NCBI GenBank assembly: GCA_958295525.1
Contig: OY282355.1
Span: 1,153,504 to 1,217,503, forward strand
Direction of reading: 5' to 3'
DNA length: 64,000 bases
Origin: an uncultured Dehalococcoidia bacterium
GTDB lineage: Bacteria > Chloroflexota > Dehalococcoidia > Lucifugimonadales > Australimonadaceae
Numbering within the stretch: position 1 is the stretch's first letter; each line of letters begins with the position of its first letter. Positions 1 to 64,000 of this stretch are shown piece by piece. The position numbers and the translations under genes are program-made. Under the pieces are notes generated by a model, which saw nothing but the letters and a program-made list of their open reading frames with translations, was not told the origin of the DNA and did no database searches.

Positions 1-1
1 C

Positions 2-1228
2 GGATGGCGGATCGTCGCCGTCTCCTTCCTGTCGCTCTTTATTCACGGCGCAGCGACCAGTTACCTCTTCGGGCTCCTCGTCGTTCCGATGGAGCGCGAC
101 CTCGGATGGAGCCGCGCGACGCTCGTCGGCGCGCTGACGCTGGCGACGTTCGTGACCGCCGGGCTGGGGATGCTGATTGGACCGATGTTCGACCGGCGCG
201 GCGCGCGGGCGGGAATGACGCTGAGCGCGCTGCTGGGCGGCGCATGCCTCATTCTGCTGGCGTTCGCCTCGACGCCGTGGCAGTACTACGCCTTGCTGGG
301 AGTCGGCGTCGGCGCGGCGCGGACAGGGCTCGAGAATCTGGGGCCGCGCACGGCCATCGCAAACTGGTTCACGCGGCGGCGCGCGGCGGCGTTCGCCTGG
401 TCGAGCGGCGGGCGCGCCGTGTTCGGCTTCACGATGGTTCCGCTCTTCGCCATCCTCGTCGACCAAACGTCGTGGCGGGCCGGATGGGGCGTTCTAGGGG
501 CGGCCGAGGCGCTCATTCTCGCGCCGCTGGCATGGCTGATCATCCGGCGCAGGCCGGAAGACCACGGGCTGCTGCCCGACGGCGACCCGCCCGCCGCGTC
601 CGCTCCGGCTGCGGCGCGGGCAGGCGCCCCCCCCGAATCAGAAACGCAGTGGACGCGCGGAGAGGCGCTGCGGACGCGGACGCTCTGGCTCATCGTGCTT
701 GGCCTCGTGCTCACGGGCTTTCCGGCGACGGGCATCATCGCCAATATGGTCCCCTATTTCGTGGACGAGGGGCTTTCGCTGGGGTTCGCGTCGGGCGCGT
801 TCGCGTTCTTCGGATTCGGCGCGATGTTCGGGCGTCCGTTCTGGGGCTACGTCGCGGGGCGCTTCGGCGTGCACGTGGGGCTGACGCTCTACGGATTCGG
901 CTACGCGCTGGTCATCGCGCTGTACGCGCTCGCAGACTCGCAGTGGACGCTCTTCGCCGCCGCGTGGCCGGTGGGGCTGGTCGTCGGCGGAGCGCAGCAA
1001 CTGCAGTCGCAGGCGTGGCCGGACTACTACGGGCGCAGGCACGTCGGCGCGATCACCGGGCTGACGATCCTGCTGGTGACGCCTGCGATGGCGGCGGGGC
1101 CGCTCGTGATGGCGGCGGCGTTCGAGGCCGCGGGGAGTTACGGGCCCGTGCTGAGCGTCTACGCGGCGGGGTCGTTCCTAGCGGGCTTCTGCTTCCTGCT
1201 GGCGAAGCGTCCGCGCAAGCGCGGGTGA
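2..1228 (+). CDS. MFS transporter (5' end cut by window)
   Basis: The reading frame is open from base 2, so the N-terminus lies outside the window; the first visible residues (GWRIVAVSF) already form TM1, so little is missing. An internal ATG at 89 gives a shorter product but would delete TM1. The protein is a hydrophobic 12-TM-type permease. The first cytoplasmic loop carries the MFS-style GPMFDRRGAR motif, a basic WFTRRRA motif follows the fourth helix, and a central hydrophilic loop (RRRPEDHGLLPDGD) joins the two halves. This layout is typical of the OFA/monocarboxylate-type MFS branch, and the gene at 40350 encodes a similar protein. The substrate cannot be inferred. It converges on the minus-strand operon ending at 1346. 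Confidence 0.85.
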   Translation, partial: GWRIVAVSFLSLFIHGAATSYLFGLLVVPMERDLGWSRATLVGALTLATFVTAGLGMLIGPMFDRRGARAGMTLSALLGGACLILLAFASTPWQYYALLGVGVGAARTGLENLGPRTAIANWFTRRRAAAFAWSSGGRAVFGFTMVPLFAILVDQTSWRAGWGVLGAAEALILAPLAWLIIRRRPEDHGLLPDGDPPAASAPAAARAGAPPESETQWTRGEALRTRTLWLIVLGLVLTGFPATGIIANMVPYFVDEGLSLGFASGAFAFFGFGAMFGRPFWGYVAGRFGVHVGLTLYGFGYALVIALYALADSQWTLFAAAWPVGLVVGGAQQLQSQAWPDYYGRRHVGAITGLTILLVTPAMAAGPLVMAAAFEAAGSYGPVLSVYAAGSFLAGFCFLLAKRPRKRG

Positions 1229-1345
1229 AGGGGAGGCGGAGAATCTCGTATTGACGTCAGGAGAGGCGGAATTCCGTGCGCGAATGACACGGAGGCCCGG
1301 CGCTGAATAATTCACTGACCGCCCTAATCAAGCCGCCCGCGCCCG

Positions 1346-2332
1346 TCACGCGCGCCCGCGACGGACGAACCATTCGACGGCTTCCTCGAACGCTTGGCGG
1401 ACGGGCGTTTGCGGCAATCCGAGTTCACGGACGCTGCGGCTTGGGTCAACCCACATTCGTTTGGAGGCCATGCGCGCCGCCTCCGGGGGAATGGGGGGCG
1501 GACGGCGGAGCGCGGCGGCGACGGCGGCGCTTGCGCGGGAGGCCGCGAGCGCCGCGGCGTAGGGAACGCGGACGCGGGGCGCGGGCACGCCGGAAGCGGC
1601 GGAGAGCATTTGGAACGCCTCGGCGAGCGTGAGGTTGCCGTCGCTGTTTCCGAGGAGATAGCGCGCTCCGGGGGCGCCGCGCTCCAACGCCAGCAAGTGC
1701 CCTTCCGCGACGTCGCGCGCGTGGACGAAGTTGAGGCCGGTGTCCACGTAGGCCGGCAGCCTGCGGCGCAGGAAGTCGAGCACGATTTTGCCCGTGGGCG
1801 TGGGCTTCTCGTCGCCGGGGCCGATGGGAGCGGTCGGGCAGACGGTGACGATGGGCGCGCCCTGCGCCGCCATTCGCCGGACGACGCGCTCGGCCTCGAA
1901 TTTGGAGCGTTTGTAGGGGCCGTGCATCGCGCCGGGCCCGGCGAGGTCGGCCTCGGTGGGCAAGCGGTCGTCGAAGAAGGCCGCGCCGCCGACGGTGCCG
2001 GTGTAGACGATCCGCTCGACGCCGGCGTCGAGCGCTTGGCGCAGGACGTTGCGCGTTCCGCCGACGTTGACCTCGCGCATCAGCGCGGCGTTGGCCGGAT
2101 CGAAGGAGTACATTCCGGCGATATGGAGGACGGCGGCGCATCCCTCGAGGGCGGAGCGCACGGCGGCGGGATCGCGCGCGTCGCCCTCCGCGACGATGAC
2201 GGGATGATCGGGCAGCCGGTACGCTTGGCTGTCGCGGACGAGGGCGACGACCTCGTAGCCGCGCTCGGCGGCGGCGGCGGCGGCGAGCCGTCCGATGAAG
2301 CCTGACGCTCCGGTTACGAGGATGCGCGTCAC
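1346..2332 (-). CDS. hpnA: NAD-dependent sugar epimerase, HpnA-like
   Basis: Short-chain dehydrogenase/epimerase of 328 aa. It starts VTRILVTGASGFIG, with the Rossmann glycine motif at residues 8-14, followed by the EGDARDPAAVRSAL segment typical of atypical SDRs and a YKRSK Y-x3-K catalytic pair. The sequence resembles hopanoid-associated epimerase HpnA. A GTG start at 2332 overlaps the TGA of the upstream phosphorylase by four bases (GTGA), so translation is probably coupled; a longer frame reaching 2596 only reads antisense-like sequence inside that neighbour. The HpnG-like neighbour supports a hopanoid or isoprenoid-linked role. A generic NAD(P)-dependent epimerase remains possible, since no squalene-hopene cyclase or hpnH is in view. 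Confidence 0.8.
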   Translation of the reverse strand: MTRILVTGASGFIGRLAAAAAAERGYEVVALVRDSQAYRLPDHPVIVAEGDARDPAAVRSALEGCAAVLHIAGMYSFDPANAALMREVNVGGTRNVLRQALDAGVERIVYTGTVGGAAFFDDRLPTEADLAGPGAMHGPYKRSKFEAERVVRRMAAQGAPIVTVCPTAPIGPGDEKPTPTGKIVLDFLRRRLPAYVDTGLNFVHARDVAEGHLLALERGAPGARYLLGNSDGNLTLAEAFQMLSAASGVPAPRVRVPYAAALAASRASAAVAAALRRPPPIPPEAARMASKRMWVDPSRSVRELGLPQTPVRQAFEEAVEWFVRRGRA

Positions 2333-3066
2333 AGGCGCTCCGGCGGGGCGGCGAGAATGGCGTCCGCCGCCCGGCGCAGGCTTTTGGCGGCCTTCCGGGC
2401 GCGCAAGGCGAGGGGGATGAGACGGCGGGCCGTGAGCGGGTTGGCCGCCGCCCGAAGCGCGCGCGCCCATTCGCGGCGTCCTCCGTCGGCGGCGACGGCG
2501 GCGGCGAACGGCGGAAGGGCCAAGTCCGCCTCGTCCAGCGCGGCGCGGACGCTGATGAGCGGAACGCCCCGCGCCGCCGCCGCGTCCGCTATCCAACGCC
2601 CTTCCATATCCACGGCCAGGGCGCCGCTCGCGGCCCGCGCACGGCGCTTGGCTGCGGGCGTGAGGAGCGGCGCGTCCGCCGTCAGCATTGCGCCGACGCG
2701 GACGGAGAGCCCCGCGCTGCGGAGCGCCGTTGCTCCGTCCCGACTGCGTAGGCGGGAATCCGTGTCGGCGCTCTCTCCCGTTGGGCGAGAGAGGGATGAC
2801 GCGAGGGCGGGAGCGCCGGGGGGCGCGTCCGCGTAGAGGAAGGCGTCGGCGACGATGAGGTCGCCCGGGCGGAGCAGGGGATCGAGCGCGCCCGCGAATC
2901 CGAGGGAGACGAGGAGCGTGCGCGGGGCGGCGTCCAGCAGCGCGGCGGCGCGCGCTCCGGCATCGCGCCCGACTCCGCAGAGCGCGGTTCGATGGCCGCC
3001 GCGCCCTTCGCGCAAGCCGCCCAGTTCGCGCCGGGTCGGAGCGATGATCAGGATTGCGGAGGTCAT
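2329..3066 (-). CDS. Nucleoside phosphorylase-superfamily protein, HpnG-like
   Basis: Protein of 245 aa with the PNP/MTAN fold pattern: an LVSLGFAGAL strand, DLIVADAF, and a C-terminal DMEGRWIADAAAARGVP segment that holds the Met-Glu ribose-binding pair and the following helix. In hopanoid gene clusters the related HpnG removes adenine from adenosylhopane; linkage to an HpnA-like epimerase makes that family the best guess. Start and stop overlap both neighbours by four bases (ATGA at 3063-3066, GTGA at 2329-2332). The region around residues 75-100 is Arg/Ser-rich and looks like an insertion compared with the usual family. 5'-methylthioadenosine or futalosine nucleosidase activity is an alternative. 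Confidence 0.75.
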   Translation of the reverse strand: MTSAILIIAPTRRELGGLREGRGGHRTALCGVGRDAGARAAALLDAAPRTLLVSLGFAGALDPLLRPGDLIVADAFLYADAPPGAPALASSLSRPTGESADTDSRLRSRDGATALRSAGLSVRVGAMLTADAPLLTPAAKRRARAASGALAVDMEGRWIADAAAARGVPLISVRAALDEADLALPPFAAAVAADGGRREWARALRAAANPLTARRLIPLALRARKAAKSLRRAADAILAAPPERL

Positions 3067-3344
3067 TGCCCGGCGCGGCGGCGTTGGAAGGCTTCGAAAT
3101 GCTTGCCGGAGGCCGTGTCGCGTCCGGTGAAGCGAATGCCGGTTATGGCGGCGTAGGGAAAAGAGAGGTCGCGTCCGCCGCCGGCCTCGAAGAGTTGGAC
3201 GTAGGGCTCGGGGGCTGCGGCGTCGCGGTTGTAGAGATAGCCGGTCGTCTCGCCGCCGTCGGCCGTCGTTAGGGTGACGTCGCCGCGGAAGCGGAAGGCG
3301 CGCTCGACGAGGGCGGCGACGCCGGGGGTTTCGCGTTCTCGCAT
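3063..3344 (-). CDS. Hypothetical 93-aa protein, first gene of hpnA/hpnG-like operon
   Basis: Small soluble protein that I do not recognise. It has a predicted beta-rich core (RFRGDVTLTTADG, GYLYNRD, PYVQLFEAGGGRDLSFPYAAITGIRFTG) and a basic C-terminus. ATG at 3344; its TGA overlaps the ATG of the HpnG-like gene (ATGA), making it the promoter-proximal member of a three-gene coupled operon. The core, with a polar surface and an I-x-G-I-x-F-x-G end, is reminiscent of small SH3/PRC-like barrels, but this is only an impression. Coupled translation argues that it is a real gene. Confidence 0.65.
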   Translation of the reverse strand: MRERETPGVAALVERAFRFRGDVTLTTADGGETTGYLYNRDAAAPEPYVQLFEAGGGRDLSFPYAAITGIRFTGRDTASGKHFEAFQRRRAGQ

Positions 3345-3432
3345 TGCCTAACCTTACTCCTCAGGAGAGGTTCCCCCTTGCCCCCCGGACGAGGCGCGTA
3401 GCGCATTCGTCTCCTTAGCGCCCCACGCGCCG

Positions 3433-3570
3433 CGTCATTCCTGCGCAGGCGGGAATCCCCCCGGACGAGGCGCGTAGCGCATCGTCTCCAAGATCACCCA
3501 CGCGCCACGTCATTCCTGCGAAAGCAGGAACCTACTGGCGCCCCGTCGTTCCCGCGCAGGCGGGAATCTA
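3433..3570. repeat. Three dRS3-like palindromic repeats
   Basis: Three imperfect copies of the window-wide palindrome, reading in the GTCATTCC(C/T)GC...GCGGGAAT orientation, lie between the small hpn-operon gene and the CbbQ-type ATPase. The last copy (3545-3567) directly abuts the TAG stop codon of the ATPase gene (3568-3570). The rest of 3345-3567 shows no gene. Confidence 0.85.
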
Positions 3571-4437
3571 CGGGAAGATGGAAGTGACGACCTCCATCAC
3601 GCTCGCCTGCGTCTCGTGGTCGTCGGTCAGCCCCCAAACGACGGCGACCTCGCAGGCGCGCCGCGCCGGGATGCCCTCGCGCATCAGTTTGCCCGCGTAG
3701 ATCAGCAGGCGCGTGCTCACGCCCTCCTGCAGCCCCTGCCCGACGAGATTCCGCACCTTCTCGCCGAGCAGCGCGAGTTGCTGCGCCGTCGTGCGGTCAA
3801 TGCCGCTCTCGTGCTCGATGATCGGCCCCTCCAAGTCGCGCGGGGGAAAGTCGAACTCAATGGCGACGAACCGCTGCCGGGTGGAGTGCTTGAGGTCTTT
3901 CAACGCGCTCTGGTAGCCGGGGTTGTAGGAGATGACGAGCAGGAAGTTCGGGTGCGACTCCACCACCTCCCCGATCTTTTCGATGTGGAGCAGGCGTCGG
4001 TGGTCGGAGAGAGGGTGAATGAGGACGGTGGTGTCCTTCCGCGCCTCGACCACCTCGTCGAGGTAGCAGATGCCGCCGTGCTTCACCGCCCGCGTGAGGG
4101 GGCCGTCTATCCAGCGCGTGCCTTCCGGCTCGAGCAGGTAGCGCCCGACGAGGTCGCTGGCGGTGAGGTCTTCGTGGCAGGCGACGGTCACGAGGGGGGA
4201 GATCTGCTCGGCGCGCCCGTTCCGCTTGCGGGCGTCGTTCAGACGCCACGACATATACTCCACGAAGCGCGTCTTGCCGGAGCCGGTCGGCCCCTTCAGC
4301 AGAATGGGCACGCGCTGCGCGTAGGCGGCCTCGAAAATGTCCACCTCGTCGGCGACCGCCAAGTAGAAAGGCTCGTCGCTGACGAAGTACTCCTCGATGC
4401 TGTGCCGCTGGTAGAGTTCGTTGGTCCGGTTCGCCAT
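3568..4437 (-). CDS. CbbQ/NirQ/NorQ-type MoxR AAA+ ATPase
   Basis: AAA+ ATPase of 289 aa with Walker A GPTGSGKT at residues 49-56, Walker B CYLDEV at 124-129, and the [20 protein letters not shown] segment that introduces the CbbQ C-terminal domain. Members of this family remodel or activate metalloenzymes (Rubisco, NO reductase) together with a VWA-domain partner (CbbO/NorD). No such partner is present; the gene is instead 12 bp downstream of coaE on the same strand. ATG at 4437. The stop codon lies at the edge of a palindromic repeat. The client protein is unknown. Confidence 0.9.
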
Positions 4438-4449
4438 ATACCCCGCTAT

Positions 4450-5049
4450 CTATCCTAGTGACAGGATTCTCTCTTCCCATGCCCGCCGGATGTTCGCTTC
4501 CAGATCGTCCGGCGAGCCCGTGTTTTCGATGATCAGGTCCGCTCTGCGGAGCGCCTCTCCGGGGTCGCCCTGCGCGGCGGCGCGCTTGCGCGCGTCCTCT
4601 TCGCTCATTCCTCGCGCCGCCAGGCGCGCCATCGCCAGTTCGGGCGGCGCGGAGACGGCCCAGACCTCGTCGGCGAGGTCGTCCCACTTCGCCTGGTAGA
4701 GCAGCGCGGCGTCCACCACGGCGACCGCCGTTCCCTGCGCTCCGCGCTCCGCGAGCGCCTGCGTCACGCGGTCGCGGATGAGCGGATGAATCGCGGCGTT
4801 CAGCCATGCGAGCGCCTGCGGATTGGCGAAGACGAGGCCGCCAAGCCGGGCCCTGTCTATCTCATCCTCCTCGTCGAGTATGCCGCTGCTGAAGAGTTCG
4901 ACGAGCCTTCTCCAGCCGATGGTTCCTTTGGCGTAGGCGCGCCGCCCCTCGGCGTCGGCGTCAATGACGGCGGCGCCCAGTCCCGCGAGGATGCGGGCGG
5001 CCTCGCTCTTGCCCGCGCCGATCGCCCCCGTCAGCCCGATGACCCGCAC
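4450..5049 (-). CDS. coaE: Dephospho-CoA kinase
   Basis: Catalyses the last step of coenzyme A synthesis, ATP-dependent phosphorylation of the 3'-hydroxyl of dephospho-CoA. The protein has 199 aa, the normal family length, with a P-loop GAIGAGKS at residues 8-15, VIDADAEGRRAYAKG after the first helix, and the LAARGMSEEDARKRAAAQ segment with the RAAAQ lid. It starts with GTG at 5049 (VRVIGLTG), which matches the normal N-terminus of CoaE. It is followed 12 bp later by the CbbQ-type ATPase, so the two are probably cotranscribed. Confidence 0.95.
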   Translation of the reverse strand: MRVIGLTGAIGAGKSEAARILAGLGAAVIDADAEGRRAYAKGTIGWRRLVELFSSGILDEEDEIDRARLGGLVFANPQALAWLNAAIHPLIRDRVTQALAERGAQGTAVAVVDAALLYQAKWDDLADEVWAVSAPPELAMARLAARGMSEEDARKRAAAQGDPGEALRRADLIIENTGSPDDLEANIRRAWEERILSLG

Positions 5050-5226
5050 GATGCTGCCTGTCCTCCGTCTCCGCGAACGCGCCGGGGGCAGTCGGGCGCG
5101 ATTCGGGGCAGTTTAGCACACTGCGCCGCGCTCTGCGCTTGCCAGGGGCGAGGTTCCCGCCCACGCGGGCAGGGCGAGGCAGGGCGGGAATAGCCGTTGG
5201 CGCTTCCTCGTCGAGCAACGCGTCCG
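5050..5226. repeat. Intergenic region with decayed palindromic repeat
   Basis: The 177 bp between fic and coaE contain a decayed member of the repeat family around 5150-5195 (GAGGTTCCCGCCCACGCGGGC followed by a second partial arm). No gene was found. Confidence 0.5.
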
Positions 5227-6519
5227 CTACCGCCGCCTTCCCAGCAAGCGCGAGAGTTCCGCCATCGCCGGATGTTCAGCGGACGCGGCGGAAGGCATGC
5301 GCTCATACCGCTCCAGCAGATCCGCTTCCGATTGCTGCGGCCAGTCCAAATTGACGGCGATGCGCTCGCCGCTCAGCGCGATTGCGGACAGTTCCAGCAA
5401 CCCGATGAGGTCGCGGAGCAGCGCGCGCTCCGCGAATTTGAGATGCCTGTAGTGGACGGAAGCCTGATCGGTTAGGGTTGGCAGGTCGAGCGGGCCGCCG
5501 TCCAGCAGCAGGTTGAGAATCCGCAATTGCCTATCCGCCAACAGCCGGCGGCGGGGGCTGCGGAGCCGTCCGAACAGCGACGTTGCGAATTGGCGGTACA
5601 GCGTCCGCTTCGTGTTCTCGATGATCTGCTCGGCGAGCGCGTTGCACCGGTCGGCGACCGCCGGCAGCGCGAACGTGAGGAACGGCGTGAGGTTATGCCC
5701 GCTCAGGCGGGATTCGCGCAGCGCCGCGAGGTATTCGTCCTTGCGCTCGTAGTAGTAGTTGGAGAGGCTGACCATCACCATATTGTTGACGCCCGCAGCC
5801 CGCAGCATAAACGCCTCTAGCGCGCGGGCCGCGCGCCCGTTGCCGTCGTCGAATGGGTGCATCGCGCCGATGTGGTAATGGGCGGCCATCGCCTGGACGA
5901 TGCGGTCATGCCGGCGAAATTCTCCGTTGGCGGCTTCGACGAGCGCGTTGAAGGCGGCGCTGCATTCTCCGCCCCCCTCGACGCCTCGGCAGCGCGGCAT
6001 TCCAAATGTGACGTTGGCGCCGGCGGAGCGTATCGCGCCCGGCTCGCAGTGGTCGTCGTCGCAGCCGGTGACCATGCGCCGGTGAATGCCGAGAATCAGG
6101 TCGGACGTCACCGGCCGGTCCGCCGGGAGTTCGCCAAGCCTGCGGTAGGCGGCGTTGGCCGACCGCAACTGCCGCTGCGAGCGCGTCAAGTCAACCCTTG
6201 ATTCGGCTCCGGGGGCGAGCGCCTCTTCCTGCTCGCGCTCGGTGAACTCGGCGCCTTCGATGCGGGACGTGCCAACGGCCTCCAAGCGAAGTTGCTCCTC
6301 GTGGGCTTGCTCGATCCACTGCGGCAGGCGCGGCATCCGGTTGAGAACGCTTGCGGCGGACTTGGCCTCGATCAGCAGGCCGGAGACGGCTGCGAGGTCG
6401 TATCTCGCCCACTGCCGCGGGAGAGCGTCATGGCTTATTCGCGGGGATGTCATATACGGCTCGTTTCCGGGTTCATTTCGCAATTCCACTCCTAAATTTA
6501 CGAGGTCTAGCCGTTTCAT
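5227..6519 (-). CDS. Fic-domain protein with N-terminal inhibitory helix
   Basis: Predicted AMP transferase of the Fic/DOC family, 430 aa. The active-site loop HPFDDGNGRAAR is intact at residues 221-232. The N-terminal (S/T)xxxE(G/N) inhibitory motif is present as TSRIEG at 84-89, which makes this a self-inhibited class II Fic protein; the Glu normally blocks productive ATP binding until relieved. The C-terminal third (about 320-430) resembles the winged-helix region found in many Fic proteins. The chosen ATG at 6519 has no clear ribosome site; an internal Met at residue 23 is an alternative start. Targets are unknown, and no separate antitoxin gene is adjacent, which fits intramolecular inhibition. 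Confidence 0.92.
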   Translation of the reverse strand: MKRLDLVNLGVELRNEPGNEPYMTSPRISHDALPRQWARYDLAAVSGLLIEAKSAASVLNRMPRLPQWIEQAHEEQLRLEAVGTSRIEGAEFTEREQEEALAPGAESRVDLTRSQRQLRSANAAYRRLGELPADRPVTSDLILGIHRRMVTGCDDDHCEPGAIRSAGANVTFGMPRCRGVEGGGECSAAFNALVEAANGEFRRHDRIVQAMAAHYHIGAMHPFDDGNGRAARALEAFMLRAAGVNNMVMVSLSNYYYERKDEYLAALRESRLSGHNLTPFLTFALPAVADRCNALAEQIIENTKRTLYRQFATSLFGRLRSPRRRLLADRQLRILNLLLDGGPLDLPTLTDQASVHYRHLKFAERALLRDLIGLLELSAIALSGERIAVNLDWPQQSEADLLERYERMPSAASAEHPAMAELSRLLGRRR

Positions 6520-6646
6520 TTCAAGTTCATTTCCGCATCGTTTCGCATTTCGCGCATCCCGCCCGCAGCAGGGACGACGGGCGGCAGGCGTCTCCTCGAG
6601 GCAAGCGCGAAGGGAGGCAAGCGCGAAGGCCGAAGCGGGACGCCGC

Positions 6647-7453
6647 TCACCAGCCTTGCTTGCGGTAGGGGGAAAAGTCCGGCGGGCGCTTCTCGTTGAA
6701 CGCGCGGGCGCCTTCCTCGGCCTCGTCCGTGTTGTAGAAGAGGTGGACGGCGCCGTGCGCCATCTGCTGCAGGCCGTAGGCGTAGTCGGTGTCCTGATTG
6801 AAAGCGGCCTTGAGGAAGCGGATGGCGGTGGGGCTCATCTCCAGAATGCGCTCCGCCCACTCGCGGGCCTCGTCCATCAGCCGCTCTTGCGGGACGACCT
6901 TGTTGACGAGGCCCATCTCCAGCGCATCCTGCGCGGAGTACTGGCGGCAGAGATACCATATCTCGCGGGCTTTCTTCTCGCCGACGGCGCGGGCGAGGAA
7001 GACCGCGCCGAATCCGGCGTCGAAACTGCCGACGCGCGGGCCGGTCTGCCCGAACACGGCGTTTTCGGACGCGATGGAGAGGTCGCAGATGACGTGGAGG
7101 ACGTGGCCGCCGCCGATAGCGTAGCCGTTGACGGCGGCGATGACGGGCTTGGGGATCATCCGCACGGCTGCGTGGAGTTCGGTGATGCGGAGTTTGGCGC
7201 CGCCCGGGCCGTCGGGGTCGTCGCGGTAGCCGTCCTTTCCTCGCGCCTTCTGGTCGCCGCCGGACGAGAACGCCTTATCGCCGGCGCCGGTGAGGATGAC
7301 GGCGCCGATGCCGTCGTCGTCCCATGCGTCGCGGAAAGCGGCGATCATCTCGTCCACCGTGCGCGGCCGGAATGCGTTGCGGACTTGCGGGCGGTTGATG
7401 GTGACGACGGCGACGCCGCCGCTCTTTTCGTAGAGGATGTCGGTGTAGGGCAT
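6647..7453 (-). CDS. menB: Crotonase, probable 1,4-dihydroxy-2-naphthoyl-CoA synthase (MenB)
   Basis: Crotonase of 268 aa. Near-identical MenB hallmarks are visible: [10 protein letters not shown] at 21-30, [12 protein letters not shown] around 61-72, IGGGHVLH at 113-120, the VGSFDAGFG loop at 141-149 with the catalytic-region Asp, and the C-terminal [15 protein letters not shown]. MenB closes the naphthoquinone ring in menaquinone synthesis. The close relative BadI (2-ketocyclohexanecarboxyl-CoA hydrolase) shares much of this sequence and cannot be excluded, particularly as no other men gene is in view. ATG at 7453. It is divergently arranged with the carboxyltransferase gene starting at 7604. 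Confidence 0.8.
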
Positions 7454-7603
7454 AGGCGTAGTCTACGCGATGACGATGGGGCGCGTAGCGCGCCCGTCCG
7501 GCGCTTGCGCGCCGCTGGGTTCCCGCATGCGCGGGCAGGACGTGGCAGGGGGCGAGGGCGCCGGCGGCGCGCAGTTGTGGTAGCATTCCTGCGCGAGCGC
7601 GCT
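7454..7603. promoter_or_regulatory. Divergent intergenic region with decayed repeat
   Basis: The 150 bp between two divergent genes must hold both promoters. It contains a degenerate palindromic repeat at about 7520-7545 (GGTTCCCGCATGCGCGGGC) and the GCGCTTGCGCGCCG linker seen beside repeats elsewhere. No convincing -35/-10 pair was identified. Confidence 0.4.
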
Positions 7604-9175
7604 ATGACGACGACCTCAGAGCAACAACCCGCCAACGCGGCGCTGGACGAACTCCGCCGCCGGAAGCGGATCATCAGCGAGCCGGAGAGCGACGCCCGCG
7701 TCGAGCAGCAGCACGCGAGAGGCAAACTCACCGCCCGCGAACGCATCGGCCATCTCCTCGACAAAGGCTCCTTCGAGGAACTCGGCGCGTTCGTAACGCA
7801 CCGCTCCAGCGAATTCGGCCTCGCCGACAAGAGGTATCCCGGCGACTCCGTGATCACGGGCTACGGGAAGATCAACGGCAAGCCCGCCTACGTCTACTCC
7901 CAGGATTTCACCGTGCTCGGCGGCTCGCTCTCGGAAGTCGCCGCCGAGAAGATCTGCAAGGTGATGGACCTCGCAATGCGGAACGGGGCGCCGATCATCG
8001 GCATCTCCGACTCCGGCGGAGCGCGCATCCAAGAAGGCGTCTCTAGCCTCGCGGGCTACGGCGAAATCTTTATGCGGAACACCCTCGCGTCCGGCGTCGT
8101 TCCTCAAATATCCGCCATCCTCGGCCCGTCCGCGGGCGGCGCCGTCTACTCCCCCGCCATCACCGACTTCACGCTGATGGTGCGCGGCATCTCCCAAATG
8201 TTCATCACCGGCCCCGACGTGATTAAAGCGGTCACCGGCGAGGAGATCACGCACGAGGCGCTCGGCGGCGCCGACGCCCACGCCGTCCACTCAGGCGTCT
8301 CCCACTTCACGCTCGACTCCGAACTGGAGTGCATGGAGACCATCCGCCAACTGCTGAGCTACCTTCCCCCGAACAACCTCGACGATCCGCCGATGGGGGA
8401 GCAGGACGACGATCCGGAGCGCGCCGACGACGGCCTGCGGGAGGTCGTGCCGCAGGAGTCCAACCGCCCCTACGATATGCTAGACGTCATCGCCCGCATC
8501 CTCGACCACGGCGACTTCCTCAACATTCAGCGCGAGTTCGCCCCCAACATCATCATCGGATTCGGACGCCTCCACGGGCGCAGCGTCGGCGTCGTCGCGC
8601 AGCAGCCCGCCCACCTCGCAGGCGTGATAGACATTCACGCCTCCGTCAAGGCCGCCCGCTTCGTCCGCTTCTGCGACGCTTTCAACATTCCCATCATCAC
8701 CTTCGCCGACGTGCCCGGCTATATGCCCGGCCGAGATCAGGAGCACCGGGGCATCATCCGGCAAGGCGCGAAACTCCTCTACGCCTACGCCGAGGCGACC
8801 GTCCCGAAAATCACCGTCGTAACCCGCAAAGCCTACGGCGGCGCCTACGTCGTGATGGGCAGCAAGCACCTCCGCACCGACATCAACCTCGCATGGCCGT
8901 CCGCCGAAATCGCCGTGATGGGCTCGGACGCCGCCGTCAACATCATCCATCGCCGCGAACTCGCCGACTCCAAAGACCCCGAAGCCGCGCGCGCCGAACT
9001 CATCGAAGACTACCGCGTGAGTTTCGCCAACCCCTATCAGGCCGCCGAGCGCGGTTTCATTGACGACGTGATAGACCCGGCGAGAACCAGGCCGCTGCTC
9101 ATCCACGCGCTCGACGCCCTCCAAAACAAGCGCGACACGCTTCCCCCCAAGAAGCACGGCAACATCCCCCTCTAG
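7604..9175 (+). CDS. Acyl-CoA carboxylase carboxyltransferase subunit (PccB/MmdA family)
   Basis: 523-aa biotin-dependent carboxyltransferase. It transfers CO2 between biotin and an acyl-CoA such as propionyl-CoA. Both crotonase-like halves are present: the N-terminal half has GKLTARERI, DFTVLGGSLSEVAAEKI, SGGARIQEGV and PSAGGAVYSPA; the C-terminal half has DVPGYMPG and RKAYGGAYVVMGS. ATG at 7604; a longer frame reaching back to 6155 merely reads through antisense sequence of the Fic and MenB-like genes. No biotin carboxylase or biotin carrier gene is adjacent, so partners must be encoded elsewhere; a decarboxylase alpha subunit (MmdA) is the alternative role. Confidence 0.9.
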   Translation: MTTTSEQQPANAALDELRRRKRIISEPESDARVEQQHARGKLTARERIGHLLDKGSFEELGAFVTHRSSEFGLADKRYPGDSVITGYGKINGKPAYVYSQDFTVLGGSLSEVAAEKICKVMDLAMRNGAPIIGISDSGGARIQEGVSSLAGYGEIFMRNTLASGVVPQISAILGPSAGGAVYSPAITDFTLMVRGISQMFITGPDVIKAVTGEEITHEALGGADAHAVHSGVSHFTLDSELECMETIRQLLSYLPPNNLDDPPMGEQDDDPERADDGLREVVPQESNRPYDMLDVIARILDHGDFLNIQREFAPNIIIGFGRLHGRSVGVVAQQPAHLAGVIDIHASVKAARFVRFCDAFNIPIITFADVPGYMPGRDQEHRGIIRQGAKLLYAYAEATVPKITVVTRKAYGGAYVVMGSKHLRTDINLAWPSAEIAVMGSDAAVNIIHRRELADSKDPEAARAELIEDYRVSFANPYQAAERGFIDDVIDPARTRPLLIHALDALQNKRDTLPPKKHGNIPL

Positions 9176-9189
9176 CCTCTCCACGTTCC

Positions 9190-9450
9190 AGTAGGTTCCC
9201 GCTTTCACGGGAATGACGTGGCGCGTGGGGTGGTTTGGAGACGATGCGCTGCGCGCATCGTCCGGCGCTTGCGCGCCGACTGGATTCCCGCCTACGCGGG
9301 AATGACGGGGCAAGGGGGGGAGATTCCCGCCTGCGCGGGAATGACGGGACAAGGGGGGCGCCGACTGGATTCCCGCCTACGCGGGAATGACGATGCCAAG
9401 GGGGGCGAGGTTCCCGCCTTCGCGGGGAGGGCGGGGCAAGGGGGCGCCCG
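9190..9450. repeat. Cluster of five dRS3-like repeats, 9176-9514 gene-free
   Basis: This 339-bp gap holds at least five copies of the ATTCCC-N8-GGGAAT palindrome in plus orientation (near 9196, 9284, 9322, 9369 and a decayed copy near 9411), each followed by TGACGGGG-like sequence. GCGCTTGCGCGCCGACTGG and GGCGCCGACTGG linkers precede two of them. No gene lies in the gap. A strong AAAGGAGG ribosome site for the next gene is at about 9500. Confidence 0.9.
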
Positions 9451-9514
9451 CTGCGGGACGGCGCGCAACGGAGTATGATGCGCGTAGAACGCAGCCCCCA
9501 AAGGAGGCGCCCCG

Positions 9515-10663
9515 ATGGCCAAGAACGGCTTCCTCGTCTTCGACAGCGATATGCACATTATGGAGCCCCCCGACCTGTGGGAGCGCTACATAGACGAGCG
9601 CTACAAGAGCGCCGCCCCCGTCGGCGTGACGTCGGAGAACGTGCGCGACCTCCGCATCCAGTGGCCCGACCTCGCCGAGGTCCGCGACGGCACGGGCGCG
9701 ACCGGCATCAACCGCAAAGGCCGCAACTACGAGAAGAACCAGGTTCTCTACCGCGGCCACGCCTCGCGCGGGTGGGACTCCTCTTGCCAGATGGAGGCGA
9801 TGGAGACCGAGGGCATAGACGCCGCCGTGATGTTCCCCAGCCGCGGCCTCAGCGTCCTCACGCGGCCCGACACGGACCCCGGCCTCGCCGCCGCCATCGC
9901 CCGCGCCTACAACGACTGGATGTACGACTTCTGCGCGCTCGACCCCAACCGGATGTTCGGCGCGGGGATGATCTCGGTCTACGACGTCAACGACGCTGTC
10001 GCCGAAGCGCGCCGCGCCGTCCGCGAACTCGGCTTCAAGGCCGTCTTCGTCCGCTCCAACGTCGTCAACGGCAAGAACTGGCACGACCCGTGCTACGAAC
10101 CGCTGTGGGACGCGCTGGAGGAACTGGACGTCCCCATCGGCTTCCACGAAGCGTCCGGCTCGATGTCCAAGCAGGCCGGGGAGCATTTCGACAACTTTAT
10201 GCTCCGCCGCGTCTACGCCCAGCCATTCGAGCAGATGATGGGAATGGGCAGTTTCATCGGCGGCGGCGTTTTGGAGCGCCACCCCAACCTGCGCGCCGCG
10301 TTCCTCGAGGCCAACTGCGCCTGGCTCCCCTGGCTCCTCTGGCGCATCGAGGAGATGCACGAACTGGAGTTGGACGCCTATATGCCCGAACTGCGCGAGT
10401 CGCCGATGGACTTGTTCAAGCGTCAGTGCTGGGTCTCCATCGAGCCCGACGAGACGCCCGCCAAGTACGCCATTGACTACGCCGGCAACGACCAACTCGT
10501 CTTTTCGACCGACTACCCCCACGGCGACTCGCGCTACCCCAACGCGGTCAACGCCTTCCTGGAACTCGACATCTCCGACGAGGACAAGCGCAAGATCCTC
10601 TGGGACAACTGCGCCCGCTTCTACAAAGTCGAGTCGCCTGCGGCGGTCTTAGCCGGACGGTAA
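9515..10663 (+). CDS. Amidohydrolase-2 family protein (ACMSD-like)
   Basis: Metal-dependent TIM-barrel hydrolase or decarboxylase of 382 aa. The N-terminal metal motif appears as FDSDMHIMEP (Asp10, Asp12, His14); HEASG follows in the middle strand, and STDYPHGDS near residue 330 supplies the late Asp. Large aromatic stretches (CALDPNRMFG, YAQPFEQMMGMGSF) match amidohydrolases that are abundant in soil and marine degraders. AAAGGAGG lies just upstream of the ATG at 9515. The substrate is unknown, probably an aromatic or heterocyclic carboxylate. It is not in an obvious operon; the ABC importer follows after 214 bp. Confidence 0.88.
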   Translation: MAKNGFLVFDSDMHIMEPPDLWERYIDERYKSAAPVGVTSENVRDLRIQWPDLAEVRDGTGATGINRKGRNYEKNQVLYRGHASRGWDSSCQMEAMETEGIDAAVMFPSRGLSVLTRPDTDPGLAAAIARAYNDWMYDFCALDPNRMFGAGMISVYDVNDAVAEARRAVRELGFKAVFVRSNVVNGKNWHDPCYEPLWDALEELDVPIGFHEASGSMSKQAGEHFDNFMLRRVYAQPFEQMMGMGSFIGGGVLERHPNLRAAFLEANCAWLPWLLWRIEEMHELELDAYMPELRESPMDLFKRQCWVSIEPDETPAKYAIDYAGNDQLVFSTDYPHGDSRYPNAVNAFLELDISDEDKRKILWDNCARFYKVESPAAVLAGR

Positions 10664-10690
10664 GAGGGGATGGAATAGAGGACGGCAAGA

Positions 10691-10724
10691 GGCGCGGCGC
10701 CGGGGAGCCCCCGGGCGCCGCGCC
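10691..10724 (+). terminator. Strong GC hairpin after the amidohydrolase gene
   Basis: A 15-bp arm (GGCGCGGCGCCGGGG, 10691-10705) pairs with 10708-10724 across a very short loop. There is no following T-run (the next bases are GTTACGAAAAC), so it may be a weak or factor-assisted terminator. Confidence 0.5.
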
Positions 10725-10877
10725 GTTACGAAAACGGGCGCGTTCCGTCCTTATGGCGCAGGCGATTCGCTTGCTTTCACGGCTTTGCTTGACAATTCGC
10801 GCCGCTCATAAGTAGTCTTGCCGCAAATTCCGCGCGACGGAGGCGCCGCAGGCGCGCATCCGCGGGGGAGGACTGAC

Positions 10878-12107
10878 GTGAGAAAGGTTGCTCTGACCCT
10901 GCTGATCGCTCCCGCGCTGCTTGCGGCGGCTGCGGCTTGCGGCTCCGACCCAACGCCCGCGCCGACCGCGACGCCGGCCCCGACGGCCACGCCGCAGGCG
11001 ATGCCCGCAGCCACGCCCACGGCGATGCCCGCCGCCACGCCGACGCCGGAGCCGAGCGGGTTCGAGGCGGAGTGGCAGGCGCTCATCGAGGCCGCCCAGG
11101 CCGAAGGCGAGATGATCGACTTCATCTGCTGCGCTTTCGGCAGAGTCGCGGACAACGCCGTTCTCCCGTTCTTCGAGGACAAGTTCGGCGTGCGCGTCGT
11201 TTCGTCCACCGGGTCTTCGCGGCAGAACGCCGACCGCGTGCTCGCGGAGCGCGAGGCGAACGTCCACACGCTGGATATGTGGCACGGCGGCATCACGACG
11301 TCCAACACGCGGCTGGTTCCGAACGGCGTGCTCGCCAACCTCCAAGACGCGCTCATTCACCCCGAAGCGCTCGACCCGGACGCTTGGTACGGCGGCGGGC
11401 TGCCGGTGATGGACGCCAACCAGGAAGGGCTGATCATCGGCTACGTGGGCAACGCGAGCGCGGCGGAGCTCAGTTTCAACACGGATCTGTTCGATCCGAC
11501 GGAGTTGACGTCGTACTGGGACTTGCTCGATCCGAAGTACGCGGGGCAGATCGTGATGCGCGACCCGCGGGAGGCGGGCGTGGGGCAAAGCACGGCGTTC
11601 TACTACTCGAACGAGGCGCTGGGGCCGGACTTCCTGGGGCGGCTGCTCGCCGAGCAGGAGTACACCATCGCGCCGGACGCGCGCACCGCCGCCGAATGGC
11701 TTGCGCTGGGGCAATACTCCATCTGCCTCTTCGCGTGCGGCACGGAGGTCGAGAACGCGAAGGATCAGGGTCTGCCGGTCGAGCACGTCTTTCCGCATCA
11801 GTTGAAAGAAGGCTCCCGCATATCCGTTGGCGGAAACGCGCTGATGCTGGTGGACAGCGGGCCGAACCCGAACGCGGCCAAGTTGTTCGCCAACTGGTTC
11901 CTCAGCCGCGAGGGGCAGCGAATGTTCCAAGAGGAGACGGGGGACAACTCGCTCCGGGTGGACATCTCCAAAGACAACGTGGACGAGGAGAATCAGCGGC
12001 TGGAGGGCGTGCCCTACGTCTTCTCCGACCGCGAGCCGGAGTTCCAATCCATCTTGGAGAACGCGCTCGGGTTCGCGCGCGACACGCTGCGGGAAGCGGG
12101 CAAGTAA
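10878..12107 (+). CDS. ABC importer substrate-binding lipoprotein (AfuA/FbpA-like)
   Basis: 409-aa exported solute-binding protein. It begins with a GTG at 10878 preceded by GGGGGAGGA; the first residues (MRKVALTLLIAPALLAAAAAC) form a lipoprotein signal with Cys at the lipobox. A low-complexity Thr-Pro-Ala linker (about 22-60) tethers the binding domain. The mature domain has a family-1 periplasmic-binding-protein pattern (AEWQALIEAAQAEGE, WDLLDPKYAGQIVM, NAAKLFANWFLSREGQ), like iron(III) and related transporters. It is the first gene of a three-gene transporter operon. Ferric iron, thiamine/polyamine or an organic ligand are all possible substrates. Confidence 0.88.
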   Translation: MRKVALTLLIAPALLAAAAACGSDPTPAPTATPAPTATPQAMPAATPTAMPAATPTPEPSGFEAEWQALIEAAQAEGEMIDFICCAFGRVADNAVLPFFEDKFGVRVVSSTGSSRQNADRVLAEREANVHTLDMWHGGITTSNTRLVPNGVLANLQDALIHPEALDPDAWYGGGLPVMDANQEGLIIGYVGNASAAELSFNTDLFDPTELTSYWDLLDPKYAGQIVMRDPREAGVGQSTAFYYSNEALGPDFLGRLLAEQEYTIAPDARTAAEWLALGQYSICLFACGTEVENAKDQGLPVEHVFPHQLKEGSRISVGGNALMLVDSGPNPNAAKLFANWFLSREGQRMFQEETGDNSLRVDISKDNVDEENQRLEGVPYVFSDREPEFQSILENALGFARDTLREAGK

Positions 12108-12123
12108 GCCGGAGCGCATCCCT

Positions 12124-12155
12124 GCGCGAGGCGCCTTCCGCAAGGCGCCCCGCGC
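12124..12155 (+). promoter_or_regulatory. Intercistronic hairpin between binding protein and permease
   Basis: GGCGCCTT (12130-12137) pairs with AAGGCGCC (12142-12149) across a 4-base loop, with outer GC pairs. A hairpin in this position is common in ABC operons, where it stabilises the upstream message or partly terminates so that binding protein exceeds permease. That function is an inference. Confidence 0.55.
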
Positions 12156-12188
12156 GGGGACGAGTCCCGGGGCGAGGATGCGTGACCG

Positions 12189-14006
12189 GTGCTGGGCATA
12201 CGGAGAAAGCCCGCCTTGACGCTTCCGGCGCGGATGCCCTCCGCCGGGGGATACGTCATCGCGGTTCTCATCTTCGTGTTCGGGCTCTACATTCTCTATC
12301 CGGTCGTCCTCATCTTCATCAACAGTTTCAACGGGGCGACGCTCATCCGCGAGCCGTTCACGTTCACATTCGAGAACTGGCGCGCGGCCTTCACGGAGCC
12401 GGGCATCTCCGAGGTGATCCGCAACACTTTCTTTATCTACTTCCTCTACACCGTCATCAGTTTCCCCATCGCCATCGGCATCGCGTGGCTCCTCGCCCGC
12501 ACGCGAATGCGGTTCAGTTACGGATTGGAGTTTATGTTTTGGGTCTCCTTTATGATGCCGACGATAGCGACCACCATCGGCTGGACGTACCTGCTGGACC
12601 CGAACGTGGGGCTGATCAACCGCATCGTCTCGTGGCTGCCGTTCGTGGACAAAGGGCCGTTCAACATCTACAGCATCCCCGGCATCGTCTGGGCGCACCT
12701 GATGGCGAACGCCGTTTCGCAGAAAGTGATGCTGCTCACTCCCGCCTTTCGCAATATGAATGTGGCGCTGGAGGAGGCGGCGCGGGTGTCCGGCGCGTCG
12801 AACTGGCGCACGATGCTGCGCGTCACGCTGCCCGTGATGATCCCCGCGATGACGGTCGTCTTTATGCTGAACGTCGTCCGCGTGTTCCAATCGTTCGAAC
12901 TGGAGCAGATCCTGGGGCGCCCAATCGGGTTCTACGTCTACTCGACCAAGATATTCCAGTTCGTGCGCGACTTCGAGCCTCCGCGCTACGGCTCCGCGAC
13001 GGCGCTGGCGAGCCTCACGCTCATCATCATCGCCGTGGCGATACCCCTGCAGCGATGGCTGCTCAGCAGGCGCCAGTACACGACCGTGACCGGCCAATTC
13101 AAGCCCGGCCTCATAGACCTGGGCAAGTGGCAGCCGGCGGCGTGGGCCGCGGTCGCGGCGCTGGCGGCGCTGCTCACCATCGTGCCGATTCTCACGCTGC
13201 TGGGCGGCAGTTTTATGACGCGCGTCGGATGGTTCAACGTCACGCCCGTCTTCACGCTGCGGCACTGGACGGAGGTGCTGGGCGACCGCTACTTTATGCA
13301 GGCGCTCCGAACGACGATAACGCTGAGTTTGACGACGGCGATTCTCTCGCCCGTTCTCTTCTCGATGGTCGCCTACGTGCTGGTGCGGACGCGCTGGCGG
13401 GGCAGGGTGATCCTCGACTCGCTCTTCTGGATGTCGGCGTCCATCCCCGGAATGCTCGCCGGGCTGGGGCTGCTGTGGGCATTCCTCAGAACGCCGTTTC
13501 TCACGCCGCTCTTCGGCACGATCTACGCCTTGCTGCTCGTCGTCATTCTGCAGGGCAAGTTGACCAGCACGCAGTTGATCAAGGGGGCGTTCCTGCAATT
13601 GGGCGGCGACCTCGAGGAAGCGTCCCGCGTGTCCGGCGCGGGATGGCTGCGGACGTACTTCCGCATCTGGCTGCCGCTTCTGATGCCGACGCTCGTGCTG
13701 ATCGGCACCATCAACTTCGTGCTCTCGGCGCAGGCGACGGCGAGCATTATCCTCATCGCCAGCCGCGACACCACCACGCTCTCCATCCTGGCGTTGGAGA
13801 AGATGACGCACGCCGACGGCATTCTCCTTGAGCAGGCGGGCATCGTGAGCCTCTTCATCGTGGGGATGACGGTTGTGGTAGCGTTAGCGGCGCGGAGGTT
13901 CGGCCTCCGCATAGGCGTGAGCCACGAAATGCGCGAGTCGCGGGCGGGCGAACGGCGAGGCGCGGAGACAGCCGCCGCGGCGACGGCCCAAACAGGCATA
14001 AGGTGA
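12189..14006 (+). CDS. ABC importer permease, two fused domains (FbpB-like)
   Basis: 605-aa inner-membrane protein made of two homologous permease domains, about 12 TM segments. Each half has the cytoplasmic EAA loop that docks the ATPase: EEAARVSGASNWRT in the first and EEASRVSGAGWLRT in the second. A single fused polypeptide replaces the usual permease pair, as in FbpB/SfuB-type iron transporters. Translation probably begins at GTG 12189; another start slightly downstream (Met at residue 16) is possible. It sits between the binding lipoprotein and the ATPase (which starts 4 bp after this stop). Confidence 0.9.
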   Translation: MLGIRRKPALTLPARMPSAGGYVIAVLIFVFGLYILYPVVLIFINSFNGATLIREPFTFTFENWRAAFTEPGISEVIRNTFFIYFLYTVISFPIAIGIAWLLARTRMRFSYGLEFMFWVSFMMPTIATTIGWTYLLDPNVGLINRIVSWLPFVDKGPFNIYSIPGIVWAHLMANAVSQKVMLLTPAFRNMNVALEEAARVSGASNWRTMLRVTLPVMIPAMTVVFMLNVVRVFQSFELEQILGRPIGFYVYSTKIFQFVRDFEPPRYGSATALASLTLIIIAVAIPLQRWLLSRRQYTTVTGQFKPGLIDLGKWQPAAWAAVAALAALLTIVPILTLLGGSFMTRVGWFNVTPVFTLRHWTEVLGDRYFMQALRTTITLSLTTAILSPVLFSMVAYVLVRTRWRGRVILDSLFWMSASIPGMLAGLGLLWAFLRTPFLTPLFGTIYALLLVVILQGKLTSTQLIKGAFLQLGGDLEEASRVSGAGWLRTYFRIWLPLLMPTLVLIGTINFVLSAQATASIILIASRDTTTLSILALEKMTHADGILLEQAGIVSLFIVGMTVVVALAARRFGLRIGVSHEMRESRAGERRGAETAAAATAQTGIR

Positions 14007-14010
14007 CGTA

Positions 14011-15204
14011 ATGACGGATTCGAACGCAACGACGGCGGGGCGAAGCGCGGCTTCCGCGCGCGAACCCGCAGTGCGGTTGGAAGGGCTGAGCAAAACCTAC
14101 CCCGGAGGCCAAGCGCGCGCCGTGGACGCTCTCTCGCTGGACGTGCAGGACGGGGAGGTCTTCACGCTGCTCGGCCCGTCGGGCTGCGGGAAGACCACGA
14201 CGCTGCGGATGGTCGCCGGCCTGGAAGTCCCCGACGAGGGCGACATCCACTTCGGCGGGCGCGAAATCGTCGTCTCGAGCAAACGCCTCCGCCTGCCGCC
14301 GGACAAGCGCGACGTGGGCATGGTGTTCCAGTCCTACGCCATCTGGCCGCATATGACCGTCGAGGAGAACATCGCGTTCCCGCTTGCGACGCGCCACGTC
14401 AAGCGCTCGGAGATGCGGGAGCGCGTGGCGCACGCGCTCGACCTCGTGAACCTCCCGGGCCTCCAGAAGCGCCCCGCTCCGCTGCTCAGCGGAGGCCAGC
14501 AGCAGCGGGTCGCGCTCGCCCGCGCGCTCGTGATCGAGCCGAAAGTTCTCCTGCTCGACGAGCCGTTCAGCAACTTGGACGCCAAACTCCGCGAGCAGAT
14601 GCGCGTGGAATTGAAACTCCTCCAGAAACGGCTGAACATCGCCATCCTGTTCGTCACTCACGATCAGATCGAGGCGCTGAGCCTCTCCGGCCGCATCGCC
14701 CTGATGGACCTCGGCGTCGTGCAGCAGCAGGGGCCGCCGCAGTTGCTCTACGAGGAGCCCGCCAACGAGTTCGTCCGCGACTTCATCGGCAAGACGGCGC
14801 TTTTGCGCGGCGAGGTGACGTCCGGCAATCCGTCCGGGCAAGTGGCCGTCGCCGTTCACGGCGGGGCGGACTGCGTCATTTTCGGGCGCTCTTACGACCC
14901 CGACGGGCTCGCCGCGGGCCAAGAGGTGTTCATTGCGATACGGCCCGAAGACATCGACGTGCGTCCCGCGGAGAACGGCGGCGTTCCGGCGGGCGCGATC
15001 GGCGGCGTCGTGAGCGCGGCGCTCTTCACCGGCGAGCGCGTCGAGTATCAGGTGGAGGCGGAAGGGCAGGGGACGCTGCAAGTGTTCGGCGAGCGCCACG
15101 CCCCCGCGTCCGAAGGCAGCATGGTATGCCTCACGCCGCGCCCCGACGGGCACAGCGTTTGGTCGTCCAACTGGACGCGCGCGCCCGACGACGAAGGCGC
15201 GTAG
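14011..15204 (+). CDS. ABC importer ATP-binding protein (FbpC/PotA type)
   Basis: 397-aa ATPase with Walker A GPSGCGKTT, Q-loop VFQSYAIWPHMTVEEN, signature LSGGQQQR, Walker B VLLLDEPFSNLDAK and the switch His (FVTHDQIEALSL). The C-terminal 130 residues form the TOBE-type regulatory domain seen in iron, sulfate and polyamine importers. It is the third gene of the importer operon, starting 4 bp after the permease stop; it energises uptake through the fused permease. Confidence 0.93.
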   Translation: MTDSNATTAGRSAASAREPAVRLEGLSKTYPGGQARAVDALSLDVQDGEVFTLLGPSGCGKTTTLRMVAGLEVPDEGDIHFGGREIVVSSKRLRLPPDKRDVGMVFQSYAIWPHMTVEENIAFPLATRHVKRSEMRERVAHALDLVNLPGLQKRPAPLLSGGQQQRVALARALVIEPKVLLLDEPFSNLDAKLREQMRVELKLLQKRLNIAILFVTHDQIEALSLSGRIALMDLGVVQQQGPPQLLYEEPANEFVRDFIGKTALLRGEVTSGNPSGQVAVAVHGGADCVIFGRSYDPDGLAAGQEVFIAIRPEDIDVRPAENGGVPAGAIGGVVSAALFTGERVEYQVEAEGQGTLQVFGERHAPASEGSMVCLTPRPDGHSVWSSNWTRAPDDEGA

Positions 15205-15329
15205 GCGCCTCGCGGGGCAAGCGCGGACGCGCTTATAGCAGGCGGCCTGCCGACCCTGCGCCTCATCGCGTCGGCCGCTTGGATGCGGTATCCTAATCAA
15301 AGCATCGCTAGGAGAAGAGGGGCGCCCCA

Positions 15330-15497
15330 ATGCAAATACTCCCACAGATGGCGCTGAAGCGCTTGCGCCTAACCGGACTGCGCCGGAGTTCGATTGGCCT
15401 GCGGACGGCGGGACGGACCCGCCCGGGCGCAAAGGTCCCTCCCTTCGCGATCAAAGGCAAGCCCCTCTCCGAGACGATCATTGAGGAGCGCCGCTGA
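15330..15497 (+). CDS. Small antitoxin-like protein upstream of PIN toxin
   Basis: A 55-aa frame with ATG at 15330 and a GGAGAAGAGG ribosome site. The N-terminal part is basic (KRLRLTGLRRSS); the C-terminus GKPLSETIIEERR closely matches the toxin-binding tail of Phd/prevent-host-death type antitoxins found upstream of PIN toxins. The stop codon is 3 bp before the toxin's GTG, the usual antitoxin-toxin order. The protein is shorter than a full Phd-fold antitoxin, so the DNA-binding part may be reduced or this is a minimal variant. Confidence 0.6.
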   Translation: MQILPQMALKRLRLTGLRRSSIGLRTAGRTRPGAKVPPFAIKGKPLSETIIEERR

Positions 15498-15500
15498 TTC

Positions 15501-15932
15501 GTGGCCCTGTACTACCTTGACGCGAGCGCGCTGGCGAAACTCTACATCCGCGAGCCTGGATTCGAAACAATGCGGAGCCTCGTGGACGAGGGGGGTTCCG
15601 ATTCGTTCATCGTGCAAGCGATTTCGCTAGCCGAGATATGGTCGGCGGTATGCAGACGCGCCCGGGAAGGCAGCATCAGCGAAAGCGGGGCGCTGCTCAG
15701 GACATTCGCCGAAGACATGCGCTCATTCTTCATCAGGCAGCCGATAGACGACGCCGTTCTCAATCTGGCCTGCGAAATTGTCGAGCGCCGCCCGCTGAAG
15801 GCGTCCGATGCCATCCAACTTGCGGGCTGCCTAGCGATCAAGGCCGAAGCACCGATCTTCACCTGCGCGGACCGTAGGCTGCTGCTTGCCGCCCAATCCG
15901 AAGGCCTGACGGCGATGGACCCCACGACTTAG
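15501..15932 (+). CDS. PIN-domain ribonuclease toxin (VapC-like)
   Basis: 143-aa PIN domain protein. The acidic metal-binding residues are visible: Asp7 in YLDASALAK, Glu in SLAEIWSA, Asp in KASDAIQLA and Asp in TCADRRLL. Members cleave RNA (often tRNA or rRNA) and are inhibited by the cognate antitoxin encoded immediately upstream. The start is GTG at 15501, 3 bp after the antitoxin stop, consistent with coupled expression. It lies between the ABC importer and a hydratase gene without being part of either. Confidence 0.85.
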   Translation: MALYYLDASALAKLYIREPGFETMRSLVDEGGSDSFIVQAISLAEIWSAVCRRAREGSISESGALLRTFAEDMRSFFIRQPIDDAVLNLACEIVERRPLKASDAIQLAGCLAIKAEAPIFTCADRRLLLAAQSEGLTAMDPTT

Positions 15933-16012
15933 ACATGCGGGAGTCCCCCCCGCATTGTGCGCCCGCCGCCCGCGCCGCTAGACTAGACGCACTACCGTCG
16001 CCGGAGGTTCCG

Positions 16013-16801
16013 ATGCCGCTTTCGCAGGACGAACTGCACGAACTCGCGCACGCGCTGATGGAGGCCGAGCACAACGCCGCCCCCATTCCGCCGCTGACGG
16101 AGCAGCGCCCCGATCTCGCGCCGGAGGACGCCTACGCCGTCGCCGCCCTCGTGCTGGGGCACGAACTGGAGCACGGCCACCGCATCGTCGGGCGGAAGGT
16201 CGGCCTCACGAGCAAGCCGATGCAGATCGCGCTCGGCATAGACACGCCGGACTTCGGCACGATTCTCGACGATATGACGGTTCGGGACGGCGGGCGCGTC
16301 GAGACGGCGGAACTGATCAGCCCGAAGGCGGAGCCGGAGTTGGCGTTCCGCCTCAAGGCGCCGCTGCGCGGGCCGGGCGCGACGGCGCAGGACGTCATCG
16401 CCGCGACGGACTACGTGTTCCCGGCGCTGGAGATCATAGACAGCCGCATCGCGGATTGGCGGATCAAGGAGCAGGACACCATCGCCGACAACGGCTCGTC
16501 GGCGCGGGTCGTGATCGGAAGCGCGCGGCTGCCGGTCGAGGCGCTCGACCTCGCGGACGAGGAGGTCGTTCTCTATCACAACGGCGAGGAGCGCGGGCGC
16601 GCCAGATCGTCGGAAGTTTTGGGGAATCCCGCGAACGCGGTGGCGTGGTGCGCGAACAAACTCGCGGAGTTCGGCGAGGAGTTGCGGGCGGGCGATTTCG
16701 TGATGCCGGGCTCCATCACCGCCGCAGTGGACGTTCGAGCGGGCGACGCCGTGCGCGCCGAGTTCGCGTCGCTGGGCGCCGTGAGCGCGCGCTTCGTCTA
16801 G
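16013..16801 (+). CDS. 2-keto-4-pentenoate hydratase family protein (MhpD-like)
   Basis: 262-aa member of the fumarylacetoacetate hydrolase-like hydratase group (MhpD/XylJ/4-oxalocrotonate decarboxylase). Typical elements are RIVGRKVGLTSKPMQIALG, DTPDFGTILDDM, the metal-binding KAEPELAFRL, and the C-terminal PGSITAAVDVRAGDAVRAEF. It would act late in meta-cleavage of aromatic compounds, hydrating 2-hydroxypenta-2,4-dienoate or decarboxylating oxalocrotonate. ATG at 16013 has GGAGG 5-9 bases upstream; the frame upstream of it (from 15935) lacks family sequence. The last 17 codons and stop are part of a 59-bp sequence repeated beyond the adjacent repeat array. Confidence 0.88.
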   Translation: MPLSQDELHELAHALMEAEHNAAPIPPLTEQRPDLAPEDAYAVAALVLGHELEHGHRIVGRKVGLTSKPMQIALGIDTPDFGTILDDMTVRDGGRVETAELISPKAEPELAFRLKAPLRGPGATAQDVIAATDYVFPALEIIDSRIADWRIKEQDTIADNGSSARVVIGSARLPVEALDLADEEVVLYHNGEERGRARSSEVLGNPANAVAWCANKLAEFGEELRAGDFVMPGSITAAVDVRAGDAVRAEFASLGAVSARFV

Positions 16802-16810
16802 TCGCGCGGG
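16752..16810 (+). repeat. 59-bp direct repeat, copy 1 (3' end of hydratase gene)
   Basis: Bases 16752-16810 are identical to 17107-17165. This copy encodes the C-terminus and TAG of the hydratase. The two copies bracket the seven-unit hairpin array. Confidence 0.95.
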
Positions 16811-16842
16811 GCAATCTTCCGCCGCGCCCCGACCGCGCCCTC

Positions 16843-17105
16843 TCTTCCGTCGTTCCCGCGCAGGCGGGAACCTTGTCCCCTATCCCGTCATTCCCGCGCA
16901 GGCGGGAATCTCGCCCCTTGTCCCGTCATTCCCGCGCAGGCCGGAACCTCGCCCCCCTGCCCCGTCATTCCCGCGCAGGCGGGAATCTCGCCCCTTGTCC
17001 CGTCATTCCCGCGCAGGCGGGAATCTCGCCCCTTGTCCCGTCATTCCCGCGCAGGCGGGAATCTCGCCCCTTGTCCCGTCATTCCCGCGTAGGCGGGAAT
17101 CTCGC
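16843..17105. repeat. Tandem array of seven dRS3-like units, 38-bp period
   Basis: Seven copies of GTCATTCCCGCGCAGGCGGG-type palindrome begin near 16850, 16887, 16925, 16964, 17002, 17040 and 17078, separated by near-identical AATCTCGCCCCTTGTCCC linkers. It occupies the gene-free stretch 16802-17152. The linkers are identical to each other, so this is not a CRISPR array. Confidence 0.92.
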
Positions 17106-17106
17106 T

Positions 17107-17165
17107 TGCGCGCCGAGTTCGCGTCGCTGGGCGCCGTGAGCGCGCGCTTCGTCTAGTCGCGCGGG
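17107..17165 (+). repeat. 59-bp direct repeat, copy 2 (overlaps stop of membrane protein gene)
   Basis: Exact second copy of 16752-16810. It contains the TAG stop of the minus-strand membrane-protein gene (17153-17155) and encodes its last residues. Confidence 0.95.
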
Positions 17166-17593
17166 TCCAGCCTGCGGAGCAGGGCGCGCGGGTCGCCGAG
17201 GGCCGCGAGATAGCAGCCCGCCGCGAGCAGCCCCGCCGCTCCCGCGATGACGAACGCCGCGCCTGCGGCGGCGCCGCCGATCGAGAGCGCGGCGGCCGCC
17301 AGCAGCAGAGCGTTCCTCGGTTTGCCCCGGGGCTTCCGCGCCGCCCACTCCGCGAGCAGCCCGCCTGCGATCAGCAGCAGCGGCGCGGTGGCGAACAGCA
17401 TCGAGTCTTCGACGGCCATGATGTCGTGGACGCCGGCGTAGACGGACAGCCCGAACGTCACCGCGCCGATGCCTGCGCCGAGGACCGCGCCGCCCCGCGC
17501 AAGGGCGTTCGCGTCGCCTCCGCGCCGCCAAACGGGAACCGCCGCCCCTGCGACGACGAGGAGCACGGCGATAATGACGATCTGCGCCGCCAT
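17153..17593 (-). CDS. Hypothetical four-TM membrane protein
   Basis: 146-aa hydrophobic protein with four likely TM helices (about residues 3-20, 33-50, 65-82 and 95-135 including a final pair), short Arg/Lys-rich loops and no recognisable motif. ATG at 17593 is 9 bp after the stop of the branched-chain-type binding lipoprotein gene, so the two form an operon. The last codons and TAG fall in the second copy of the 59-bp direct repeat. A role beside the binding protein (sensing or transport) is only a suggestion from linkage. Confidence 0.7.
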   Translation of the reverse strand: MAAQIVIIAVLLVVAGAAVPVWRRGGDANALARGGAVLGAGIGAVTFGLSVYAGVHDIMAVEDSMLFATAPLLLIAGGLLAEWAARKPRGKPRNALLLAAAALSIGGAAAGAAFVIAGAAGLLAAGCYLAALGDPRALLRRLDPRD

Positions 17594-17602
17594 GCCTTGG
17601 CG

Positions 17603-18910
17603 CTACGGTTCGTAGCGGTGGGCGACGCGGAGGTCGGCGGGGTTGGTTACGTTGGGGTCGGCGTGCTCGTAGAGGATGACGCGGCCGGCGCCGCAGTCGC
17701 CGAACACGTCGCAGCGGACGGGGCCGGTGAGGCCGTCGAAGTCGCGGGATACGTCGGTGACGGCGGCGCGGACGGCGCCGCGGTCTATTCGCAGGCGGCC
17801 TTCGTCGGCCAGGCCGATTCTGCGGGTGAAGGCGTTGCCGTCGTCGCGGACGGCGGCGCGCTGAATCGCGGCGAGGAGGAGCGTGGCGGCGTCGTAGGCG
17901 TGCGCCCAGTAGGGGGTGTGGGGCGGCCCGTCATAGGCGGCTTCGTAGCGCGCGAGCACGGACGACGCGCTCTGTTGGGTGTAGGTGTTCACGTTGTCCC
18001 CGAATTGCGTCTCCGGGCCGCTGAAGTAGACGCCGACCGATTCGGGCTTCTCGAGGAATTCCTGCACGAGCGAGGCGCCGCCGGTGATGAGCGTCACGCC
18101 TTCCAATCCGTCGAACGCCCGCGCCTGCCGGACGAATTGGGTGGCGTCGGCGCGGAACAGGGGGAAGAAGACCGCATCCGGCCCTGCGGCGGCGAACTGA
18201 GCGAGGATGGGGGTCATATCCGTTTCGCCCTTTTCGATGACGGCTTCGGCGGGAACTTCTCCGCCGAGCGCGCGGAACGCGCCGGCGAACGCGGCGGAGA
18301 GCGCGCTCGTGTACGGGTCGCCGTCGTGGAGGGCGACCACGCGCCGCAGGCCGAGGTCGTTCCACGCGAAGTCGGCGACCGCCGCGCCCTGGTAGAGGTC
18401 GTTGTTCGAGACGCGGAAGTATCCCTCGTGGTGGTCGCTCCCGACGTTGCCCATAAGGTCGGACGTGAGGACGGGCGAGGTGTTGGAAGGAGCGATCATC
18501 ACGAGTCCGGAGGCGCTGATGAGGGGGGCGGCCGCGACGGCGGCGGCGGAGCAGGACGTGCCGACGACGCCCAGCGCTTGGGGGTCGGCGATGACGATTC
18601 TGGCGGCGGCGGCGCCGCCGTCCGGCGAGCACATGCTGTCGAGGGCGTCGCCGAGTTCCACCGGGTGGCCGTGAACGCGATTGAAGTCTTCGGCGGCGAG
18701 TTCGACGCTGTTGCGGAGGGGCGCGCCGAGGGCCGACGCGCCGGTCAGGGAGAACATCGTTCGGATGCGGACGGGAGCGTCCGGCTCGACGGTGACGACG
18801 TCGCCCGTCGATCCGGGCGCGTCGGCGCCGCCGCCGCACGCGGCGAGAGCGCCTGCGGCGCACGCAGTCAGCAGAACGGACGTCAACTTCCGGGGCGAGA
18901 CGATTTTCAT
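17603..18910 (-). CDS. LivK-type periplasmic binding lipoprotein
   Basis: 435-aa exported ligand-binding protein (Peripla_BP_6 pattern). The signal (MKIVSPRKLTSVLLTACAAG) ends in LAAC with a lipobox Cys. The mature protein shows SLTGASALGAPLRNSVELAAEDFN, VGTSCSAAAVAAAPLIS, MIAPSNTSPVLT and a YDAATLLLAAIQRA segment, as in branched-chain amino acid and amide receptors. ATG 18910 has GGGAG upstream; an in-frame Met at 18943 would extend the N-terminus and spoil the signal peptide. No Liv permease or ATPase genes follow; only the four-TM protein does, so it may be an orphan receptor. Confidence 0.85.
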   Translation of the reverse strand: MKIVSPRKLTSVLLTACAAGALAACGGGADAPGSTGDVVTVEPDAPVRIRTMFSLTGASALGAPLRNSVELAAEDFNRVHGHPVELGDALDSMCSPDGGAAAARIVIADPQALGVVGTSCSAAAVAAAPLISASGLVMIAPSNTSPVLTSDLMGNVGSDHHEGYFRVSNNDLYQGAAVADFAWNDLGLRRVVALHDGDPYTSALSAAFAGAFRALGGEVPAEAVIEKGETDMTPILAQFAAAGPDAVFFPLFRADATQFVRQARAFDGLEGVTLITGGASLVQEFLEKPESVGVYFSGPETQFGDNVNTYTQQSASSVLARYEAAYDGPPHTPYWAHAYDAATLLLAAIQRAAVRDDGNAFTRRIGLADEGRLRIDRGAVRAAVTDVSRDFDGLTGPVRCDVFGDCGAGRVILYEHADPNVTNPADLRVAHRYEP

Positions 18911-18944
18911 ACGCACTCCCTGCGCTCGCGGCGCGCCGTTCATT

Positions 18945-20645
18945 CTACCAGACGCTGCCCTGCAGGCCGGGGCTGGTGATCGCGCCCTCGCTGGCGGAGG
19001 CGACGCTGCGGGCGTACTTGGCGAAGACGCCCGCCGTGTAGCGCGGCGGCGGGGCGCTCCATTCGGCGCGGCGGCGCGCCAGTTCCTCGTCGGCGACTTC
19101 CAAGTCGAGGGCGCGCCGCTCCACGTCCAGCGTGACGACGTCGCCGTCGCGCGCGAGGGCGAGGGGGCCGCCGTTGGCGGCCTCGGGCGTTACGTGGCCG
19201 ACCATAAAGCCGTGCGTCGCGCCGGAGAAGCGCCCGTCGGTGACGAGCGCCACGCTGTCGCCGAGCCCCGCGCCCTGAATGGCGGCGGTGACGCCCAGCA
19301 TTTCGCGCATCCCGGGCCCGCCGACCGGGCCCTCGTAGCGGATCACGACGACGTCGCCGTCGCGCACCTGGCCGCGCTGAACGGCGGCGAAGCAGTCCTC
19401 TTCGCGGTCGAACACGCGGGCGGGGCCGCGATGATGGCGGCGTCCGTGCCCGGCGAGTTTGACGACGCAGCCGCCGGGGGCGAGGTTGCCGCGGAGGATG
19501 GCGACGCCTCCGCTTGGGCTGATGGGGTCGCGGGCGGAGACGACGACGCGCTGGCCGGGCTCGGCGACCGCGGCTTGGGCGACTTCGCCGAAACTGCGGC
19601 CGCTCACGTTCGGCGTTTCCGCGTGCGCCAGCCCCGCGCCGACGAGTTCCTTCGAGACGAGGCCGTAGCCTCCGGCGTTGTAGAGGTCTTCCGCGACGTA
19701 TTCGCCGCCCGGCTTCATATTCGCGACGACGGGCGTGCGGCGGGCGATGACGTCGAAATCGTCAATGGAGAGCGCGACGCCCGCCTCGCGCGCGATGGCG
19801 AGCAGATGCAGCACGGCGTTCGTGGAGCCGGCGGTGGCCGCGACGCCCGCGATGGCGTTCTCGAACGCCTCGCGCGTCATTACGTCGCGGGGCGCGACGC
19901 CGCCGCGGAGCAGCGCCATCGCCTGGCGCCCGGCCTCCCGCGCCGCCTCCGCCTTCGCGCCCGCGACCGCCGGGACGGCGTTCGCTCCCGCCGGGCTGAC
20001 GCCGAGGAACTCCAGCGCCATCGCCATTGTGTTGGCGGTGAACTGCCCGCCGCAGGCGCCCGCGCCGGGGCAGGCGGCGTCCTCCACCGCCTTCAGGCGG
20101 GCGTCGTCAATGCGTCCCGCCCCATGCGCGCCGACCGCCTCGAACACGTCGAGAATCGTGATGTCGCGCCCGTCTATGCGCCCGGGGGCGATGGAGCCGT
20201 TGTAGAAGGCGAGGCCCGGGAGGTTCAGGCGGGCGAGCGCCATCGCGCCCGCCGGAAGCGTTTTGTCGCAGCCGACGAGGACGACCAGGCCGTCGAACGA
20301 GTGCCCGCGCGCGACCGTTTCGATGGAGTCGGCGATGACCTCGCGGCTCACGAGCGACCCGCGCATGCCCTCGGTGCCCATCGCCACGCCGTCGGAGACG
20401 GAGATGGTGTTGAACTCCATCGGCGTGCCGCCGGCCTCGCGTATGCCTTCCTTGACGTGGATGGCGAGGTCGCGCTGGTTGTAGTTGCAGGGCATCGTCT
20501 CGATCCAGGTCGTGGCGACGCCGATGATGGGTTTGGCGAGATCGTCGTCGGTGAAGCCGATCGCCTTGAGCATCGCGCGCGCCGGAGCGCGGGACGGGCC
20601 GTCGGTCATTTCGGCGGAGTGGCGCTTGAGGGGGTCGGCGGGCAT
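18945..20645 (-). CDS. ilvD: Dihydroxy-acid dehydratase
   Basis: 566-aa enzyme of valine/isoleucine synthesis that dehydrates 2,3-dihydroxy-3-methylbutanoate and the homologous pentanoate. Iron-sulfur ligand candidates are conserved: Cys53 (MPCNYN), Cys126 (VGCDKT) and Cys198 (CPGAGACGG). [18 protein letters not shown] and [17 protein letters not shown] are characteristic. The short N-terminus and CNYN motif resemble the actinobacterial/plant-type branch. Start at 20645 is preceded by AAAGGAG; an upstream in-frame Met adds 11 unsupported residues. No other ilv gene is adjacent. It is divergent from hyuB. Confidence 0.95.
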
Positions 20646-20775
20646 AGGCGGCTCCTTTGCGGGCGGCGCTTTGGGCAAGCGGCGCGCGAATTATAGCGCA
20701 GGCGGCGGGCGCGGAGGGGCACGGCAACGGGCCATCCCGCCGTCCCCGCCTCCCGCGTCTGCTACCATTCGGCCT

Positions 20776-22473
20776 ATGAGCGTCGACGTCATCACGCAGG
20801 AAGTCATCCGCGCGCGGCTCGACGGCGTCGTCCGCGAAATGCAGGCCGCCGTCCTCCGCACGGGCTTCTCCACCATTATCCGCGAATCCCACGACTTCTC
20901 GGCGGGCATCACCGACGTCTCCGGCGCCGTCGTCGGCCAGTACTCCCCCCTTCCCACCCACCTCGGCGCCTACCCCGACTGCGTGCAGGGACTCCTCGAC
21001 TTCTACGCCCTCGACGAAATGCAGGACGGCGATTGCTATCTGGCGAGCCATCCCTATCACTCCGGCTGCCCTCACCCGAACGATATGGTCGTCACGCTGC
21101 CCGTGTTCGCCGGCGGCGAGGTCATCGCGTTCTGCGCCTCGATGGGGCACAAAGCCGACATCGGGGGGCAATCGCCCGGCTCGCGCAACACCATCGCCCG
21201 CGACGTCTTCGGCGACGGCCTGCAAATTATGCCCGTGCTCTTCCAGCGCGGCGGCGCGATGAACAAGGAGGTCGCCCAGTTCCTCCGCGCCAACAGCCGC
21301 GCGCCCGAACTCGTCATCGGCGACCTCGCGGCGCAAGCCGGAGCGCTCCGGAGCATCGGCGCGGCGCGCCTCAAAGCGCTCGCCGCCGAGTACGGGCCCG
21401 CCGTCCTCACGGCCTCGTTCGACGACATCGTCCGCCGCGTCGAGGCTCGTGTCCGCAGTCATTTCGCGGAGTGGCCCGACGGCGTGTCCGAGGCGGAGGC
21501 GTTCATTGACGACATCGTGGATCCGTCAACGACCATTCGTCTGCACGTCGCCGCCGTCAAGGAAGGCGACCGCCTTATGCTCGATTTCTCCGGCTCCGGC
21601 GATCAGAGCGAGGGGCCAATCAACGCGCGCCCGCCGTTCATTCGCGGCATGGCCTACTTCGCCGCCATTGCAATGATGGACCCCAGCGTCCCGAACAACG
21701 GGGGGCTGGCCCGCGCCGTCGAGTGCCGCTTCCGCGAGGGCAGCGTGACGAACCCGCGCTTCCCCGGCCCGGTCGGTTTCTACTCCACCACGATGGCCAC
21801 GATAGAGGACGTCGTTTTCGAGGCGATGAGCAAGGCCGCGGGCAAGCCCGCCGTCGCCCACAACGCGGCGTCCTCGATGGTCGTGCTCGGAACGTCCGGC
21901 GCGGGCCGCGCCCGCTACGTCCAATACGAACTCTTGCGCTCCGGCAACGGCGCCCACGCCGGAGGCGACGGTTTCACCGGAACCGGCCATTCGTGGGCCG
22001 GCGGCTCCAAGTTCACCAGCGTCGAGATTTTGGAATCGGAGTTCGACGTGGAACTGCGGCGCTTCGCGCTCATCCCCGACTCCGGCGGGGCGGGCGCCAA
22101 CCGGGGAGGCGGCGGCCTGCGCCGCGAGTACAAAGCGCTCAAAGAGAGCAAGTACTCCGGCGGAACCGCCCGTCAGAACGATCCGCCTCACGGGGTGGAA
22201 GGCGGCTTGCCCGGACGCCCCGGCGTCATCACCATCAACCCCGGCTCCGCCGCTCCCGACGAGCGGCGCGGCCTCGTCTCCAACCTGCTCCTCGCCGAGG
22301 GCGACGTCATTCGCATAGACACCGGCAGTTCCGGCGGCGCCGGCGACCCGCGCGACCGCGACCCCGCCCGCGTCGCATCCGACCTCCGCAACGGCTACAT
22401 CTCGCCGGAGCAAGCGGTGAACGTCTACGGCCTTCCGCCCGCCGAAGCCGAGCGCGCCCTGTCGCTGGAGTAA
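20776..22473 (+). CDS. Hydantoinase B/oxoprolinase family protein (HyuB), orphan
   Basis: 565-aa HyuB-family subunit, as in N-methylhydantoinases, acetone/acetophenone carboxylases and 5-oxoprolinases. Conserved stretches include IIRESHDFSAGI, HPYHSGCPHPNDM, GHKADIGGQSPGS and the C-terminal GGGGLRREY...GDVIRIDTGSSGGAGDP. HyuB proteins normally work with the ATP-binding HyuA subunit; none is encoded next to it here. The ATG at 20776 opens the conserved domain. The gene is followed after 84 bp by a Rieske oxygenase on the same strand. Hydrolysis or carboxylation of a cyclic amide or ketone is a class-level inference. Confidence 0.88.
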   Translation: MSVDVITQEVIRARLDGVVREMQAAVLRTGFSTIIRESHDFSAGITDVSGAVVGQYSPLPTHLGAYPDCVQGLLDFYALDEMQDGDCYLASHPYHSGCPHPNDMVVTLPVFAGGEVIAFCASMGHKADIGGQSPGSRNTIARDVFGDGLQIMPVLFQRGGAMNKEVAQFLRANSRAPELVIGDLAAQAGALRSIGAARLKALAAEYGPAVLTASFDDIVRRVEARVRSHFAEWPDGVSEAEAFIDDIVDPSTTIRLHVAAVKEGDRLMLDFSGSGDQSEGPINARPPFIRGMAYFAAIAMMDPSVPNNGGLARAVECRFREGSVTNPRFPGPVGFYSTTMATIEDVVFEAMSKAAGKPAVAHNAASSMVVLGTSGAGRARYVQYELLRSGNGAHAGGDGFTGTGHSWAGGSKFTSVEILESEFDVELRRFALIPDSGGAGANRGGGGLRREYKALKESKYSGGTARQNDPPHGVEGGLPGRPGVITINPGSAAPDERRGLVSNLLLAEGDVIRIDTGSSGGAGDPRDRDPARVASDLRNGYISPEQAVNVYGLPPAEAERALSLE

Positions 22474-22557
22474 GGCGCCGCAGGGAGCGCCAAGCGGACT
22501 CCGCATCCGGTTCGTGGTATCGTTGACGCGCCGCGCAAGGCGGCGGGAGGCCGCGCG

Positions 22558-23850
22558 ATGCTCAGCGCCGAGGACAACGCTCTGCTCACAGCGACCTCGC
22601 GCGGAACGGCGATGGGCGACCTGCTCCGCCGCTTCTGGGCGCCGTTCCTCCTCTCCTCCGAACTCCCGAAGCCGGACTGCCCGCCCATCCGCGTCCGGCT
22701 GATGGGCGAAGACCTCGTCGCGTTCCGCGACACGTCGGGGCGCGTCGGCTTGCTCGCCGAGCGCTGCCCGCACCGCCGCGCCAGCCTCTTCTTTGGGCGG
22801 AACGAGGAGCACGGCCTGCGCTGCGTCTACCACGGCTGGAAATTCGACGCCGACGGCCAGTGCGTGGATATGCCGTCGGAGCCGGAGACGAGCGCCTACA
22901 AAGCGAAAGTGCGCCAGCCTGCCTACTCCGCAGTCGAGGCCGGGGGCGTCGTCTGGGCGCACCTTGGACCGCGCGGGGAGACGCCCGCGATGCCGGACTT
23001 CCCGTGGTTGCGCCTCCCGCCGTCCCGCGTCCACGTAACGAAACGGCTGGAGCGCGTGAACTGGGTTCAGGCGCTCGAGGGCGGCGTGGATTCGGCGCAC
23101 TCCAACTTCTTGCACGCAACGGTGGATTCGTTCCGCCGGACGCCGGAGTGGATGGAGCGCGCCCGCGCGTCCGATGACCTCCGCGCCCGCTATCACGCGC
23201 TCGACCGCTCCCCCGTCTTCCTGCCGGAAGAGACGCGCTACGGACTCCGCATCGGGGCGCGGCGCAGCGTCGGCGAGGGCCAATGCTACTGGCGGTTCAC
23301 GCACTGGATGATGCCGTTCTACAACCTCTTCAAAGAGGGCGCGCCCAAGCCCGGCGTCAACAGCCAGGGCATTGCGTGGACGCCGATAGACGACCGCAAT
23401 TGCTGGACGCTCGTCGCAACTTGGAACGAGCATCGCCCTCTGAGCGGCGAAGACATCGAGACGGCGGAGGATTTCGCCGGGCCGGCCATCCCGGGCACGT
23501 TCCTCCCTATGCGGAACGCGGAGAACGATTACCTCGTAGACCGCGACCTGCAAGCGTCCGGGACGTTCACGGGCATCGCCGGAACGCAGGCGCAGGATAT
23601 GGCCGTGCAAGAGAGCATGGGGCCGGTGACCGCCCGCAGCGAGGAGCATCTGGGCACGAGCGACGCCGCGATCATAGCGATGCGCCGCAGCCTGCTGCGC
23701 CACGCCCGCGCGCTTGCGGACGGCGCCGCCGCTCCGCTGCCCGCCCGCGACGGCTCCGTCTACCGCGTCCGCTTCGCTGAAACGCTCGCCGCATCCGGGG
23801 ACGCGCTCGACGCGGCGGCGCGGGAGCGCCTCTGCTCGGCGGGCGCCTGA
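22558..23850 (+). CDS. Rieske ring-hydroxylating oxygenase alpha subunit (1)
   Basis: 430-aa oxygenase of the phthalate 4,5-dioxygenase-like group. The Rieske [2Fe-2S] ligands are Cys70, His72, Cys89 and His92 (CPHRRAS...CVYHGW). The mononuclear iron site is Asp178, His181 and His186 (GVDSAHSNFLHA), with Asp178 positioned to bridge electron transfer between subunits. It hydroxylates or demethylates an unknown substrate using electrons from an unlinked reductase. Two homologues with identical ligand spacing are at 36576 and 38281 on the other strand, but this copy is more distant in sequence. Confidence 0.92.
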   Translation: MLSAEDNALLTATSRGTAMGDLLRRFWAPFLLSSELPKPDCPPIRVRLMGEDLVAFRDTSGRVGLLAERCPHRRASLFFGRNEEHGLRCVYHGWKFDADGQCVDMPSEPETSAYKAKVRQPAYSAVEAGGVVWAHLGPRGETPAMPDFPWLRLPPSRVHVTKRLERVNWVQALEGGVDSAHSNFLHATVDSFRRTPEWMERARASDDLRARYHALDRSPVFLPEETRYGLRIGARRSVGEGQCYWRFTHWMMPFYNLFKEGAPKPGVNSQGIAWTPIDDRNCWTLVATWNEHRPLSGEDIETAEDFAGPAIPGTFLPMRNAENDYLVDRDLQASGTFTGIAGTQAQDMAVQESMGPVTARSEEHLGTSDAAIIAMRRSLLRHARALADGAAAPLPARDGSVYRVRFAETLAASGDALDAAARERLCSAGA

Positions 23851-23898
23851 GGGCGCCGGAGCGTAATCCGAGAACCACGCGGGCGAGCGGTTCGAGCG

Positions 23899-25263
23899 CT
23901 ACGCGACCGCCCTCAGCGCATCCTCCCGGACGGCTAGCCCCAGCCCCGGCGCGGCGGCGACCGCTCCCGGCGCGAGCAGGCCGCCGTCGCCGAACGTTAG
24001 GCTCTCCGACGTCAAATCCTCGCGCAGCAGATGCGTGCCGAACGCGCCCTCCGACGCCGCGAGCGCGGAGCCTGCGGCCTGCATCACGCTCAGCCCCGCC
24101 CGCGTGAGGATGCTCGTCTCGCCGACTTGCGCGCCCACGATCACGCCTATTCCCAGTTCCGCGGCCTTCTCCACAACCTCCATCGACCGCCGGACGCCGC
24201 CCATTTTGGAAACGCGAACGTTCGCAATCCACTTGCCGGAGACATTCGCGCCATCGTCCCCGCGCAACCTACCGTCATCCCCGCGTACTTTCCCGTCATT
24301 CCCGCGTAGGCGGGAATCTCGCCCCCTTTGCGCCATAGTTCCCGCGTACTTTCCCGCCCTGCCCGCGTAGGCGGGAATCTCGCCTGCCCCCCTCTCCCGC
24401 TCAGCGGGAGAAGGACGCGGCGCCCCCGGCGCGCCGAGGCTGTCCAGTTGCGCGGCGCGCAGCAAACTCTCGTCCAGAATGATCCGAACGCCCAACTCCT
24501 CGCTCACGCGCTCGAATCCGGCGAGATCGCCCGCCCTCAGCGGCTCCTCGACTGCGAACGGAGCGCCGCCAATCGCGGCGAGATGACGGATGCAATCGTC
24601 CGCGTCCGTCCACAGGTTGTTGGCGTCGAGGCGCAGACGCAGGCCGCGCTCCCTGCCACCTGCGGACGCGCCTCCGCCCCCGAACAAGCCGCCGCTTCCG
24701 AACAAGCCTCCGCCCGTGAACAGGCGCATCTTGCGGCGGTCGCGCCCCAAGTCGCCGGAGACTTTGACCTTGAAGTCCGTGAACCCGCGCCTGCGGTAGC
24801 GGCGAAACTGCCACCAGTAAGCAGGGTAGGGCGCATCGCCCAGCACGGCGGAGTAGGCGAACGCCCCCGCGAGGCGCGGCAGGCCGAGAACGTCCTCGAT
24901 GGGAACGCCCGCCGTCTTGCCCAGCAGATCGAGCACGGCGAGTTCCACCGCGCAGAACGCGGCAGGATGCTCGTCTATCTCGCTCCGATGCGCCTCGGCC
25001 CAGGCGCGCAGCCCCGGCTCGTCGCGCGCGGCGTCCGCGACGGCGGGAGCATGCTTCCGGACGAACGCTGCGGCGCTTTCCGCCGTCTCGCCGGTGACGT
25101 AGGAGCGCGGGCAGCCCTCGCCGTAGCCCGTGAGCCCGTCCGCCGACCTCGCGGCGACGATGAGATTCTCCGTGCTCGACCGGCTCGCCGACGCATGGCG
25201 GAAGACCGCGCGGAACGGCGCGGGATAGGAGTAGACCTCCAGCGACGCGATAGGCGCGGGCAT
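23899..25263 (-). CDS. Enolase-superfamily (MLE subgroup) enzyme with in-frame repeat insertion
   Basis: 454-aa protein, about 90 aa longer than usual members. Catalytic residues of the MLE/dipeptide epimerase group are all present: KVKVSG (Lys165, Lys167), LDANN (Asp213), VEEP (Glu239-240), LDES (Asp264) and VSKMGG (Lys353). Residues about 280-342 are translated palindromic repeats ([22 protein letters not shown]), inserted between the third metal ligand and the second catalytic Lys without breaking the frame. A Gly-rich stretch at 183-203 is another expansion. Likely reactions are racemisation or epimerisation of an N-acyl amino acid or dipeptide, or an OSBS-like step. It is the last gene of an operon with GH3 and fatty acid hydroxylase genes. 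Confidence 0.85.
   Translation of the reverse strand: MPAPIASLEVYSYPAPFRAVFRHASASRSSTENLIVAARSADGLTGYGEGCPRSYVTGETAESAAAFVRKHAPAVADAARDEPGLRAWAEAHRSEIDEHPAAFCAVELAVLDLLGKTAGVPIEDVLGLPRLAGAFAYSAVLGDAPYPAYWWQFRRYRRRGFTDFKVKVSGDLGRDRRKMRLFTGGGLFGSGGLFGGGGASAGGRERGLRLRLDANNLWTDADDCIRHLAAIGGAPFAVEEPLRAGDLAGFERVSEELGVRIILDESLLRAAQLDSLGAPGAPRPSPAERERGAGEIPAYAGRAGKYAGTMAQRGRDSRLRGNDGKVRGDDGRLRGDDGANVSGKWIANVRVSKMGGVRRSMEVVEKAAELGIGVIVGAQVGETSILTRAGLSVMQAAGSALAASEGAFGTHLLREDLTSESLTFGDGGLLAPGAVAAAPGLGLAVREDALRAVA
24238..24426. repeat. dRS3-like repeats inserted inside the enolase-family gene
   Basis: About 190 bp containing two good palindromes (near 24297 and 24363) and several decayed half-units (CCCGCGTACTTTCCCG) interrupt the coding region. 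All six relevant reading positions stay free of stops in the gene's frame. Flanking protein sequence resumes the family pattern on both sides. Confidence 0.85.
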
Positions 25264-25267
25264 ACCC

Positions 25268-26935
25268 CTACTCCTGCCCCTCCGCGTCGTCGTCGCCTTC
25301 CGCGGCGAGGGACTCGGCGGCGGCGGCGAAATCGAACGGGCACTCGCGGACGTACTGCAGATGCAAATGCTTGAACTGCGCGTCTCGCTGGCCGGACGCG
25401 ACCATCCGCTCGCGGTAGCGCGCGCCCTCGCCCGGCGGAAGGCGGCGAACGCGGAGCGGAGCGAGCCGTCCGCTGCGCCGCTTGGCGTCGTACTCGACGT
25501 TCGCCTCGCTGAGGAGGCGGTCGACTTCGGCGGCGTCCCCGCGCAAAGCGCCGTCGGTTTCCGCGTAGAGCGTGTAGCCCGCCGTGCGCTCGTCCGCGAG
25601 CATAATGAAGAACGCGGGCGGCGGGCGCCCGTTCGCGGAGAAGGCGGCGGTTACCGCGGCGAGCGTCTGCGATTCCGTCACCTTCTCGCCGGTGACGTTC
25701 GTCACGCCCTTGCCCTTCTGCGCGAACTCCAGCGCGGGCGTGTTCCCGATTCGTCCGTTCACGCGAACCACGTCGTTGATGTCGTAGCGGTAGAGGCCGT
25801 CGCCGGTCGTGGCGAACACGTAGTACTCGCGCCCCTCCTCCAGTTCCGGCAGGCCGAGGAATTCGCCCCCGCCCGCCTCCCATGCCGCCCGCTCCGCGAA
25901 CTCGAAGAACACGCGCGTGAGCGCGGGCAGGCAAGCGTTCCGCCGCGCGTCCACGTTGAGCGTTCCGCGGAACTCGCTCGACGAGTAGCCCCACTCGATG
26001 ACTTGCGCGCCGCCGGGCAGCAAGGGCGTCAGGTTGGCGAGCGCGATGGCGCAACTGCCGCCCGTCCAAGTGACGACCGCCCGCAGGCGCGGCCATATAT
26101 CCGCGAAGGCGAGGCGCCCCGACGCGGCGAGGCGCCGCTCCAACTCACGGGCGCGTTCCGGGCGCGGCGGAGGCGGGGGACAGCGGGCCGCGTCCGGCAA
26201 ACGCCCCGACGCGACGGCGGCGAGCGCGGCCTCCGGGGCGTCGTTCACAACCTCCAGCAGCCGCAGAAACGTGGACGGATTCGCCGTGGCGATGCCCGTC
26301 ACCTCCGGCTCGCCCAGTCCGTAGACCGCCATTGCGAAGTAGCGCGCGGCGTAGTCCTCGATCTCCGCGACTTCCGGGGGCAGCACGTAACGCGAGCGCA
26401 CGAACCGCGACTGGCTCCGGTAGAGCAGGCCCGACGCCGACCCGAACGGCGCGCCTCCGGCCATCCTGCCCTCGACCGCCGCGCCGCTCACGGCGAGAAC
26501 CTTGCCCTCCAGCGCGCCCGAATCCCGCGTCCAAACGTAGGCGGAGAGCCGCTGGTCGCGCTTCATCTGCGCGAGGCCGGACGGCGTTACGGGGATGTGC
26601 TTCGGCGCGCCCAGCGTCCCGCTCGTGCGGTGATAGTAGACGGGCCGCTCTTGCGTCAGGCGCCGCTCGCCGGTCAGTTCCTGCCGCTCGATGTCGGCGC
26701 GGAGGTCTTCGTAGGTTTGGACGGGGGCGGCGTTGCGGTAATCGCTCACGCTGCGGATGCTCGAGAAGTTATGCCGCCTGCCGAAATCGGCGTCGGCGTT
26801 CGCGGCGAGGATGCGGCGCAGCAGCGCCTCCTGCGTCGTCCCCGGAGCGTCGGCGGCCCGCATCAAGCGCCGGTGGCGCGGCGCCTGCGCCGCCGTCAGC
26901 GCGGCCTTGAGCGCTTTGTAGGCGAGGCCGCTCAC
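25268..26935 (-). CDS. GH3-family acyl-adenylating amidosynthetase-like protein
   Basis: 555-aa protein of the GH3 auxin-responsive family. Plant GH3 enzymes adenylate carboxylates and join them to amino acids. The ATP-binding motif YYHRTSGTLGAPKHIPVT is clear near residue 100-118, followed by VVTWTGGSC, WGYSSSEFRGTL and the YVFATTGDGLYRYDINDVV loop with the ribose-binding Asp; the C-terminal domain has the KHLHLQYVRECPF end. The GTG start at 26935 overlaps the TGA of the hydroxylase gene (GTGA), and the enolase-family gene starts 4 bp after this stop. Bacterial GH3 proteins are little characterised; an acyl-amino acid ligase role is inferred from family. Confidence 0.88.
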   Translation of the reverse strand: MSGLAYKALKAALTAAQAPRHRRLMRAADAPGTTQEALLRRILAANADADFGRRHNFSSIRSVSDYRNAAPVQTYEDLRADIERQELTGERRLTQERPVYYHRTSGTLGAPKHIPVTPSGLAQMKRDQRLSAYVWTRDSGALEGKVLAVSGAAVEGRMAGGAPFGSASGLLYRSQSRFVRSRYVLPPEVAEIEDYAARYFAMAVYGLGEPEVTGIATANPSTFLRLLEVVNDAPEAALAAVASGRLPDAARCPPPPPRPERARELERRLAASGRLAFADIWPRLRAVVTWTGGSCAIALANLTPLLPGGAQVIEWGYSSSEFRGTLNVDARRNACLPALTRVFFEFAERAAWEAGGGEFLGLPELEEGREYYVFATTGDGLYRYDINDVVRVNGRIGNTPALEFAQKGKGVTNVTGEKVTESQTLAAVTAAFSANGRPPPAFFIMLADERTAGYTLYAETDGALRGDAAEVDRLLSEANVEYDAKRRSGRLAPLRVRRLPPGEGARYRERMVASGQRDAQFKHLHLQYVRECPFDFAAAAESLAAEGDDDAEGQE

Positions 26936-27825
26936 CGCTCCAGTCCTTTCACGAACGGCGTCCGCATCTGCGCGAGAAACCCCGGCGGATACGCGCGGTT
27001 CCGCAGCCCCAGCGCGCCCACCTCACGGCCCTGCGGCAGGAAGCGCGTGCCGAACAGAACGTCCCAAACGATCAGATTGTTGCCGAAGTTGCGGTCGGAC
27101 TCCTCGGGAAGCATCGAGTGATGCCAGCGATGAAGTTCGGGCCCGCTGACGAGGTAATTCAGCGGCCCGAGCCGCACCTCGCAGTTGGAGTGCTGAAAGA
27201 ACCCGTTGACGGCGTAGAAGACGAAGTAGACGGCCAAAACCTCCGGCGCCACGCCCAGCAGCGCGAACGGAAGCGTGTCCGCCGCGTACTGCATCGCCTT
27301 CTCTATAGGATGGAACCTCCCGACGTTGAGCCAGTAGAGCCGGAGCGGAGAGTGGTGGACGGCGTGCAGGCGCCACATCCAAGAGAAGCGGTGAAAGGCG
27401 CGATGCAGCCAGTAGCGGGGGAAGTCCGCCGCCGCGAGCAGCAGCGCGGCCTGCGCCGCGACAGGCCAATCGCCCGGCCAAAGGCCGCTCGCCTGCCAGC
27501 CCCGCCGCTCCAACAGTCCCGCGAGCGCGGCGACGAGCGTGAAAGACAGCAGCAGCGGAAGCGCGGCCTGCACTGCGGCGAGATAGGCGGCGTCGGCGCG
27601 GACGTCGCCCACCGAGGGGCGCCACTCGCGCCGGTGGGGCAGCCGCGCCTCGTGCAGCGTGACCAGCGCCGCCCCCATGACGACGGCGGCGTAGGAGGCG
27701 GGGCGAACGTCCCAGCCCAGGCTCGTCAACGCCGCGTAGACCGCGAACCCCGCGCCGACGACCGCCGGATACGACGCGGCGGCGCCGATTCGGGAGACCG
27801 CCGACACGGATCGCTGATCGCTCAT
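26932..27825 (-). CDS. Fatty acid hydroxylase / sterol desaturase family protein
   Basis: 297-aa integral membrane di-iron oxygenase. The His clusters are WLHRAFH, HAVHHS and HRWHHS, with further His in FHPIEKAM and FFQHSN, matching the eight-His pattern of the superfamily. Four or more TM helices surround them. The ATG at 27825 is preceded by CCGGAGG; an upstream frame to 27939 would add 38 residues that are only translated palindromic repeats and was rejected. First gene of the hydroxylase-GH3-enolase operon, overlapping GH3 by four bases. Substrate could be a fatty acyl chain or isoprenoid lipid. Confidence 0.9.
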   Translation of the reverse strand: MSDQRSVSAVSRIGAAASYPAVVGAGFAVYAALTSLGWDVRPASYAAVVMGAALVTLHEARLPHRREWRPSVGDVRADAAYLAAVQAALPLLLSFTLVAALAGLLERRGWQASGLWPGDWPVAAQAALLLAAADFPRYWLHRAFHRFSWMWRLHAVHHSPLRLYWLNVGRFHPIEKAMQYAADTLPFALLGVAPEVLAVYFVFYAVNGFFQHSNCEVRLGPLNYLVSGPELHRWHHSMLPEESDRNFGNNLIVWDVLFGTRFLPQGREVGALGLRNRAYPPGFLAQMRTPFVKGLER

Positions 27826-27851
27826 CGCGGCCTCCGGCGTATGACTCCCCC

Positions 27852-28125
27852 CTGTCCCGTCATTCCCGCGCAATCCACCGTCATTCCCGCGAAGGCGGGA
27901 ACCCAGTCGGCGCGATGCATGCCCCTCTGCCCCCGTCATTCCCGCGAAGGCGGGAATCTCGCCCCCACGCCCCTGTCGTTCCCGCGAAGGCGGGAATCTC
28001 GTCCCCTTGCCCCGTCATTCCCGCCCACCCTATCATCATTCTGCATATGTTAGGCGTTCGGCAAGGCGCTGTGCACCGCGTCCGAGGGCGGGATTCCCGC
28101 CTTCGCGGGAATGACGACCATGGGG
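27852..28125. repeat. Cluster of dRS3-like repeats, 27826-28168 gene-free
   Basis: The 343-bp gap holds about six palindromes: four full copies in GTCATTCCCGCG orientation (near 27882, 27936, 27976 and a half copy at 27858), a truncated one at 28014, and one in opposite orientation at 28092. No gene is supported. Confidence 0.88.
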
Positions 28126-28168
28126 AGCATGCGGGACCTGCCGGAGCGCATCCATGCATAGGCAGGCG

Positions 28169-29383
28169 TCACGCCCCGCGCGACAGAATCGCCGCCGCCT
28201 CATCATCGGGCACGCCAAACGCGCGCAGCACGCTCTCCGTGTGCTGGCCGAGCGTCGGCGCAGGCGTCCGAACCCGCCCGGGCGTCGCGGAGAGTTTGAC
28301 CGGAACGCCCAAGTTGTTCACGCGCCCCGCCGACGGATGCTCCAGCGGCGCGACCATCTCCCGGGCCCGGACTTGCGCGTCGGCGAGCGCCTCGTCCGTC
28401 CCATGAATCGGCCCGGCGGGAACGCCCGCGCCCTGAAGAACGGCCAGCCATTCGGCGGAGGTTCGCGTCCGCGTCGTCCGCTGAATCTCCTCCGCGAGTT
28501 CGACGTAGTGGCGGACGCGCTGCGGATTGTCCGCGAAGCGCGGGTCGGCGAGCAGATCGGGGCGCTCCAGCGCGGCGCAAAGCCGTTCGTAATTCGCCTG
28601 ATTGGCGACCCCGATGTTGAAGTGGCCGTCCGCGCTCTCCATCGCCTGGTAGGGGGCGACGAGGCGGTGCGCCGACCCGCGCGGGCCGGGAACCGCGCCG
28701 GAGCCCCAGAACTCCGCGGCCTCCCACACGGTCAGCGCCACGGCGGCCTCCAGCAGCGACGTGTCCACGACCTGCCCCTCGCCCGTCTTGAGCCGGTGGA
28801 TATAGGCGGCCAGAACGCCGTTGGCCGCGAACATTCCCGCCCCAAGATCGGCCACCGGCGCGCTGATCTTCACCGGCGGGGAATCGGGATAGCCCGTCGC
28901 GCTCATCATTCCCGACACGCCTTGCGCGATGAGGTCGTAGCCGGGCCGGTCGGCGTAAGGCCCGGTCTGCCCGAAGCCGGATATGGAGACGTAGATCAGT
29001 TCGGGGCGCTCCCGCCGCAAGTCGTCCGGCCCCAAGCCAAGCCGCGCCATCGTCCCGGGCCTGAAGTTTTCGGCGACGACGTCGGCCTGCGCCGCCATCC
29101 GCCGAAAGACGCCGCGGTCGAGTTCGCTCTTGAGATCGAGGACGACGCTCTTCTTGTTGCGGTTCACGCCCAGGAAGGCGGCGGACTCGCCCCCGATAAA
29201 CGGCGGCCCCATCCGGCGCGCGTCGTCGCCGCCGGGCTTCTCGACCTTGATCACCTCCGCGCCCATATCGGCGAGGAGCATCGTGCAGAAGGGGCCCGCC
29301 ATCACCTGGGTGCAATCCAGGACGACGACGCCCTCCAGCGGCCCAGGCGACGGCGTCATCGTCCCCGTCGTCGTCTCCGTCAT
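28169..29383 (-). CDS. CaiB/BaiF family (class III) CoA-transferase
   Basis: 404-aa CoA-transferase that moves CoA between carboxylic acids. N-terminal LEGVVVLDCTQVMAGPFCTMLLADMGAEVIKVE, KKSVVLDLKS, ENFRPGTMARLGLG and YVSISGFGQTGPYADRPGYD match the family; the Asp in RPGYDLIAQG is the expected catalytic aspartate. ATG at 29383; the next Met (residue 9) is an alternative. A crotonase gene ends 9 bp upstream on the same strand, so activation of a carboxylate followed by hydration is a reasonable joint function. Confidence 0.93.
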   Translation of the reverse strand: MTETTTGTMTPSPGPLEGVVVLDCTQVMAGPFCTMLLADMGAEVIKVEKPGGDDARRMGPPFIGGESAAFLGVNRNKKSVVLDLKSELDRGVFRRMAAQADVVAENFRPGTMARLGLGPDDLRRERPELIYVSISGFGQTGPYADRPGYDLIAQGVSGMMSATGYPDSPPVKISAPVADLGAGMFAANGVLAAYIHRLKTGEGQVVDTSLLEAAVALTVWEAAEFWGSGAVPGPRGSAHRLVAPYQAMESADGHFNIGVANQANYERLCAALERPDLLADPRFADNPQRVRHYVELAEEIQRTTRTRTSAEWLAVLQGAGVPAGPIHGTDEALADAQVRAREMVAPLEHPSAGRVNNLGVPVKLSATPGRVRTPAPTLGQHTESVLRAFGVPDDEAAAILSRGA

Positions 29384-29392
29384 CGTCCCCAG

Positions 29393-30184
29393 TCATCGTC
29401 CCAGGAAAATAGGAGGCCGCTTCTCGAGAAAGGCGCGGTAGCCCTCGCGCGCGTCCTCCGTGTCGAAAACCGCGAGCGGCAATTCGCGCTCCTCGTCCGT
29501 CAGGCCGGAGAGCGCCGGGTCGCGGAGCGTGGTCTGAATGATGCGCTTGTGTCCGGACTGCGTGAGCGGGGCGTAGGCGGCCATTTCGCGGGCGAGACTG
29601 GCCACGCGCTCGTCGAGGCGCTCCGGCGGAACGGCCTCGCTGATGAGGCCGATGCGGAGCGCTTCATCCGCCTCGACGCGGCGGGCGGTGAGCAGAAGGT
29701 CGGCGGCGCGCCCCGGCCCGACGAGCCGCAGCAGGCGGCGCATCTCGTTGTAGCCGAGCAGCACGCCGATCTTGGCGACGGGGATGGCGAAGTAACTATC
29801 GTCGGACGCGACGCGGATGTCGGCGGCGGTGGCGAGTTCGCAGCCGCCCCCGACGCATATCCCGCGTATCTTGCAGATCACGGGCTTCGGCGTCCGCTCG
29901 ACGGCGTCGAGCGCGCCCTCGAACGCCTCCGCGTACTCGCGGGCGAGCGCGCCGCTGCTGCGATGCGCCGGAAAGTCCGCGATGTCGGCTCCCGCGGAGA
30001 ACGCCTGCCCGCCGGCGCCCGTCAGAACGACGACGCGGACGGCGGGGTCGCCGCCCAGCCGCAGCGCGGCGTCGCGGAGCAGCCCCCACGTCTCAAAGTC
30101 AACTGCGTTGCGCTTCTCGGGCCGGTTGAGCGTAATCGTCCCAACGCCGTCGCCCGTCGTCTCGACGAGGAGTTTGGGGTTCAT
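29393..30184 (-). CDS. Enoyl-CoA hydratase/isomerase family protein
   Basis: 263-aa crotonase. The oxyanion-hole elements are AFSAGADI and GICVGGGCELA, and LNRPEKRNAVD opens the fold. The C-terminal EDAREGYRAFLEKRPPIFLGR is typical. ATG at 30184; the frame upstream to 30277 is Arg-rich and unsupported. The catalytic Glu pair of classic hydratases is not obvious in the DSYFAIPVAKIGVLLGYNEM region, so a different crotonase reaction is possible. It forms an operon with the downstream CoA-transferase. Confidence 0.9.
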   Translation of the reverse strand: MNPKLLVETTGDGVGTITLNRPEKRNAVDFETWGLLRDAALRLGGDPAVRVVVLTGAGGQAFSAGADIADFPAHRSSGALAREYAEAFEGALDAVERTPKPVICKIRGICVGGGCELATAADIRVASDDSYFAIPVAKIGVLLGYNEMRRLLRLVGPGRAADLLLTARRVEADEALRIGLISEAVPPERLDERVASLAREMAAYAPLTQSGHKRIIQTTLRDPALSGLTDEERELPLAVFDTEDAREGYRAFLEKRPPIFLGR

Positions 30185-30209
30185 AGCGCAAGTATACGCG
30201 CTGGGAAGG

Positions 30210-30629
30210 CTAGGCGTTCGCCAAGCGTTCGCGCGCTTCCTGCGCCGTGAGGATGGGCACGGAGAACGCCGGAGCAAGAACGAGCAAGTCTTGGTCGCCG
30301 GTGACGATGGCGTCCGCCTCGCCGGACAAGGCCAACTGAAGGAACGGAACGTCGGACGGGTCCCGGCACTCGGGAATGTCGGCGTCCTCGCGAACGTTCA
30401 CGATTTCACATTGCGTGATGTAGTCCTCGAGCAATCTGTCGCGCTCGTCCGGCGTCAAGCGGAATTTCGGATAGGCGAGCACGCGGTTCAGTTCGCGTAT
30501 TGTGGCGAGGCTAATGAGAGGAACGATCCGCTTTGCTCGCCAAGCCTCCCGCGCCCACGCCAGCGCTCCGCCGGAGCGCAATGCGGAGACAACGACATTC
30601 GTGTCTAGAACGAACCGGAGAGGAGGCAT
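30210..30629 (-). CDS. PIN-family toxin (COG1569 type)
   Basis: 139-aa PIN-domain protein: RFVLDTNVVVSAL with Asp9, RELNRVLAYPKF with the second acid, RDPSDVPFLQLALSGEADAIVTGDQDLL with the C-terminal acids, and an F-SVPILTAQEARERL tail typical of this branch. The start codon ATG (30627-30629) shares one base with the TAA of the AbrB-like antitoxin gene. Expected activity is RNA cleavage controlled by the antitoxin. A decayed copy of the same module lies at 31111-31532. Confidence 0.88.
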   Translation of the reverse strand: MPPLRFVLDTNVVVSALRSGGALAWAREAWRAKRIVPLISLATIRELNRVLAYPKFRLTPDERDRLLEDYITQCEIVNVREDADIPECRDPSDVPFLQLALSGEADAIVTGDQDLLVLAPAFSVPILTAQEARERLANA

Positions 30630-30976
30630 TAGCCGCGGCGCGCCCATTCCACGGCGTCGGCGATGTCCTGCTCGGTGATGCCCAGCCGCTCTATTTTCTC
30701 CCACACGGCGTCCGCTTCGGCAGGGTCAGGCCGGCGCTCCCGCGCCAACGCCACGATGTCAACGAGGTCTTGGCGCGTGAGCCCCGGCTTGGCCAACCTC
30801 TCCGAGATGGACTCCGCTCGGTCGGTGGAAGGAGCCTCGGCGGGGCCGACGCTCACGGGAGCCAAGACGATGCGCCCGTCGTCCTCCGCGACGTCAAAGT
30901 ACTCCGTGCCCTCGAAGGCGGAGATGACGGACTTGGGGATAGTGATCTGGTTCTTCGACGTGAGTTTGGCGAGCAT
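30629..30976 (-). CDS. AbrB/MazE-type antitoxin
   Basis: 115-aa protein. The N-terminal swapped-hairpin DNA-binding domain is recognisable (LTSKNQITIPKSVISAF...FDVAEDDGRIVLAPV); the C-terminal part (LTRQDLVDIVALARERRPD, ITEQDIADAVEWARRG) is the toxin-binding region. GGAAGAG precedes the ATG at 30976. The stop codon overlaps the toxin start by one base. It should repress its own promoter with the toxin, as is usual for type II modules. Confidence 0.88.
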   Translation of the reverse strand: MLAKLTSKNQITIPKSVISAFEGTEYFDVAEDDGRIVLAPVSVGPAEAPSTDRAESISERLAKPGLTRQDLVDIVALARERRPDPAEADAVWEKIERLGITEQDIADAVEWARRG

Positions 30977-31110
30977 CGCGGCTCTTCCCCTTGCAAGGAT
31001 TCCTTGCCTATGCTATCGCCTTGCGCGGGGTTGTCAATTTCCGGCTGGGGCGGGGCACCGGAATGGAGGGCGCTTGCCGCTGTTGGGTGACGGCAAACGC
31101 GCTGGGCAGG

Positions 31111-31272
31111 CTAGGCGTTCACCAAGCGTTCGCGCGCTTCCTGCGCCGTGAGGATGGGCACGGAGAACGCCGGAGCAAGGACGAGCAGGTCTTGGTCGCC
31201 GGTGACGATGGCGTCCGCCTCGCCGGACAAGGCCAACTGAAGGAAGGGGACGTCGGATGGGAGCGGAGGCAT
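31111..31272 (-). pseudogene. PIN toxin remnant with internal deletion
   Basis: Encodes only 53 residues: the first four residues of the intact toxin (MPPL) joined directly to its PSDVPFL...RERLVNA end. Compared with the copy at 30210, residues 5-90 are missing, removing the first catalytic Asp and the second acid. The rest is nearly identical, so the deletion is recent. It is very unlikely to be an active nuclease. Confidence 0.85.
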
Positions 31273-31532
31273 CAGCCTCGCCGCGCCCATTCCACGGCGT
31301 CGGCGACGTCTTGTTCGGTGATGCCAAGCCGCTCTATTTTCTCCCACACGGCGTCCGCTTCGGCAGGGTCAGGCCGGCGCTCCCGCGCCAACGCCACGAT
31401 GTCAAGGAGGTCTTGGCGCGTGAGCCCCGGCTTGGCCAATTTCTCCGAAATGGACTCGGCGAGGCTGACGGAAGCCGTCTCGGCGGGGCCGACGTTGACC
31501 GGGGCAACGCCTGACGGAGAGTCGTTATCCAC
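31272..31532 (-). pseudogene. Antitoxin remnant lacking DNA-binding domain
   Basis: Retains the C-terminal toxin-binding half of the AbrB-type antitoxin (VGPAETASVSLAESISEKLAKPG to VEWARRG) but has lost the AbrB domain. A GTG at 31532 could start an 86-residue product. Its TGA overlaps the remnant toxin start by four bases (ATGA), as in a working module. It could still bind the intact toxin at 30210, but no evidence shows it is expressed. Confidence 0.75.
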
Positions 31533-31537
31533 TTGCC

Positions 31538-32314
31538 CTACATATCCGCGCTGACGAGTTCCGTGTAGTACTTCCAGACGCCGCCGACGGTCACCGGAGG
31601 CATGCTGGCGAAGGGGCCGGCGAGGTGCGGGGCCTTGCCCATCGCGGCGTAGCCCGCGGCGAACTCGTCCATATTCTCGGCGGGGATGCCTTTGTAGTCG
31701 GGGCCGAACGCGGCGTAGGCGACCCAGTTGAGGCGCGCCTGCTCCTCGAGGTGCAGCATATGCATCACGGACTGCTCGAGGTTGCGCCCAGTCGTTACGG
31801 CGCCGTGCCCGCGCAGCAGAAGGGCGGGGCCGTCGCCGATGGCCTCGGCGACTTGCATGCCGTCCTCCTCCGTGATGATGAGTTTGGAGTGCGGGAAGAC
31901 GGGGATGTCGCCGCGGACGAGTTGGTGGCCCTCGTTGGACATCGGCTTGAGTTTGACGTCGTTGAGGCCGAGGACGTTCGTGTAGCGGGGGTGCGTGTGG
32001 ACGATGGACTGGACGTCCGGGCGCTCGCGGTAGATGCAGGAGTGCATTTTGACTTCGTAGCACTGCGAGGTTCCGCGCGGGCCGTCCACGTAGCCGCCGT
32101 CGAGGTCGACGACGATCATTTCCTCGGGGCGCGCGACCCGGAGGGCGTCGGTGGGGTAGCCGCGCCCCTTGACGACGAAGAGGCCAGGCTGGTTGGGGAC
32201 GCGCATGCTGGCGTGCCCCAACGAGGCGAGGATGTGGGCGGCGAGCCCGGTTTCCGCGAGGATGCGGTTGGCGACGGCGACTTCCCTCTTGACTTCGTCT
32301 ATCTCGCGCGGCAT
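31538..32314 (-). CDS. Class II aldolase/adducin family protein
   Basis: 258-aa zinc-dependent aldolase-fold protein. Metal ligands are seen in SIVHTHPRYTNVLG and in the C-terminal LLLRGHGAVTTGRN; the N-terminal ASLGHASMRVPNQPGLFVVKGRG fits the substrate-phosphate loop, although the usual G-N-x-S is changed. ATG at 32314 with GGAGG upstream. Such proteins cleave or decarboxylate sugar phosphates or act on hydroxy acids; the specific role is unknown. It is not linked to an obvious pathway gene. Confidence 0.88.
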   Translation of the reverse strand: MPREIDEVKREVAVANRILAETGLAAHILASLGHASMRVPNQPGLFVVKGRGYPTDALRVARPEEMIVVDLDGGYVDGPRGTSQCYEVKMHSCIYRERPDVQSIVHTHPRYTNVLGLNDVKLKPMSNEGHQLVRGDIPVFPHSKLIITEEDGMQVAEAIGDGPALLLRGHGAVTTGRNLEQSVMHMLHLEEQARLNWVAYAAFGPDYKGIPAENMDEFAAGYAAMGKAPHLAGPFASMPPVTVGGVWKYYTELVSADM

Positions 32315-32486
32315 AGCGTTCCTCCATTGCGGGCGGCGTGGTTCCGTGCTTGTGTATCACGCGCGGCGGGGCGCGTCAAATGGCGGCGCCCCGTGCCAAC
32401 AGCGCGTCAACGAGGAACGCGAGCCCGCGGCGGCGCATAAGGGACGCCGACCCGCTGCTCATATGCGCTCCTGTCGCATCCGTCGG

Positions 32487-33671
32487 CTAGCGCGCGCGGG
32501 CGCGCGGGGCATGCCAGTCGTGGGTTTCGGCGGCGGCGGCGGCTTCGGCGACGAGGGCGGGAACATCGAGGCGCGCCTCGACGTCGGCGATTTCGTCCGG
32601 CGTTACGGCGGTGGAGGGGGAGCGCGGCGTGAACAGCGCGCAGCAGTCCTCGTCGGGAAGTATGGAGGTTTCGAACGAGCCGATGGCTTTCGCTTGGGCG
32701 ATGATTTCGGTTTTGTCCATTCCGACGAGCGGGCGGAGGATCGGCATCGCGGCGGCCTGATCTATCGCGGCGATGTTGCGGAGCGTTTGCGATGCGACCT
32801 GCCCGAGGCTTTCGCCGGTTACGAGGGCGTGGGCGCCTTCTTTGGCGGCGAGCGCCTCGGCGATGCGGATCATAAAGCGGCGGTAGGCGACGACCCGGAG
32901 CGGGCCGGGCGTTTCGAGGATGACGCGGCGCTGGACGCCGGCGAGCGGGACGAGATGGAGGCGCGTGTCGTATTGCCATGCGTTGAGGAGCGCGGCGAGT
33001 TCCTTCGCCTTGTCGCGGGAGCGGCCCTCGACGAGCGGGAAGGAATGGAAGTGGATGAGGACGGCCTTGCAGCCGCGGCGCATCATCCGCCAAGCGGCGA
33101 CGGGGGAGTCTATGCCGCCGGACAGCAGCGCGGCGACTCTGCCTCCGGCGCCGACGGGGAGTCCGCCCGCGCCGGGGACCTCTCCGGTGTAGACGAATGC
33201 GTCCTCGCGCCCCACTTCCACGCGGAAGTCCACGTCGGGGCGGACGAGATCGACGCGGGCGCCGGAGGCTTCGCGCACGGCGTCGCCGAGGCGGACATTG
33301 AGGTCGTGGGAGGTGAGGGGGAAGCGCTTGTCGGAACGGTTGGCGGAGACGCGAAACGAGGAGAAGGCGCGGTCGCGGGCGGTTTCGAGCAAGAGGCGCT
33401 CGATTGCGTCGTAGGCGGGTTCGGCGCGGGCTGCGAGGCTGAATTTGACGGCGCCGAACACTTGGGCGGCGCGGCGGCTGACGTCGCTCCAGTCGGCGGC
33501 GGGGGCGAGGCGCATCCGCACCATCATTCGAGCCGCCCAGACGCTTTCGACGCCGGCGCCGGCGGTGGCGCGCTGCAGATTCTCGACGAGGCGGCGCGTG
33601 AAGACGGGCTGGTTGCGGCCTTTAAGCCCGATTTCATGGAATCGGACGAGCACGTCGCGCGGGGGGTTCAT
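32487..33671 (-). CDS. thiI: tRNA 4-thiouridine synthase ThiI (no rhodanese domain)
   Basis: 394-aa enzyme that adenylates U8 of tRNA and delivers sulfur to form s4U, and in some bacteria supports thiamine synthesis. It has a ferredoxin-like domain, a THUMP domain (about 60-165), the PP-loop SGGIDS at 184-189 and a Cys343-Cys344 pair in PDEDCCALF. The E. coli C-terminal rhodanese domain is absent, as in many bacteria, so sulfur must arrive by another carrier. ATG at 33671. The C-terminal 20 residues are low-complexity Ala/Arg. Confidence 0.94.
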   Translation of the reverse strand: MNPPRDVLVRFHEIGLKGRNQPVFTRRLVENLQRATAGAGVESVWAARMMVRMRLAPAADWSDVSRRAAQVFGAVKFSLAARAEPAYDAIERLLLETARDRAFSSFRVSANRSDKRFPLTSHDLNVRLGDAVREASGARVDLVRPDVDFRVEVGREDAFVYTGEVPGAGGLPVGAGGRVAALLSGGIDSPVAAWRMMRRGCKAVLIHFHSFPLVEGRSRDKAKELAALLNAWQYDTRLHLVPLAGVQRRVILETPGPLRVVAYRRFMIRIAEALAAKEGAHALVTGESLGQVASQTLRNIAAIDQAAAMPILRPLVGMDKTEIIAQAKAIGSFETSILPDEDCCALFTPRSPSTAVTPDEIADVEARLDVPALVAEAAAAAETHDWHAPRARAR

Positions 33672-33707
33672 CGGGCGCGCCTCCTTGATGGCGCTTGGGA
33701 TTGTACA

Positions 33708-33835
33708 GGGGCGGGAGGCTCCCGCCTGCGCGGGAACGATGGGACAAGGGGGCGAGGTTCCCGCCTTCGCGGGAACGACGGGACAAAGGGGCGAGGCTCC
33801 CGCCTACGCGGGAATGACGGTTACTGTCCGGCGCG
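33708..33835. repeat. Three dRS3-like repeats between thiI and cyclodeaminase-like gene
   Basis: Three copies spaced by 42-43 bp (palindromes near 33719, 33761 and 33804), all in the TCCCGCC-N-GCGGGAA(C/T)GA orientation, with GGGACAA(A/G)GGGGCGAGG linkers. The 259-bp gap contains no gene. Confidence 0.88.
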
Positions 33836-33930
33836 GCGCTCATCCGACGAAGAACCTGTTGCGGGCGATTTCGTCGGCGTAGGCGGCGCTTCCGGTAGGT
33901 TCTCGCTTTCGCGGCGCCCCCGGCCGCGGC

Positions 33931-35040
33931 TCAGTCCCGGATGTCTTGCAGGAACCACTCCGTCGGCAGTTCGTGGCCGAGCCCTCTCGCCTTGGCGAGT
34001 TCGTAGGCGCGGCCCGCCACTGCGAAGAACTGCGCGCCCTGAATGTTCCCGCGCTCGGAATACGTCACGGCGGACGGCCCGGGACGGCCCTCCGCGCCGT
34101 CGAGCAACTGGCGCAGGAAGACCACCCGGTCCTCCGCGATGACCCCGTGCGCGCGTCCGCTGCGCGAGCGCGACTGCCGGGCCGACGCCGGCGAGCCGTC
34201 GGCGTTGTTCGCCTCGTAGGCGATGTATTCGTCGTGAAGCGCCATTTCGGGGATGCCGACGGGCGCGGGCGCGGACCCGAGCCGCAGCGAGCGGTCTATG
34301 CGCTCCAGCGCCTCGCCGTCTATCGTTCCGCCCACGCAAGTGAGATGCGCGCCGTCCTCGATGTCCTTGCCGAAGACGACCGGCTCCACGGCGTCCGTGC
34401 AGCCCGCGACGATGTGCGCGCCTTTGCACGCCTCGGCGGCGGACGCGACGGGAATCGTTTCGATGCCGAGGTTGGCCTGGATCTCGGCGGCGTAGGCTTC
34501 GCGGTTGGCGGGCGTGGGGCTATAGACCTGAATGCGGCGGATGTTCCGCACGGCGGCGAACGATTCGGCGTGCGTCCGCGCCATGCCGCCGGAGCCGATC
34601 ATCGCCACGACGGATGCGTCCTCGCGCGCCATATACGACGCCCCGATGCCGGAGTCCGCCCCGACGCGGACGTGCTGCAAGTGGCCGTCGTTCATAATGG
34701 CGAGCGGCTCGCCGTTCTCCACGCTCATCAGCAAGATGAGGCCGCAGAAGAGGCCGGGGCGCACGCAGTACTTCTCCTCCGTGCGCGTGCCGCCGTACTC
34801 CCGCTCGTAGACCACGTCCGACTTCATGCGGATGGCGAAATAGCCCGCCGCCGACCCGCCCTCCATCGTGCCCCACTGGTACATTTTGGCCGGGTCGGAG
34901 GTGGGGATGCGGATGTCAATGCGCGGGCGGCAAACCGCCTCCGTTCGCGCGAGTTCCTCGTAGGCGGCGGTCAGCGCGTCTATCGTGTCGCGCATCGTCA
35001 GCACGGATGCGATATCGTCGTTGTTGAGGATCAGCGTCAT
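33931..35040 (-). CDS. Ornithine cyclodeaminase/mu-crystallin family protein
   Basis: 369-aa NAD(P)-dependent protein. It has RDTIDALTAAYEELARTEAVCRPR at the N-terminus, the Rossmann motif VVAMIGSGGMARTHAES near residue 145, and VVAGCTDAVEPVV followed by CVGG. Family members cyclise or reduce amino acids (ornithine, alanine, ketimines). The ATG overlaps the TGA of the endonuclease gene by four bases (ATGA at 35037-35040), an odd partnership that may be fortuitous readthrough from the restriction-modification genes. It lies at the end of a run of five minus-strand genes. Confidence 0.88.
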   Translation of the reverse strand: MTLILNNDDIASVLTMRDTIDALTAAYEELARTEAVCRPRIDIRIPTSDPAKMYQWGTMEGGSAAGYFAIRMKSDVVYEREYGGTRTEEKYCVRPGLFCGLILLMSVENGEPLAIMNDGHLQHVRVGADSGIGASYMAREDASVVAMIGSGGMARTHAESFAAVRNIRRIQVYSPTPANREAYAAEIQANLGIETIPVASAAEACKGAHIVAGCTDAVEPVVFGKDIEDGAHLTCVGGTIDGEALERIDRSLRLGSAPAPVGIPEMALHDEYIAYEANNADGSPASARQSRSRSGRAHGVIAEDRVVFLRQLLDGAEGRPGPSAVTYSERGNIQGAQFFAVAGRAYELAKARGLGHELPTEWFLQDIRD

Positions 35041-35546
35041 GGGGTTTTGCTCCTGGCCGATTTCACGCCGTGTCCAATCCGGCAGTCGGCGATGTCCATC
35101 ATATCAGCAGGCTTCTTCGTGAGTTTATGCGTAACGCTCTGCCCTTCCGCCATCCGGACGAGCGTTCCCGCGCCGCCCTCGGACACGTCTCCTTTGCGCC
35201 AAGCGTTGAAGAGGATTGCGGAGGGGCGAACGCCGAGACAGAGAAGGTAATCGTATGCCCTGTCGAGGCGGATGTGATTGAACTGAAACGCCCCGTCCGT
35301 GTCTTCCGAGGCGGTCTTGACCTCGAAGTGCTTGCCGTTGACGAGCAAGTCCCACTCTCCGACGCGGGAGGCCCCCTTGCTCACTGCGGCGCCTGCGTCG
35401 CGCAAGTAGCGGAAGACGAACTCTTCTCCGATGTCGCCCCGGTTCGTGTTGGCGACTCGACGGAACGATTCCAGCGGAGCGTTCGTCCAGATGGAGTCGG
35501 GAGTGTGCTCGAGGATGACTTCCCGCATCAGTTCAACCGGGTTCAT
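35037..35546 (-). CDS. Probable type II restriction endonuclease
   Basis: 169-aa protein with a PD-(D/E)xK-like nuclease core: GDIGEEFVFRYLRDAGAAVSKG helix, then GEWDLLVNGKHFEVKTAS, giving Asp66, Glu75 and Lys77. The following FQFNHIRLDRAYDYLLCLGV is similar to small type II endonucleases that sit beside a methyltransferase. The ATG at 35546 overlaps the methyltransferase TGA (ATGA); the frame upstream is unsupported. Together they make a compact restriction-modification pair. Recognition sequence is unknown. The alternative is a VSR-like or Mrr-like nuclease. Confidence 0.75.
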   Translation of the reverse strand: MNPVELMREVILEHTPDSIWTNAPLESFRRVANTNRGDIGEEFVFRYLRDAGAAVSKGASRVGEWDLLVNGKHFEVKTASEDTDGAFQFNHIRLDRAYDYLLCLGVRPSAILFNAWRKGDVSEGGAGTLVRMAEGQSVTHKLTKKPADMMDIADCRIGHGVKSARSKTP

Positions 35547-36313
35547 TTCGGCGGATTCCATACGGCGCCGGAGCGTTCGCTTTTCCAGAATACGATGAAG
35601 TAGGAATGGTTTTTTCGCGCGTGAACCTGCTTCACGGCGCGGCTGACGCCCGGACGGTTGTTCCTCATCACGACGAACAAATCCTCGGCGACGAACCCTT
35701 TCCGTTGATACGCCTGCATAACCTCCACGTGAGTGAAACGCTGACGGTTGGCGCATACCTCGTCCTGGCACTTGACGATCATCACGCCGCGCTCGCGCAG
35801 CGCTCGCCATGCCTCGTCCCCGGCTTTGTCGTAGAGGTCGAGCACGGCTTCATGATACTTGCGCTGCGTCGTGTTTCCCGTGCCGTTGTTGCGGTAGTAC
35901 GCCTCGTATGGATAGTGCAGGGAGTGGGCCGTTCCGCCCGGGGAGTGCATATAGGGCGGGTCGAAGACCACGCAGTCCAGCGAGTCGTCCTCATAGGGGA
36001 GGCTCCGGCAGTCCACGCCTTCCGCGATGTCGGTCGCCATCAGCCGGTAGCGGTCAGGAGGAACGTTTTTCCAAAACACGCCCTTCCCGAATGTGACGTC
36101 GGCCACGACGCTCCCAGGCTCAACGTAGAGGTCAAGGATGCGAGGGAAGACGCTCTCGTTGCTGGCGCTGTACGCGCTGAGGACGAGGTCGTTGGTGGGG
36201 CTGCCGTTGCGAACCACTCGCTTGCGCGGCGAGTCCCGCCCTGCGCCGGACGCAAGGCCGTTGGATGTGAAAGGAGCAGACTCTTGGACGATTCCGGATG
36301 GCGCCGTCGGCAT
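35543..36313 (-). CDS. DNA methyltransferase of a restriction-modification pair
   Basis: 256-aa amino-methyltransferase. AdoMet-binding motif I is DVTFGKGVFW (residues 72-81) and catalytic motif IV is DPPY (118-121), so the motif order is I then IV; DPPY suggests N6-adenine or N4-cytosine methylation. The ATG at 36313 overlaps the TGA of the small upstream protein (ATGA), and its own stop overlaps the endonuclease start, so three genes are coupled. It presumably protects the host from the adjacent nuclease. Confidence 0.88.
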   Translation of the reverse strand: MPTAPSGIVQESAPFTSNGLASGAGRDSPRKRVVRNGSPTNDLVLSAYSASNESVFPRILDLYVEPGSVVADVTFGKGVFWKNVPPDRYRLMATDIAEGVDCRSLPYEDDSLDCVVFDPPYMHSPGGTAHSLHYPYEAYYRNNGTGNTTQRKYHEAVLDLYDKAGDEAWRALRERGVMIVKCQDEVCANRQRFTHVEVMQAYQRKGFVAEDLFVVMRNNRPGVSRAVKQVHARKNHSYFIVFWKSERSGAVWNPPK

Positions 36314-36549
36314 CAGCGCAGCCCGTAGAGCACGGACGCGGGGAGCGTGACAGGGCCTTCGCCAACCCGCCGAATGAGGTAGGGGCCGCGCCCGAAGCGA
36401 CGCCGGGCGGTCAGAGCCGCGTCCTCGAAAACGCCGTACGTTCCGATGAGTTCGCCGTCGTGGACGACGACCCACTCGCCGAAGTGGTCGGTTTCGAGCA
36501 AGTCTTGCATCCGCTCGTAGGCGGCGATTTCCTCGCTCAACTTGGCCAT
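36313..36549 (-). CDS. Small DUF5678-like protein upstream of methyltransferase
   Basis: 78-aa protein, not recognised with certainty. An N-terminal helix (LSEEIAAYERMQDLLE) is followed by [40 protein letters not shown], a pattern like DUF5678 family proteins that are often linked to toxin or mobile modules. GAGAGG precedes the ATG at 36549. The stop overlaps the methyltransferase start (ATGA). A role as controller of the restriction-modification operon is possible but there is no HTH motif. Confidence 0.7.
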   Translation of the reverse strand: MAKLSEEIAAYERMQDLLETDHFGEWVVVHDGELIGTYGVFEDAALTARRRFGRGPYLIRRVGEGPVTLPASVLYGLR

Positions 36550-36575
36550 TCGCGCCTCTCCCGCCGCGCGCCCCG

Positions 36576-37859
36576 CTACCTTACGGCGGCGGCCTCTTCC
36601 CGCCGGTCGAGGATCGGCGAGTACATCGTCGCCGCGCCTTGCCGCGTGGAGGTGTCCACGTAGTTGTGCTGCTCCGTCATAAACGGAATGTACAGGTTCT
36701 GCGCGGGGTCGCGGTAGACCTCCATCGGGTCGCCCCCGTCCTCCACGATGCGGATGTTGTCCTCCAGCATCTGCCGGAACATAATGATGCCCTTGTCGGA
36801 GCGGCCGAGGTGCTCGCCGGTGCGGTCGGCGATGGCCCCTTGCGTGATCCACGCGGCGGGGTCTTGCGCCGAGTTGCTGCGGAGTTCCGGGTAGACCGGC
36901 TGGTCGTTCTCGTCCAATTGCGGAACGGGCGGGCGGTAGAAGGGGATGTCCTCCGGCGTCTGCGCCGCGTCGCCTTCGATCATCGGGTAGCACGCGACCC
37001 ACCAGTGGCCGGTGCGGACGTCGTCAATGGGCGTGCGGATCTGGAACGCCGGCCCCATCGAGAAGTTGCCCCGGTACGTTCCGGCGGAGAGGTTGAAGCC
37101 GTCGCCGCCCTGCCGCAGGTAGTTGGGGAACACGATGGGGTGGCCGTCCTTCCATTCGGTGTCTTCCTCGGAGCCGCCTTCCCATATCCGGCGCTTGATG
37201 ATGCCGTGCTCGAAGGCGTCGAAGTGAATCACTTTGTGCGGGCGGCGGGTCCGCCGCTCCTTGTCGCCGTTCATCTCGCGGATGAAGTTCGCCCAAGCGA
37301 CGTGCAGCCACTCCAGGTGCACCGGGTCGAGCGAGTTCTCCTGGCACTGCAGCCAGTTGCAGTCGAGTTCCGCGTAGCCGATGTCGCGGAGAACGCCGTC
37401 CGCCGCGAAGACGTCGTAGTTCGGCACGAGCGGCGCGGGCGCGGGGCCCAGGTACGCGAACACCAGCCCCGCCTTCACCTCAACGGGGTACGCGCGCATC
37501 TTGACCTTGTCCTTGAAACGCGCCTCCGGGTCCTCCGTCTCCTCGTAGGGCTGCTCGATGCACTGCCCCGTCTCGTCGTAGAGCCAGCCGTGGTAGGGGC
37601 AGCGGACGCCGTGCTCCTCCGGGATGCCGTAGATCATATTCATGCGGCGGTGGGCGCAGTGGGGCTCGATGAGGCCGAACGCGCCGGAGCGGTCTTTGTA
37701 GAGGATGAGGTCTTCGCCGAGGAGGCGGGTCTTCATCGTCCACTTGTCCTTCATTTGCGAGACGGCTGCGACGGGGTGCCAGTAGCGGCGCATCAGTTCG
37801 CCCATCGGCGTGCCGGGGCCGACCTTCGTGTAGCGGTCGTTCGCTTCCTGCGTCAGCAT
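36576..37859 (-). CDS. Rieske ring-hydroxylating oxygenase alpha subunit (2)
   Basis: 427-aa oxygenase. Rieske ligands Cys68, His70, Cys87 and His90 (CAHRRMN...CPYHGW); mononuclear iron ligands Asp178, His181 and His186 (NSLDPVHLEWLH). Start ATG 37859 with AAGGAG upstream. It is closely related to the oxygenase at 38281, sharing WLQCQENSLDPVH and PMGELMRRYWHPVAA; the two may be duplicates with changed substrate range. Its stop is 26 bp upstream of the small gene leading the restriction-modification set. Electron-transfer partners are not encoded nearby. Confidence 0.93.
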   Translation of the reverse strand: MLTQEANDRYTKVGPGTPMGELMRRYWHPVAAVSQMKDKWTMKTRLLGEDLILYKDRSGAFGLIEPHCAHRRMNMIYGIPEEHGVRCPYHGWLYDETGQCIEQPYEETEDPEARFKDKVKMRAYPVEVKAGLVFAYLGPAPAPLVPNYDVFAADGVLRDIGYAELDCNWLQCQENSLDPVHLEWLHVAWANFIREMNGDKERRTRRPHKVIHFDAFEHGIIKRRIWEGGSEEDTEWKDGHPIVFPNYLRQGGDGFNLSAGTYRGNFSMGPAFQIRTPIDDVRTGHWWVACYPMIEGDAAQTPEDIPFYRPPVPQLDENDQPVYPELRSNSAQDPAAWITQGAIADRTGEHLGRSDKGIIMFRQMLEDNIRIVEDGGDPMEVYRDPAQNLYIPFMTEQHNYVDTSTRQGAATMYSPILDRREEAAAVR

Positions 37860-37939
37860 GGCGTTCTCCTTATGCCGGATTACGTAGCGTCCCTGCGCTA
37901 TGCCCGCATTATAGCAAGCCGCGCGTTTGTCAAGCGGCA

Positions 37940-38020
37940 GGCGGGGGCGAGGTTCCCGCCTTCGCGGGAACGACGGAAACGGGGGCGAGATTCCCGCCTA
38001 CGCGGGAATGACGGGGGCAG
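37940..38020. repeat. Two dRS3-like repeats downstream of the small TM protein
   Basis: Two plus-orientation copies (near 37948 and 37990) lie between the 74-aa membrane protein gene and the Rieske gene at 36576-37859. Confidence 0.85.
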
Positions 38021-38028
38021 GGGGCGGG

Positions 38029-38253
38029 CTAGCGGATGCCCAGTTGCCAGGAGGCGAGGTCCCAGACGGCGAGGAAGGCGAGCAGGATGAGGAGGAAGAC
38101 GGCGAGGCCGAACTTCGCTTTGGCCCAGAAGCCGACGAGTTCGACTTTCTCTTCGTCGGCGCCGGTGAGCCAGTTTTTCGCTTTGGCTCGGAAGCCGAGG
38201 GGTTCGACGCGCTCTGGGGCGTCGTTGGCTTGGGCGGGTCTGCTCTCTTGCAT
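38029..38253 (-). CDS. Hypothetical single-TM protein next to Rieske oxygenase
   Basis: 74-aa protein with ATG at 38253, 27 bp after the stop of Rieske gene 3. The soluble half contains two similar segments, VEPLGFRAKAKNWL and VELVGFWAKAKFGL, the second running into a TM helix (LAVFLLILLAFLAVWDLA). The C-terminus is short (SWQLGIR). Not recognised. Its position suggests a membrane anchor or accessory peptide for the oxygenase or its substrate transporter, which is an inference only. Confidence 0.6.
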   Translation of the reverse strand: MQESRPAQANDAPERVEPLGFRAKAKNWLTGADEEKVELVGFWAKAKFGLAVFLLILLAFLAVWDLASWQLGIR

Positions 38254-38280
38254 TCGGAATCTCCGTTGCGGGAGGAAGGG

Positions 38281-39558
38281 CTACGCGCTTCGCGCCGCGT
38301 CCGCGGCGCCGCGCAAACTGCGCCGCCCTTCCCAACTCTCCAGCGTTTCGTTCACCACGTCGGCCACGTCCGGCTCTCCGGCCTCGACGAGCGTGTAGCC
38401 CATCTTGCGCCGGTTGCCGAACTTCACGCGCTCCAGCGGCAAGCCGACGGCGTCGTTGCTCGCGGAGTCGCGGAAGGTGTTCATCGGGTCGCCGCCGTCG
38501 GCGACGAGTTGCGCCTGCTCGCGCAGCAGTTTGCGGAAGAGGATGACCCCTTTGTCCGACTCGCCCAGTTTCTCCAAGTGGCGTTTGGCGACCGGCCCCT
38601 GGGTTACCCAGGCGAGGTAGTCCTGATTGAAGAGGACGTCGTTGATGTAGCGCCCGTCGCCGCGCGTGAGCGGAACGTAGCGGTAAGGAACGCTCTCTTG
38701 ACGCGGGGCCTGCGCGCCGGGCGCGGGACGCCACACGTAGTAGGAGACGTGGTAGGTGTGCTCGTCGTCCACCGGAACGCGGAATTGGAAGGTGGAGCGC
38801 ACTTCGTCGCCGACGAGGAGGATGTTGGGGAACAGGATGGGGTGCCCCTCCCGCCAGTCGTCGTCTTCCTCCGTGTATCCGGCCTCGACGCGGCGCTTGA
38901 TTATGCCGTGCTCGAACACGTCGAACCCGATCTTGAGGTGCGTGCCGCGCAGTTCGGGCAGCGCGTGGACGCCGTTGCGGAGGACGTTCGTGTAGTAGGC
39001 GTGCAGCCACTCGTTGTGCACGGGGTCGAGCGAGTTCTCCTGGCATTGGAGCCAGTTGCAGGGGAGTTCCGAAATGCAGATCTCGCGGACGGCGTTGTCC
39101 CAGGTCAGTTGCTCCCAGCGCGGGAGGAGCGGCGCGGGCGACGGGCCGAGGTACGCGAACACCAGCCCGCCCAACTCCTGAACGGGATAGCCCGCGATCT
39201 TCACTTTCTCCTTGAACCGCCCGTCCGGGTGAACCGTTTCCTCAAAGGGCTGCTCGATGCACTGGCCGGTTTCGTCCATCATCCAGCCGTGGTACATACA
39301 GCGCAGGCCGTGCTCCTCCGGGATGCCGTAGGAGAGGTCCACGCGGCGGTGGGGACAGAAGCGCTCGATGAGGCCGAGCGTCCCGGACTTGTCGCGGTAG
39401 AGGACGAGGTCTTCGCCGAGCAGCCGCACGGGCTTCGTGGGGCGCTCGTCGAGTTCGGCGGCTGCGGCGACGGGGTGCCAGTAGCGGCGCATCAGTTCGC
39501 CCATCGGCGCGCCTGCGCTCACCTGGGTGAGTTCCTCGTTAGCCTTGACGCTGAGCAT
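38281..39558 (-). CDS. Rieske ring-hydroxylating oxygenase alpha subunit (3)
   Basis: 425-aa oxygenase aligning residue for residue with the copy at 36576: Rieske Cys68, His70, Cys87, His90 (CPHRRVD...CMYHGW) and iron site Asp178, His181, His186 (NSLDPVHNEWLH). The C-terminal third differs more, which is where substrate specificity usually varies. ATG at 39558. Followed by the 74-aa TM protein in the same orientation. Confidence 0.93.
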   Translation of the reverse strand: MLSVKANEELTQVSAGAPMGELMRRYWHPVAAAAELDERPTKPVRLLGEDLVLYRDKSGTLGLIERFCPHRRVDLSYGIPEEHGLRCMYHGWMMDETGQCIEQPFEETVHPDGRFKEKVKIAGYPVQELGGLVFAYLGPSPAPLLPRWEQLTWDNAVREICISELPCNWLQCQENSLDPVHNEWLHAYYTNVLRNGVHALPELRGTHLKIGFDVFEHGIIKRRVEAGYTEEDDDWREGHPILFPNILLVGDEVRSTFQFRVPVDDEHTYHVSYYVWRPAPGAQAPRQESVPYRYVPLTRGDGRYINDVLFNQDYLAWVTQGPVAKRHLEKLGESDKGVILFRKLLREQAQLVADGGDPMNTFRDSASNDAVGLPLERVKFGNRRKMGYTLVEAGEPDVADVVNETLESWEGRRSLRGAADAARSA

Positions 39559-39797
39559 AGCGGGCCGCTCCTTCGCGCGCGTCGTTCGTTGATGCGGAGG
39601 CGCGTTGGTTTTGAGGCAAGGGTAGCGGGGGACGCGGCGCAGGTCAAGCGGAGCGAGGGGCGAGGTTGCCGAGTAGGCGGTCAGTAGGGCAGGGACATCC
39701 TCGTCTTCGATGCTGCATCAGAGATGCTCCACTAGCGAACAGGGTTACGCAAAGCCTTCGCGGGGGTTAGGATAAGGCTAGGAGGAGGAACAGCGCG
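39559..39797. promoter_or_regulatory. Divergent intergenic region
   Basis: 239 bp between a minus-strand Rieske gene and a plus-strand gene. It includes a strong AGGAGGAGGAA ribosome site for the plus-strand gene at 39781-39791. I saw no clear promoter elements or palindromic repeat. Confidence 0.35.
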
Positions 39798-40334
39798 ATG
39801 ACTCCCGAAATCAATCCGTTCGAACTGCCGGACGACCGCAAGGGCTGGCGGGGGCTGGAGGTCTCCGGACGCCCGCGCAGGCGCGTCTACACCGTGCTGG
39901 AGACGGAGCACGCGCTGGTGACGGCGCTGCTGCAGATTCCGGGCGAGCCCGGGGTGCGCCACAACCACGAGAGCGGCGAACTCTCCTTCCGCTGGGGCGG
40001 CGATATGACGCCGTTCATCACGTGGCATCCCCCCGGCGAGTGGCACGGCGGCGCGGCGGAGGCGAAAGCGGACAAGTCGAAGGAAGTGGCGGAAGGCGTC
40101 GCGCTGCTGCGCTCGCAACTCAAAACCGGCGCGGCGGAGGTCAAGGCGCTCCTCGACGTCGCCGAGACGCTGCAGGAGCAGATAGACGCGCTGCAGCGCC
40201 AGGCGCGCAACGCGAAAGGCCCGGCGGGAGGCCCCGGCCTACTGGTGGACATCCTCTTTCCGCCGTTCCGCACCACGATAGACGACCCCGCGTATCCGGA
40301 GCCCCGCGTGATCACCGGCCAGTGGTACGACTGA
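39798..40334 (+). CDS. Hypothetical 178-aa protein with coiled-coil segment
   Basis: Not recognised. Residues 25-80 are beta-rich with VRHNHESGELSFRWGG, hinting at a cupin-like or small beta-barrel domain. Residues about 85-135 (KSKEVAEGVALLRSQLKTGAAEVKALLDVAETLQEQIDALQRQ) form a likely amphipathic coiled coil. The tail FPPFRTTIDDPAYPEPRVITGQWYD is aromatic-rich. ATG at 39798 has a strong ribosome site. The downstream MFS gene begins 15 bp after the stop, so both are probably cotranscribed. Confidence 0.7.
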   Translation: MTPEINPFELPDDRKGWRGLEVSGRPRRRVYTVLETEHALVTALLQIPGEPGVRHNHESGELSFRWGGDMTPFITWHPPGEWHGGAAEAKADKSKEVAEGVALLRSQLKTGAAEVKALLDVAETLQEQIDALQRQARNAKGPAGGPGLLVDILFPPFRTTIDDPAYPEPRVITGQWYD

Positions 40335-40349
40335 GCCGGCGCGTTCGCA

Positions 40350-41636
40350 GTGGCCGCCTCAGTCCGGTCGCTCCTCGCGGGGCGCAGCCGCCTCTACTAC
40401 GGATGGCGCATCGTCATCGGCGCGTTCTTCAGCCAGATTATGCACTCCTCGCTCCTCTTTCTCTCGCAGGGGCTGTACGTCGTCCAGTTCGAGGCGGCGT
40501 TCGGATGGAGCCGGGGAGCGATTTCGTGGGCGTTCGGGCTCCTTCGCATCGAGACGGGGCTGCTCGGCCCCATCCAAGGCTGGATGATCGACCGCTTCGG
40601 CCCGCGCCCCGTGATGCGGCTCGGCTCGCTGCTGTTCGGCGGCGGCCTCGTTTTGCTCGGGCAGATCCAGGATCTGTGGCATCTCTTCGCGGCGCTCACG
40701 GTCATAGCGATGGGCACGAGCCTCGCGGGGTTCCTCACGGTCAACACCGCGCTCGCCCACTGGTTCGTCCGCAAACGCGCGCGGGCGATGTCGGTGACGT
40801 CCATTGGATTCGCCAGCGGCGCGCTCGTGACGCCCGTCATCGCGTGGAGCATCACCACGTTCGGCTGGCGGGAGACCGCGGCGTTCTCCGGGATCGTCGC
40901 GACCTGCGTCGGCCTGCTGGCCGCGCAGTTCTTCCGCCGCCGCCCTGAGGATATGGGGCTCAACGCGGACGGAGTCAGCGACGAGGAGGCCGCCCGCCGC
41001 GCGGCGGCACAGCGCGCCGCCGGAACCGACTACGACTTCACCGTCCGCGAGGCGGCGCGCGACCGCTCGTTTTGGCTCATCTCGTCGGGGCACGGCCTCG
41101 CGCTGCTGGTCGTCGGGACGATTCCCGTGCATCTCGTCCCGCATCTCGTCGAGCGCAACGGCTGGGACGTCGCGCAAGCGTCGCTCCTTTTTCCGGGGCT
41201 GATGGCGGCGCAGATCGCCGGGCAGGTCAGCGGCGGGATAATGGGCGACCGCTACTCCAAGCGGATGCTGGCAGGCGCGGCGATGCTGGGGCACGGCGCG
41301 GGCATCGCCGTTCTCGCCTTCTCCACGAGCCTGCCTGCGGTCGCGTGCGCGGTCGCGCTGCACGGCGCGGCGTGGGGCATGCGCGGGCCGCTGATGATGG
41401 CGCTCCGCGCCGACTACTTCGGGCGCCGCCGATTAGGGCAAATCGCGGGCTGGTCGAACACGATCACCGCAGGAGGAAGCATCGTCGGGCCCGTCTACGC
41501 CGGCCTTCTCTACGACGCGCGCGGGGACTACACGCTCGCCTTTCTGACGCTCGGCGCGGCGACGGCGGCGGGGTCGCTGACGTTCTTCTTCGCCCGTCGT
41601 CCGCCCCCGCCCGTCCGCAGCGCCGCCTCTTCCTGA
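40350..41636 (+). CDS. MFS transporter
   Basis: 428-aa 12-TM permease starting with GTG at 40350 (VAASVRSLL). It shares with the window's first gene the YYGWRIVIGAFFS start, a GWMIDRFGPRPVMR loop-2 motif, HWFVRKRARAMS, and a RRRPEDMGLNADG central loop. This is the OFA/monocarboxylate-like branch. Substrate unknown; organic acids are plausible given the catabolic neighbourhood. Likely cotranscribed with the 178-aa protein. Confidence 0.9.
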   Translation: MAASVRSLLAGRSRLYYGWRIVIGAFFSQIMHSSLLFLSQGLYVVQFEAAFGWSRGAISWAFGLLRIETGLLGPIQGWMIDRFGPRPVMRLGSLLFGGGLVLLGQIQDLWHLFAALTVIAMGTSLAGFLTVNTALAHWFVRKRARAMSVTSIGFASGALVTPVIAWSITTFGWRETAAFSGIVATCVGLLAAQFFRRRPEDMGLNADGVSDEEAARRAAAQRAAGTDYDFTVREAARDRSFWLISSGHGLALLVVGTIPVHLVPHLVERNGWDVAQASLLFPGLMAAQIAGQVSGGIMGDRYSKRMLAGAAMLGHGAGIAVLAFSTSLPAVACAVALHGAAWGMRGPLMMALRADYFGRRRLGQIAGWSNTITAGGSIVGPVYAGLLYDARGDYTLAFLTLGAATAAGSLTFFFARRPPPPVRSAASS

Positions 41637-41779
41637 AAGCCGTTATCCCGCAACCGAAACGCCTGCCATTTGGAGCGGGAACCCCGGACAATTAGCGTTC
41701 GGCTAACGTTCGGCGCAAGGGCGCGCCGGAGACGCGAGCGCCGCCCGGATGAGCAGGAAGCCGGGAGCGGGAGGGAACG

Positions 41780-41995
41780 ATGATTATGCAGGTAACGCTC
41801 GGCGAAGCCTTATCGGTGGGAGCGATGAACGTGACGCCGCGGGTCCGCGAACGCGCGCCCGCCCCGCAGTGGGCGAGCCGCCAGTGCCCCGCGTGCGGGC
41901 AGAGCGTCGAGTTGCGCGGCGGCGTGTTCGCCTTCCACAACGCGGGGGCGTTCCCCTGCGACGCGAGCGGCAGCCCGGGCGAGATCGGCGGCTAG
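41780..41995 (+). CDS. Small zinc-ribbon-like protein
   Basis: 71 aa with ATG 41780 and GGGAGGG upstream. A CPACG motif at residues 36-40 followed about 20 residues later by a lone Cys (FPCDASG) resembles half of a zinc ribbon plus a partial second site. Nothing else is recognisable, and the gene stands alone between the MFS and PLD genes. Probably real, judging by the ribosome site, but function is unknown. Confidence 0.45.
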   Translation: MIMQVTLGEALSVGAMNVTPRVRERAPAPQWASRQCPACGQSVELRGGVFAFHNAGAFPCDASGSPGEIGG

Positions 41996-42034
41996 CCGCG
42001 CCGCGATTCGCGGCTCCGTTCCGGCGTCTTCCCG

Positions 42035-42799
42035 CTACGATTTCCCGTAGCAGGCGGGGCAAAGCGGCCTGGCGTAGGTCGTTTGGGACGGCTCGCCGCA
42101 CTTGTGGCAGAAGCGCTCGCCGTAGTTGGGGTTCTTGAAGCGGTTCCATTCGGCGTAATGCCATTCGCACAACGGCGCCGCCGGAGCGTACTTGACGATC
42201 TTCTGACAGCGGACGCAATGCCCTCGCTTCAGCAATGCCTTCGCCTGCTTCGCCGCCTCGCGCGGCAACTCCGCCTTGATCCGGTCTAGCCTGTCTCTGA
42301 TGGGGCCGCCGCCGCGGACGGGGAAGCCGCTCTCCGCAGCCGGGGGCGCGTCCGTTCCGTTTGGCCGCTCCACGCGCTCCGCGAGGCGAACCAGGCGCGT
42401 TGCGTAGTTCCGCAAGGATTCGTAGGCGTCGCCGCCCCGAACCAGCATTCCGACGTCCATAGAGTTCCTGCTGGAGCCCGCCAGCAGATTCATTGACGAC
42501 AGGAGCGCGGAGGATTCGTTGAGGTACAATTTCGCGTGGAGGTTCGGCAACTTGTAGACCGTCGCCTCCGCCTCCACGAGCCACTCGTTGCCGTCGCCTC
42601 GCGCATAGCCCGACGGGTTGTAGATTGCGGTGACGCGCACGCCCCTTTGGACGGCCACCGTGATCTCGTTCTTGAGATGCGTCCAGAAAGCGTTGTAGGG
42701 CGAGACTAGGACTACGTACTCTTTCGCGTCTCTGATGATGTCGAGGACGGACGACGCGACGGCGTCGTCGGTGACCACCTGGATTGTTTCCCGCGCCAT
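42035..42799 (-). CDS. PLD-like (single HKD) protein with zinc ribbons
   Basis: 254-aa protein. A single HKD-type motif is present as HAKLYLNESSALLSSMNL (His88, Lys90, Asn104), with VVLVSPYN and GVRVTAIYNPSGYARG typical of PLD-like nucleases, which dimerise to form one active site. The C-terminal quarter carries two Cys/His clusters: GHCVRCQKIV...PLCEWH and FCHKCGE...LCPACY, likely zinc ribbons for nucleic-acid or protein binding. ATG at 42799. Possibly a DNA-repair or defence nuclease; no partner gene is adjacent. Confidence 0.8.
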   Translation of the reverse strand: MARETIQVVTDDAVASSVLDIIRDAKEYVVLVSPYNAFWTHLKNEITVAVQRGVRVTAIYNPSGYARGDGNEWLVEAEATVYKLPNLHAKLYLNESSALLSSMNLLAGSSRNSMDVGMLVRGGDAYESLRNYATRLVRLAERVERPNGTDAPPAAESGFPVRGGGPIRDRLDRIKAELPREAAKQAKALLKRGHCVRCQKIVKYAPAAPLCEWHYAEWNRFKNPNYGERFCHKCGEPSQTTYARPLCPACYGKS

Positions 42800-42960
42800 C
42801 GGCCTGCGCCTCTCGCCTCTCCCTGCGTTGCGGCGATTATAGCCTACCGCCTCGCCTCATAACTTCCATGCCCCAGGAGGTTCCCGTCTGCGCGGGCAGG
42901 GCGGGGCGCTGCGCGCTCCGTCACGGGGGCGAGATTCCCGCCTTCGCGGGAATGACGGGG

Positions 42961-43200
42961 CAAGGGGGGCGCTTGCGCGCCGACTGGATTCCCGCCTGCG
43001 CGAGCGCAGGGCGGCAGTCGCCTACTCTAACGCATCCGCGCTTGCGCGGATGCGCTCCATTACCTCCCGGGGCCTCGTCATTCCCGCGAAAGCGGGAACC
43101 TACTGGGAACGCCTCCGCGTAGGGGGGAACGACGAGCAAAGGAGGGAGCGACGAGGCGCTGCGCGCCGACTGGATTCCCGCCTGCGCGGGAATGACGGGG
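42961..43200 (+). repeat. Flanking segmental repeat, left copy
   Basis: Includes GAGCGCAGGGCGGCAG, a hairpin GCATCCGCG-CTTG-CGCGGATGC, one repeat with AAAGC centre, and GAACCTACTGGGAACGCC. It matches 43689-43930 with few changes at an offset of about 728 bp. Confidence 0.85.
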
Positions 43201-43688
43201 CAAGGGGGGGCGCTTGCGCGCCGACTGGATTCCCGCCTACGCGGGAATGACGGGGCGGGGGGGGGGTGCTTGCGCGCCGACTGGATTCCCGCCTACGCGG
43301 GAATGACGGGGGAGGGGGGCGCTTGCGCGCCGACTGGATTCCCGCCTGCGCGGGAATGACGGGGCAAGGGGGGGCGCTTGCGCGCCGACTGGATTCCCGC
43401 CTACGCGGGAATGACGGGGGAGGGGGGCGCTTGCGCGCCGACTGGATTCCCGCCTGCGCGGGAATGACGGGGCAAGGGGGGGCGCTTGCGCGCCGACTGG
43501 ATTCCCGCCTACGCGGGAATGACGGGGGAGGGGGGCGCTTGCGCGCCGACTGGATTCCCGCCTGCGCGGGAATGACGGGGCAAGGGGGGGCGCTTGCGCG
43601 CCGACTGGATTCCCGCCTACGCGGGAATGACGGGGGAGGGGGGCGCTTGCGCGCCGACTGGATTCCCGCCTGCGCGGGAATGACGGGG

Positions 43689-43930
43689 CAAGGGGGGGCG
43701 CTTGCGCGCCGACTGGATTCCCGCCTACGCGAGCGCAGGGCGGCAGGCCGCCTACTCTAAGCGCATCCGTGCTTGCACGGATGCGCTCCATTACCTCCGG
43801 GGCCACGTCATTCCCGCGAAAGCGGGAACCTACTGGGAACGCCTCCGCGTAGGGGGAACGACGAGCAAAGGAGGGAGCGACGAGGCGCTTGCGCGCCGAC
43901 TGGATTCCCGCCTACGCGGGAATGACGAGG
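43689..43930 (+). repeat. Flanking segmental repeat, right copy
   Basis: Second copy of the 42961-43200 segment. Its internal hairpin is GCATCCGTG-CTTG-CACGGATGC, with paired changes relative to the left copy. Confidence 0.85.
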
Positions 43931-43941
43931 GAGGGCAGGGC

Positions 43942-45120
43942 TTAGCGCGCGACGCCTTGCGCGGTTCGATCGTCGCCTTGCTCGACGAGGCGGGCGGCGG
44001 CGGACGCGATGAGGCTTCCCATCGCCGTCTCCGACCAGAACCACCGCTGGCGGTCGTTCTCGCTTTCGCCGGGGAGCCGGCTGAGGCGCGCCTCCAGGAA
44101 GAACGCCTTGAGGTCGTCGCAGGCGAGGCGGAGGAAACGCGCGGGCGCCATTCCTTCGGGCGCGTCGGGATACGGGGCGTCGTCTCCGGCGGCGAACGCC
44201 TGCATCCAGCGGACGAGCCCGCGGAAGCGGCGCTGCGGCGCTCCGCTGAGGCCGACCATCGTGCGGCCCTGATGCTCCTCGACCCAGCGCTCGTAGTAGC
44301 CGCGCAGTGCGGTGACCTCGTCGGCGGGGTCGCCCTCGCGGTTGGCGGCGCCGGCCTGCGCCGCGCTCGCTTGCAGCAACAGGGGCGGCGCGTCGGCGTC
44401 TTCGGGGAACTCGGCGAGCGCGGGGACGGCCTGCTCGGGCAGCAACCCCAGCGCGGCGGCGATGACTTTATGCTGAAAGGCGGCGTCGTCCGGCTTGCCG
44501 AGCGCGAATCCGAAGGGGAACGGCGCCCAAAGCGCGCGGGGCGGCTTCACGCGCAGCGCGTGCTCCTTAACGAGCGCGATGGCGACGGTGGGCAACCCCG
44601 TCTCTTCGATGGCCCGCGCCAGCACACTGACCGTGTGCGTGCAGTTCGGTCAGGTCGGCGTGAGCAGCGCGGCGTCCGCGCCCTCCTCGAGCAGCAGGCG
44701 CCCGACCTCCGGGCCCGTTTCGCTCTCGATGCGGCGCGGGCTGCGCTGCGCGCCCATAAACGAGTAGAAGCGCTCCGTGAGCGAGCCGGCGTCTCCGCGC
44801 TCGACGAGTTCCCGCAGGCGGTCTATCGGAAACGTGACGTTCACGTCGCGCATAATGCCGGTGCGGTCGAACCCGATGCTCATATGGCTTTGGATGATGT
44901 CGGCGGCGCGGGCGGCGGACGGGATGACGCGGTAGGATTCATCGCCGGACGAGAAAGGCGCGTCGCCGCGCAAGTGCAGCCCCGCGGTGGTGACCAGCGC
45001 GGTCTTCGCCTCGGCGAGGGGCTTCGTGAACGGCGCGAACGGCGCGTCGTCGTGATCGAACGCGGGGAAGTTGAGCATCCCCTGCCGTGCTGCGTCGGGC
45101 AGGTCTTCCAATCGCGGCAT
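43942..45120 (-). CDS. GrdB-family selenoprotein (in-frame TGA read as Sec)
   Basis: A 392-residue protein if TGA at 44652-44650 is read as selenocysteine (residue 157). Upstream, residues 1-156 (MPRLEDLPDAARQ to EEGADAALLTPT) and downstream residues (PNCTHTVSVLARAIEETGLPT onward) match the selenoprotein B family of glycine/sarcosine/betaine/D-proline reductases, where a redox Cys or Sec sits in this position. The motif is T-Sec-P-N-C, an UxxC pair. The coding frame is continuous across the TGA, and a SECIS-like hairpin follows. GAGGAG precedes the ATG at 45120. No other reductase subunits are adjacent, so a stand-alone thiol/selenol redox or reductive-cleavage role is more likely than Stickland glycine reduction. 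Confidence 0.85.
44622..44652 (-). promoter_or_regulatory. Predicted bacterial SECIS element (GrdB-family gene)
   Basis: Starting with the TGA (44652-44650) on the minus strand, 17 nt precede a GGTCA loop (44632-44628) closed by a perfect 6-bp stem GCACAC/GTGTGC (44638-44633 with 44627-44622). A GG at the start of a small apical loop at this distance from UGA is the known requirement for SelB recognition in bacteria. Confidence 0.8.
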
Positions 45121-45268
45121 TGCGGTTTCTCCTCAGAGGCGGCGGTCGGCGGGCCGGGGACATTGTAGCGGGTTGGGCGGGGCGCGCTCGGCGCCGGCGG
45201 AACGCTCTGCGTCATCGTCGTCCGCTGGGCGCGCTATACTCGCGGGCGCGATTCCGTTGGGGCAGGGG

Positions 45269-45274
45269 TATAAT
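45269..45274 (+). promoter_or_regulatory. Possible -10 element upstream of first glycosyltransferase
   Basis: A perfect TATAAT at 45269-45274 in otherwise GC-rich sequence lies about 90 bp before the first GT39-like gene. No good -35 box is spaced correctly. Confidence 0.35.
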
Positions 45275-45364
45275 CGTCGCCGCCAAACCAAGCGCAGCGC
45301 TGAATTTGTGACGCTCATACGGCATACCCCACCACCTCCGAAAAATTGCGGCGCCCGCTTGCGG

Positions 45365-47653
45365 ATGACGATGAAGACGCTCGCGCCGCACTGGGGCGCG
45401 CTCCTCGCGCTCGCGCTGTTCTTGGCCGCGGGTCTCGCCGTCCTCGACGACTACGGGGTTACGTTGGACGAGACGAAGCAGAGAAGACTCGCAGCAGCGA
45501 CGCTCACGCATTTGCAAGGAGACGCCGACGCGCTGCCCGACGCCAGCGACAGATTCTACGGGATGGCGTTCGAGGCGCCGCTTCTGCTCGTTGAGCGCGC
45601 TTTCGGTATGCAGGACACCCGGGAGATTTACCTCTCCCGCCATCTGCTAACCCATTTGGTCTTTCTGACAGGCGGACTGTTCGCGTATCTTCTCGCCCGC
45701 CGGCTGCTCAACCATAACGTGCTTGCGCTCATCGCAATGCTCTTTTTCCTCTTGCATCCGCGCCTTTACGCGCACTCGTTTTTCAATAGTAAAGACGTTC
45801 CGTTTCTCGTGATGTTCATCATCGCGCTTTATCTGGCGCATCGGGCGTTCAGAAGAGACAGGGTTTCCGCGTTCGTTCTGCTGGGCGCTGGGGTTGGGGC
45901 GCTCATCAACCTGCGGATCATGGGAGTCGTCTTGCTCGCGGCGATTCCTGCGATGCGGGCGCTCGACCTGGCGTTCGCGCAAGGGTGGGCGGAGCGCAAG
46001 CGCATCGTCTTGACGACGGGGGCGTTCACGCTGGCGGGCGGCCTCACAGCCTATGTTCTATCGCCGTACCTCTGGGGCGACCCGGCCGGACGCTCCATTG
46101 AGTGGTGGACAACGTTCTCCAATCATCCAAATATCCTGCGCGGGTTATTCCGCGGGATGTTGTATCCGAGCGATCTCATCCCTTCGGACTACATCCCGGT
46201 TTGGTTCTCCATCACGAGTCTCCCGTTCAGTCTGCTGCTGGGCGTGATTGGCGCCGCCGCGGTCATCGCGGGATGCGTTAGGGCGCCCGTTCGGGCGCTT
46301 CGGAACACGCGCATGCGCTTCGGCTTGCTCACGGCTGGTTGCTTCATCTTGCCTATCCTCGTCGTGATTCTGCTGGATGCCAACGTCTACGACGGATGGC
46401 GGCAGATGTACTTTTTGTGGGCGCCGTTTTCCCTCCTCGCCGCGTTCGGGCTGCGATGGATCGCCGCAGCGCTTGGTCAAGCGCGCCTGCGGGCGGCGGT
46501 CTACGGGGCGGCGGGGGCGGGGTTAGCCGCGACTCTCCTATCAATGGCGTTGATTCATCCGAATCAGCATATCTACTTCAACTTCTTCGTGGACAGAACA
46601 ACCCCGGAACATCTCGGCGCTCAGTACACGATGGACTACTGGAAGCATCCGACGCGGCAAGCGCTCGAATGGCTGCTCGACCAAAACCCATCCGCTCCGG
46701 TGAAGGTGAATCATTCCGGCTTCAGTAGACTGGTGGGACGCAACGCGGAGATTCTGCCCGAAGCGGCCAGGGAGCGCGTGTTCACCGCGCCGGACGCCGA
46801 GGCGCTCATTATCGCGTACGGGCCTGTGGCGGACGAGTATCGAGCGCTCTACGCGCTGAAAGTCTACGGCAGCACGGTCGCGTCCCTCTATGAGAAAGCC
46901 GACCTGCGGGCAGCCTACGCTGCGGTCAGGGCGAGCGAGCCGGCGCTCCGCTCCGTTTTCGACGTCCATCACGTGAACGGCGCGCTCGTCTACGTTAAGG
47001 AACCTTGCAGCGAGGCCGATGCAACCGGCGGCTACTTCCAGTTGTGGGTCGTTCCTGAGCATGAATCCGATCTGACCGGCGTATGGGTGCGGCGCGGATA
47101 CGAGGACCGCAGTTTCCTCTTTTCCGGGCACGGCGCGGTTTTCGACGGGAAGTGCGTCGCTTCCGTTCCTCTGCCATCCTATTCCGTCGCCTCCGTCCGG
47201 TTGGGGCAATGGCCGCTGGGGTCGACGGGCGACGAAACGCCGTTATGGGAGTCCAGCGCCGTGTTGGAGCCGGACGCGTGGCGGGCGGCGCATCGGGCCG
47301 CCGTCGCCGGAGAGCCGCTGGCGCGCTCGGTGTTCGATCTGTATCTCAACGACGGCGCGCTGGTCTACGTGAAGGAGCCGTGCGGGCAAGCGGACACGGA
47401 GACGCGATTCTTCCTGCACGTCGTTCCTGAGCGGGTGGACGATTTGCCGGAAGAACGCCGCCGGCACGGCTTCGATAATCTGGATTTCGACTTCTTTCTG
47501 CGCGGCGGGCATTTCGACGGCAAGTGCCTGGCTCGCGTCCCGCTCCCCGGCTACTCCATCGCGTCCATCCGAACCGGGCAGTTCGTCGGCGGAGAAGGCG
47601 AATTGTGGAGCGCAAAGGTTGCGGGTGGCGGAGAGGTTCGCGGCGGCGGATGA
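45365..47653 (+). CDS. GT39-like membrane glycosyltransferase, paralog 1 (duplicated C-terminal module)
   Basis: 762-aa protein with about ten TM helices and a GT-C pattern: the first extracytoplasmic loop carries DDYGVTLDE with the candidate catalytic Asp/Glu, followed by RFYGMAFEAPLLLVERAFG, SRHLLTHLVFLTGGLFAYLLARRL, and the HSFFNSKDVPFLVMF loop. GT-C enzymes transfer sugars from lipid-linked donors. The C-terminal soluble region holds two copies of an 85-90 aa module (about 46935-47210 and 47325-47590) with SVFD, LVYVKEPC, FDGKC and VPLP-Y elements. Paralogs 2-4 have one copy. Start ATG 45365; sequence upstream in frame is Arg-rich and unsupported. Confidence 0.8.
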   Translation: MTMKTLAPHWGALLALALFLAAGLAVLDDYGVTLDETKQRRLAAATLTHLQGDADALPDASDRFYGMAFEAPLLLVERAFGMQDTREIYLSRHLLTHLVFLTGGLFAYLLARRLLNHNVLALIAMLFFLLHPRLYAHSFFNSKDVPFLVMFIIALYLAHRAFRRDRVSAFVLLGAGVGALINLRIMGVVLLAAIPAMRALDLAFAQGWAERKRIVLTTGAFTLAGGLTAYVLSPYLWGDPAGRSIEWWTTFSNHPNILRGLFRGMLYPSDLIPSDYIPVWFSITSLPFSLLLGVIGAAAVIAGCVRAPVRALRNTRMRFGLLTAGCFILPILVVILLDANVYDGWRQMYFLWAPFSLLAAFGLRWIAAALGQARLRAAVYGAAGAGLAATLLSMALIHPNQHIYFNFFVDRTTPEHLGAQYTMDYWKHPTRQALEWLLDQNPSAPVKVNHSGFSRLVGRNAEILPEAARERVFTAPDAEALIIAYGPVADEYRALYALKVYGSTVASLYEKADLRAAYAAVRASEPALRSVFDVHHVNGALVYVKEPCSEADATGGYFQLWVVPEHESDLTGVWVRRGYEDRSFLFSGHGAVFDGKCVASVPLPSYSVASVRLGQWPLGSTGDETPLWESSAVLEPDAWRAAHRAAVAGEPLARSVFDLYLNDGALVYVKEPCGQADTETRFFLHVVPERVDDLPEERRRHGFDNLDFDFFLRGGHFDGKCLARVPLPGYSIASIRTGQFVGGEGELWSAKVAGGGEVRGGG

Positions 47654-47689
47654 GCCCCGCGCTCGGGGTGCGCTGCTCGCCACGACATG

Positions 47690-47722
47690 GGGCGAGGTTC
47701 CCGCCTACGCGGGAACGACGGG
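47690..47722. repeat. Single dRS3-like repeat
   Basis: One plus-orientation copy (GTTCCCGCCTACGCGGGAAC) in the 214-bp gap before the LigJ-like gene. Confidence 0.85.
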
Positions 47723-47867
47723 GCGTGAGGGGCGACGGGGGCGCTGCGCGCCCCGTCTGATGGGGCAGGGGGCGCCCCACTTGACATTGCGCCCGCGTCA
47801 ATGTAGAAACCGCCTATCGCAGCGAGGCCGCGCCGGAACGCCGGCCCATTATGCACAGGAGGACAGC

Positions 47868-48950
47868 ATGCTCGACGGACAGCGGATCATAGATATGCAC
47901 GCCCATACGGTGGCCCCGCCTGAGCTCTACGCCTTCAAGGCCACCCTCCTCTCCGGGCGCGGCTACCACGGCAAGGGCGCGCTCAACTGCTCGGACGAGC
48001 GGATTGAGCAGTTCGCCCAGAACAACCTGAATATCATGGACAGGGTCCAGACGGACGTTCAGTTCCTCTCCCCCCGCCCGTTCCAGTTGATGCACTCCGA
48101 GAAGCCGGAGACGATCGTCCACTGGTGGTGCGAGGCGAACAACGACGTCATCGCCAAGCAGGTGAAGTCGCACCCCGACCGCTTCCAGGGCATCGCGGGC
48201 CTTCCGCACGTCTCCGGGGCGAAGGACTCCTCGCACGTCGTCCCCGAACTGGAGCGCGCGGTCAACGACCTGGGCTTCATCGGCTGCCTGATCAACCCCG
48301 ACCCGGAGGAAGGGCAGGGCGACCCGACCGGCCCCAACCACACGCCGCCGATGGACCACGAGTACTGGTTCCCTCTCTACGAGGCGATGGTGAAACTCGA
48401 CGTTCCGGGGCTGATTCACTCGGCGGCGTGCAAGAACCCGCACGAGTCGTACAGCGCGCACTTCATCACCACGGAGACGCAGACCGTCTTGAACCTGGCG
48501 CGGCCGTCAAGCAAGGTCTTCTCGACCTTCCCGAACCTGAAGATCATCGTCGCGCACGGCGGCGGCTCGGTGCCCTACCAGATCGGGCGCTGGCGCGTTC
48601 GCCGCTACAACGACATGAAGGCGAACCCGAACCTGGAGGACTTCGACACGAGCCTCCGCAAGATGTACTACGACTCCAACCTGTACACGAAGGAGTCGCT
48701 GGACTACTGCTTCCAGATCTGCGGCCCGGACCGCGTGATGTTCGGAACGGAGAACCCGGGCAGCGGCTCGTCCGTCCACCCGGACACGAAGTGGGAGAAG
48801 GGCAAGAAGGTCGCCGCCGGAAACTTGGAGGGCTGGGAGACGGACGACCTCGCGCCCGTGATCAACGAGATCGAGTGGCTCTCCGCCGAGGACAAGAAGA
48901 ACATCTTCGAGGACAACGCCCGCCGGGTCTTCACCCGCGGCGAGTTCTAG
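47868..48950 (+). CDS. ligJ: Amidohydrolase-2 family, LigJ (4-oxalomesaconate hydratase)-like
   Basis: 360-aa metal-dependent TIM-barrel enzyme. DMHAHT (His11, His13) opens the metal site. NNLNIMDRVQTDVQFLSPRP, GLPHVSG, FIGCLINPDPEEG...PPMDHEYWFPLYEAMVKLDVPGLIHS and FPNLKIIVAHGGGSVPYQIGRWR follow LigJ closely, and FEDNARRVF ends the barrel. LigJ hydrates 4-oxalomesaconate in the protocatechuate 4,5-cleavage pathway. AGGAGG precedes ATG 47868. Its location between two glycosyltransferase paralogs looks like an interruption of their tandem array. Another amidohydrolase substrate remains possible. Confidence 0.78.
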   Translation: MLDGQRIIDMHAHTVAPPELYAFKATLLSGRGYHGKGALNCSDERIEQFAQNNLNIMDRVQTDVQFLSPRPFQLMHSEKPETIVHWWCEANNDVIAKQVKSHPDRFQGIAGLPHVSGAKDSSHVVPELERAVNDLGFIGCLINPDPEEGQGDPTGPNHTPPMDHEYWFPLYEAMVKLDVPGLIHSAACKNPHESYSAHFITTETQTVLNLARPSSKVFSTFPNLKIIVAHGGGSVPYQIGRWRVRRYNDMKANPNLEDFDTSLRKMYYDSNLYTKESLDYCFQICGPDRVMFGTENPGSGSSVHPDTKWEKGKKVAAGNLEGWETDDLAPVINEIEWLSAEDKKNIFEDNARRVFTRGEF

Positions 48951-49040
48951 CCTGTTTCGCTCTTGCGCCGGGGCCGAGCGGTCCCGGCGCAAGGAGCGGC
49001 TCGACGCAAAACCTACGCACCATTAGGAAGGCGCACAGCA

Positions 49041-49250
49041 ATGGCAGACAGGGAACTGATCACCGTCATCGAGGGCCCGAAGGGGCGCGCGGAGGTCTAC
49101 GAGGTCTCTGAGGGCGCGTCCACGACTTCCGCCACTTCCGGCGTGATGTCGTCGACCTACGAGGTTGTGATGGGCGGAACGACCGAGTCCGTGATGACGC
49201 TCGGGGAGGCGTCCATCGTCGCGCACGAACTCTCCGGCGCCGACCAGTAG
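49041..49250 (+). CDS. Hypothetical 69-aa protein after LigJ-like gene
   Basis: Small acidic protein with ATG 49041 and an AGGAAGG site further upstream. It has a Ser/Thr-rich middle (ASTTSATSGVMSSTYEVVMGGTTESVMTLGEASIVAHEL) that looks beta-rich, with no recognisable motif and no membrane segment. It begins 90 bp after the LigJ-like gene on the same strand, so it may be cotranscribed. Not recognised. Confidence 0.5.
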   Translation: MADRELITVIEGPKGRAEVYEVSEGASTTSATSGVMSSTYEVVMGGTTESVMTLGEASIVAHELSGADQ

Positions 49251-49271
49251 CCCGATTCGCGGCCAGGACGG

Positions 49272-49365
49272 GACGGGGCGAGATTCCCGCCTTCGCGGGA
49301 ATGACGAGGGCAGAGGGGCGCTTGCGCGCCGACTGGATTCCCGCCTACGCGGGAATGACGGGGGT
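49272..49365. repeat. Two dRS3-like repeats
   Basis: Plus-orientation copies near 49281 and 49337, the second preceded by GCGCTTGCGCGCCGACTGG, the same linker as the large array. Confidence 0.88.
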
Positions 49366-49438
49366 GGGGCGCTGCGCCGGGCTGCTCCGCGCCGCGACGT
49401 CTTGAGCGGCGCCTAGCCTCGTGGGGACGAATTCGTCT

Positions 49439-51370
49439 ATGCAGCGTCTCGCCCGTCTCCTCCGCCCCCACAGCGGAGCGCTCGTCGCGCTTGCGCTCTT
49501 CCTGGCGGCGGGGCTGGCCGTCCTCGACGACTATGGGGTGGCGATAGACGAGAACCTGCAGCGCGTCATCACTGGGTACAACCTTGACTACGTTCTGAGA
49601 TCCGACGAGAGCAATATCATAGATAGCGACAGATTCTACGGGGTCGCGTATGAGGCGCCGCTCTTGCTGGTTGAGCGCGCCCTGGGCTTGCAGGACACGC
49701 GCGGCGTCTATCTCGTTCGTCATCTGCTCACGCACCTCTTCTTTCTGACCGGCGGCCTCTTCGCCTACCTCCTCGCCCGCAGGTTGTTCCGCAGCCGACT
49801 CCTTGCAACTGCGGCCATGCTTCTGTTCCTGCTGTCTCCCCGCATGTACGCGCACTCGTTCTTCAACAGCAAGGACATTCCGTTCCTCGTGATGTTTATG
49901 ATCACGCTATTCCTCGCGCACCGGGCTTTTCGGAGAGACACGCTTTGGAGTTTCGCGCTCTTGGGCGTCGGCGCTGGGCTGCTCGTGAACCTTCGCATAA
50001 TGGGGGTCGTCTTGTTCGCGGCCGTTCCGGCGATGCGGGCGGTTGATCTGCTCATGGCGTCAGGATGGGCGGAGCGCAAGCGGACGCTCGTCGCGACCGG
50101 GGCGTTCGCGCTGGCGGGCGCTGGCGCCGTCTACGCAACGATGCCTCATCTTTGGGCCAACCCGGTTGGCCAATCCATCGAATGGTGGACAACGCTCTCC
50201 AACCACCCCCTTGTGCTATGGGAGTTGCTGGGAGGCGAGCCGATTGTCACCAACCACGTTCCCGCCCGCTACTTGCCCGTATGGTTCTCTATTACGAATA
50301 TCCCCGCCGCATTGCTGCTGGGCGGCATTGGAGCGCTCGCAGTATGCGGTCAGGGGGCGGCCCGCCCTCGGAGTCTGCTTCGCAACACGCGCCTGCGGTT
50401 CCTCGCGTTCATCGCCGCCTGCTTCGGGGCGCCCGTCCTCGCCGTCGTCTTGCTGAGCCCCAACACCTACAACGGATGGCGGCAAACGTACTTCCTCTAC
50501 GCTCCGTTCTCGTTGCTGGCGATCTTTGGCCTGCAATGGCTGGCGTCCGCCTTTCGTCAAAGGCGTCTGCGGGCGGCGGTCTACGGGGGGGCGGCAATAG
50601 CCGCAAGCGCGGCGGCCGTTTCACTGATCCTCCTCCACCCTTACCAGGAGGCCTATTTCAACGTCCTCGTGGATAGAACGACTCCGGAGCGACTTCGCGC
50701 ACAGTACAATATAGCCCCGTGGAGAGTCGCCGCAGGCTTGCAAGCCTTGCGATTCCTCTTGCAAGATCCCGCCGAAACCATTCCGGTCAGCGGACTGCTG
50801 CGGAGGAGCGCGCAGTTGCTCCCGAAATTCGAGGTCGAGGGACGGGTCATCAGGTCGGACAGTTTCGAAGCCTTCCATCTGAGCGATTCTCTTGGCGGTT
50901 GGAGCATAGGCGAAGCCGTCAGCCCTTCGCATATTCCTCTAACGTATAGGAGGCAAGTGTACGGCAGCACGCTCTACTGGGTCTCACGCTTCGCCGTGGA
51001 CGGCGCCGCCGCGGTTCCCTACCGCGCAACCTACGATGCGTTCGTCTCCACGAAGCCGGCGATCGATTCCGTCTTTGACGTCTATTACGACGCGGATTCG
51101 CTGGTCTACATAAAGGATCGCTGCGTTCCGCCGGATGTAGAGGAGCGCGTGTTCTTGCACGTTTATCCGAAAACGCCCGAGCATCGCTCGTCAGCGGTGC
51201 AGGCGTATGGTTTTCAGAACTTGCACTTCGTTTTCCGACACCGCGGGGCAGCGTTCGACGGCAAATGCCTCGCGGTCGTTCCTCTTCCCGACTACCCCAT
51301 CGCCCGCATCGTAACCGGACAGTCGGGAGGCGCGAGCGCGTGGAAAGGCGAGTTCGTCATCCCCCAGTAG
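49439..51370 (+). CDS. GT39-like membrane glycosyltransferase, paralog 2
   Basis: 643-aa GT-C-type membrane protein. DDYGVAIDE with the candidate catalytic acids is followed by RFYGVAYEAPLLLVERALG, and HSFFNSKDIPFLVMF marks the second loop; about ten TM helices precede a soluble C-terminal domain with SVFDVYYDADSLVYIKDRC and FDGKCLAVVPLPDYPIA, ending GEFVIPQ. The N-terminal half is nearly identical in DNA to paralogs 3 and 4, while the C-terminal half is much more different. Start ATG 49439 aligns with paralog 1; a GTG at 49421 is upstream. TAG stop abuts a repeat. Confidence 0.82.
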   Translation: MQRLARLLRPHSGALVALALFLAAGLAVLDDYGVAIDENLQRVITGYNLDYVLRSDESNIIDSDRFYGVAYEAPLLLVERALGLQDTRGVYLVRHLLTHLFFLTGGLFAYLLARRLFRSRLLATAAMLLFLLSPRMYAHSFFNSKDIPFLVMFMITLFLAHRAFRRDTLWSFALLGVGAGLLVNLRIMGVVLFAAVPAMRAVDLLMASGWAERKRTLVATGAFALAGAGAVYATMPHLWANPVGQSIEWWTTLSNHPLVLWELLGGEPIVTNHVPARYLPVWFSITNIPAALLLGGIGALAVCGQGAARPRSLLRNTRLRFLAFIAACFGAPVLAVVLLSPNTYNGWRQTYFLYAPFSLLAIFGLQWLASAFRQRRLRAAVYGGAAIAASAAAVSLILLHPYQEAYFNVLVDRTTPERLRAQYNIAPWRVAAGLQALRFLLQDPAETIPVSGLLRRSAQLLPKFEVEGRVIRSDSFEAFHLSDSLGGWSIGEAVSPSHIPLTYRRQVYGSTLYWVSRFAVDGAAAVPYRATYDAFVSTKPAIDSVFDVYYDADSLVYIKDRCVPPDVEERVFLHVYPKTPEHRSSAVQAYGFQNLHFVFRHRGAAFDGKCLAVVPLPDYPIARIVTGQSGGASAWKGEFVIPQ

Positions 51371-51490
51371 ATTCCCGCCTACGCGGGAATGACGGGGCAG
51401 AGGGGCGCTTGCGCGCCGACTGGATTCCCGCCTACGCGGGAACGACGAGGGCAGAGGGGCGAGGTTCCCGCCTTCGCGGGAATGACGGAG
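51370..51490. repeat. Three dRS3-like repeats between paralogs 2 and 3
   Basis: Plus-orientation copies near 51371, 51423 and 51468, separated by AGAGGGGCG-type linkers. The first directly follows the stop codon of paralog 2. Confidence 0.9.
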
Positions 51491-51628
51491 CCACGGGGGG
51501 AATGGAGCGGCGCTTCGCGCCGTCCGCCGAATTCTGTCCACCGCGCGTGAATTGGACATCCTCTCAGACAGTAGGGGATGCGGGAGGTTGACGCCTACCC
51601 AAGCAGGCGTCCGTTGGCGGCGCCCCGC

Positions 51629-51634
51629 TATAAT
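51629..51634 (+). promoter_or_regulatory. Possible -10 element of paralog 3
   Basis: TATAAT at 51629-51634, 18 nt before the ATG. The surrounding sequence (from GGCGGCGCCCCGC) is identical before paralog 4. A start site soon after this box would leave a leader of about 10 nt without a ribosome site. Confidence 0.4.
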
Positions 51635-51652
51635 CTCCTTCGTTGACAGCCT

Positions 51653-53692
51653 ATGCAGCCTTCCCCTGAAACAACCGCGCCCGCGCCCGCCGCGTCCTCA
51701 GGCGGACGCAAGCCCCTCTTCCAACTTCTCATCAGAAGGCTGATCCCTCATAGCGCGGCTTTGGCCGCGCTTGCGCTCTTCTTGGCGGCGGGGCTCGCCG
51801 TCCTTGATGACTATGGGGTGGCGATAGACGAGAACCTGCAGCGCGTCATCACTGCGTACAACCTTGACTACGTTCTGAGATCCGACAAGAGCAATATCAT
51901 AGATAGCGACAGATTCTACGGGGTCGCGTATGAGGCTCCGCTCCTGCTGGTTGAGCGCGCCCTGGGCTTGCAGGACACGCGCGGCGTCCACCTCGTCCGT
52001 CATCTGCTCACGCACCTCTTCTTTCTGACCGGCGGACTCTTCGCCTACCTCCTCGCCCGCAGGCTGTTCCGCAGCCGACTCCTTGCAACCGCGGCCATGC
52101 TTCTGTTCCTGCTGTCTCCCCGCCTGTACGCGCACTCGTTCTTCAACAGCAAGGACGTTCCGTTCCTCGTGATGTTTATGATCACGCTATTCCTCGCGCA
52201 CCGGGCTTTTCGGAGAGACACGCTTTGGAGTTTCGCGCTCTTGGGCGTTGGCGCTGGGCTGCTCGTGAACCTTCGCATAATGGGGGTCGTCTTGTTCGCG
52301 GCCGTTCCGGCGATGCGGGCGGTTGATCTGCTCATGGCGTCAGGGTGGGAGGAGCGCAAGCGGACGCTCGTCGCGACCGGGGTGTTCGCGCTGGCGGGCG
52401 CGGGCGCCGTCTACGCAACGATGCCATTCCTTTGGGCAGACCCGCTTGGGCGCGCCGTCGAGTGGTGGGCGACGTTCTCCAACCATCCCACGGTCATTTG
52501 GCAGTTGCTTGGAGGCGAGCCGATTGTCACGAGCAACCCTCCTGCCCGTTACGCGCCGGTTTGGTTCTCGATGACGAACTCCCCGGCCGTCCTGTTGCTG
52601 GGATGCGTCGGCGCGCTTGCGGCATGCGTGATGGGGGCGGCCCGGCCTCGCAGCCTGCTTCGCAACACGAGATTGCGTTTCCTGTGCTTGATCGCGGCTT
52701 GCTTCCTAGCGTCCGTTCTTGCCGTTGTCTTGCTGAAGCCAACTATCTACAACGGGTGGCGGCAGATGTACTTTCTGCACGCTCCGTTCTCGTTGCTGGC
52801 GGCCTTCGGCTTGCAATGGCTTGCGTCCGCCGTTCGTCAAAGGCGTCTGCGGGGGGCGGTCTACGGGGCGGCGGGGATAGGAGCGGGCGCGATAGTCTTG
52901 TCAATGGCGCTCATCCATCCTCATCAGCAGGTCTACTTCAATTTTCTCGTGGACAGGACGACTTCGGAGCGTCTGCGGACGCAGTACGAGATGGACTACT
53001 GGGGCGCCTCGGGCTTGGAAGCCTTGCGCCACCTTCTACGGGAGCGCCCCGGCGCAACCGTTCCGATCGCCTCAGGCGCGATGGAGGCAAATGAGCGGAT
53101 GCTTCTCGAATCCGAGCGCGAGCGGGTAGTTCTAACAGAGGATTTCTCAGCCTTCCACCTCTCCGACTTCCGCAGCCTTTGGGGCGCTGGAGCGGCGATC
53201 ACTGACCCTTACGCGCCTCCGGCGTATACGAGGCAGTTGTACGGCAGCGCGCTCTATTCCACCGTAAGGTTCGCTGTAGACGAGGACGCCGAAGCGCCCT
53301 ACCGGGCAACCTACGACGCGCTCGCCTCCCGCGACCCGGCGATCAGATCGGTTTTCGACGTCTATTTGGCCGGGAACTCGCTGGTCTATATGAAAGAGCA
53401 GTGCGCCCCCCCGGACATAAGGCCGCGCATCTTCCTGCACGCCTATCCGAAAACGTTCTCCAATATCCCGTCGGGAGTTCGGGCGTTGGGGTTCCAGAAC
53501 TTGGACTTTCTATTCCGATACCGGGGCGCGTCGTTCGACGGCAAGTGCATCGCGGTCGTTCCTCTTCCCGACTATCCCATCGCCCGCATCGTAACCGGCC
53601 AACCGGGAGGCGCGAGCGCGTGGGAGGGCGAGTTCGCTATCCCTGACGAGGCGGCGTTCGCCCCCAGTAGATTCCCGTTTTCGCGGGAATGA
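51653..53692 (+). CDS. GT39-like membrane glycosyltransferase, paralog 3
   Basis: 679-aa GT-C-type membrane protein with a Pro/Ala-rich N-terminal extension (MQPSPETTAPAPAASSGGRK) absent from paralogs 1 and 2. DDYGVAIDE, SKDVPF and the C-terminal SVFDVYLAGNSLVYMKEQC...FDGKCIAVVPLPDYPIA module are intact. Mosaic relationship: the first half matches paralog 2, while the middle and end match paralog 4. The final residues (SRFPFSRE) and the TGA stop are translated palindromic repeat, an extension of about 10 residues compared with paralog 4. Confidence 0.82.
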   Translation: MQPSPETTAPAPAASSGGRKPLFQLLIRRLIPHSAALAALALFLAAGLAVLDDYGVAIDENLQRVITAYNLDYVLRSDKSNIIDSDRFYGVAYEAPLLLVERALGLQDTRGVHLVRHLLTHLFFLTGGLFAYLLARRLFRSRLLATAAMLLFLLSPRLYAHSFFNSKDVPFLVMFMITLFLAHRAFRRDTLWSFALLGVGAGLLVNLRIMGVVLFAAVPAMRAVDLLMASGWEERKRTLVATGVFALAGAGAVYATMPFLWADPLGRAVEWWATFSNHPTVIWQLLGGEPIVTSNPPARYAPVWFSMTNSPAVLLLGCVGALAACVMGAARPRSLLRNTRLRFLCLIAACFLASVLAVVLLKPTIYNGWRQMYFLHAPFSLLAAFGLQWLASAVRQRRLRGAVYGAAGIGAGAIVLSMALIHPHQQVYFNFLVDRTTSERLRTQYEMDYWGASGLEALRHLLRERPGATVPIASGAMEANERMLLESERERVVLTEDFSAFHLSDFRSLWGAGAAITDPYAPPAYTRQLYGSALYSTVRFAVDEDAEAPYRATYDALASRDPAIRSVFDVYLAGNSLVYMKEQCAPPDIRPRIFLHAYPKTFSNIPSGVRALGFQNLDFLFRYRGASFDGKCIAVVPLPDYPIARIVTGQPGGASAWEGEFAIPDEAAFAPSRFPFSRE

Positions 53693-53762
53693 CGGGACGG
53701 GGGCGAGATTCCCGCCTTCGCGGGAATGACGGAACAGGGCGAGGTTCCCGCCCTCTTGGCGG
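53665..53762. repeat. dRS3-like repeats between paralogs 3 and 4
   Basis: Two full copies (near 53671 and 53709) and a half copy at 53745 that runs into the shared upstream segment. The first overlaps the end of paralog 3 and supplies its stop. Confidence 0.9.
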
Positions 53763-53770
53763 CGCCCCGC

Positions 53771-53776
53771 TATAAT
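53771..53776 (+). promoter_or_regulatory. Possible -10 element of paralog 4
   Basis: TATAAT 18 nt before the ATG at 53795, in the same duplicated context as before paralog 3. Confidence 0.4.
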
Positions 53777-53794
53777 CTCCTTCGTTGACAGCCT

Positions 53795-55801
53795 ATGCAG
53801 CCTTCCCCTGAAACAACCGCGCCCGCGCCCGCCGCGTCCTCAGGCGGACGCAAGCCCCTCTTCCAACTTCTCATCAGAAGGCTGATCCCTCATAGCGCGG
53901 CTTTGGCCGCGCTTGCGCTCTTTCTGGCGGCGGGGCTCGCCGTCCTCGACGACTACGGAGCGGGGATTGACGAGGATTGGCAGCGGGCAATCGCCGCCGC
54001 GAATGTTGACTACATCCTCAAAGGCGGCGGCCTTCCCACAGACCACAATAAATTCTACGGGGTCGCGTATGAGGCGCCGCTCCTGCTGGCGGAGCGCGCC
54101 CTGGGCTTGCAAGACACGCGCGGCGTCTATCTCGTCCGTCATCTGCTCACGCACCTCTTCTTTCTGACCGGCGGACTCTTCGCCTACCTCCTCGCCAGCA
54201 GGCTGTTCCGCAGCCGACTCCTTGCAACCGCGGCCCTGCTTCTGTTCCTGCTGTCTCCCCGCTTGTACGCGCACTCGTTCTTCAACAGCAAGGACATTCC
54301 GTTCCTCGTGATGTTTATGATCACGCTATTCCTCGCGCACCGGGCTTTTCGGAGAGACACGCTTTGGAGTTTCGCGCTCTTGGGCGTTGGCGCTGGGCTG
54401 CTCGTGAACCTTCGCATAATGGGGGTCGTCTTGTTCGCAGCCGTTCCGGCGATGCGGGCGGTTGATCTGCTCATGGCGTCAGGGTGGGAGGAGCGCAAGC
54501 GGACGCTCGTCGCGACCGGGGTGTTCGCGCTGGCGGGCGCGGGCGCCGTCTACGCAACGACGCCGTATCTCTGGGCCGATCCGCTCGCGCGCTTCGTCGA
54601 ATGGTGGGCGACGCTTTCCAGCCACCCTTCGATCACGTGGCAGTTGCTTGGAGGCGAGCCGGTTGTCACGAGCAACCCTCCTGCCCGTTACGTGCCGGTT
54701 TGGTTCTCGATAACGAATTCCCCGGCCGTCCTGTTGCTGGGATGCGTCGGCGCGCTTGCGGCATGCGCGATGGGGGCGGGTCGGCCTCGCAGCCTGCTTC
54801 GCAATACGAGGCTGCGTTTCCTGTGCTTGATCGCGGCTTGCTTCCTAGCGTCTGTTCTTGCCGTTGTCTTGCTGAAGCCAACTATCTACAACGGGTGGCG
54901 GCAGATGTACTTTCTGCACGCTCCGTTCTCGTTGCTGGCGGCCTTCGGCTTGCAATGGCTGGCCTCCTCGTTTCGCCGAGAGCGTCTGCGGGCGGCGGTC
55001 TACGGGGCGACGGGGATAGGAGCGGGCGCGATAGTCTTGTCAATGGCGCTCATCCATCCTCATCAGCAGGTCTACTTCAATTTTCTCGTGGACAGGACGA
55101 CTTCGGAGCGTCTGCGGACGCAGTACGAGATGGACTACTGGGGCGCCTCGGGCTTGGAAGCCTTGCGCCACCTTCTGCAGGAGCGCCCCGACGCAACCGT
55201 TCCGGTGTTCACCACCGTGCTGAAGAGGAACGCGCGGCTGCTTTCTCAGTCCGAACTTCGACGGGTAGCGTTTACAGAGGATTTCGCGGCCTTCCACCTC
55301 TCCGACTCCGGCAGCCTTTGGGGCAGCGGGGCGACGGTCACCGACCCTTACGCGCCTCCGGCGCATACGAGGCGATTGTACGGCAGCGCGCTCTATTCCA
55401 TCGTAAGGTTCGCTGTGGACGAGGACGCCGAAGCGCCCTACCGGGCAACCTACGACGCGCTCGCCTCCCGCGATCCGGCGATCAGATCGGTTTTCAATGT
55501 CTACTTGGAGGGGAACTCGCTGGTCTACACGAAAGAGCAGTGCGCGCCCCCGGACATACAGCGGATTGTGTTTCTGCACGCCTATCCGAAAAATTCCGCT
55601 GGCCTCTCGTCGGGAGTCCGGGCGTTGGGATTCCAAAATTTGGACTTCCTTTTCCGGTACAGGGGCGCGTCGTTCGACGGCAAGTGCATCGCGGTCGTTC
55701 CTCTTCCCGACTACCCCATCGCCCGCATCGTAACCGGACAACCGGGCGCGAGGTCGTGGAAGGGCGAATTCACGGTCCCCGATGAGGCGGCGCCCAATTA
55801 A
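53795..55801 (+). CDS. GT39-like membrane glycosyltransferase, paralog 4
   Basis: 668-aa GT-C-type membrane protein. N-terminal 40 residues match paralog 3 exactly. The first extracytoplasmic loop differs (DDYGAGIDEDWQRAIAAANVDYILKGGG) but keeps the DD...DE acids; SKDIPF and the C-terminal SVFNVYLEGNSLVYTKEQC...FDGKCIAVVPLPDYPIA module follow. Long stretches, such as 54680-55140, are almost identical to paralog 3 at DNA level while intervening blocks differ, which suggests gene conversion with selection for diversity in loops. TAA stop after GEFTVPDEAAPN. Confidence 0.82.
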   Translation: MQPSPETTAPAPAASSGGRKPLFQLLIRRLIPHSAALAALALFLAAGLAVLDDYGAGIDEDWQRAIAAANVDYILKGGGLPTDHNKFYGVAYEAPLLLAERALGLQDTRGVYLVRHLLTHLFFLTGGLFAYLLASRLFRSRLLATAALLLFLLSPRLYAHSFFNSKDIPFLVMFMITLFLAHRAFRRDTLWSFALLGVGAGLLVNLRIMGVVLFAAVPAMRAVDLLMASGWEERKRTLVATGVFALAGAGAVYATTPYLWADPLARFVEWWATLSSHPSITWQLLGGEPVVTSNPPARYVPVWFSITNSPAVLLLGCVGALAACAMGAGRPRSLLRNTRLRFLCLIAACFLASVLAVVLLKPTIYNGWRQMYFLHAPFSLLAAFGLQWLASSFRRERLRAAVYGATGIGAGAIVLSMALIHPHQQVYFNFLVDRTTSERLRTQYEMDYWGASGLEALRHLLQERPDATVPVFTTVLKRNARLLSQSELRRVAFTEDFAAFHLSDSGSLWGSGATVTDPYAPPAHTRRLYGSALYSIVRFAVDEDAEAPYRATYDALASRDPAIRSVFNVYLEGNSLVYTKEQCAPPDIQRIVFLHAYPKNSAGLSSGVRALGFQNLDFLFRYRGASFDGKCIAVVPLPDYPIARIVTGQPGARSWKGEFTVPDEAAPN

Positions 55802-55884
55802 GTCAAGCGCAAGCGTGGGAGACGCCTCTCCAAACCCTGCGGGATCTGTCAACGGATTCGTTGACTTCCGCAAGAATGACGGAA

Positions 55885-55915
55885 TAAGGGGATTCCCGCC
55901 TGCGCGGGAGCGGCC
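55885..55915. repeat. Truncated dRS3-like repeat
   Basis: One copy (GATTCCCGCCTGCGCGGGAG) with a damaged right arm, just after the paralog array. Confidence 0.7.
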
Positions 55916-55920
55916 GGAGG

Positions 55921-56280
55921 TTACTCTTCGGTTTGAGTCGTGGCCGCGCCTTTGCGGGTTACGGTGATGTGAGCGAACGTCTCGCCGGGGAGGGCGCCGT
56001 GCCAGTGCTTTTCGCCCGCAGGCGCGAAGACGACGTCGCCCTCGGCGACTTCCGCTCGCTCGGTTTCGGTGGCCACCACGCCGCGCCCCTCGGTTACGAC
56101 GAGAATCTGATCGCTCTCGTGGTAATGGAACTTGTTGCGGACCCCTTCGCCGAAACTGACGACGCTGACGTTGAAGTCGGCGCTTTCAGGCGCAAGAGGC
56201 TGACGCGCGACCTCGGGGCCGGTGAAGAGGGGGCTGGCGGCCTGCTCTTTGGGGACTTCGCTGATCTTGCGGACTTGCAT
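55921..56280 (-). CDS. Cupin-domain protein
   Basis: 119-aa single-domain cupin. NKFHYHESDQILVVTEGRGVV holds the first metal-binding motif (His, His, Glu-like) and AEGDVVFAPAGEKHWHGALPG the second. GAGGAG precedes the ATG at 56280; the frame further upstream is Arg/Ser-rich and unsupported. Small cupins of this type bind a metal and act as dioxygenases, isomerases or sensors. It is divergent from the alcohol dehydrogenase gene 184 bp away. Confidence 0.85.
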   Translation of the reverse strand: MQVRKISEVPKEQAASPLFTGPEVARQPLAPESADFNVSVVSFGEGVRNKFHYHESDQILVVTEGRGVVATETERAEVAEGDVVFAPAGEKHWHGALPGETFAHITVTRKGAATTQTEE

Positions 56281-56464
56281 TGCGTCGCTCCTCCGGCGCG
56301 CGCGGGCGCCGCTCCGGAGTTTACCGGATTTTCCGCTTACGCGGGACGAATTTATGCGGAGACGGGGCCGGCGAAGCGAAGCGCGGGCTACTGCCGGACG
56401 GCGCGGTGTGATAGGGTAGCGGCGCGCCGCCGAGCGCGATGCGCCGCAGGCGCGGGAGGAACGA

Positions 56465-57556
56465 ATGAAGGCTGCCGTTCTCGTGGAAGCGAATGAGCCG
56501 CTCCGAATAGAAGAGGTGGAACTCGATCCGCCCAAAGCGCATGAAGTCCGCGTCCGCATCGCCGCGGCGGGCGTCTGCCGCAGCGACCTCCACTATATGC
56601 GCGGCGACGCCATCATCGCCAAGCCCGCCGTGCTCGGCCACGAAGGGTCGGCGGTCGTCGAGGAGATCGGCGAGGGCGTGACGCGCGTCGCCCCGGGCGA
56701 CCGCGTGATCCTGTCGTTCGTGCCGTTCTGCGGGCATTGCGCCGCCTGCCTCGGCGGCCGCGCCAACCTCTGCGACACCCACGCCGCCACCGGCCCGAAT
56801 ATGTTCGACGGCACGCGCCGCCTCCATTGGAACGGGCGCGACTTGGCGCATATGGGGAAGGTCGCGTGCTTCGCGGAAGAGGCCGTCGTCCCCGAAACGG
56901 GATGCGTGAAAATCGCGCCCGACTTCCCTCTTCCGCAAGCCGCCCTCATCGGCTGCAGCGTGACGACGGGACTCGGATCGGCGATGTTCAGCGCGAAAGT
57001 GGAGCCCGGCAGTTCCGTCGCCGTCATCGGCTGCGGAGGCGTCGGGCTGAACGTCGTGCAAGGCGCCAGGCTCGCCGGCGCCGGACGGATCATCGCAGTG
57101 GACGTGAACGACGCCGCTTTGGAGTTCGCAACGAAATTCGGCGCGACCGACACGATCAACGCTCGCGGCGCCGACGCGCTCAAGGCCGTCCGCGCCCTCA
57201 CCGGCGGCGGCGCCGACTACGCCTTCGAAGCCTACGGCTCATCCGAAACGATCACGCTCGCGTTCGATATGGCGCGCAGAGGCGGAACGGCGATCATCGT
57301 CGGCCTCGCCCCCGTGGACGACTTCCCCTCCATAGACCCGGTCGCCCTCGTGCGGCAGGAGAAGACGCTGAAGGGCGCCTACTACGGCGCGTCCCGTCCG
57401 GCGATAGACTTCCAGCGGATGGTCGACCTCTACGCAAGCGGCAAAATAGACGTGGATAGCCTCATCACCCGCACCTACGCCCTCGACCAAATCAACGAAG
57501 CCTATGAAGAGTTGGAGCGCGGCGTCGTGGGGCGCGGCGTCATCGCCTTCCTGTGA
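56465..57556 (+). CDS. Zinc-dependent alcohol dehydrogenase
   Basis: 363-aa medium-chain dehydrogenase. Catalytic zinc ligands Cys38 (GVCRSDLH) and His59 (GHEGS); structural zinc Cys89, Cys92, Cys95 and Cys103 (CGHCAACLGGRANLC). NAD-binding GCGGVGLN follows, with a VDVNDAALEFATKFGA acid for NAD preference. The overall pattern is class III/AdhC-like. It starts at ATG 56465 and is followed 7 bp later by a CoxS-like gene and a CoxM-like gene, so the alcohol or aldehyde product may feed a molybdenum hydroxylase. Confidence 0.92.
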   Translation: MKAAVLVEANEPLRIEEVELDPPKAHEVRVRIAAAGVCRSDLHYMRGDAIIAKPAVLGHEGSAVVEEIGEGVTRVAPGDRVILSFVPFCGHCAACLGGRANLCDTHAATGPNMFDGTRRLHWNGRDLAHMGKVACFAEEAVVPETGCVKIAPDFPLPQAALIGCSVTTGLGSAMFSAKVEPGSSVAVIGCGGVGLNVVQGARLAGAGRIIAVDVNDAALEFATKFGATDTINARGADALKAVRALTGGGADYAFEAYGSSETITLAFDMARRGGTAIIVGLAPVDDFPSIDPVALVRQEKTLKGAYYGASRPAIDFQRMVDLYASGKIDVDSLITRTYALDQINEAYEELERGVVGRGVIAFL

Positions 57557-57563
57557 GGTTCCT

Positions 57564-58040
57564 ATGAGACAGGTCACGCTCACAGTCAACGGGCGCAGAC
57601 GGTCGGCGGAAGTCGAAGACCGCGACTTGCTCGTGGACCTCCTGCGCGAGAAGTTGCGCCTCACCGGAACGCACGTCGGCTGCGACACGAGCCAGTGCGG
57701 CGCCTGCACCGTCCTGCTGAACGGCGCGGCGGTCAAATCCTGCGCGGTCTTCGCGGCGCAGGCCGAAGGCGCGAAAGTCACGACCATCGAAGGGCTCGCC
57801 AAACCCGGCGGCCCGCTCCACCCCATCCAGCAAGCGTTTCACGAGGAGCACGGCCTGCAGTGCGGATTCTGCACGCCCGGAATGGCGCTGACGCTGCATG
57901 AGTTCCTCCGCCGCAACCCCGACCCCGCCGACCACGAGGTTCGGGCGGCGCTCGGCGGCAATATGTGCCGTTGCACCGGCTACCAGAACATCGTCGCCTC
58001 CGCGCTGAACGCGGCGCGCAAAATGCGGGGGACGGCGTGA
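57564..58040 (+). CDS. CoxS-like [2Fe-2S] subunit of a molybdenum hydroxylase
   Basis: 158-aa iron-sulfur subunit of the xanthine dehydrogenase/CO dehydrogenase family. All eight ligand cysteines are present: Cys40, 45, 48 and 60 in the plant-type ferredoxin domain (VGCDTSQCGACT) and Cys100, 103, 135 and 137 in the helical domain (QCGFCTPGM, NMCRCTGY). The ATG at 57564 follows the dehydrogenase stop by 7 bp. Its TGA overlaps the GTG start of the FAD subunit (GTGA). The molybdopterin subunit is not encoded downstream. Confidence 0.92.
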   Translation: MRQVTLTVNGRRRSAEVEDRDLLVDLLREKLRLTGTHVGCDTSQCGACTVLLNGAAVKSCAVFAAQAEGAKVTTIEGLAKPGGPLHPIQQAFHEEHGLQCGFCTPGMALTLHEFLRRNPDPADHEVRAALGGNMCRCTGYQNIVASALNAARKMRGTA

Positions 58041-58909
58041 TCCCGGCCCCGTTCGCCTACCACGCCCCGCAGTCCCTGCGCGAGGCGCTCCGTCTGCTGC
58101 GCGCGCATGAGGGCGAGGCGCGGGTCGTCGCCGGCGGAATGAGCCTCATCCCTGCGATGAAACTCCGGCTCGCCCAGCCCGAGCATCTCGTGGACATCGG
58201 CGGGCTCAGCGAACTGAGCGGCGTCCGCCGAACGGACGACGGCGGCGTCGCGGTCGGCGCGTGCGTCACGTACCGCCGCCTCGAAACGTCGCGGAGCGCG
58301 CGGGCCGCCGCGCCTCTCCTCGCGGAGACGGTCGCGCAGGTCGGCGACTTGCAAGTGCGGAACCGCGGGACGCTGGGCGGAAGCGCCGCCCACGCCGACC
58401 CGGCCGCCGACGCCCCCGCCGCCTTGCTCGCGCTTGACGCCGCCCTGCGCGCGACCGGCGGAGCGAGACCCCGCGTCATTCCGGCGGCGCGCTTCTTCCT
58501 CGACGCCTACGAAACCGCCCTCGCCCCGACGGAGATTCTCACCGAGATCCTCATTCCCAAGCAGCCGCCCCGCACCGGAGCGGCGTATCTGAAGTTCGCC
58601 AACAAAGCGTCGCGCTTCGCCATCGTGGGAGTCGCCGCCGCGCTCACGCTCGACCGGCGGGGCGTGTGCTCCCGGGCGCGCGTCGCGGTTACGGGCGCGG
58701 GCCCTCGCCCCGTTCGGGCAAGCGCCACCGAGCGCTGGCTGACCGGGCGTCAGCCGTCCCAAACGGCCATCGGCGAGGCCGCCGCCCGCGCATCGAGAGG
58801 AATGGAGTTCATCGAAGACGTCCACGGCTCCGAGGAGTACCGCGAGCATCTGACGCGCGTCATTACGCGCCGCGCCCTGGAAGAAGCCGCCCGCCGCGCC
58901 GGAGCCTAA
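58037..58909 (+). CDS. CoxM-like FAD subunit of a molybdenum hydroxylase
   Basis: 290-aa FAD-binding subunit. AGGMSLIPAMKLRL and VGDLQVRNRGTLGGSAAHADPAADAP are the FAD-binding signatures of CoxM/XdhB; the C-terminal CO dehydrogenase flavoprotein domain follows. GTG start at 58037 overlaps the CoxS stop. In this family electrons flow from the Mo subunit through CoxS to this FAD subunit. The expected large subunit (CoxL/XdhA) does not follow; a terminator does. Confidence 0.9.
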   Translation: MIPAPFAYHAPQSLREALRLLRAHEGEARVVAGGMSLIPAMKLRLAQPEHLVDIGGLSELSGVRRTDDGGVAVGACVTYRRLETSRSARAAAPLLAETVAQVGDLQVRNRGTLGGSAAHADPAADAPAALLALDAALRATGGARPRVIPAARFFLDAYETALAPTEILTEILIPKQPPRTGAAYLKFANKASRFAIVGVAAALTLDRRGVCSRARVAVTGAGPRPVRASATERWLTGRQPSQTAIGEAAARASRGMEFIEDVHGSEEYREHLTRVITRRALEEAARRAGA

Positions 58910-58916
58910 AAGCGCG

Positions 58917-58961
58917 AGCGCCCCGCTCCTTCCCGATGGGGGAGAAGAGCGGGGCGCTTTT
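58917..58961 (+). terminator. Rho-independent terminator after CoxM-like gene
   Basis: Perfect 12-bp stem AGCGCCCCGCTC (58917-58928) with GAGCGGGGCGCT (58947-58958), an 18-nt loop and a TTTT run (58958-58961). An A-run on the other side (58908-58911) may let it also serve the converging PII gene. Confidence 0.88.
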
Positions 58962-58986
58962 GGATACGGAGCGGCGCGCGGGCGCG

Positions 58987-59346
58987 CTAGACGGCGGTCT
59001 CTCCGCGCTCGCCGGTGCGGACGCGGACGACCTCCGTGACCGGCGTCACGAAGATCTTGCCGTCGCCGATCTCGCCCTTGTCGCCCGTGCGCGCGGCCTC
59101 GATGATGGCGGTGATGACCGCCTCCTGCATATCGTCGACGACGACGGTGCGGACGATCGTCTTGGGGACGGAGTGGCGGCTCGCCATCGCGCCGCCGCGC
59201 CCGACGAACACCTCGACGCCGCGCTGGCGCCCCTCGCCGGTGACGTTGCTGTAGTAGAACCCCTGGCAGCCGACGGACTCCAGCGCCTCCGTGACGTGGT
59301 GGATGCGCTCGGGCCGGACGACCGCCTCTATGCTGATCATTGTCAT
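58987..59346 (-). CDS. glnB: PII nitrogen regulatory protein, T-loop without Tyr51
   Basis: 119-aa PII protein. MISIEAVVRPERIHHVTEAL, GEGRQRGVEVF, and VVVDDMQEAVITAIIEAARTGDKGEIGDGKIFVTPVTEVVRVRTGERG are the family's core, B-loop and C-loop. The T-loop reads GRQRGVEVFVGRGGAMASRH, lacking the Tyr51 that is uridylylated in Proteobacteria, so regulation is probably by ligand binding alone or another modification. It is 65 bp downstream of amt on the same strand, the usual arrangement in which PII (GlnK) blocks Amt when ammonium is ample. Confidence 0.92.
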   Translation of the reverse strand: MTMISIEAVVRPERIHHVTEALESVGCQGFYYSNVTGEGRQRGVEVFVGRGGAMASRHSVPKTIVRTVVVDDMQEAVITAIIEAARTGDKGEIGDGKIFVTPVTEVVRVRTGERGETAV

Positions 59347-59411
59347 GTTGTGCCTCCGGTTCTCCGGGGGCGGCGGCGAACCGCGCGCCCCCGTCTGTCG
59401 CTATGCGTATG

Positions 59412-60605
59412 CTAGTCCGCTCCGTCGCTCACGTAGGCGCGCTCGCCGTGCGCCGCGACGTCCAACCCAACGTCCTCGTCGCGGTCGCTCACGCGCAGGC
59501 CCAAGCCCGGAATGAGGTCGAGAACCTTGAGGATGATGAACGTGGCGATGAACGAGTAGGCGAGCGTCGCAACGATGCCCACCGCCTGAATGCCGAGTTG
59601 CTCCACGTCGCCCTCGATCAGGCCGGGGACGCCGGCGAACGCCGACACCGTGAAGATGCCGGTGGCGAGCGCCCCCCAGATGCCGCCGACGCCGTGCACG
59701 GCGAAGACGTCGAGCGAGTCGTCCACAGCGATCTTGGGGCGGATGAGGACGGCGGCGTAGCAGAAGACGCCCGCGCCGAGTCCGATGGCGAGCGCGCCCA
59801 TTACACCGACCGCGCCCGCCGCCGGAGTGATGGCGACGAGTCCGCCGACGGCGCCGGTGGCGACGCCCGCCGCGCTCATCTTCTTGTTCTGGATCTGCGA
59901 GAGAACGCCCCACGTGAGGGCGGCCGTCGCGGCGGCGGCGTTGGTCACCAGGAAGGCGTTGACCGCCACGCCGTCGGCTGCGAGGCCGGAGCCGGCGTTG
60001 AATCCGAACCATCCGAACCAGAGCAGCGCCGCGCCGATGACGACGTAGGGCAAGTTGCCCGGCTCGAGGCCGGGGTTGCGCCGCTTGCCGACGAGGATGG
60101 CGGCGGCGACGGCGGCGACGGCGGCGTTGATGTGGACGACTGTGCCGCCCGCGAAGTCGAGCGCGCCCATCTCAAAGAGCCAGCCGTTTGGCGCCCAGAC
60201 CCAGTGCGCGATAGGGGCGTAGACCACCGTGATCCAGATCACGAGGAACACGAGGTAGGTGGTGAACTTGAAACGCTCGACGATCGCGCCCGTGATCAGC
60301 GCGGGGGTGATGATGGCGAACATCATCTGGAACACGGCGAACAGCATATCGTCGCCGGGCTCGATTCCCCTAAGGCCGAGGAACGAAAGGTCGCCCACCC
60401 AGGCGTTGCCATCGCCGAACGCGACGCTGTAGCCCCAGAGGATCCAGACGACGCTCACGACGGCCATGCTCATAAACGAGAGCATTATCGTGCTGATGAC
60501 GTTGCGGCTGCGGACGAGCCCTCCGTAGAAGAAGGCGAGGCCCGGCGTCATCAGCAACACCAGAGCCGAAGCCGTCAGCAACCATGCGGTATTCCCACTG
60601 TCCAT
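59412..60605 (-). CDS. amt: Ammonium transporter
   Basis: 397-aa Amt protein with eleven predicted TM helices. AWLLTASALVLLMTPGLAFFYGGLVR, FAGGTVVHINAAVAAV (first pore His) and FAVHGVGGIWGALATGIF (second pore His) are hallmarks. The cytoplasmic C-tail is present (DRDEDVGLDVAAHGERAY), which is the region that transmits PII gating. ATG at 60605. It is upstream of the PII gene, and an FNT channel gene precedes it. Confidence 0.96.
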   Translation of the reverse strand: MDSGNTAWLLTASALVLLMTPGLAFFYGGLVRSRNVISTIMLSFMSMAVVSVVWILWGYSVAFGDGNAWVGDLSFLGLRGIEPGDDMLFAVFQMMFAIITPALITGAIVERFKFTTYLVFLVIWITVVYAPIAHWVWAPNGWLFEMGALDFAGGTVVHINAAVAAVAAAILVGKRRNPGLEPGNLPYVVIGAALLWFGWFGFNAGSGLAADGVAVNAFLVTNAAAATAALTWGVLSQIQNKKMSAAGVATGAVGGLVAITPAAGAVGVMGALAIGLGAGVFCYAAVLIRPKIAVDDSLDVFAVHGVGGIWGALATGIFTVSAFAGVPGLIEGDVEQLGIQAVGIVATLAYSFIATFIILKVLDLIPGLGLRVSDRDEDVGLDVAAHGERAYVSDGAD

Positions 60606-60700
60606 ATGCGGCGCTCCTTCCCAATGGAATGTCCGTCTACGCTATCACGCGCCGCCGCGCTCGCTCGTTGCGTATCGTTTACGAATTTTTTACGAATCTG

Positions 60701-61576
60701 TTACGGACGGCCCGCGCCTTGCTCCGGCCTGCCCCGCAGGTGAATGAACCAGTGGGCGAGCCCCACGATCACGCCGCCTCCGACGATGTTGCCCAGGCTG
60801 GCGGCGGCCAGGTTGTGGGCGGCCCACGGGACGGTCAGCCGTCCGGCGTCGGAGGCGGTTAGCCCGGCGGCGGCCAGCGTCTCCGGCTCGGCGGCGGCGA
60901 GCAGCACGCCTATGGGGATGAAATACATATTGGCGACGCTGTGCTCGAACCCCGCCGCGACGAAAGCGCAGACGGGCAGAAGCAGCCCCGCCAGTTTGTC
61001 TATCGCCGTGCGCCCTGCCATCGCCATCCATACGGCGAGGCATACGAGCATATTGGCGAGGATTCCCCGGACGAACGCCGTTTCAAAGGAGAGGTTGACC
61101 TTCGCGTCGGCGGTCGCCACCGCCGCGCCCCCGAAGGCGAAGTCGCTCTGCGTCCACCATCCGCCGGCGTAGATCAGAAAGACGATGATGAGCGACCCGA
61201 TGAGATTCCCCGCGTAGGCGAGCGCCCAATTGCGCCCCAGCGAAAGAGCGCTGATGCGGCGCGTGAACAGCCCCATCAGCATCAGGTTGTTGCCCGTGAA
61301 CAACTCCGCTCCGGTGATCACCACCATAAACAGGCCCATAGCGAGCCCGACGCCCATCAGGAGTTTCGTGGGGCCGACGCCGAGTTCCGAGCCGACGCTG
61401 ATCGTGCCGGCGAGCATCGACCCAAGCGCGATGAAGACGCCGGCCATCACGCCCAGCGCCAGCGTCGCGGCGACGCCTGTCCGCGTCTTGGCGACTCCCG
61501 CCGCCTCCACTCTGCGCGCGATGTCCGCCGGAGAGAACGCCTCCACCATCGGGATCGCCTGATTCTCGCCGCTCAT
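60701..61576 (-). CDS. Formate/nitrite transporter family (FNT) channel
   Basis: 291-aa, six-TM FNT protein. MGVGLAMGLFMVVITGAELFTGNNLML contains the conserved GAELFTGN of the first half; AFVRGILANMLVCLAVWMA and FEHSVANMYFIPIG carry the second-half Asn and His of the pore constriction. FNT channels move formate, nitrite or hydrosulfide. Position next to amt suggests nitrite, but the family is promiscuous. ATG at 61576. Confidence 0.92.
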   Translation of the reverse strand: MSGENQAIPMVEAFSPADIARRVEAAGVAKTRTGVAATLALGVMAGVFIALGSMLAGTISVGSELGVGPTKLLMGVGLAMGLFMVVITGAELFTGNNLMLMGLFTRRISALSLGRNWALAYAGNLIGSLIIVFLIYAGGWWTQSDFAFGGAAVATADAKVNLSFETAFVRGILANMLVCLAVWMAMAGRTAIDKLAGLLLPVCAFVAAGFEHSVANMYFIPIGVLLAAAEPETLAAAGLTASDAGRLTVPWAAHNLAAASLGNIVGGGVIVGLAHWFIHLRGRPEQGAGRP

Positions 61577-61630
61577 ACCGCGCCTCCCTTACGCCTTCGA
61601 CACAGGACTTTGCCGGAGCACGCGGTCGGG

Positions 61631-62182
61631 TCAGAGCGCGGCGGCCTCCGGCAGCGGCGCTCCGTTGAGGGTGAAGGACGAGGCGACCTCCACGTTTTGG
61701 ATGAGCGATTGCAAGGCGAAGCAACTCGCCTCCGCCATATCCACGAGACGGCGGACGCGCTCAGGCGGCTCGCCGGATTGCACGTCAACCTCGGTTTCGA
61801 GGCCGACCGGCCCGCCGGTGATCGTGCCCGCGAGCGCGGAGCCGTCGCGGTAGAAGCGCGCCGTCTGGCGCAAACTCGCTTTGTCGTAGCGGATCTTGGT
61901 CATCTCGCTCAACCGAGCGAGTTGCGTGAGCAGTCAGAAGGCGACGCCTGCGGAGAAGTACGCGAGCGGAGGCGGCGCGGTGTCGTCCCCCCCGAGGTAG
62001 ACGCCTTCGTCGCAGACCATCTCGAACGCGCTGCCGCGTCCGGCGTGCACGCGGGCGCGTTTGCGCTGACGCTCCAGCGTCTCGGCCTCGACCGTGATGA
62101 CGATCTCGCGGCGGCTTCCGTCGGCTCCGCCGAGCCCCGGCGCCGCCTCTTTCGTCTCGACTTTCCGAACGATCTCTTCCAT
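61631..62182 (-). CDS. OsmC-family selenoprotein (in-frame TGA read as Sec)
   Basis: 183-residue OsmC-like protein if TGA at 61936-61934 encodes selenocysteine at residue 83. The first half ends PPLAYFSAGVAF and the second half continues LLTQLARLSEMTKIRYDK; in homologues the redox Cys of OsmC falls at this point of the central helix. Both sides are in one frame and match the family: the N-terminal swapped domain, then QTARFYRDGSALAGTITGG and a late segment PERVRRLVDMAEASCFALQSLI that carries the second conserved Cys. A SECIS-like hairpin follows. OsmC proteins reduce organic hydroperoxides with two thiols; Sec would raise the rate. ATG at 62182. Confidence 0.85.
61904..61936 (-). promoter_or_regulatory. 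Predicted bacterial SECIS element (OsmC-family gene)
   Basis: 19 nt after the TGA (61936-61934), a 7-bp perfect stem CTCGCTC/GAGCGAG (61921-61915 with 61910-61904) closes a GGTT loop. Loop composition and spacing parallel the element in the GrdB-family gene. Confidence 0.82.
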
Positions 62183-62333
62183 GCGCCTGCCGCTTCCCGC
62201 TCCTAGCCGCCGCTCTCTAACCCTCGCTCCCGCACGGGCAGGAGACTCGCCCTTTCCGGCGGCGCCGTCTCCCTGTTCCTATCTCCTCTGGGAGAGGGAA
62301 GGGTAGGGCGGCCCCGCGGCGCGGAGGAAATCT

Positions 62334-62409
62334 TGGAGGCGACGGGCGGAATCGAACCGCCGGATAGAGGTTTTGCAGACCTCCGCCTTAACCACTTGGC
62401 TACGTCGCC
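62334..62409 (-). tRNA. tRNA-Cys (anticodon GCA)
   Basis: Cloverleaf on the minus strand: acceptor stem GGCGACG/CGTCGCC, anticodon stem GAGGT/ACCTC with loop CTGCAAA (anticodon GCA), T-arm GGCGGTTCGATTCCGCC, discriminator U73 as required for cysteine identity, and an encoded CCA (62336-62334). Confidence 0.95.
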
Positions 62410-62504
62410 CTTCCTCATTAGGTTACCCACGGGAGCGTGGTTCGTCAACGGCGAAGCGCAGCGCGCCCGTCTCCTTATCTCCCTCTCTGTCCCATCATCC
62501 CCCC

Positions 62505-62560
62505 TTGTCCCGTCATTCCCGCGCCCCTTGTCCCGTCATTCCCGCATAGGCGGGAACCTC
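62505..62560. repeat. dRS3-like repeats at the end of the secreted-protein gene
   Basis: A half copy near 62512 and a full copy near 62534 (GTCATTCCCGCATAGGCGGG). The full copy supplies the TGA stop of the secreted-protein gene. Confidence 0.88.
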
Positions 62561-63219
62561 GCCCCCGTCGGTTCGTTCGCGCCCCGCGCCGCGCGCGTGC
62601 GCGCCTTCCGCGGCGCGAAGACCAGCCACAGAATGGGAACGAGGAGCCCGAGTCCTGCGACGACGGCCGTCCAGGGAATCGCCGCGCGCTGCGCCGGAAT
62701 GGTTACGGAAACGGCGAGCGAGGCGCTCCCCAATCGGGAGTCTATGGCGACGTGGATCTCCCACTCGCCCGCCGATTCGGGAGCGAAAACGGCGGCGTAT
62801 TCGTTGGGCCCCGTTCGGACGGCGGACTCGGGGCCGAGGCGCTCGCCGCCGCGCTGAGCGGAGACCGCGGCGCGGGGGGCGTAGGGCAAAGGATCGCCAA
62901 GGGCGTCGGGCTCGAAGATAAGGGTTATTTCGAGGAAGCCGACGCTTGGGACGGCCTCGATGAGGAGGTCGTAGGGCCCGGCCATCCCGCGATGGATTTC
63001 GACGCTTCCTTCGTGGCGGCTGTGCGCGCTCGCCGCAGGAGCGGCGGCGAGAAGCGAAACGAGAACGCAGGCGGCGAGGAGAAGGAGAACCGCTCGCGCG
63101 TGCAGGGCGGAAGGAGCCTTGCGGCGAGGAGCGTCATCATGAGAGGGAGTCGGGCGAGATTCCCGCCTGCGCGGGAATGACGATAGGCTATGAGACGTCG
63201 GCGAGGCAGAGAGCGTCAT
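62536..63219 (-). CDS. Hypothetical secreted protein with C-terminal TM; both ends in repeats
   Basis: 227 aa if started at ATG 63219. A hydrophobic signal (AVLLLLAACVLVSLLAAAPAASA) is followed by a beta-rich extracytoplasmic domain (GMAGPYDLLIEAVPSVGFLEITLIFEP, GEWEIHVAIDSRLG) and a C-terminal TM anchor (WTAVVAGLGLLVPILWLVFAP), a layout seen in YtkA/FixH-like or CopC-like proteins. Residues about 13-30 ([17 protein letters not shown]) are a translated palindromic repeat lying before the signal peptide, and the final ARFPPMRE with the stop is another. The real start is uncertain because no better in-frame start exists after the first repeat. Confidence 0.65.
   Translation of the reverse strand: MTLSASPTSHSLSSFPRRRESRPTPSHDDAPRRKAPSALHARAVLLLLAACVLVSLLAAAPAASAHSRHEGSVEIHRGMAGPYDLLIEAVPSVGFLEITLIFEPDALGDPLPYAPRAAVSAQRGGERLGPESAVRTGPNEYAAVFAPESAGEWEIHVAIDSRLGSASLAVSVTIPAQRAAIPWTAVVAGLGLLVPILWLVFAPRKARTRAARGANEPTGARFPPMRE
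63155..63182. repeat. dRS3-like repeat at start of secreted-protein gene, flanked by duplications
   Basis: One copy (GATTCCCGCCTGCGCGGGAA). On its right side a 22-bp segment (63186-63207) is an almost exact duplicate of 63223-63244, the end of the EVE gene; GAGCGTCATC at 63129 recurs at 63211. Confidence 0.85.
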
Positions 63220-63224
63220 CGGGG

Positions 63225-63689
63225 CTATGAGGCGTCGGCGAGGCGGAGGACGGCGTCGAATTCGTCTTCGGTGACGGGGGTAATGGAGAAGCGGTTGCCG
63301 CGCCTCAGCACGATCATATCGGCGAGGGCGGGCTCTTGCCGGAGGTCGTCGGGCGTGAGAAGGCGGGGGAACTTGCGCTCGGCCTTGAGATCGACCATAT
63401 ACCAGACGGGCCTTTCGGGCGTGCTCTTCGGGTCGGGGTGGTCGGAGTCCGGGTCCCATGCGGTGTGGTCGGGGTAGCCCTCGCTGACGACGACGGCGGT
63501 TCCGGCGACGCCGATGGGGTTGGCGCTGGAATGCCAAAAGAGAACGCGGTCGCCGGGCTTGATGTCGTCGCGGAGCCAGTTCCGCACTTGGAAGTTGCGA
63601 ACGCCGTCCCACTCGCCGACGCCGTCGCGGACGAGGTCGTCGTAGGAGTAGGTCGTGGGTTCCGACTTGAAGAGCCAGTGGCGGGGCAT
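63225..63689 (-). CDS. EVE domain-containing protein
   Basis: 154-aa EVE-domain (YTH/PUA-like fold) protein: HWLFKSEPTTYSYDDL, WDGVRNFQVRNWLRDDIKPGDRVLFWHS, GVAGTAVVVSEGYPDHTA and WYMVDLKAERKF are the standard conserved blocks. These proteins bind modified bases in nucleic acids. ATG at 63689. It is upstream of the secreted-protein gene but separated by the repeat and duplication. Confidence 0.93.
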   Translation of the reverse strand: MPRHWLFKSEPTTYSYDDLVRDGVGEWDGVRNFQVRNWLRDDIKPGDRVLFWHSSANPIGVAGTAVVVSEGYPDHTAWDPDSDHPDPKSTPERPVWYMVDLKAERKFPRLLTPDDLRQEPALADMIVLRRGNRFSITPVTEDEFDAVLRLADAS

Positions 63690-63699
63690 TTCGTCTCTC

Positions 63700-63730
63700 T
63701 CATCGCGGGGTTCCGCCTGCGCGGGCGGGC
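63700..63730. repeat. Decayed dRS3-like repeat
   Basis: A partial palindrome (GGTTCCGCCTGCGCGGGC) lies between the EVE gene and the LLM oxidoreductase gene. Confidence 0.5.
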
Positions 63731-63751
63731 GAACCGGTAAGCAGGGCTAGG

Positions 63752-64000
63752 CTACGCGAAATGAGGGGCGACCTCTTTCGCGAAGCGTTCGGCGACGCGG
63801 CGGTCGAAGGGGCGCGGGGTCATCAGGATGAAGTGCGTGACGCCGATGTCCGTCCAGCGCCCCAACTGCTCAACGATCTCTTCGGGAGAGCCGAGGAGCA
63901 TGCTGTCGCGCGCCTGGGCCTCGGGGGTCGCGTAGTAGGCGGTTTGCTGAGTGGCGAGGGTCGCGCCGCGCTCGACGGCGGCGGCGATTTCCGATGCGTC
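63752..64000 (-). CDS. LLM-class flavin-dependent oxidoreductase (C-terminal part)
   Basis: The last 82 codons and TAG of a gene continuing beyond the window. The visible sequence (ATPEAQARDSMLLGSPEEIVEQLGRWTDIGVTHFILMTPRPFD) is the typical C-terminus of F420- or FMN-dependent luciferase-like monooxygenases, with the GSPEEIVEQL helix. Such enzymes are abundant in SAR202-type genomes. Substrate cannot be judged from this fragment. Confidence 0.85.
   Translation of the reverse strand, partial: DASEIAAAVERGATLATQQTAYYATPEAQARDSMLLGSPEEIVEQLGRWTDIGVTHFILMTPRPFDRRVAERFAKEVAPHFA

Follow-up and report, generated by a model that had tools for sequence, protein, structure and literature searches.

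The window analyzed here is a 64,000-nucleotide stretch of DNA from a close relative of sponge-associated SAR202 Chloroflexota. It raises the question of what a bacterium makes with three tightly coupled genes: one for FAH, a protein of the membrane di-iron fatty acid hydroxylase family, one for a GH3 amidosynthetase and one for ENO, an enzyme of the enolase superfamily. Bacterial GH3 proteins are widespread, and only one of their pathways, that of OlsH (2025), is characterized in the literature searched. No pathway with the FAH-GH3-ENO trio or the ENO-GH3 pair was found in that literature, in agreement with a sequence-only reading of this DNA, which knew of no described pathway with the trio. 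The same reading had proposed a hydroxy-acyl amino acid lipid or signal as the product. This interpretation is partly supported, in that the trio is conserved and the roles of GH3 and ENO fit their nearest relatives. It had left out a fourth component that is lost here (F3), the pairing of ENO with GH3 outside the clade of the trio, a neighboring Rieske gene and a repeat insertion in ENO. We see the chances as evenly balanced that the operon builds and then modifies an N-acyl amino acid through the chemistry of GH3, ENO and FAH; its product is probably a membrane aminolipid or a secreted lipid.

Organization of the operon

The genes are transcribed from the minus strand in the order FAH, GH3 and ENO:

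27825-26932, minus: FAH, membrane di-iron fatty acid hydroxylase family protein (PF04116), OlsE-like, 297 aa
26935-25268, minus: GH3 amidosynthetase (PF03321/PF23571/PF23572), 555 aa, GTG start
25263-23899, minus: ENO, MR/MLE-subgroup enolase-superfamily enzyme, predicted N-acyl amino acid racemase/epimerase, 454 aa

Coordinates and Pfam matches bear out the trio and the spacing of -4 and +4 bp that had been read from the sequence: FAH and GH3 overlap by 4 bp (GTGA), with the GTG start of GH3 within the FAH stop, and a 4-bp gap separates GH3 from ENO. The FAH start was set at 27825 because the relatives begin at the equivalent position, and the extension to a longer open reading frame start at 27939 merely reads through palindromic repeats. 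The whole genome, a single contig of 2.5 Mb, contains one gene each for GH3 and FA_hydroxylase and no more than four for MR/MLE enzymes, which makes chance adjacency unlikely.

Conservation and spread of the gene trio

A GH3 alignment was used to scan 84,980 GTDB genomes, yielding the 80 closest GH3 loci, and those with FAH directly upstream and ENO directly downstream of GH3 on one strand were designated type A. A search of plasmids returned distant GH3 genes only. The gene order in relatives, which had been suggested earlier as a check on the operon, proved strongly conserved: type A is complete in 25 of the 80 loci, from Chloroflexota, Gamma-, Alpha- and Betaproteobacteria and Verrucomicrobiota. 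Two further type A loci are incomplete, L052 ending at a contig end and L088 (Calditrichota) being partial. Intergenic gaps in type A are mostly -4 to +13 bp, and same-genus genomes have the order FAH-GH3-ENO-Rieske on a single strand wherever the contig extends far enough. The type A GH3s form one clade (SH support 99) in a tree built without OlsH orthologues, and the type A ENOs also form one clade (support 100). Pairwise distances among FAH, GH3 and ENO are correlated, with r values of 0.94, 0.92 and 0.88 (Mantel p≤0.0002). The trio proteins of the window share 59-62% identity with those of a gammaproteobacterial trio, and in the GH3 tree the clade that holds the window's GH3 is embedded among trios of Proteobacteria; these comparisons point to horizontal transfer as the means by which the trio spread as a unit.

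Pairing of GH3 with ENO extends beyond this clade. ENO stands beside GH3 without FAH in 32 further loci by a proximity rule (30 to 33 by other rules), designated type B, where ENO usually lies upstream of GH3, mostly the opposite of type A. A heme-oxygenase-like di-iron domain (HDO, PF14518) is present in 10 of the 32 and is fused to ENO in several, for example L045. The neighbors in these 32 loci, comprising alpha/beta hydrolases (20), patatin-like proteins (7), PlsC domains (4) and KS domains (3), all fit acyl-transfer or acyl-chain chemistry. ENOs of types A and B have a common signature (H23, PRxYVTGE, N-x-R-x-S-K, VGET and E405-G), whose motifs are present in 55-60 of 60 partners, alike in both types; the single paralogue control, L128, has none of them. 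Among 25 distant GH3 loci of the same class, none had ENO, FAH or HDO within about 1.5 kb. Chance adjacency of FAH, GH3 and ENO was rejected on this result together with the recurrence across phyla, the clade support and the distance correlations. The retention of the GH3-enolase pair in many phyla provides a testable lead to the function of many bacterial GH3s and of an as yet unassigned enolase-superfamily subfamily.

Other genes were observed around the GH3 loci. In Pseudoalteromonas/Exilibacterium (L072, 70-11801; L075, 2-11913), a type I PKS and thioesterases lie directly beside GH3, an alpha/beta hydrolase and ENO, and the region is possibly a polyketide-amino acid cluster. The di-iron-type loci L111 (2575-11128), L103 and L127 carry an MFS-PlsC-AMP-binding fusion (LplT/Aas-like), HDO-ENO, GH3, F3 and a biotin-synthase-like radical SAM protein. 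A Ser/Thr protein kinase adjoins many GH3 loci, with or without ENO (L074, L078, L081, L088, L091, L095, L109 and L114-L116).

The fourth component, F3, is present in 16 of the 27 type A loci. It is a protein of about 150 aa with apparently four membrane helices, as read from the sequence by eye, and an FHxxLA motif in which FH is invariant and LA nearly invariant. F3 is the first gene in same-genus relatives, where it overlaps FAH by 4 bp. It occupies the same open reading frame as FAH in six alphaproteobacterial, verrucomicrobial and other trios, lies downstream of ENO in four Gammaproteobacteria, and stands beside GH3 in five di-iron type B loci without FAH. F3 genes were located as follows:

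L048, 816-1286: F3 gene
L050, 6644-7114: F3 gene
L111, 9611-10066: F3 gene

None of 19 F3 members matched a Pfam family at cut-off, giving scattered weak matches only, and no PDB structure matched. F3 is lost from the window's genome, where a search that returned E<1e-80 in four same-genus genomes found no copy.

Predicted functions of the three enzymes

GH3 matched its three Pfam domains, in the order listed above, with E-values of 2e-48, 2e-16 and 1e-11. Its nucleotide motifs, TSGTLGAPK (104-112), GYSSSE (316-321) and GLYRYDINDVV (380-390), were assigned by reading the sequence against motifs quoted in PMC12493201. The AF2 model reached a pLDDT of 90, and its best PDB matches were all plant GH3 enzymes. 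The carboxylate-amino acid ligase activity proposed by the sequence-only reading would fit, by analogy, both the characterized OlsH (PMC12493201) and the plant GH3 structures, and GH3 is likely an acyl-acid/amino-acid ligase that forms amides. OlsH itself links ornithine to a free fatty acid at the cost of ATP, giving N-acyl ornithine (PMC12493201). Against the NCBIfam OlsH model NF052613, GH3 scored 87.5 bits versus a curated cut-off of 620. No alpha/beta hydrolase, the family of the OlsI partner, was found within 4 kb in type A loci, and no OlsI scored above cut-off in the window's genome. Given this score and the missing OlsI partner, GH3 was rejected as OlsH (lyso-ornithine lipid synthetase).

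ENO contains the MR_MLE N and C domains (PF02746/PF13378) and belongs by its residues to the MLE subgroup of the enolase superfamily: the KxK of strand 2 (K165/K167) and the D/E/D metal ligands (D213/E239/D264) are invariant, and the Lys of strand 6 (K353) is nearly invariant. Its best solved relative is the N-succinyl Arg/Lys racemase 2p88 (profile E 2.4e-64; Foldseek rank 1), and N-acylamino acid racemases are likewise close. In VIA-align, the match to 2p88 (Z 41.1, rmsd 2.5 over 359) is tied with muconate-type and dipeptide enzymes, and the NCBIfam listing places mucon_cyclo first. Because an invariant Arg53 replaces the Asp of the Arg/Lys racemase, ornithine/lysine specificity is not simply assumed. 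In dipeptide epimerases, a C-terminal D-x-D motif binds the alpha-ammonium group. In ENO, this motif is replaced by an invariant E405-G (EGxxG), at an alignment gap that makes the column equivalence uncertain, and ENO was rejected as a dipeptide epimerase. An N-acyl amino acid offers the free carboxylate and the alpha proton that the enzyme class of ENO needs. The sequence and the AF2 model, in which the core is confident, appear compatible with an N-acylamino acid racemase. By analogy with the nearest solved relative, N-succinyl Arg/Lys racemase, the earlier suggestion of an acyl amino acid epimerase would fit, and we slightly favor the view that ENO racemizes an N-acyl amino acid.

FAH belongs to the FA_hydroxylase membrane di-iron family, with a PF04116 score of 106 bits versus a cut-off of 31 (E 2.6e-30) and the conserved histidine boxes HX3H, HX2HH and HX2HH; ten histidines are invariant (H141, H145, H154, H157, H158, H172, H212, H232, H235 and H236). 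A solved relative was not found by sequence. The NCBIfam OlsE model NF052566 matched over the full length at 174.8 bits (E 2.4e-51), the tested type A FAHs scored 174-210 bits, and a generic FAH paralogue scored 77. With a cut-off of 475 for this model, FAH was rejected as OlsE (ornithine lipid hydroxylase). OlsH and OlsE are the sole NCBIfam models matched by GH3 and FAH, respectively, so their status as nearest models is partly forced. The window's genome encodes no OlsB-type acyltransferase and no OlsI above cut-off, and a complete acyloxyacyl lipid is therefore not predicted. We consider it fairly probable that FAH hydroxylates the same lipid on which GH3 and ENO act.

State of the operon in the window

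The window's copy of the operon and its surroundings contain the following features:

27826-28168, minus: repeat-rich gap of 343 bp before FAH, with palindromic repeats; the F3 gene is here in same-genus relatives
24654-24716, minus: ENO insertion 2, in-frame, about 21 aa, Gly-rich (aa 183-203), absent from relatives, pLDDT about 42
24235-24423, minus: ENO insertion 1, in-frame, about 63 residues (aa 281-343), palindromic repeat sequence, absent from relatives, pLDDT about 30
22558-23850, plus: Rieske oxygenase (PF00355/LigXa_C), probably accessory

A copy of the palindromic repeat lies at 24293-24318, inside ENO insertion 1. This 26-bp repeat, GATTCCCGCCTTCGCGGGAATGACGG, occurs in 45 copies in the window (≤3 mismatches) versus none expected and is dense at 16847-17101 and 43173-43928. 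Elsewhere in the window, an AbrB-like/PIN-domain toxin-antitoxin pair at 30230-31500 is, by eye, apparently duplicated in tandem with one copy truncated. The Rieske gene shows 80-81% identity and lies on the same strand as the trio in L044, L048, L049 and L050, the near relatives whose contigs reach it, and the window's gene is inverted relative to the same-genus genomes. No Rieske gene was seen beside the trios of other lineages; Rieske, CaiB and ECH were rejected as core parts, being absent beside the trio there.

Since F3 is lost and ENO carries two insertions, the window's copy may work poorly. These changes and the inverted Rieske gene would also fit an operon that is decaying in this strain and whose product is no longer made, a reading compatible with any function in the relatives. 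However, the reading frames and catalytic residues are intact, and third codon positions carry about twice the substitutions of first and second positions in FAH, GH3 and ENO. All three proteins show the same level of identity to relatives, and the core of the ENO model is confident. Decay of the operon is unlikely; the trio enzymes look maintained, and their genomic context looks disturbed.

Proposed pathway and alternative explanations

The gene order, the co-evolution of the proteins, their intact active sites and their nearest families are observed; from these we infer which reactions take place, in what order, on which substrates and to what product, as follows. GH3 would adenylate a free long-chain acid with ATP and couple it to an amino acid through the amino group. 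With Mg2+ and its Lys/Lys pair, ENO would then abstract and restore the alpha proton of this N-acyl amino acid, which sits beside the free carboxylate, so that the product would be the N-acyl D-amino acid or a mixture of L and D forms. FAH, as a membrane di-iron enzyme, would hydroxylate the lipid at its acyl chain or head group, and F3 would be part of the unit in most relatives, perhaps as a membrane or redox partner. Because GH3 is near OlsH and plant GH3, ENO near the N-succinyl racemase and FAH near OlsE, the sequence of N-acylation, alpha inversion and hydroxylation appears to be the most economical scheme. If ENO does invert N-acyl amino acids, this would be a bacterial route to D-amino acid lipids. 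A trio common to Chloroflexota and Proteobacteria that live with sponges would suggest that it serves symbiosis or adapts the membrane. The most far-reaching version, held only tentatively, is a horizontally shared operon in sponge-associated bacteria of unrelated phyla whose products, hydroxylated N-acyl D-amino acid lipids, would form a new class; ENO would invert the amino acid once GH3 has attached the fatty acid, and F3, representing a new family of small membrane proteins, would be the fourth component.

The reverse order of events deserves consideration, as ENO could isomerize, cyclize or dehydrate an acid that GH3 then conjugates, yielding a small conjugated metabolite instead of a membrane lipid. 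The structural tie of ENO with muconate cycloisomerases and the first place of mucon_cyclo in NCBIfam favor this order, the invariant R53 could bind a second anionic group, and the type I PKS and thioesterases beside ENO-GH3 in Pseudoalteromonas/Exilibacterium could supply a special acid. However, the N-succinyl amino acid racemase ranks first by both sequence profile and Foldseek, and lipids are indicated by FAH beside GH3 and by the hydrolases, patatins and PlsC domains of type B. Action of ENO before GH3 therefore seems rather unlikely. A true ornithine-lipid pathway would make GH3 a diverged OlsH and FAH a diverged form of OlsE that modifies the head group of ornithine, with ENO as a source of D-ornithine lipid. 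Such a pathway would account for the nearest named models of GH3 and FAH and for an ENO relative that handles Arg/Lys. Nevertheless, we find it distinctly improbable, with scores of 87/620 and 175/475, no OlsI partner and R53 in place of the Asp of the Arg/Lys enzyme. Moreover, the authors of the OlsH study anticipate that the amino acid may be a different one for homologues from outside the planctomycetes (PMC12493201).

The genus-level neighborhood lends itself to a catabolic interpretation, in which GH3 would activate either an acid or an N-acyl compound, and ENO, FAH and Rieske would take part in the breakdown of dissolved organic matter of aromatic or chiral nature, as would suit the oxidative catabolism of SAR202. 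Within the genus, the trio has the Rieske gene as its neighbor, genes for CaiB and ECH are found upstream, and SAR202 expansions of enolases and ring-hydroxylating dioxygenases (RHDs) have been interpreted as catabolic; the sponge symbiont MPMJ01, of SAR202 group VII, has 62 RHDs (PMC6946804). With so many RHDs, however, a Rieske neighbor is weak evidence, and Rieske, CaiB and ECH do not accompany the trio in other lineages. The enolase expansions belong to SAR202 groups I and II, whereas the window's genome has at most four MR/MLE genes, and known GH3 enzymes form amides, not CoA esters. A catabolic module is improbable on these grounds, and we retain the N-acyl amino acid scheme as the preferred reading.

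Comparison with known systems

The proposed chemistry is plausible, and the trio may be regarded as a new variation on GH3-dependent amino acid lipid chemistry, not as a proven new class. In the OlsH/OlsI ornithine lipid pathway of Singulisphaera acidiphila (PMC12493201), a GH3-family enzyme likewise lies in an operon with lipid-tailoring genes, and the GH3 of the trio fits a reaction that uses ATP to attach a free fatty acid to the nitrogen of an amino acid. The trio, however, has neither OlsG nor OlsI and instead includes an enolase-superfamily enzyme and FAH, whereas PMC12493201 mentions neither an enolase nor a hydroxylase with OlsH. OlsE, of the FA_hydroxylase family, resembles FAH in full-length homology, in the same histidine boxes and in membership of a membrane di-iron family, but FAH remains at 175 bits against the cut-off of 475, sits in a GH3 operon and occurs in a genome without OlsB-type enzymes.

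The plant GH3 acyl acid amido synthetases (JAR1, GH3.5, GH3.12 and GH3.15) share the fold, the three nucleotide-binding motifs and a full-length alignment with the bacterial GH3; identity is about 20%, the gene here belongs to a bacterial operon with FAH and ENO, and hormone substrates are not implied. Among N-succinyl amino acid racemases, the Bacillus cereus N-succinyl Arg/Lys racemase (2p88) is the closest solved structure to ENO and has the same MLE-subgroup catalytic residues. ENO differs from it in an identity of only about 20%, in R53 for Asp, in its own signature (PRxYVTGE / NxRxSK / VGET / EGxxG) and in having GH3 as its genetic partner, while the substrate class of these racemases fits the predicted GH3 product.
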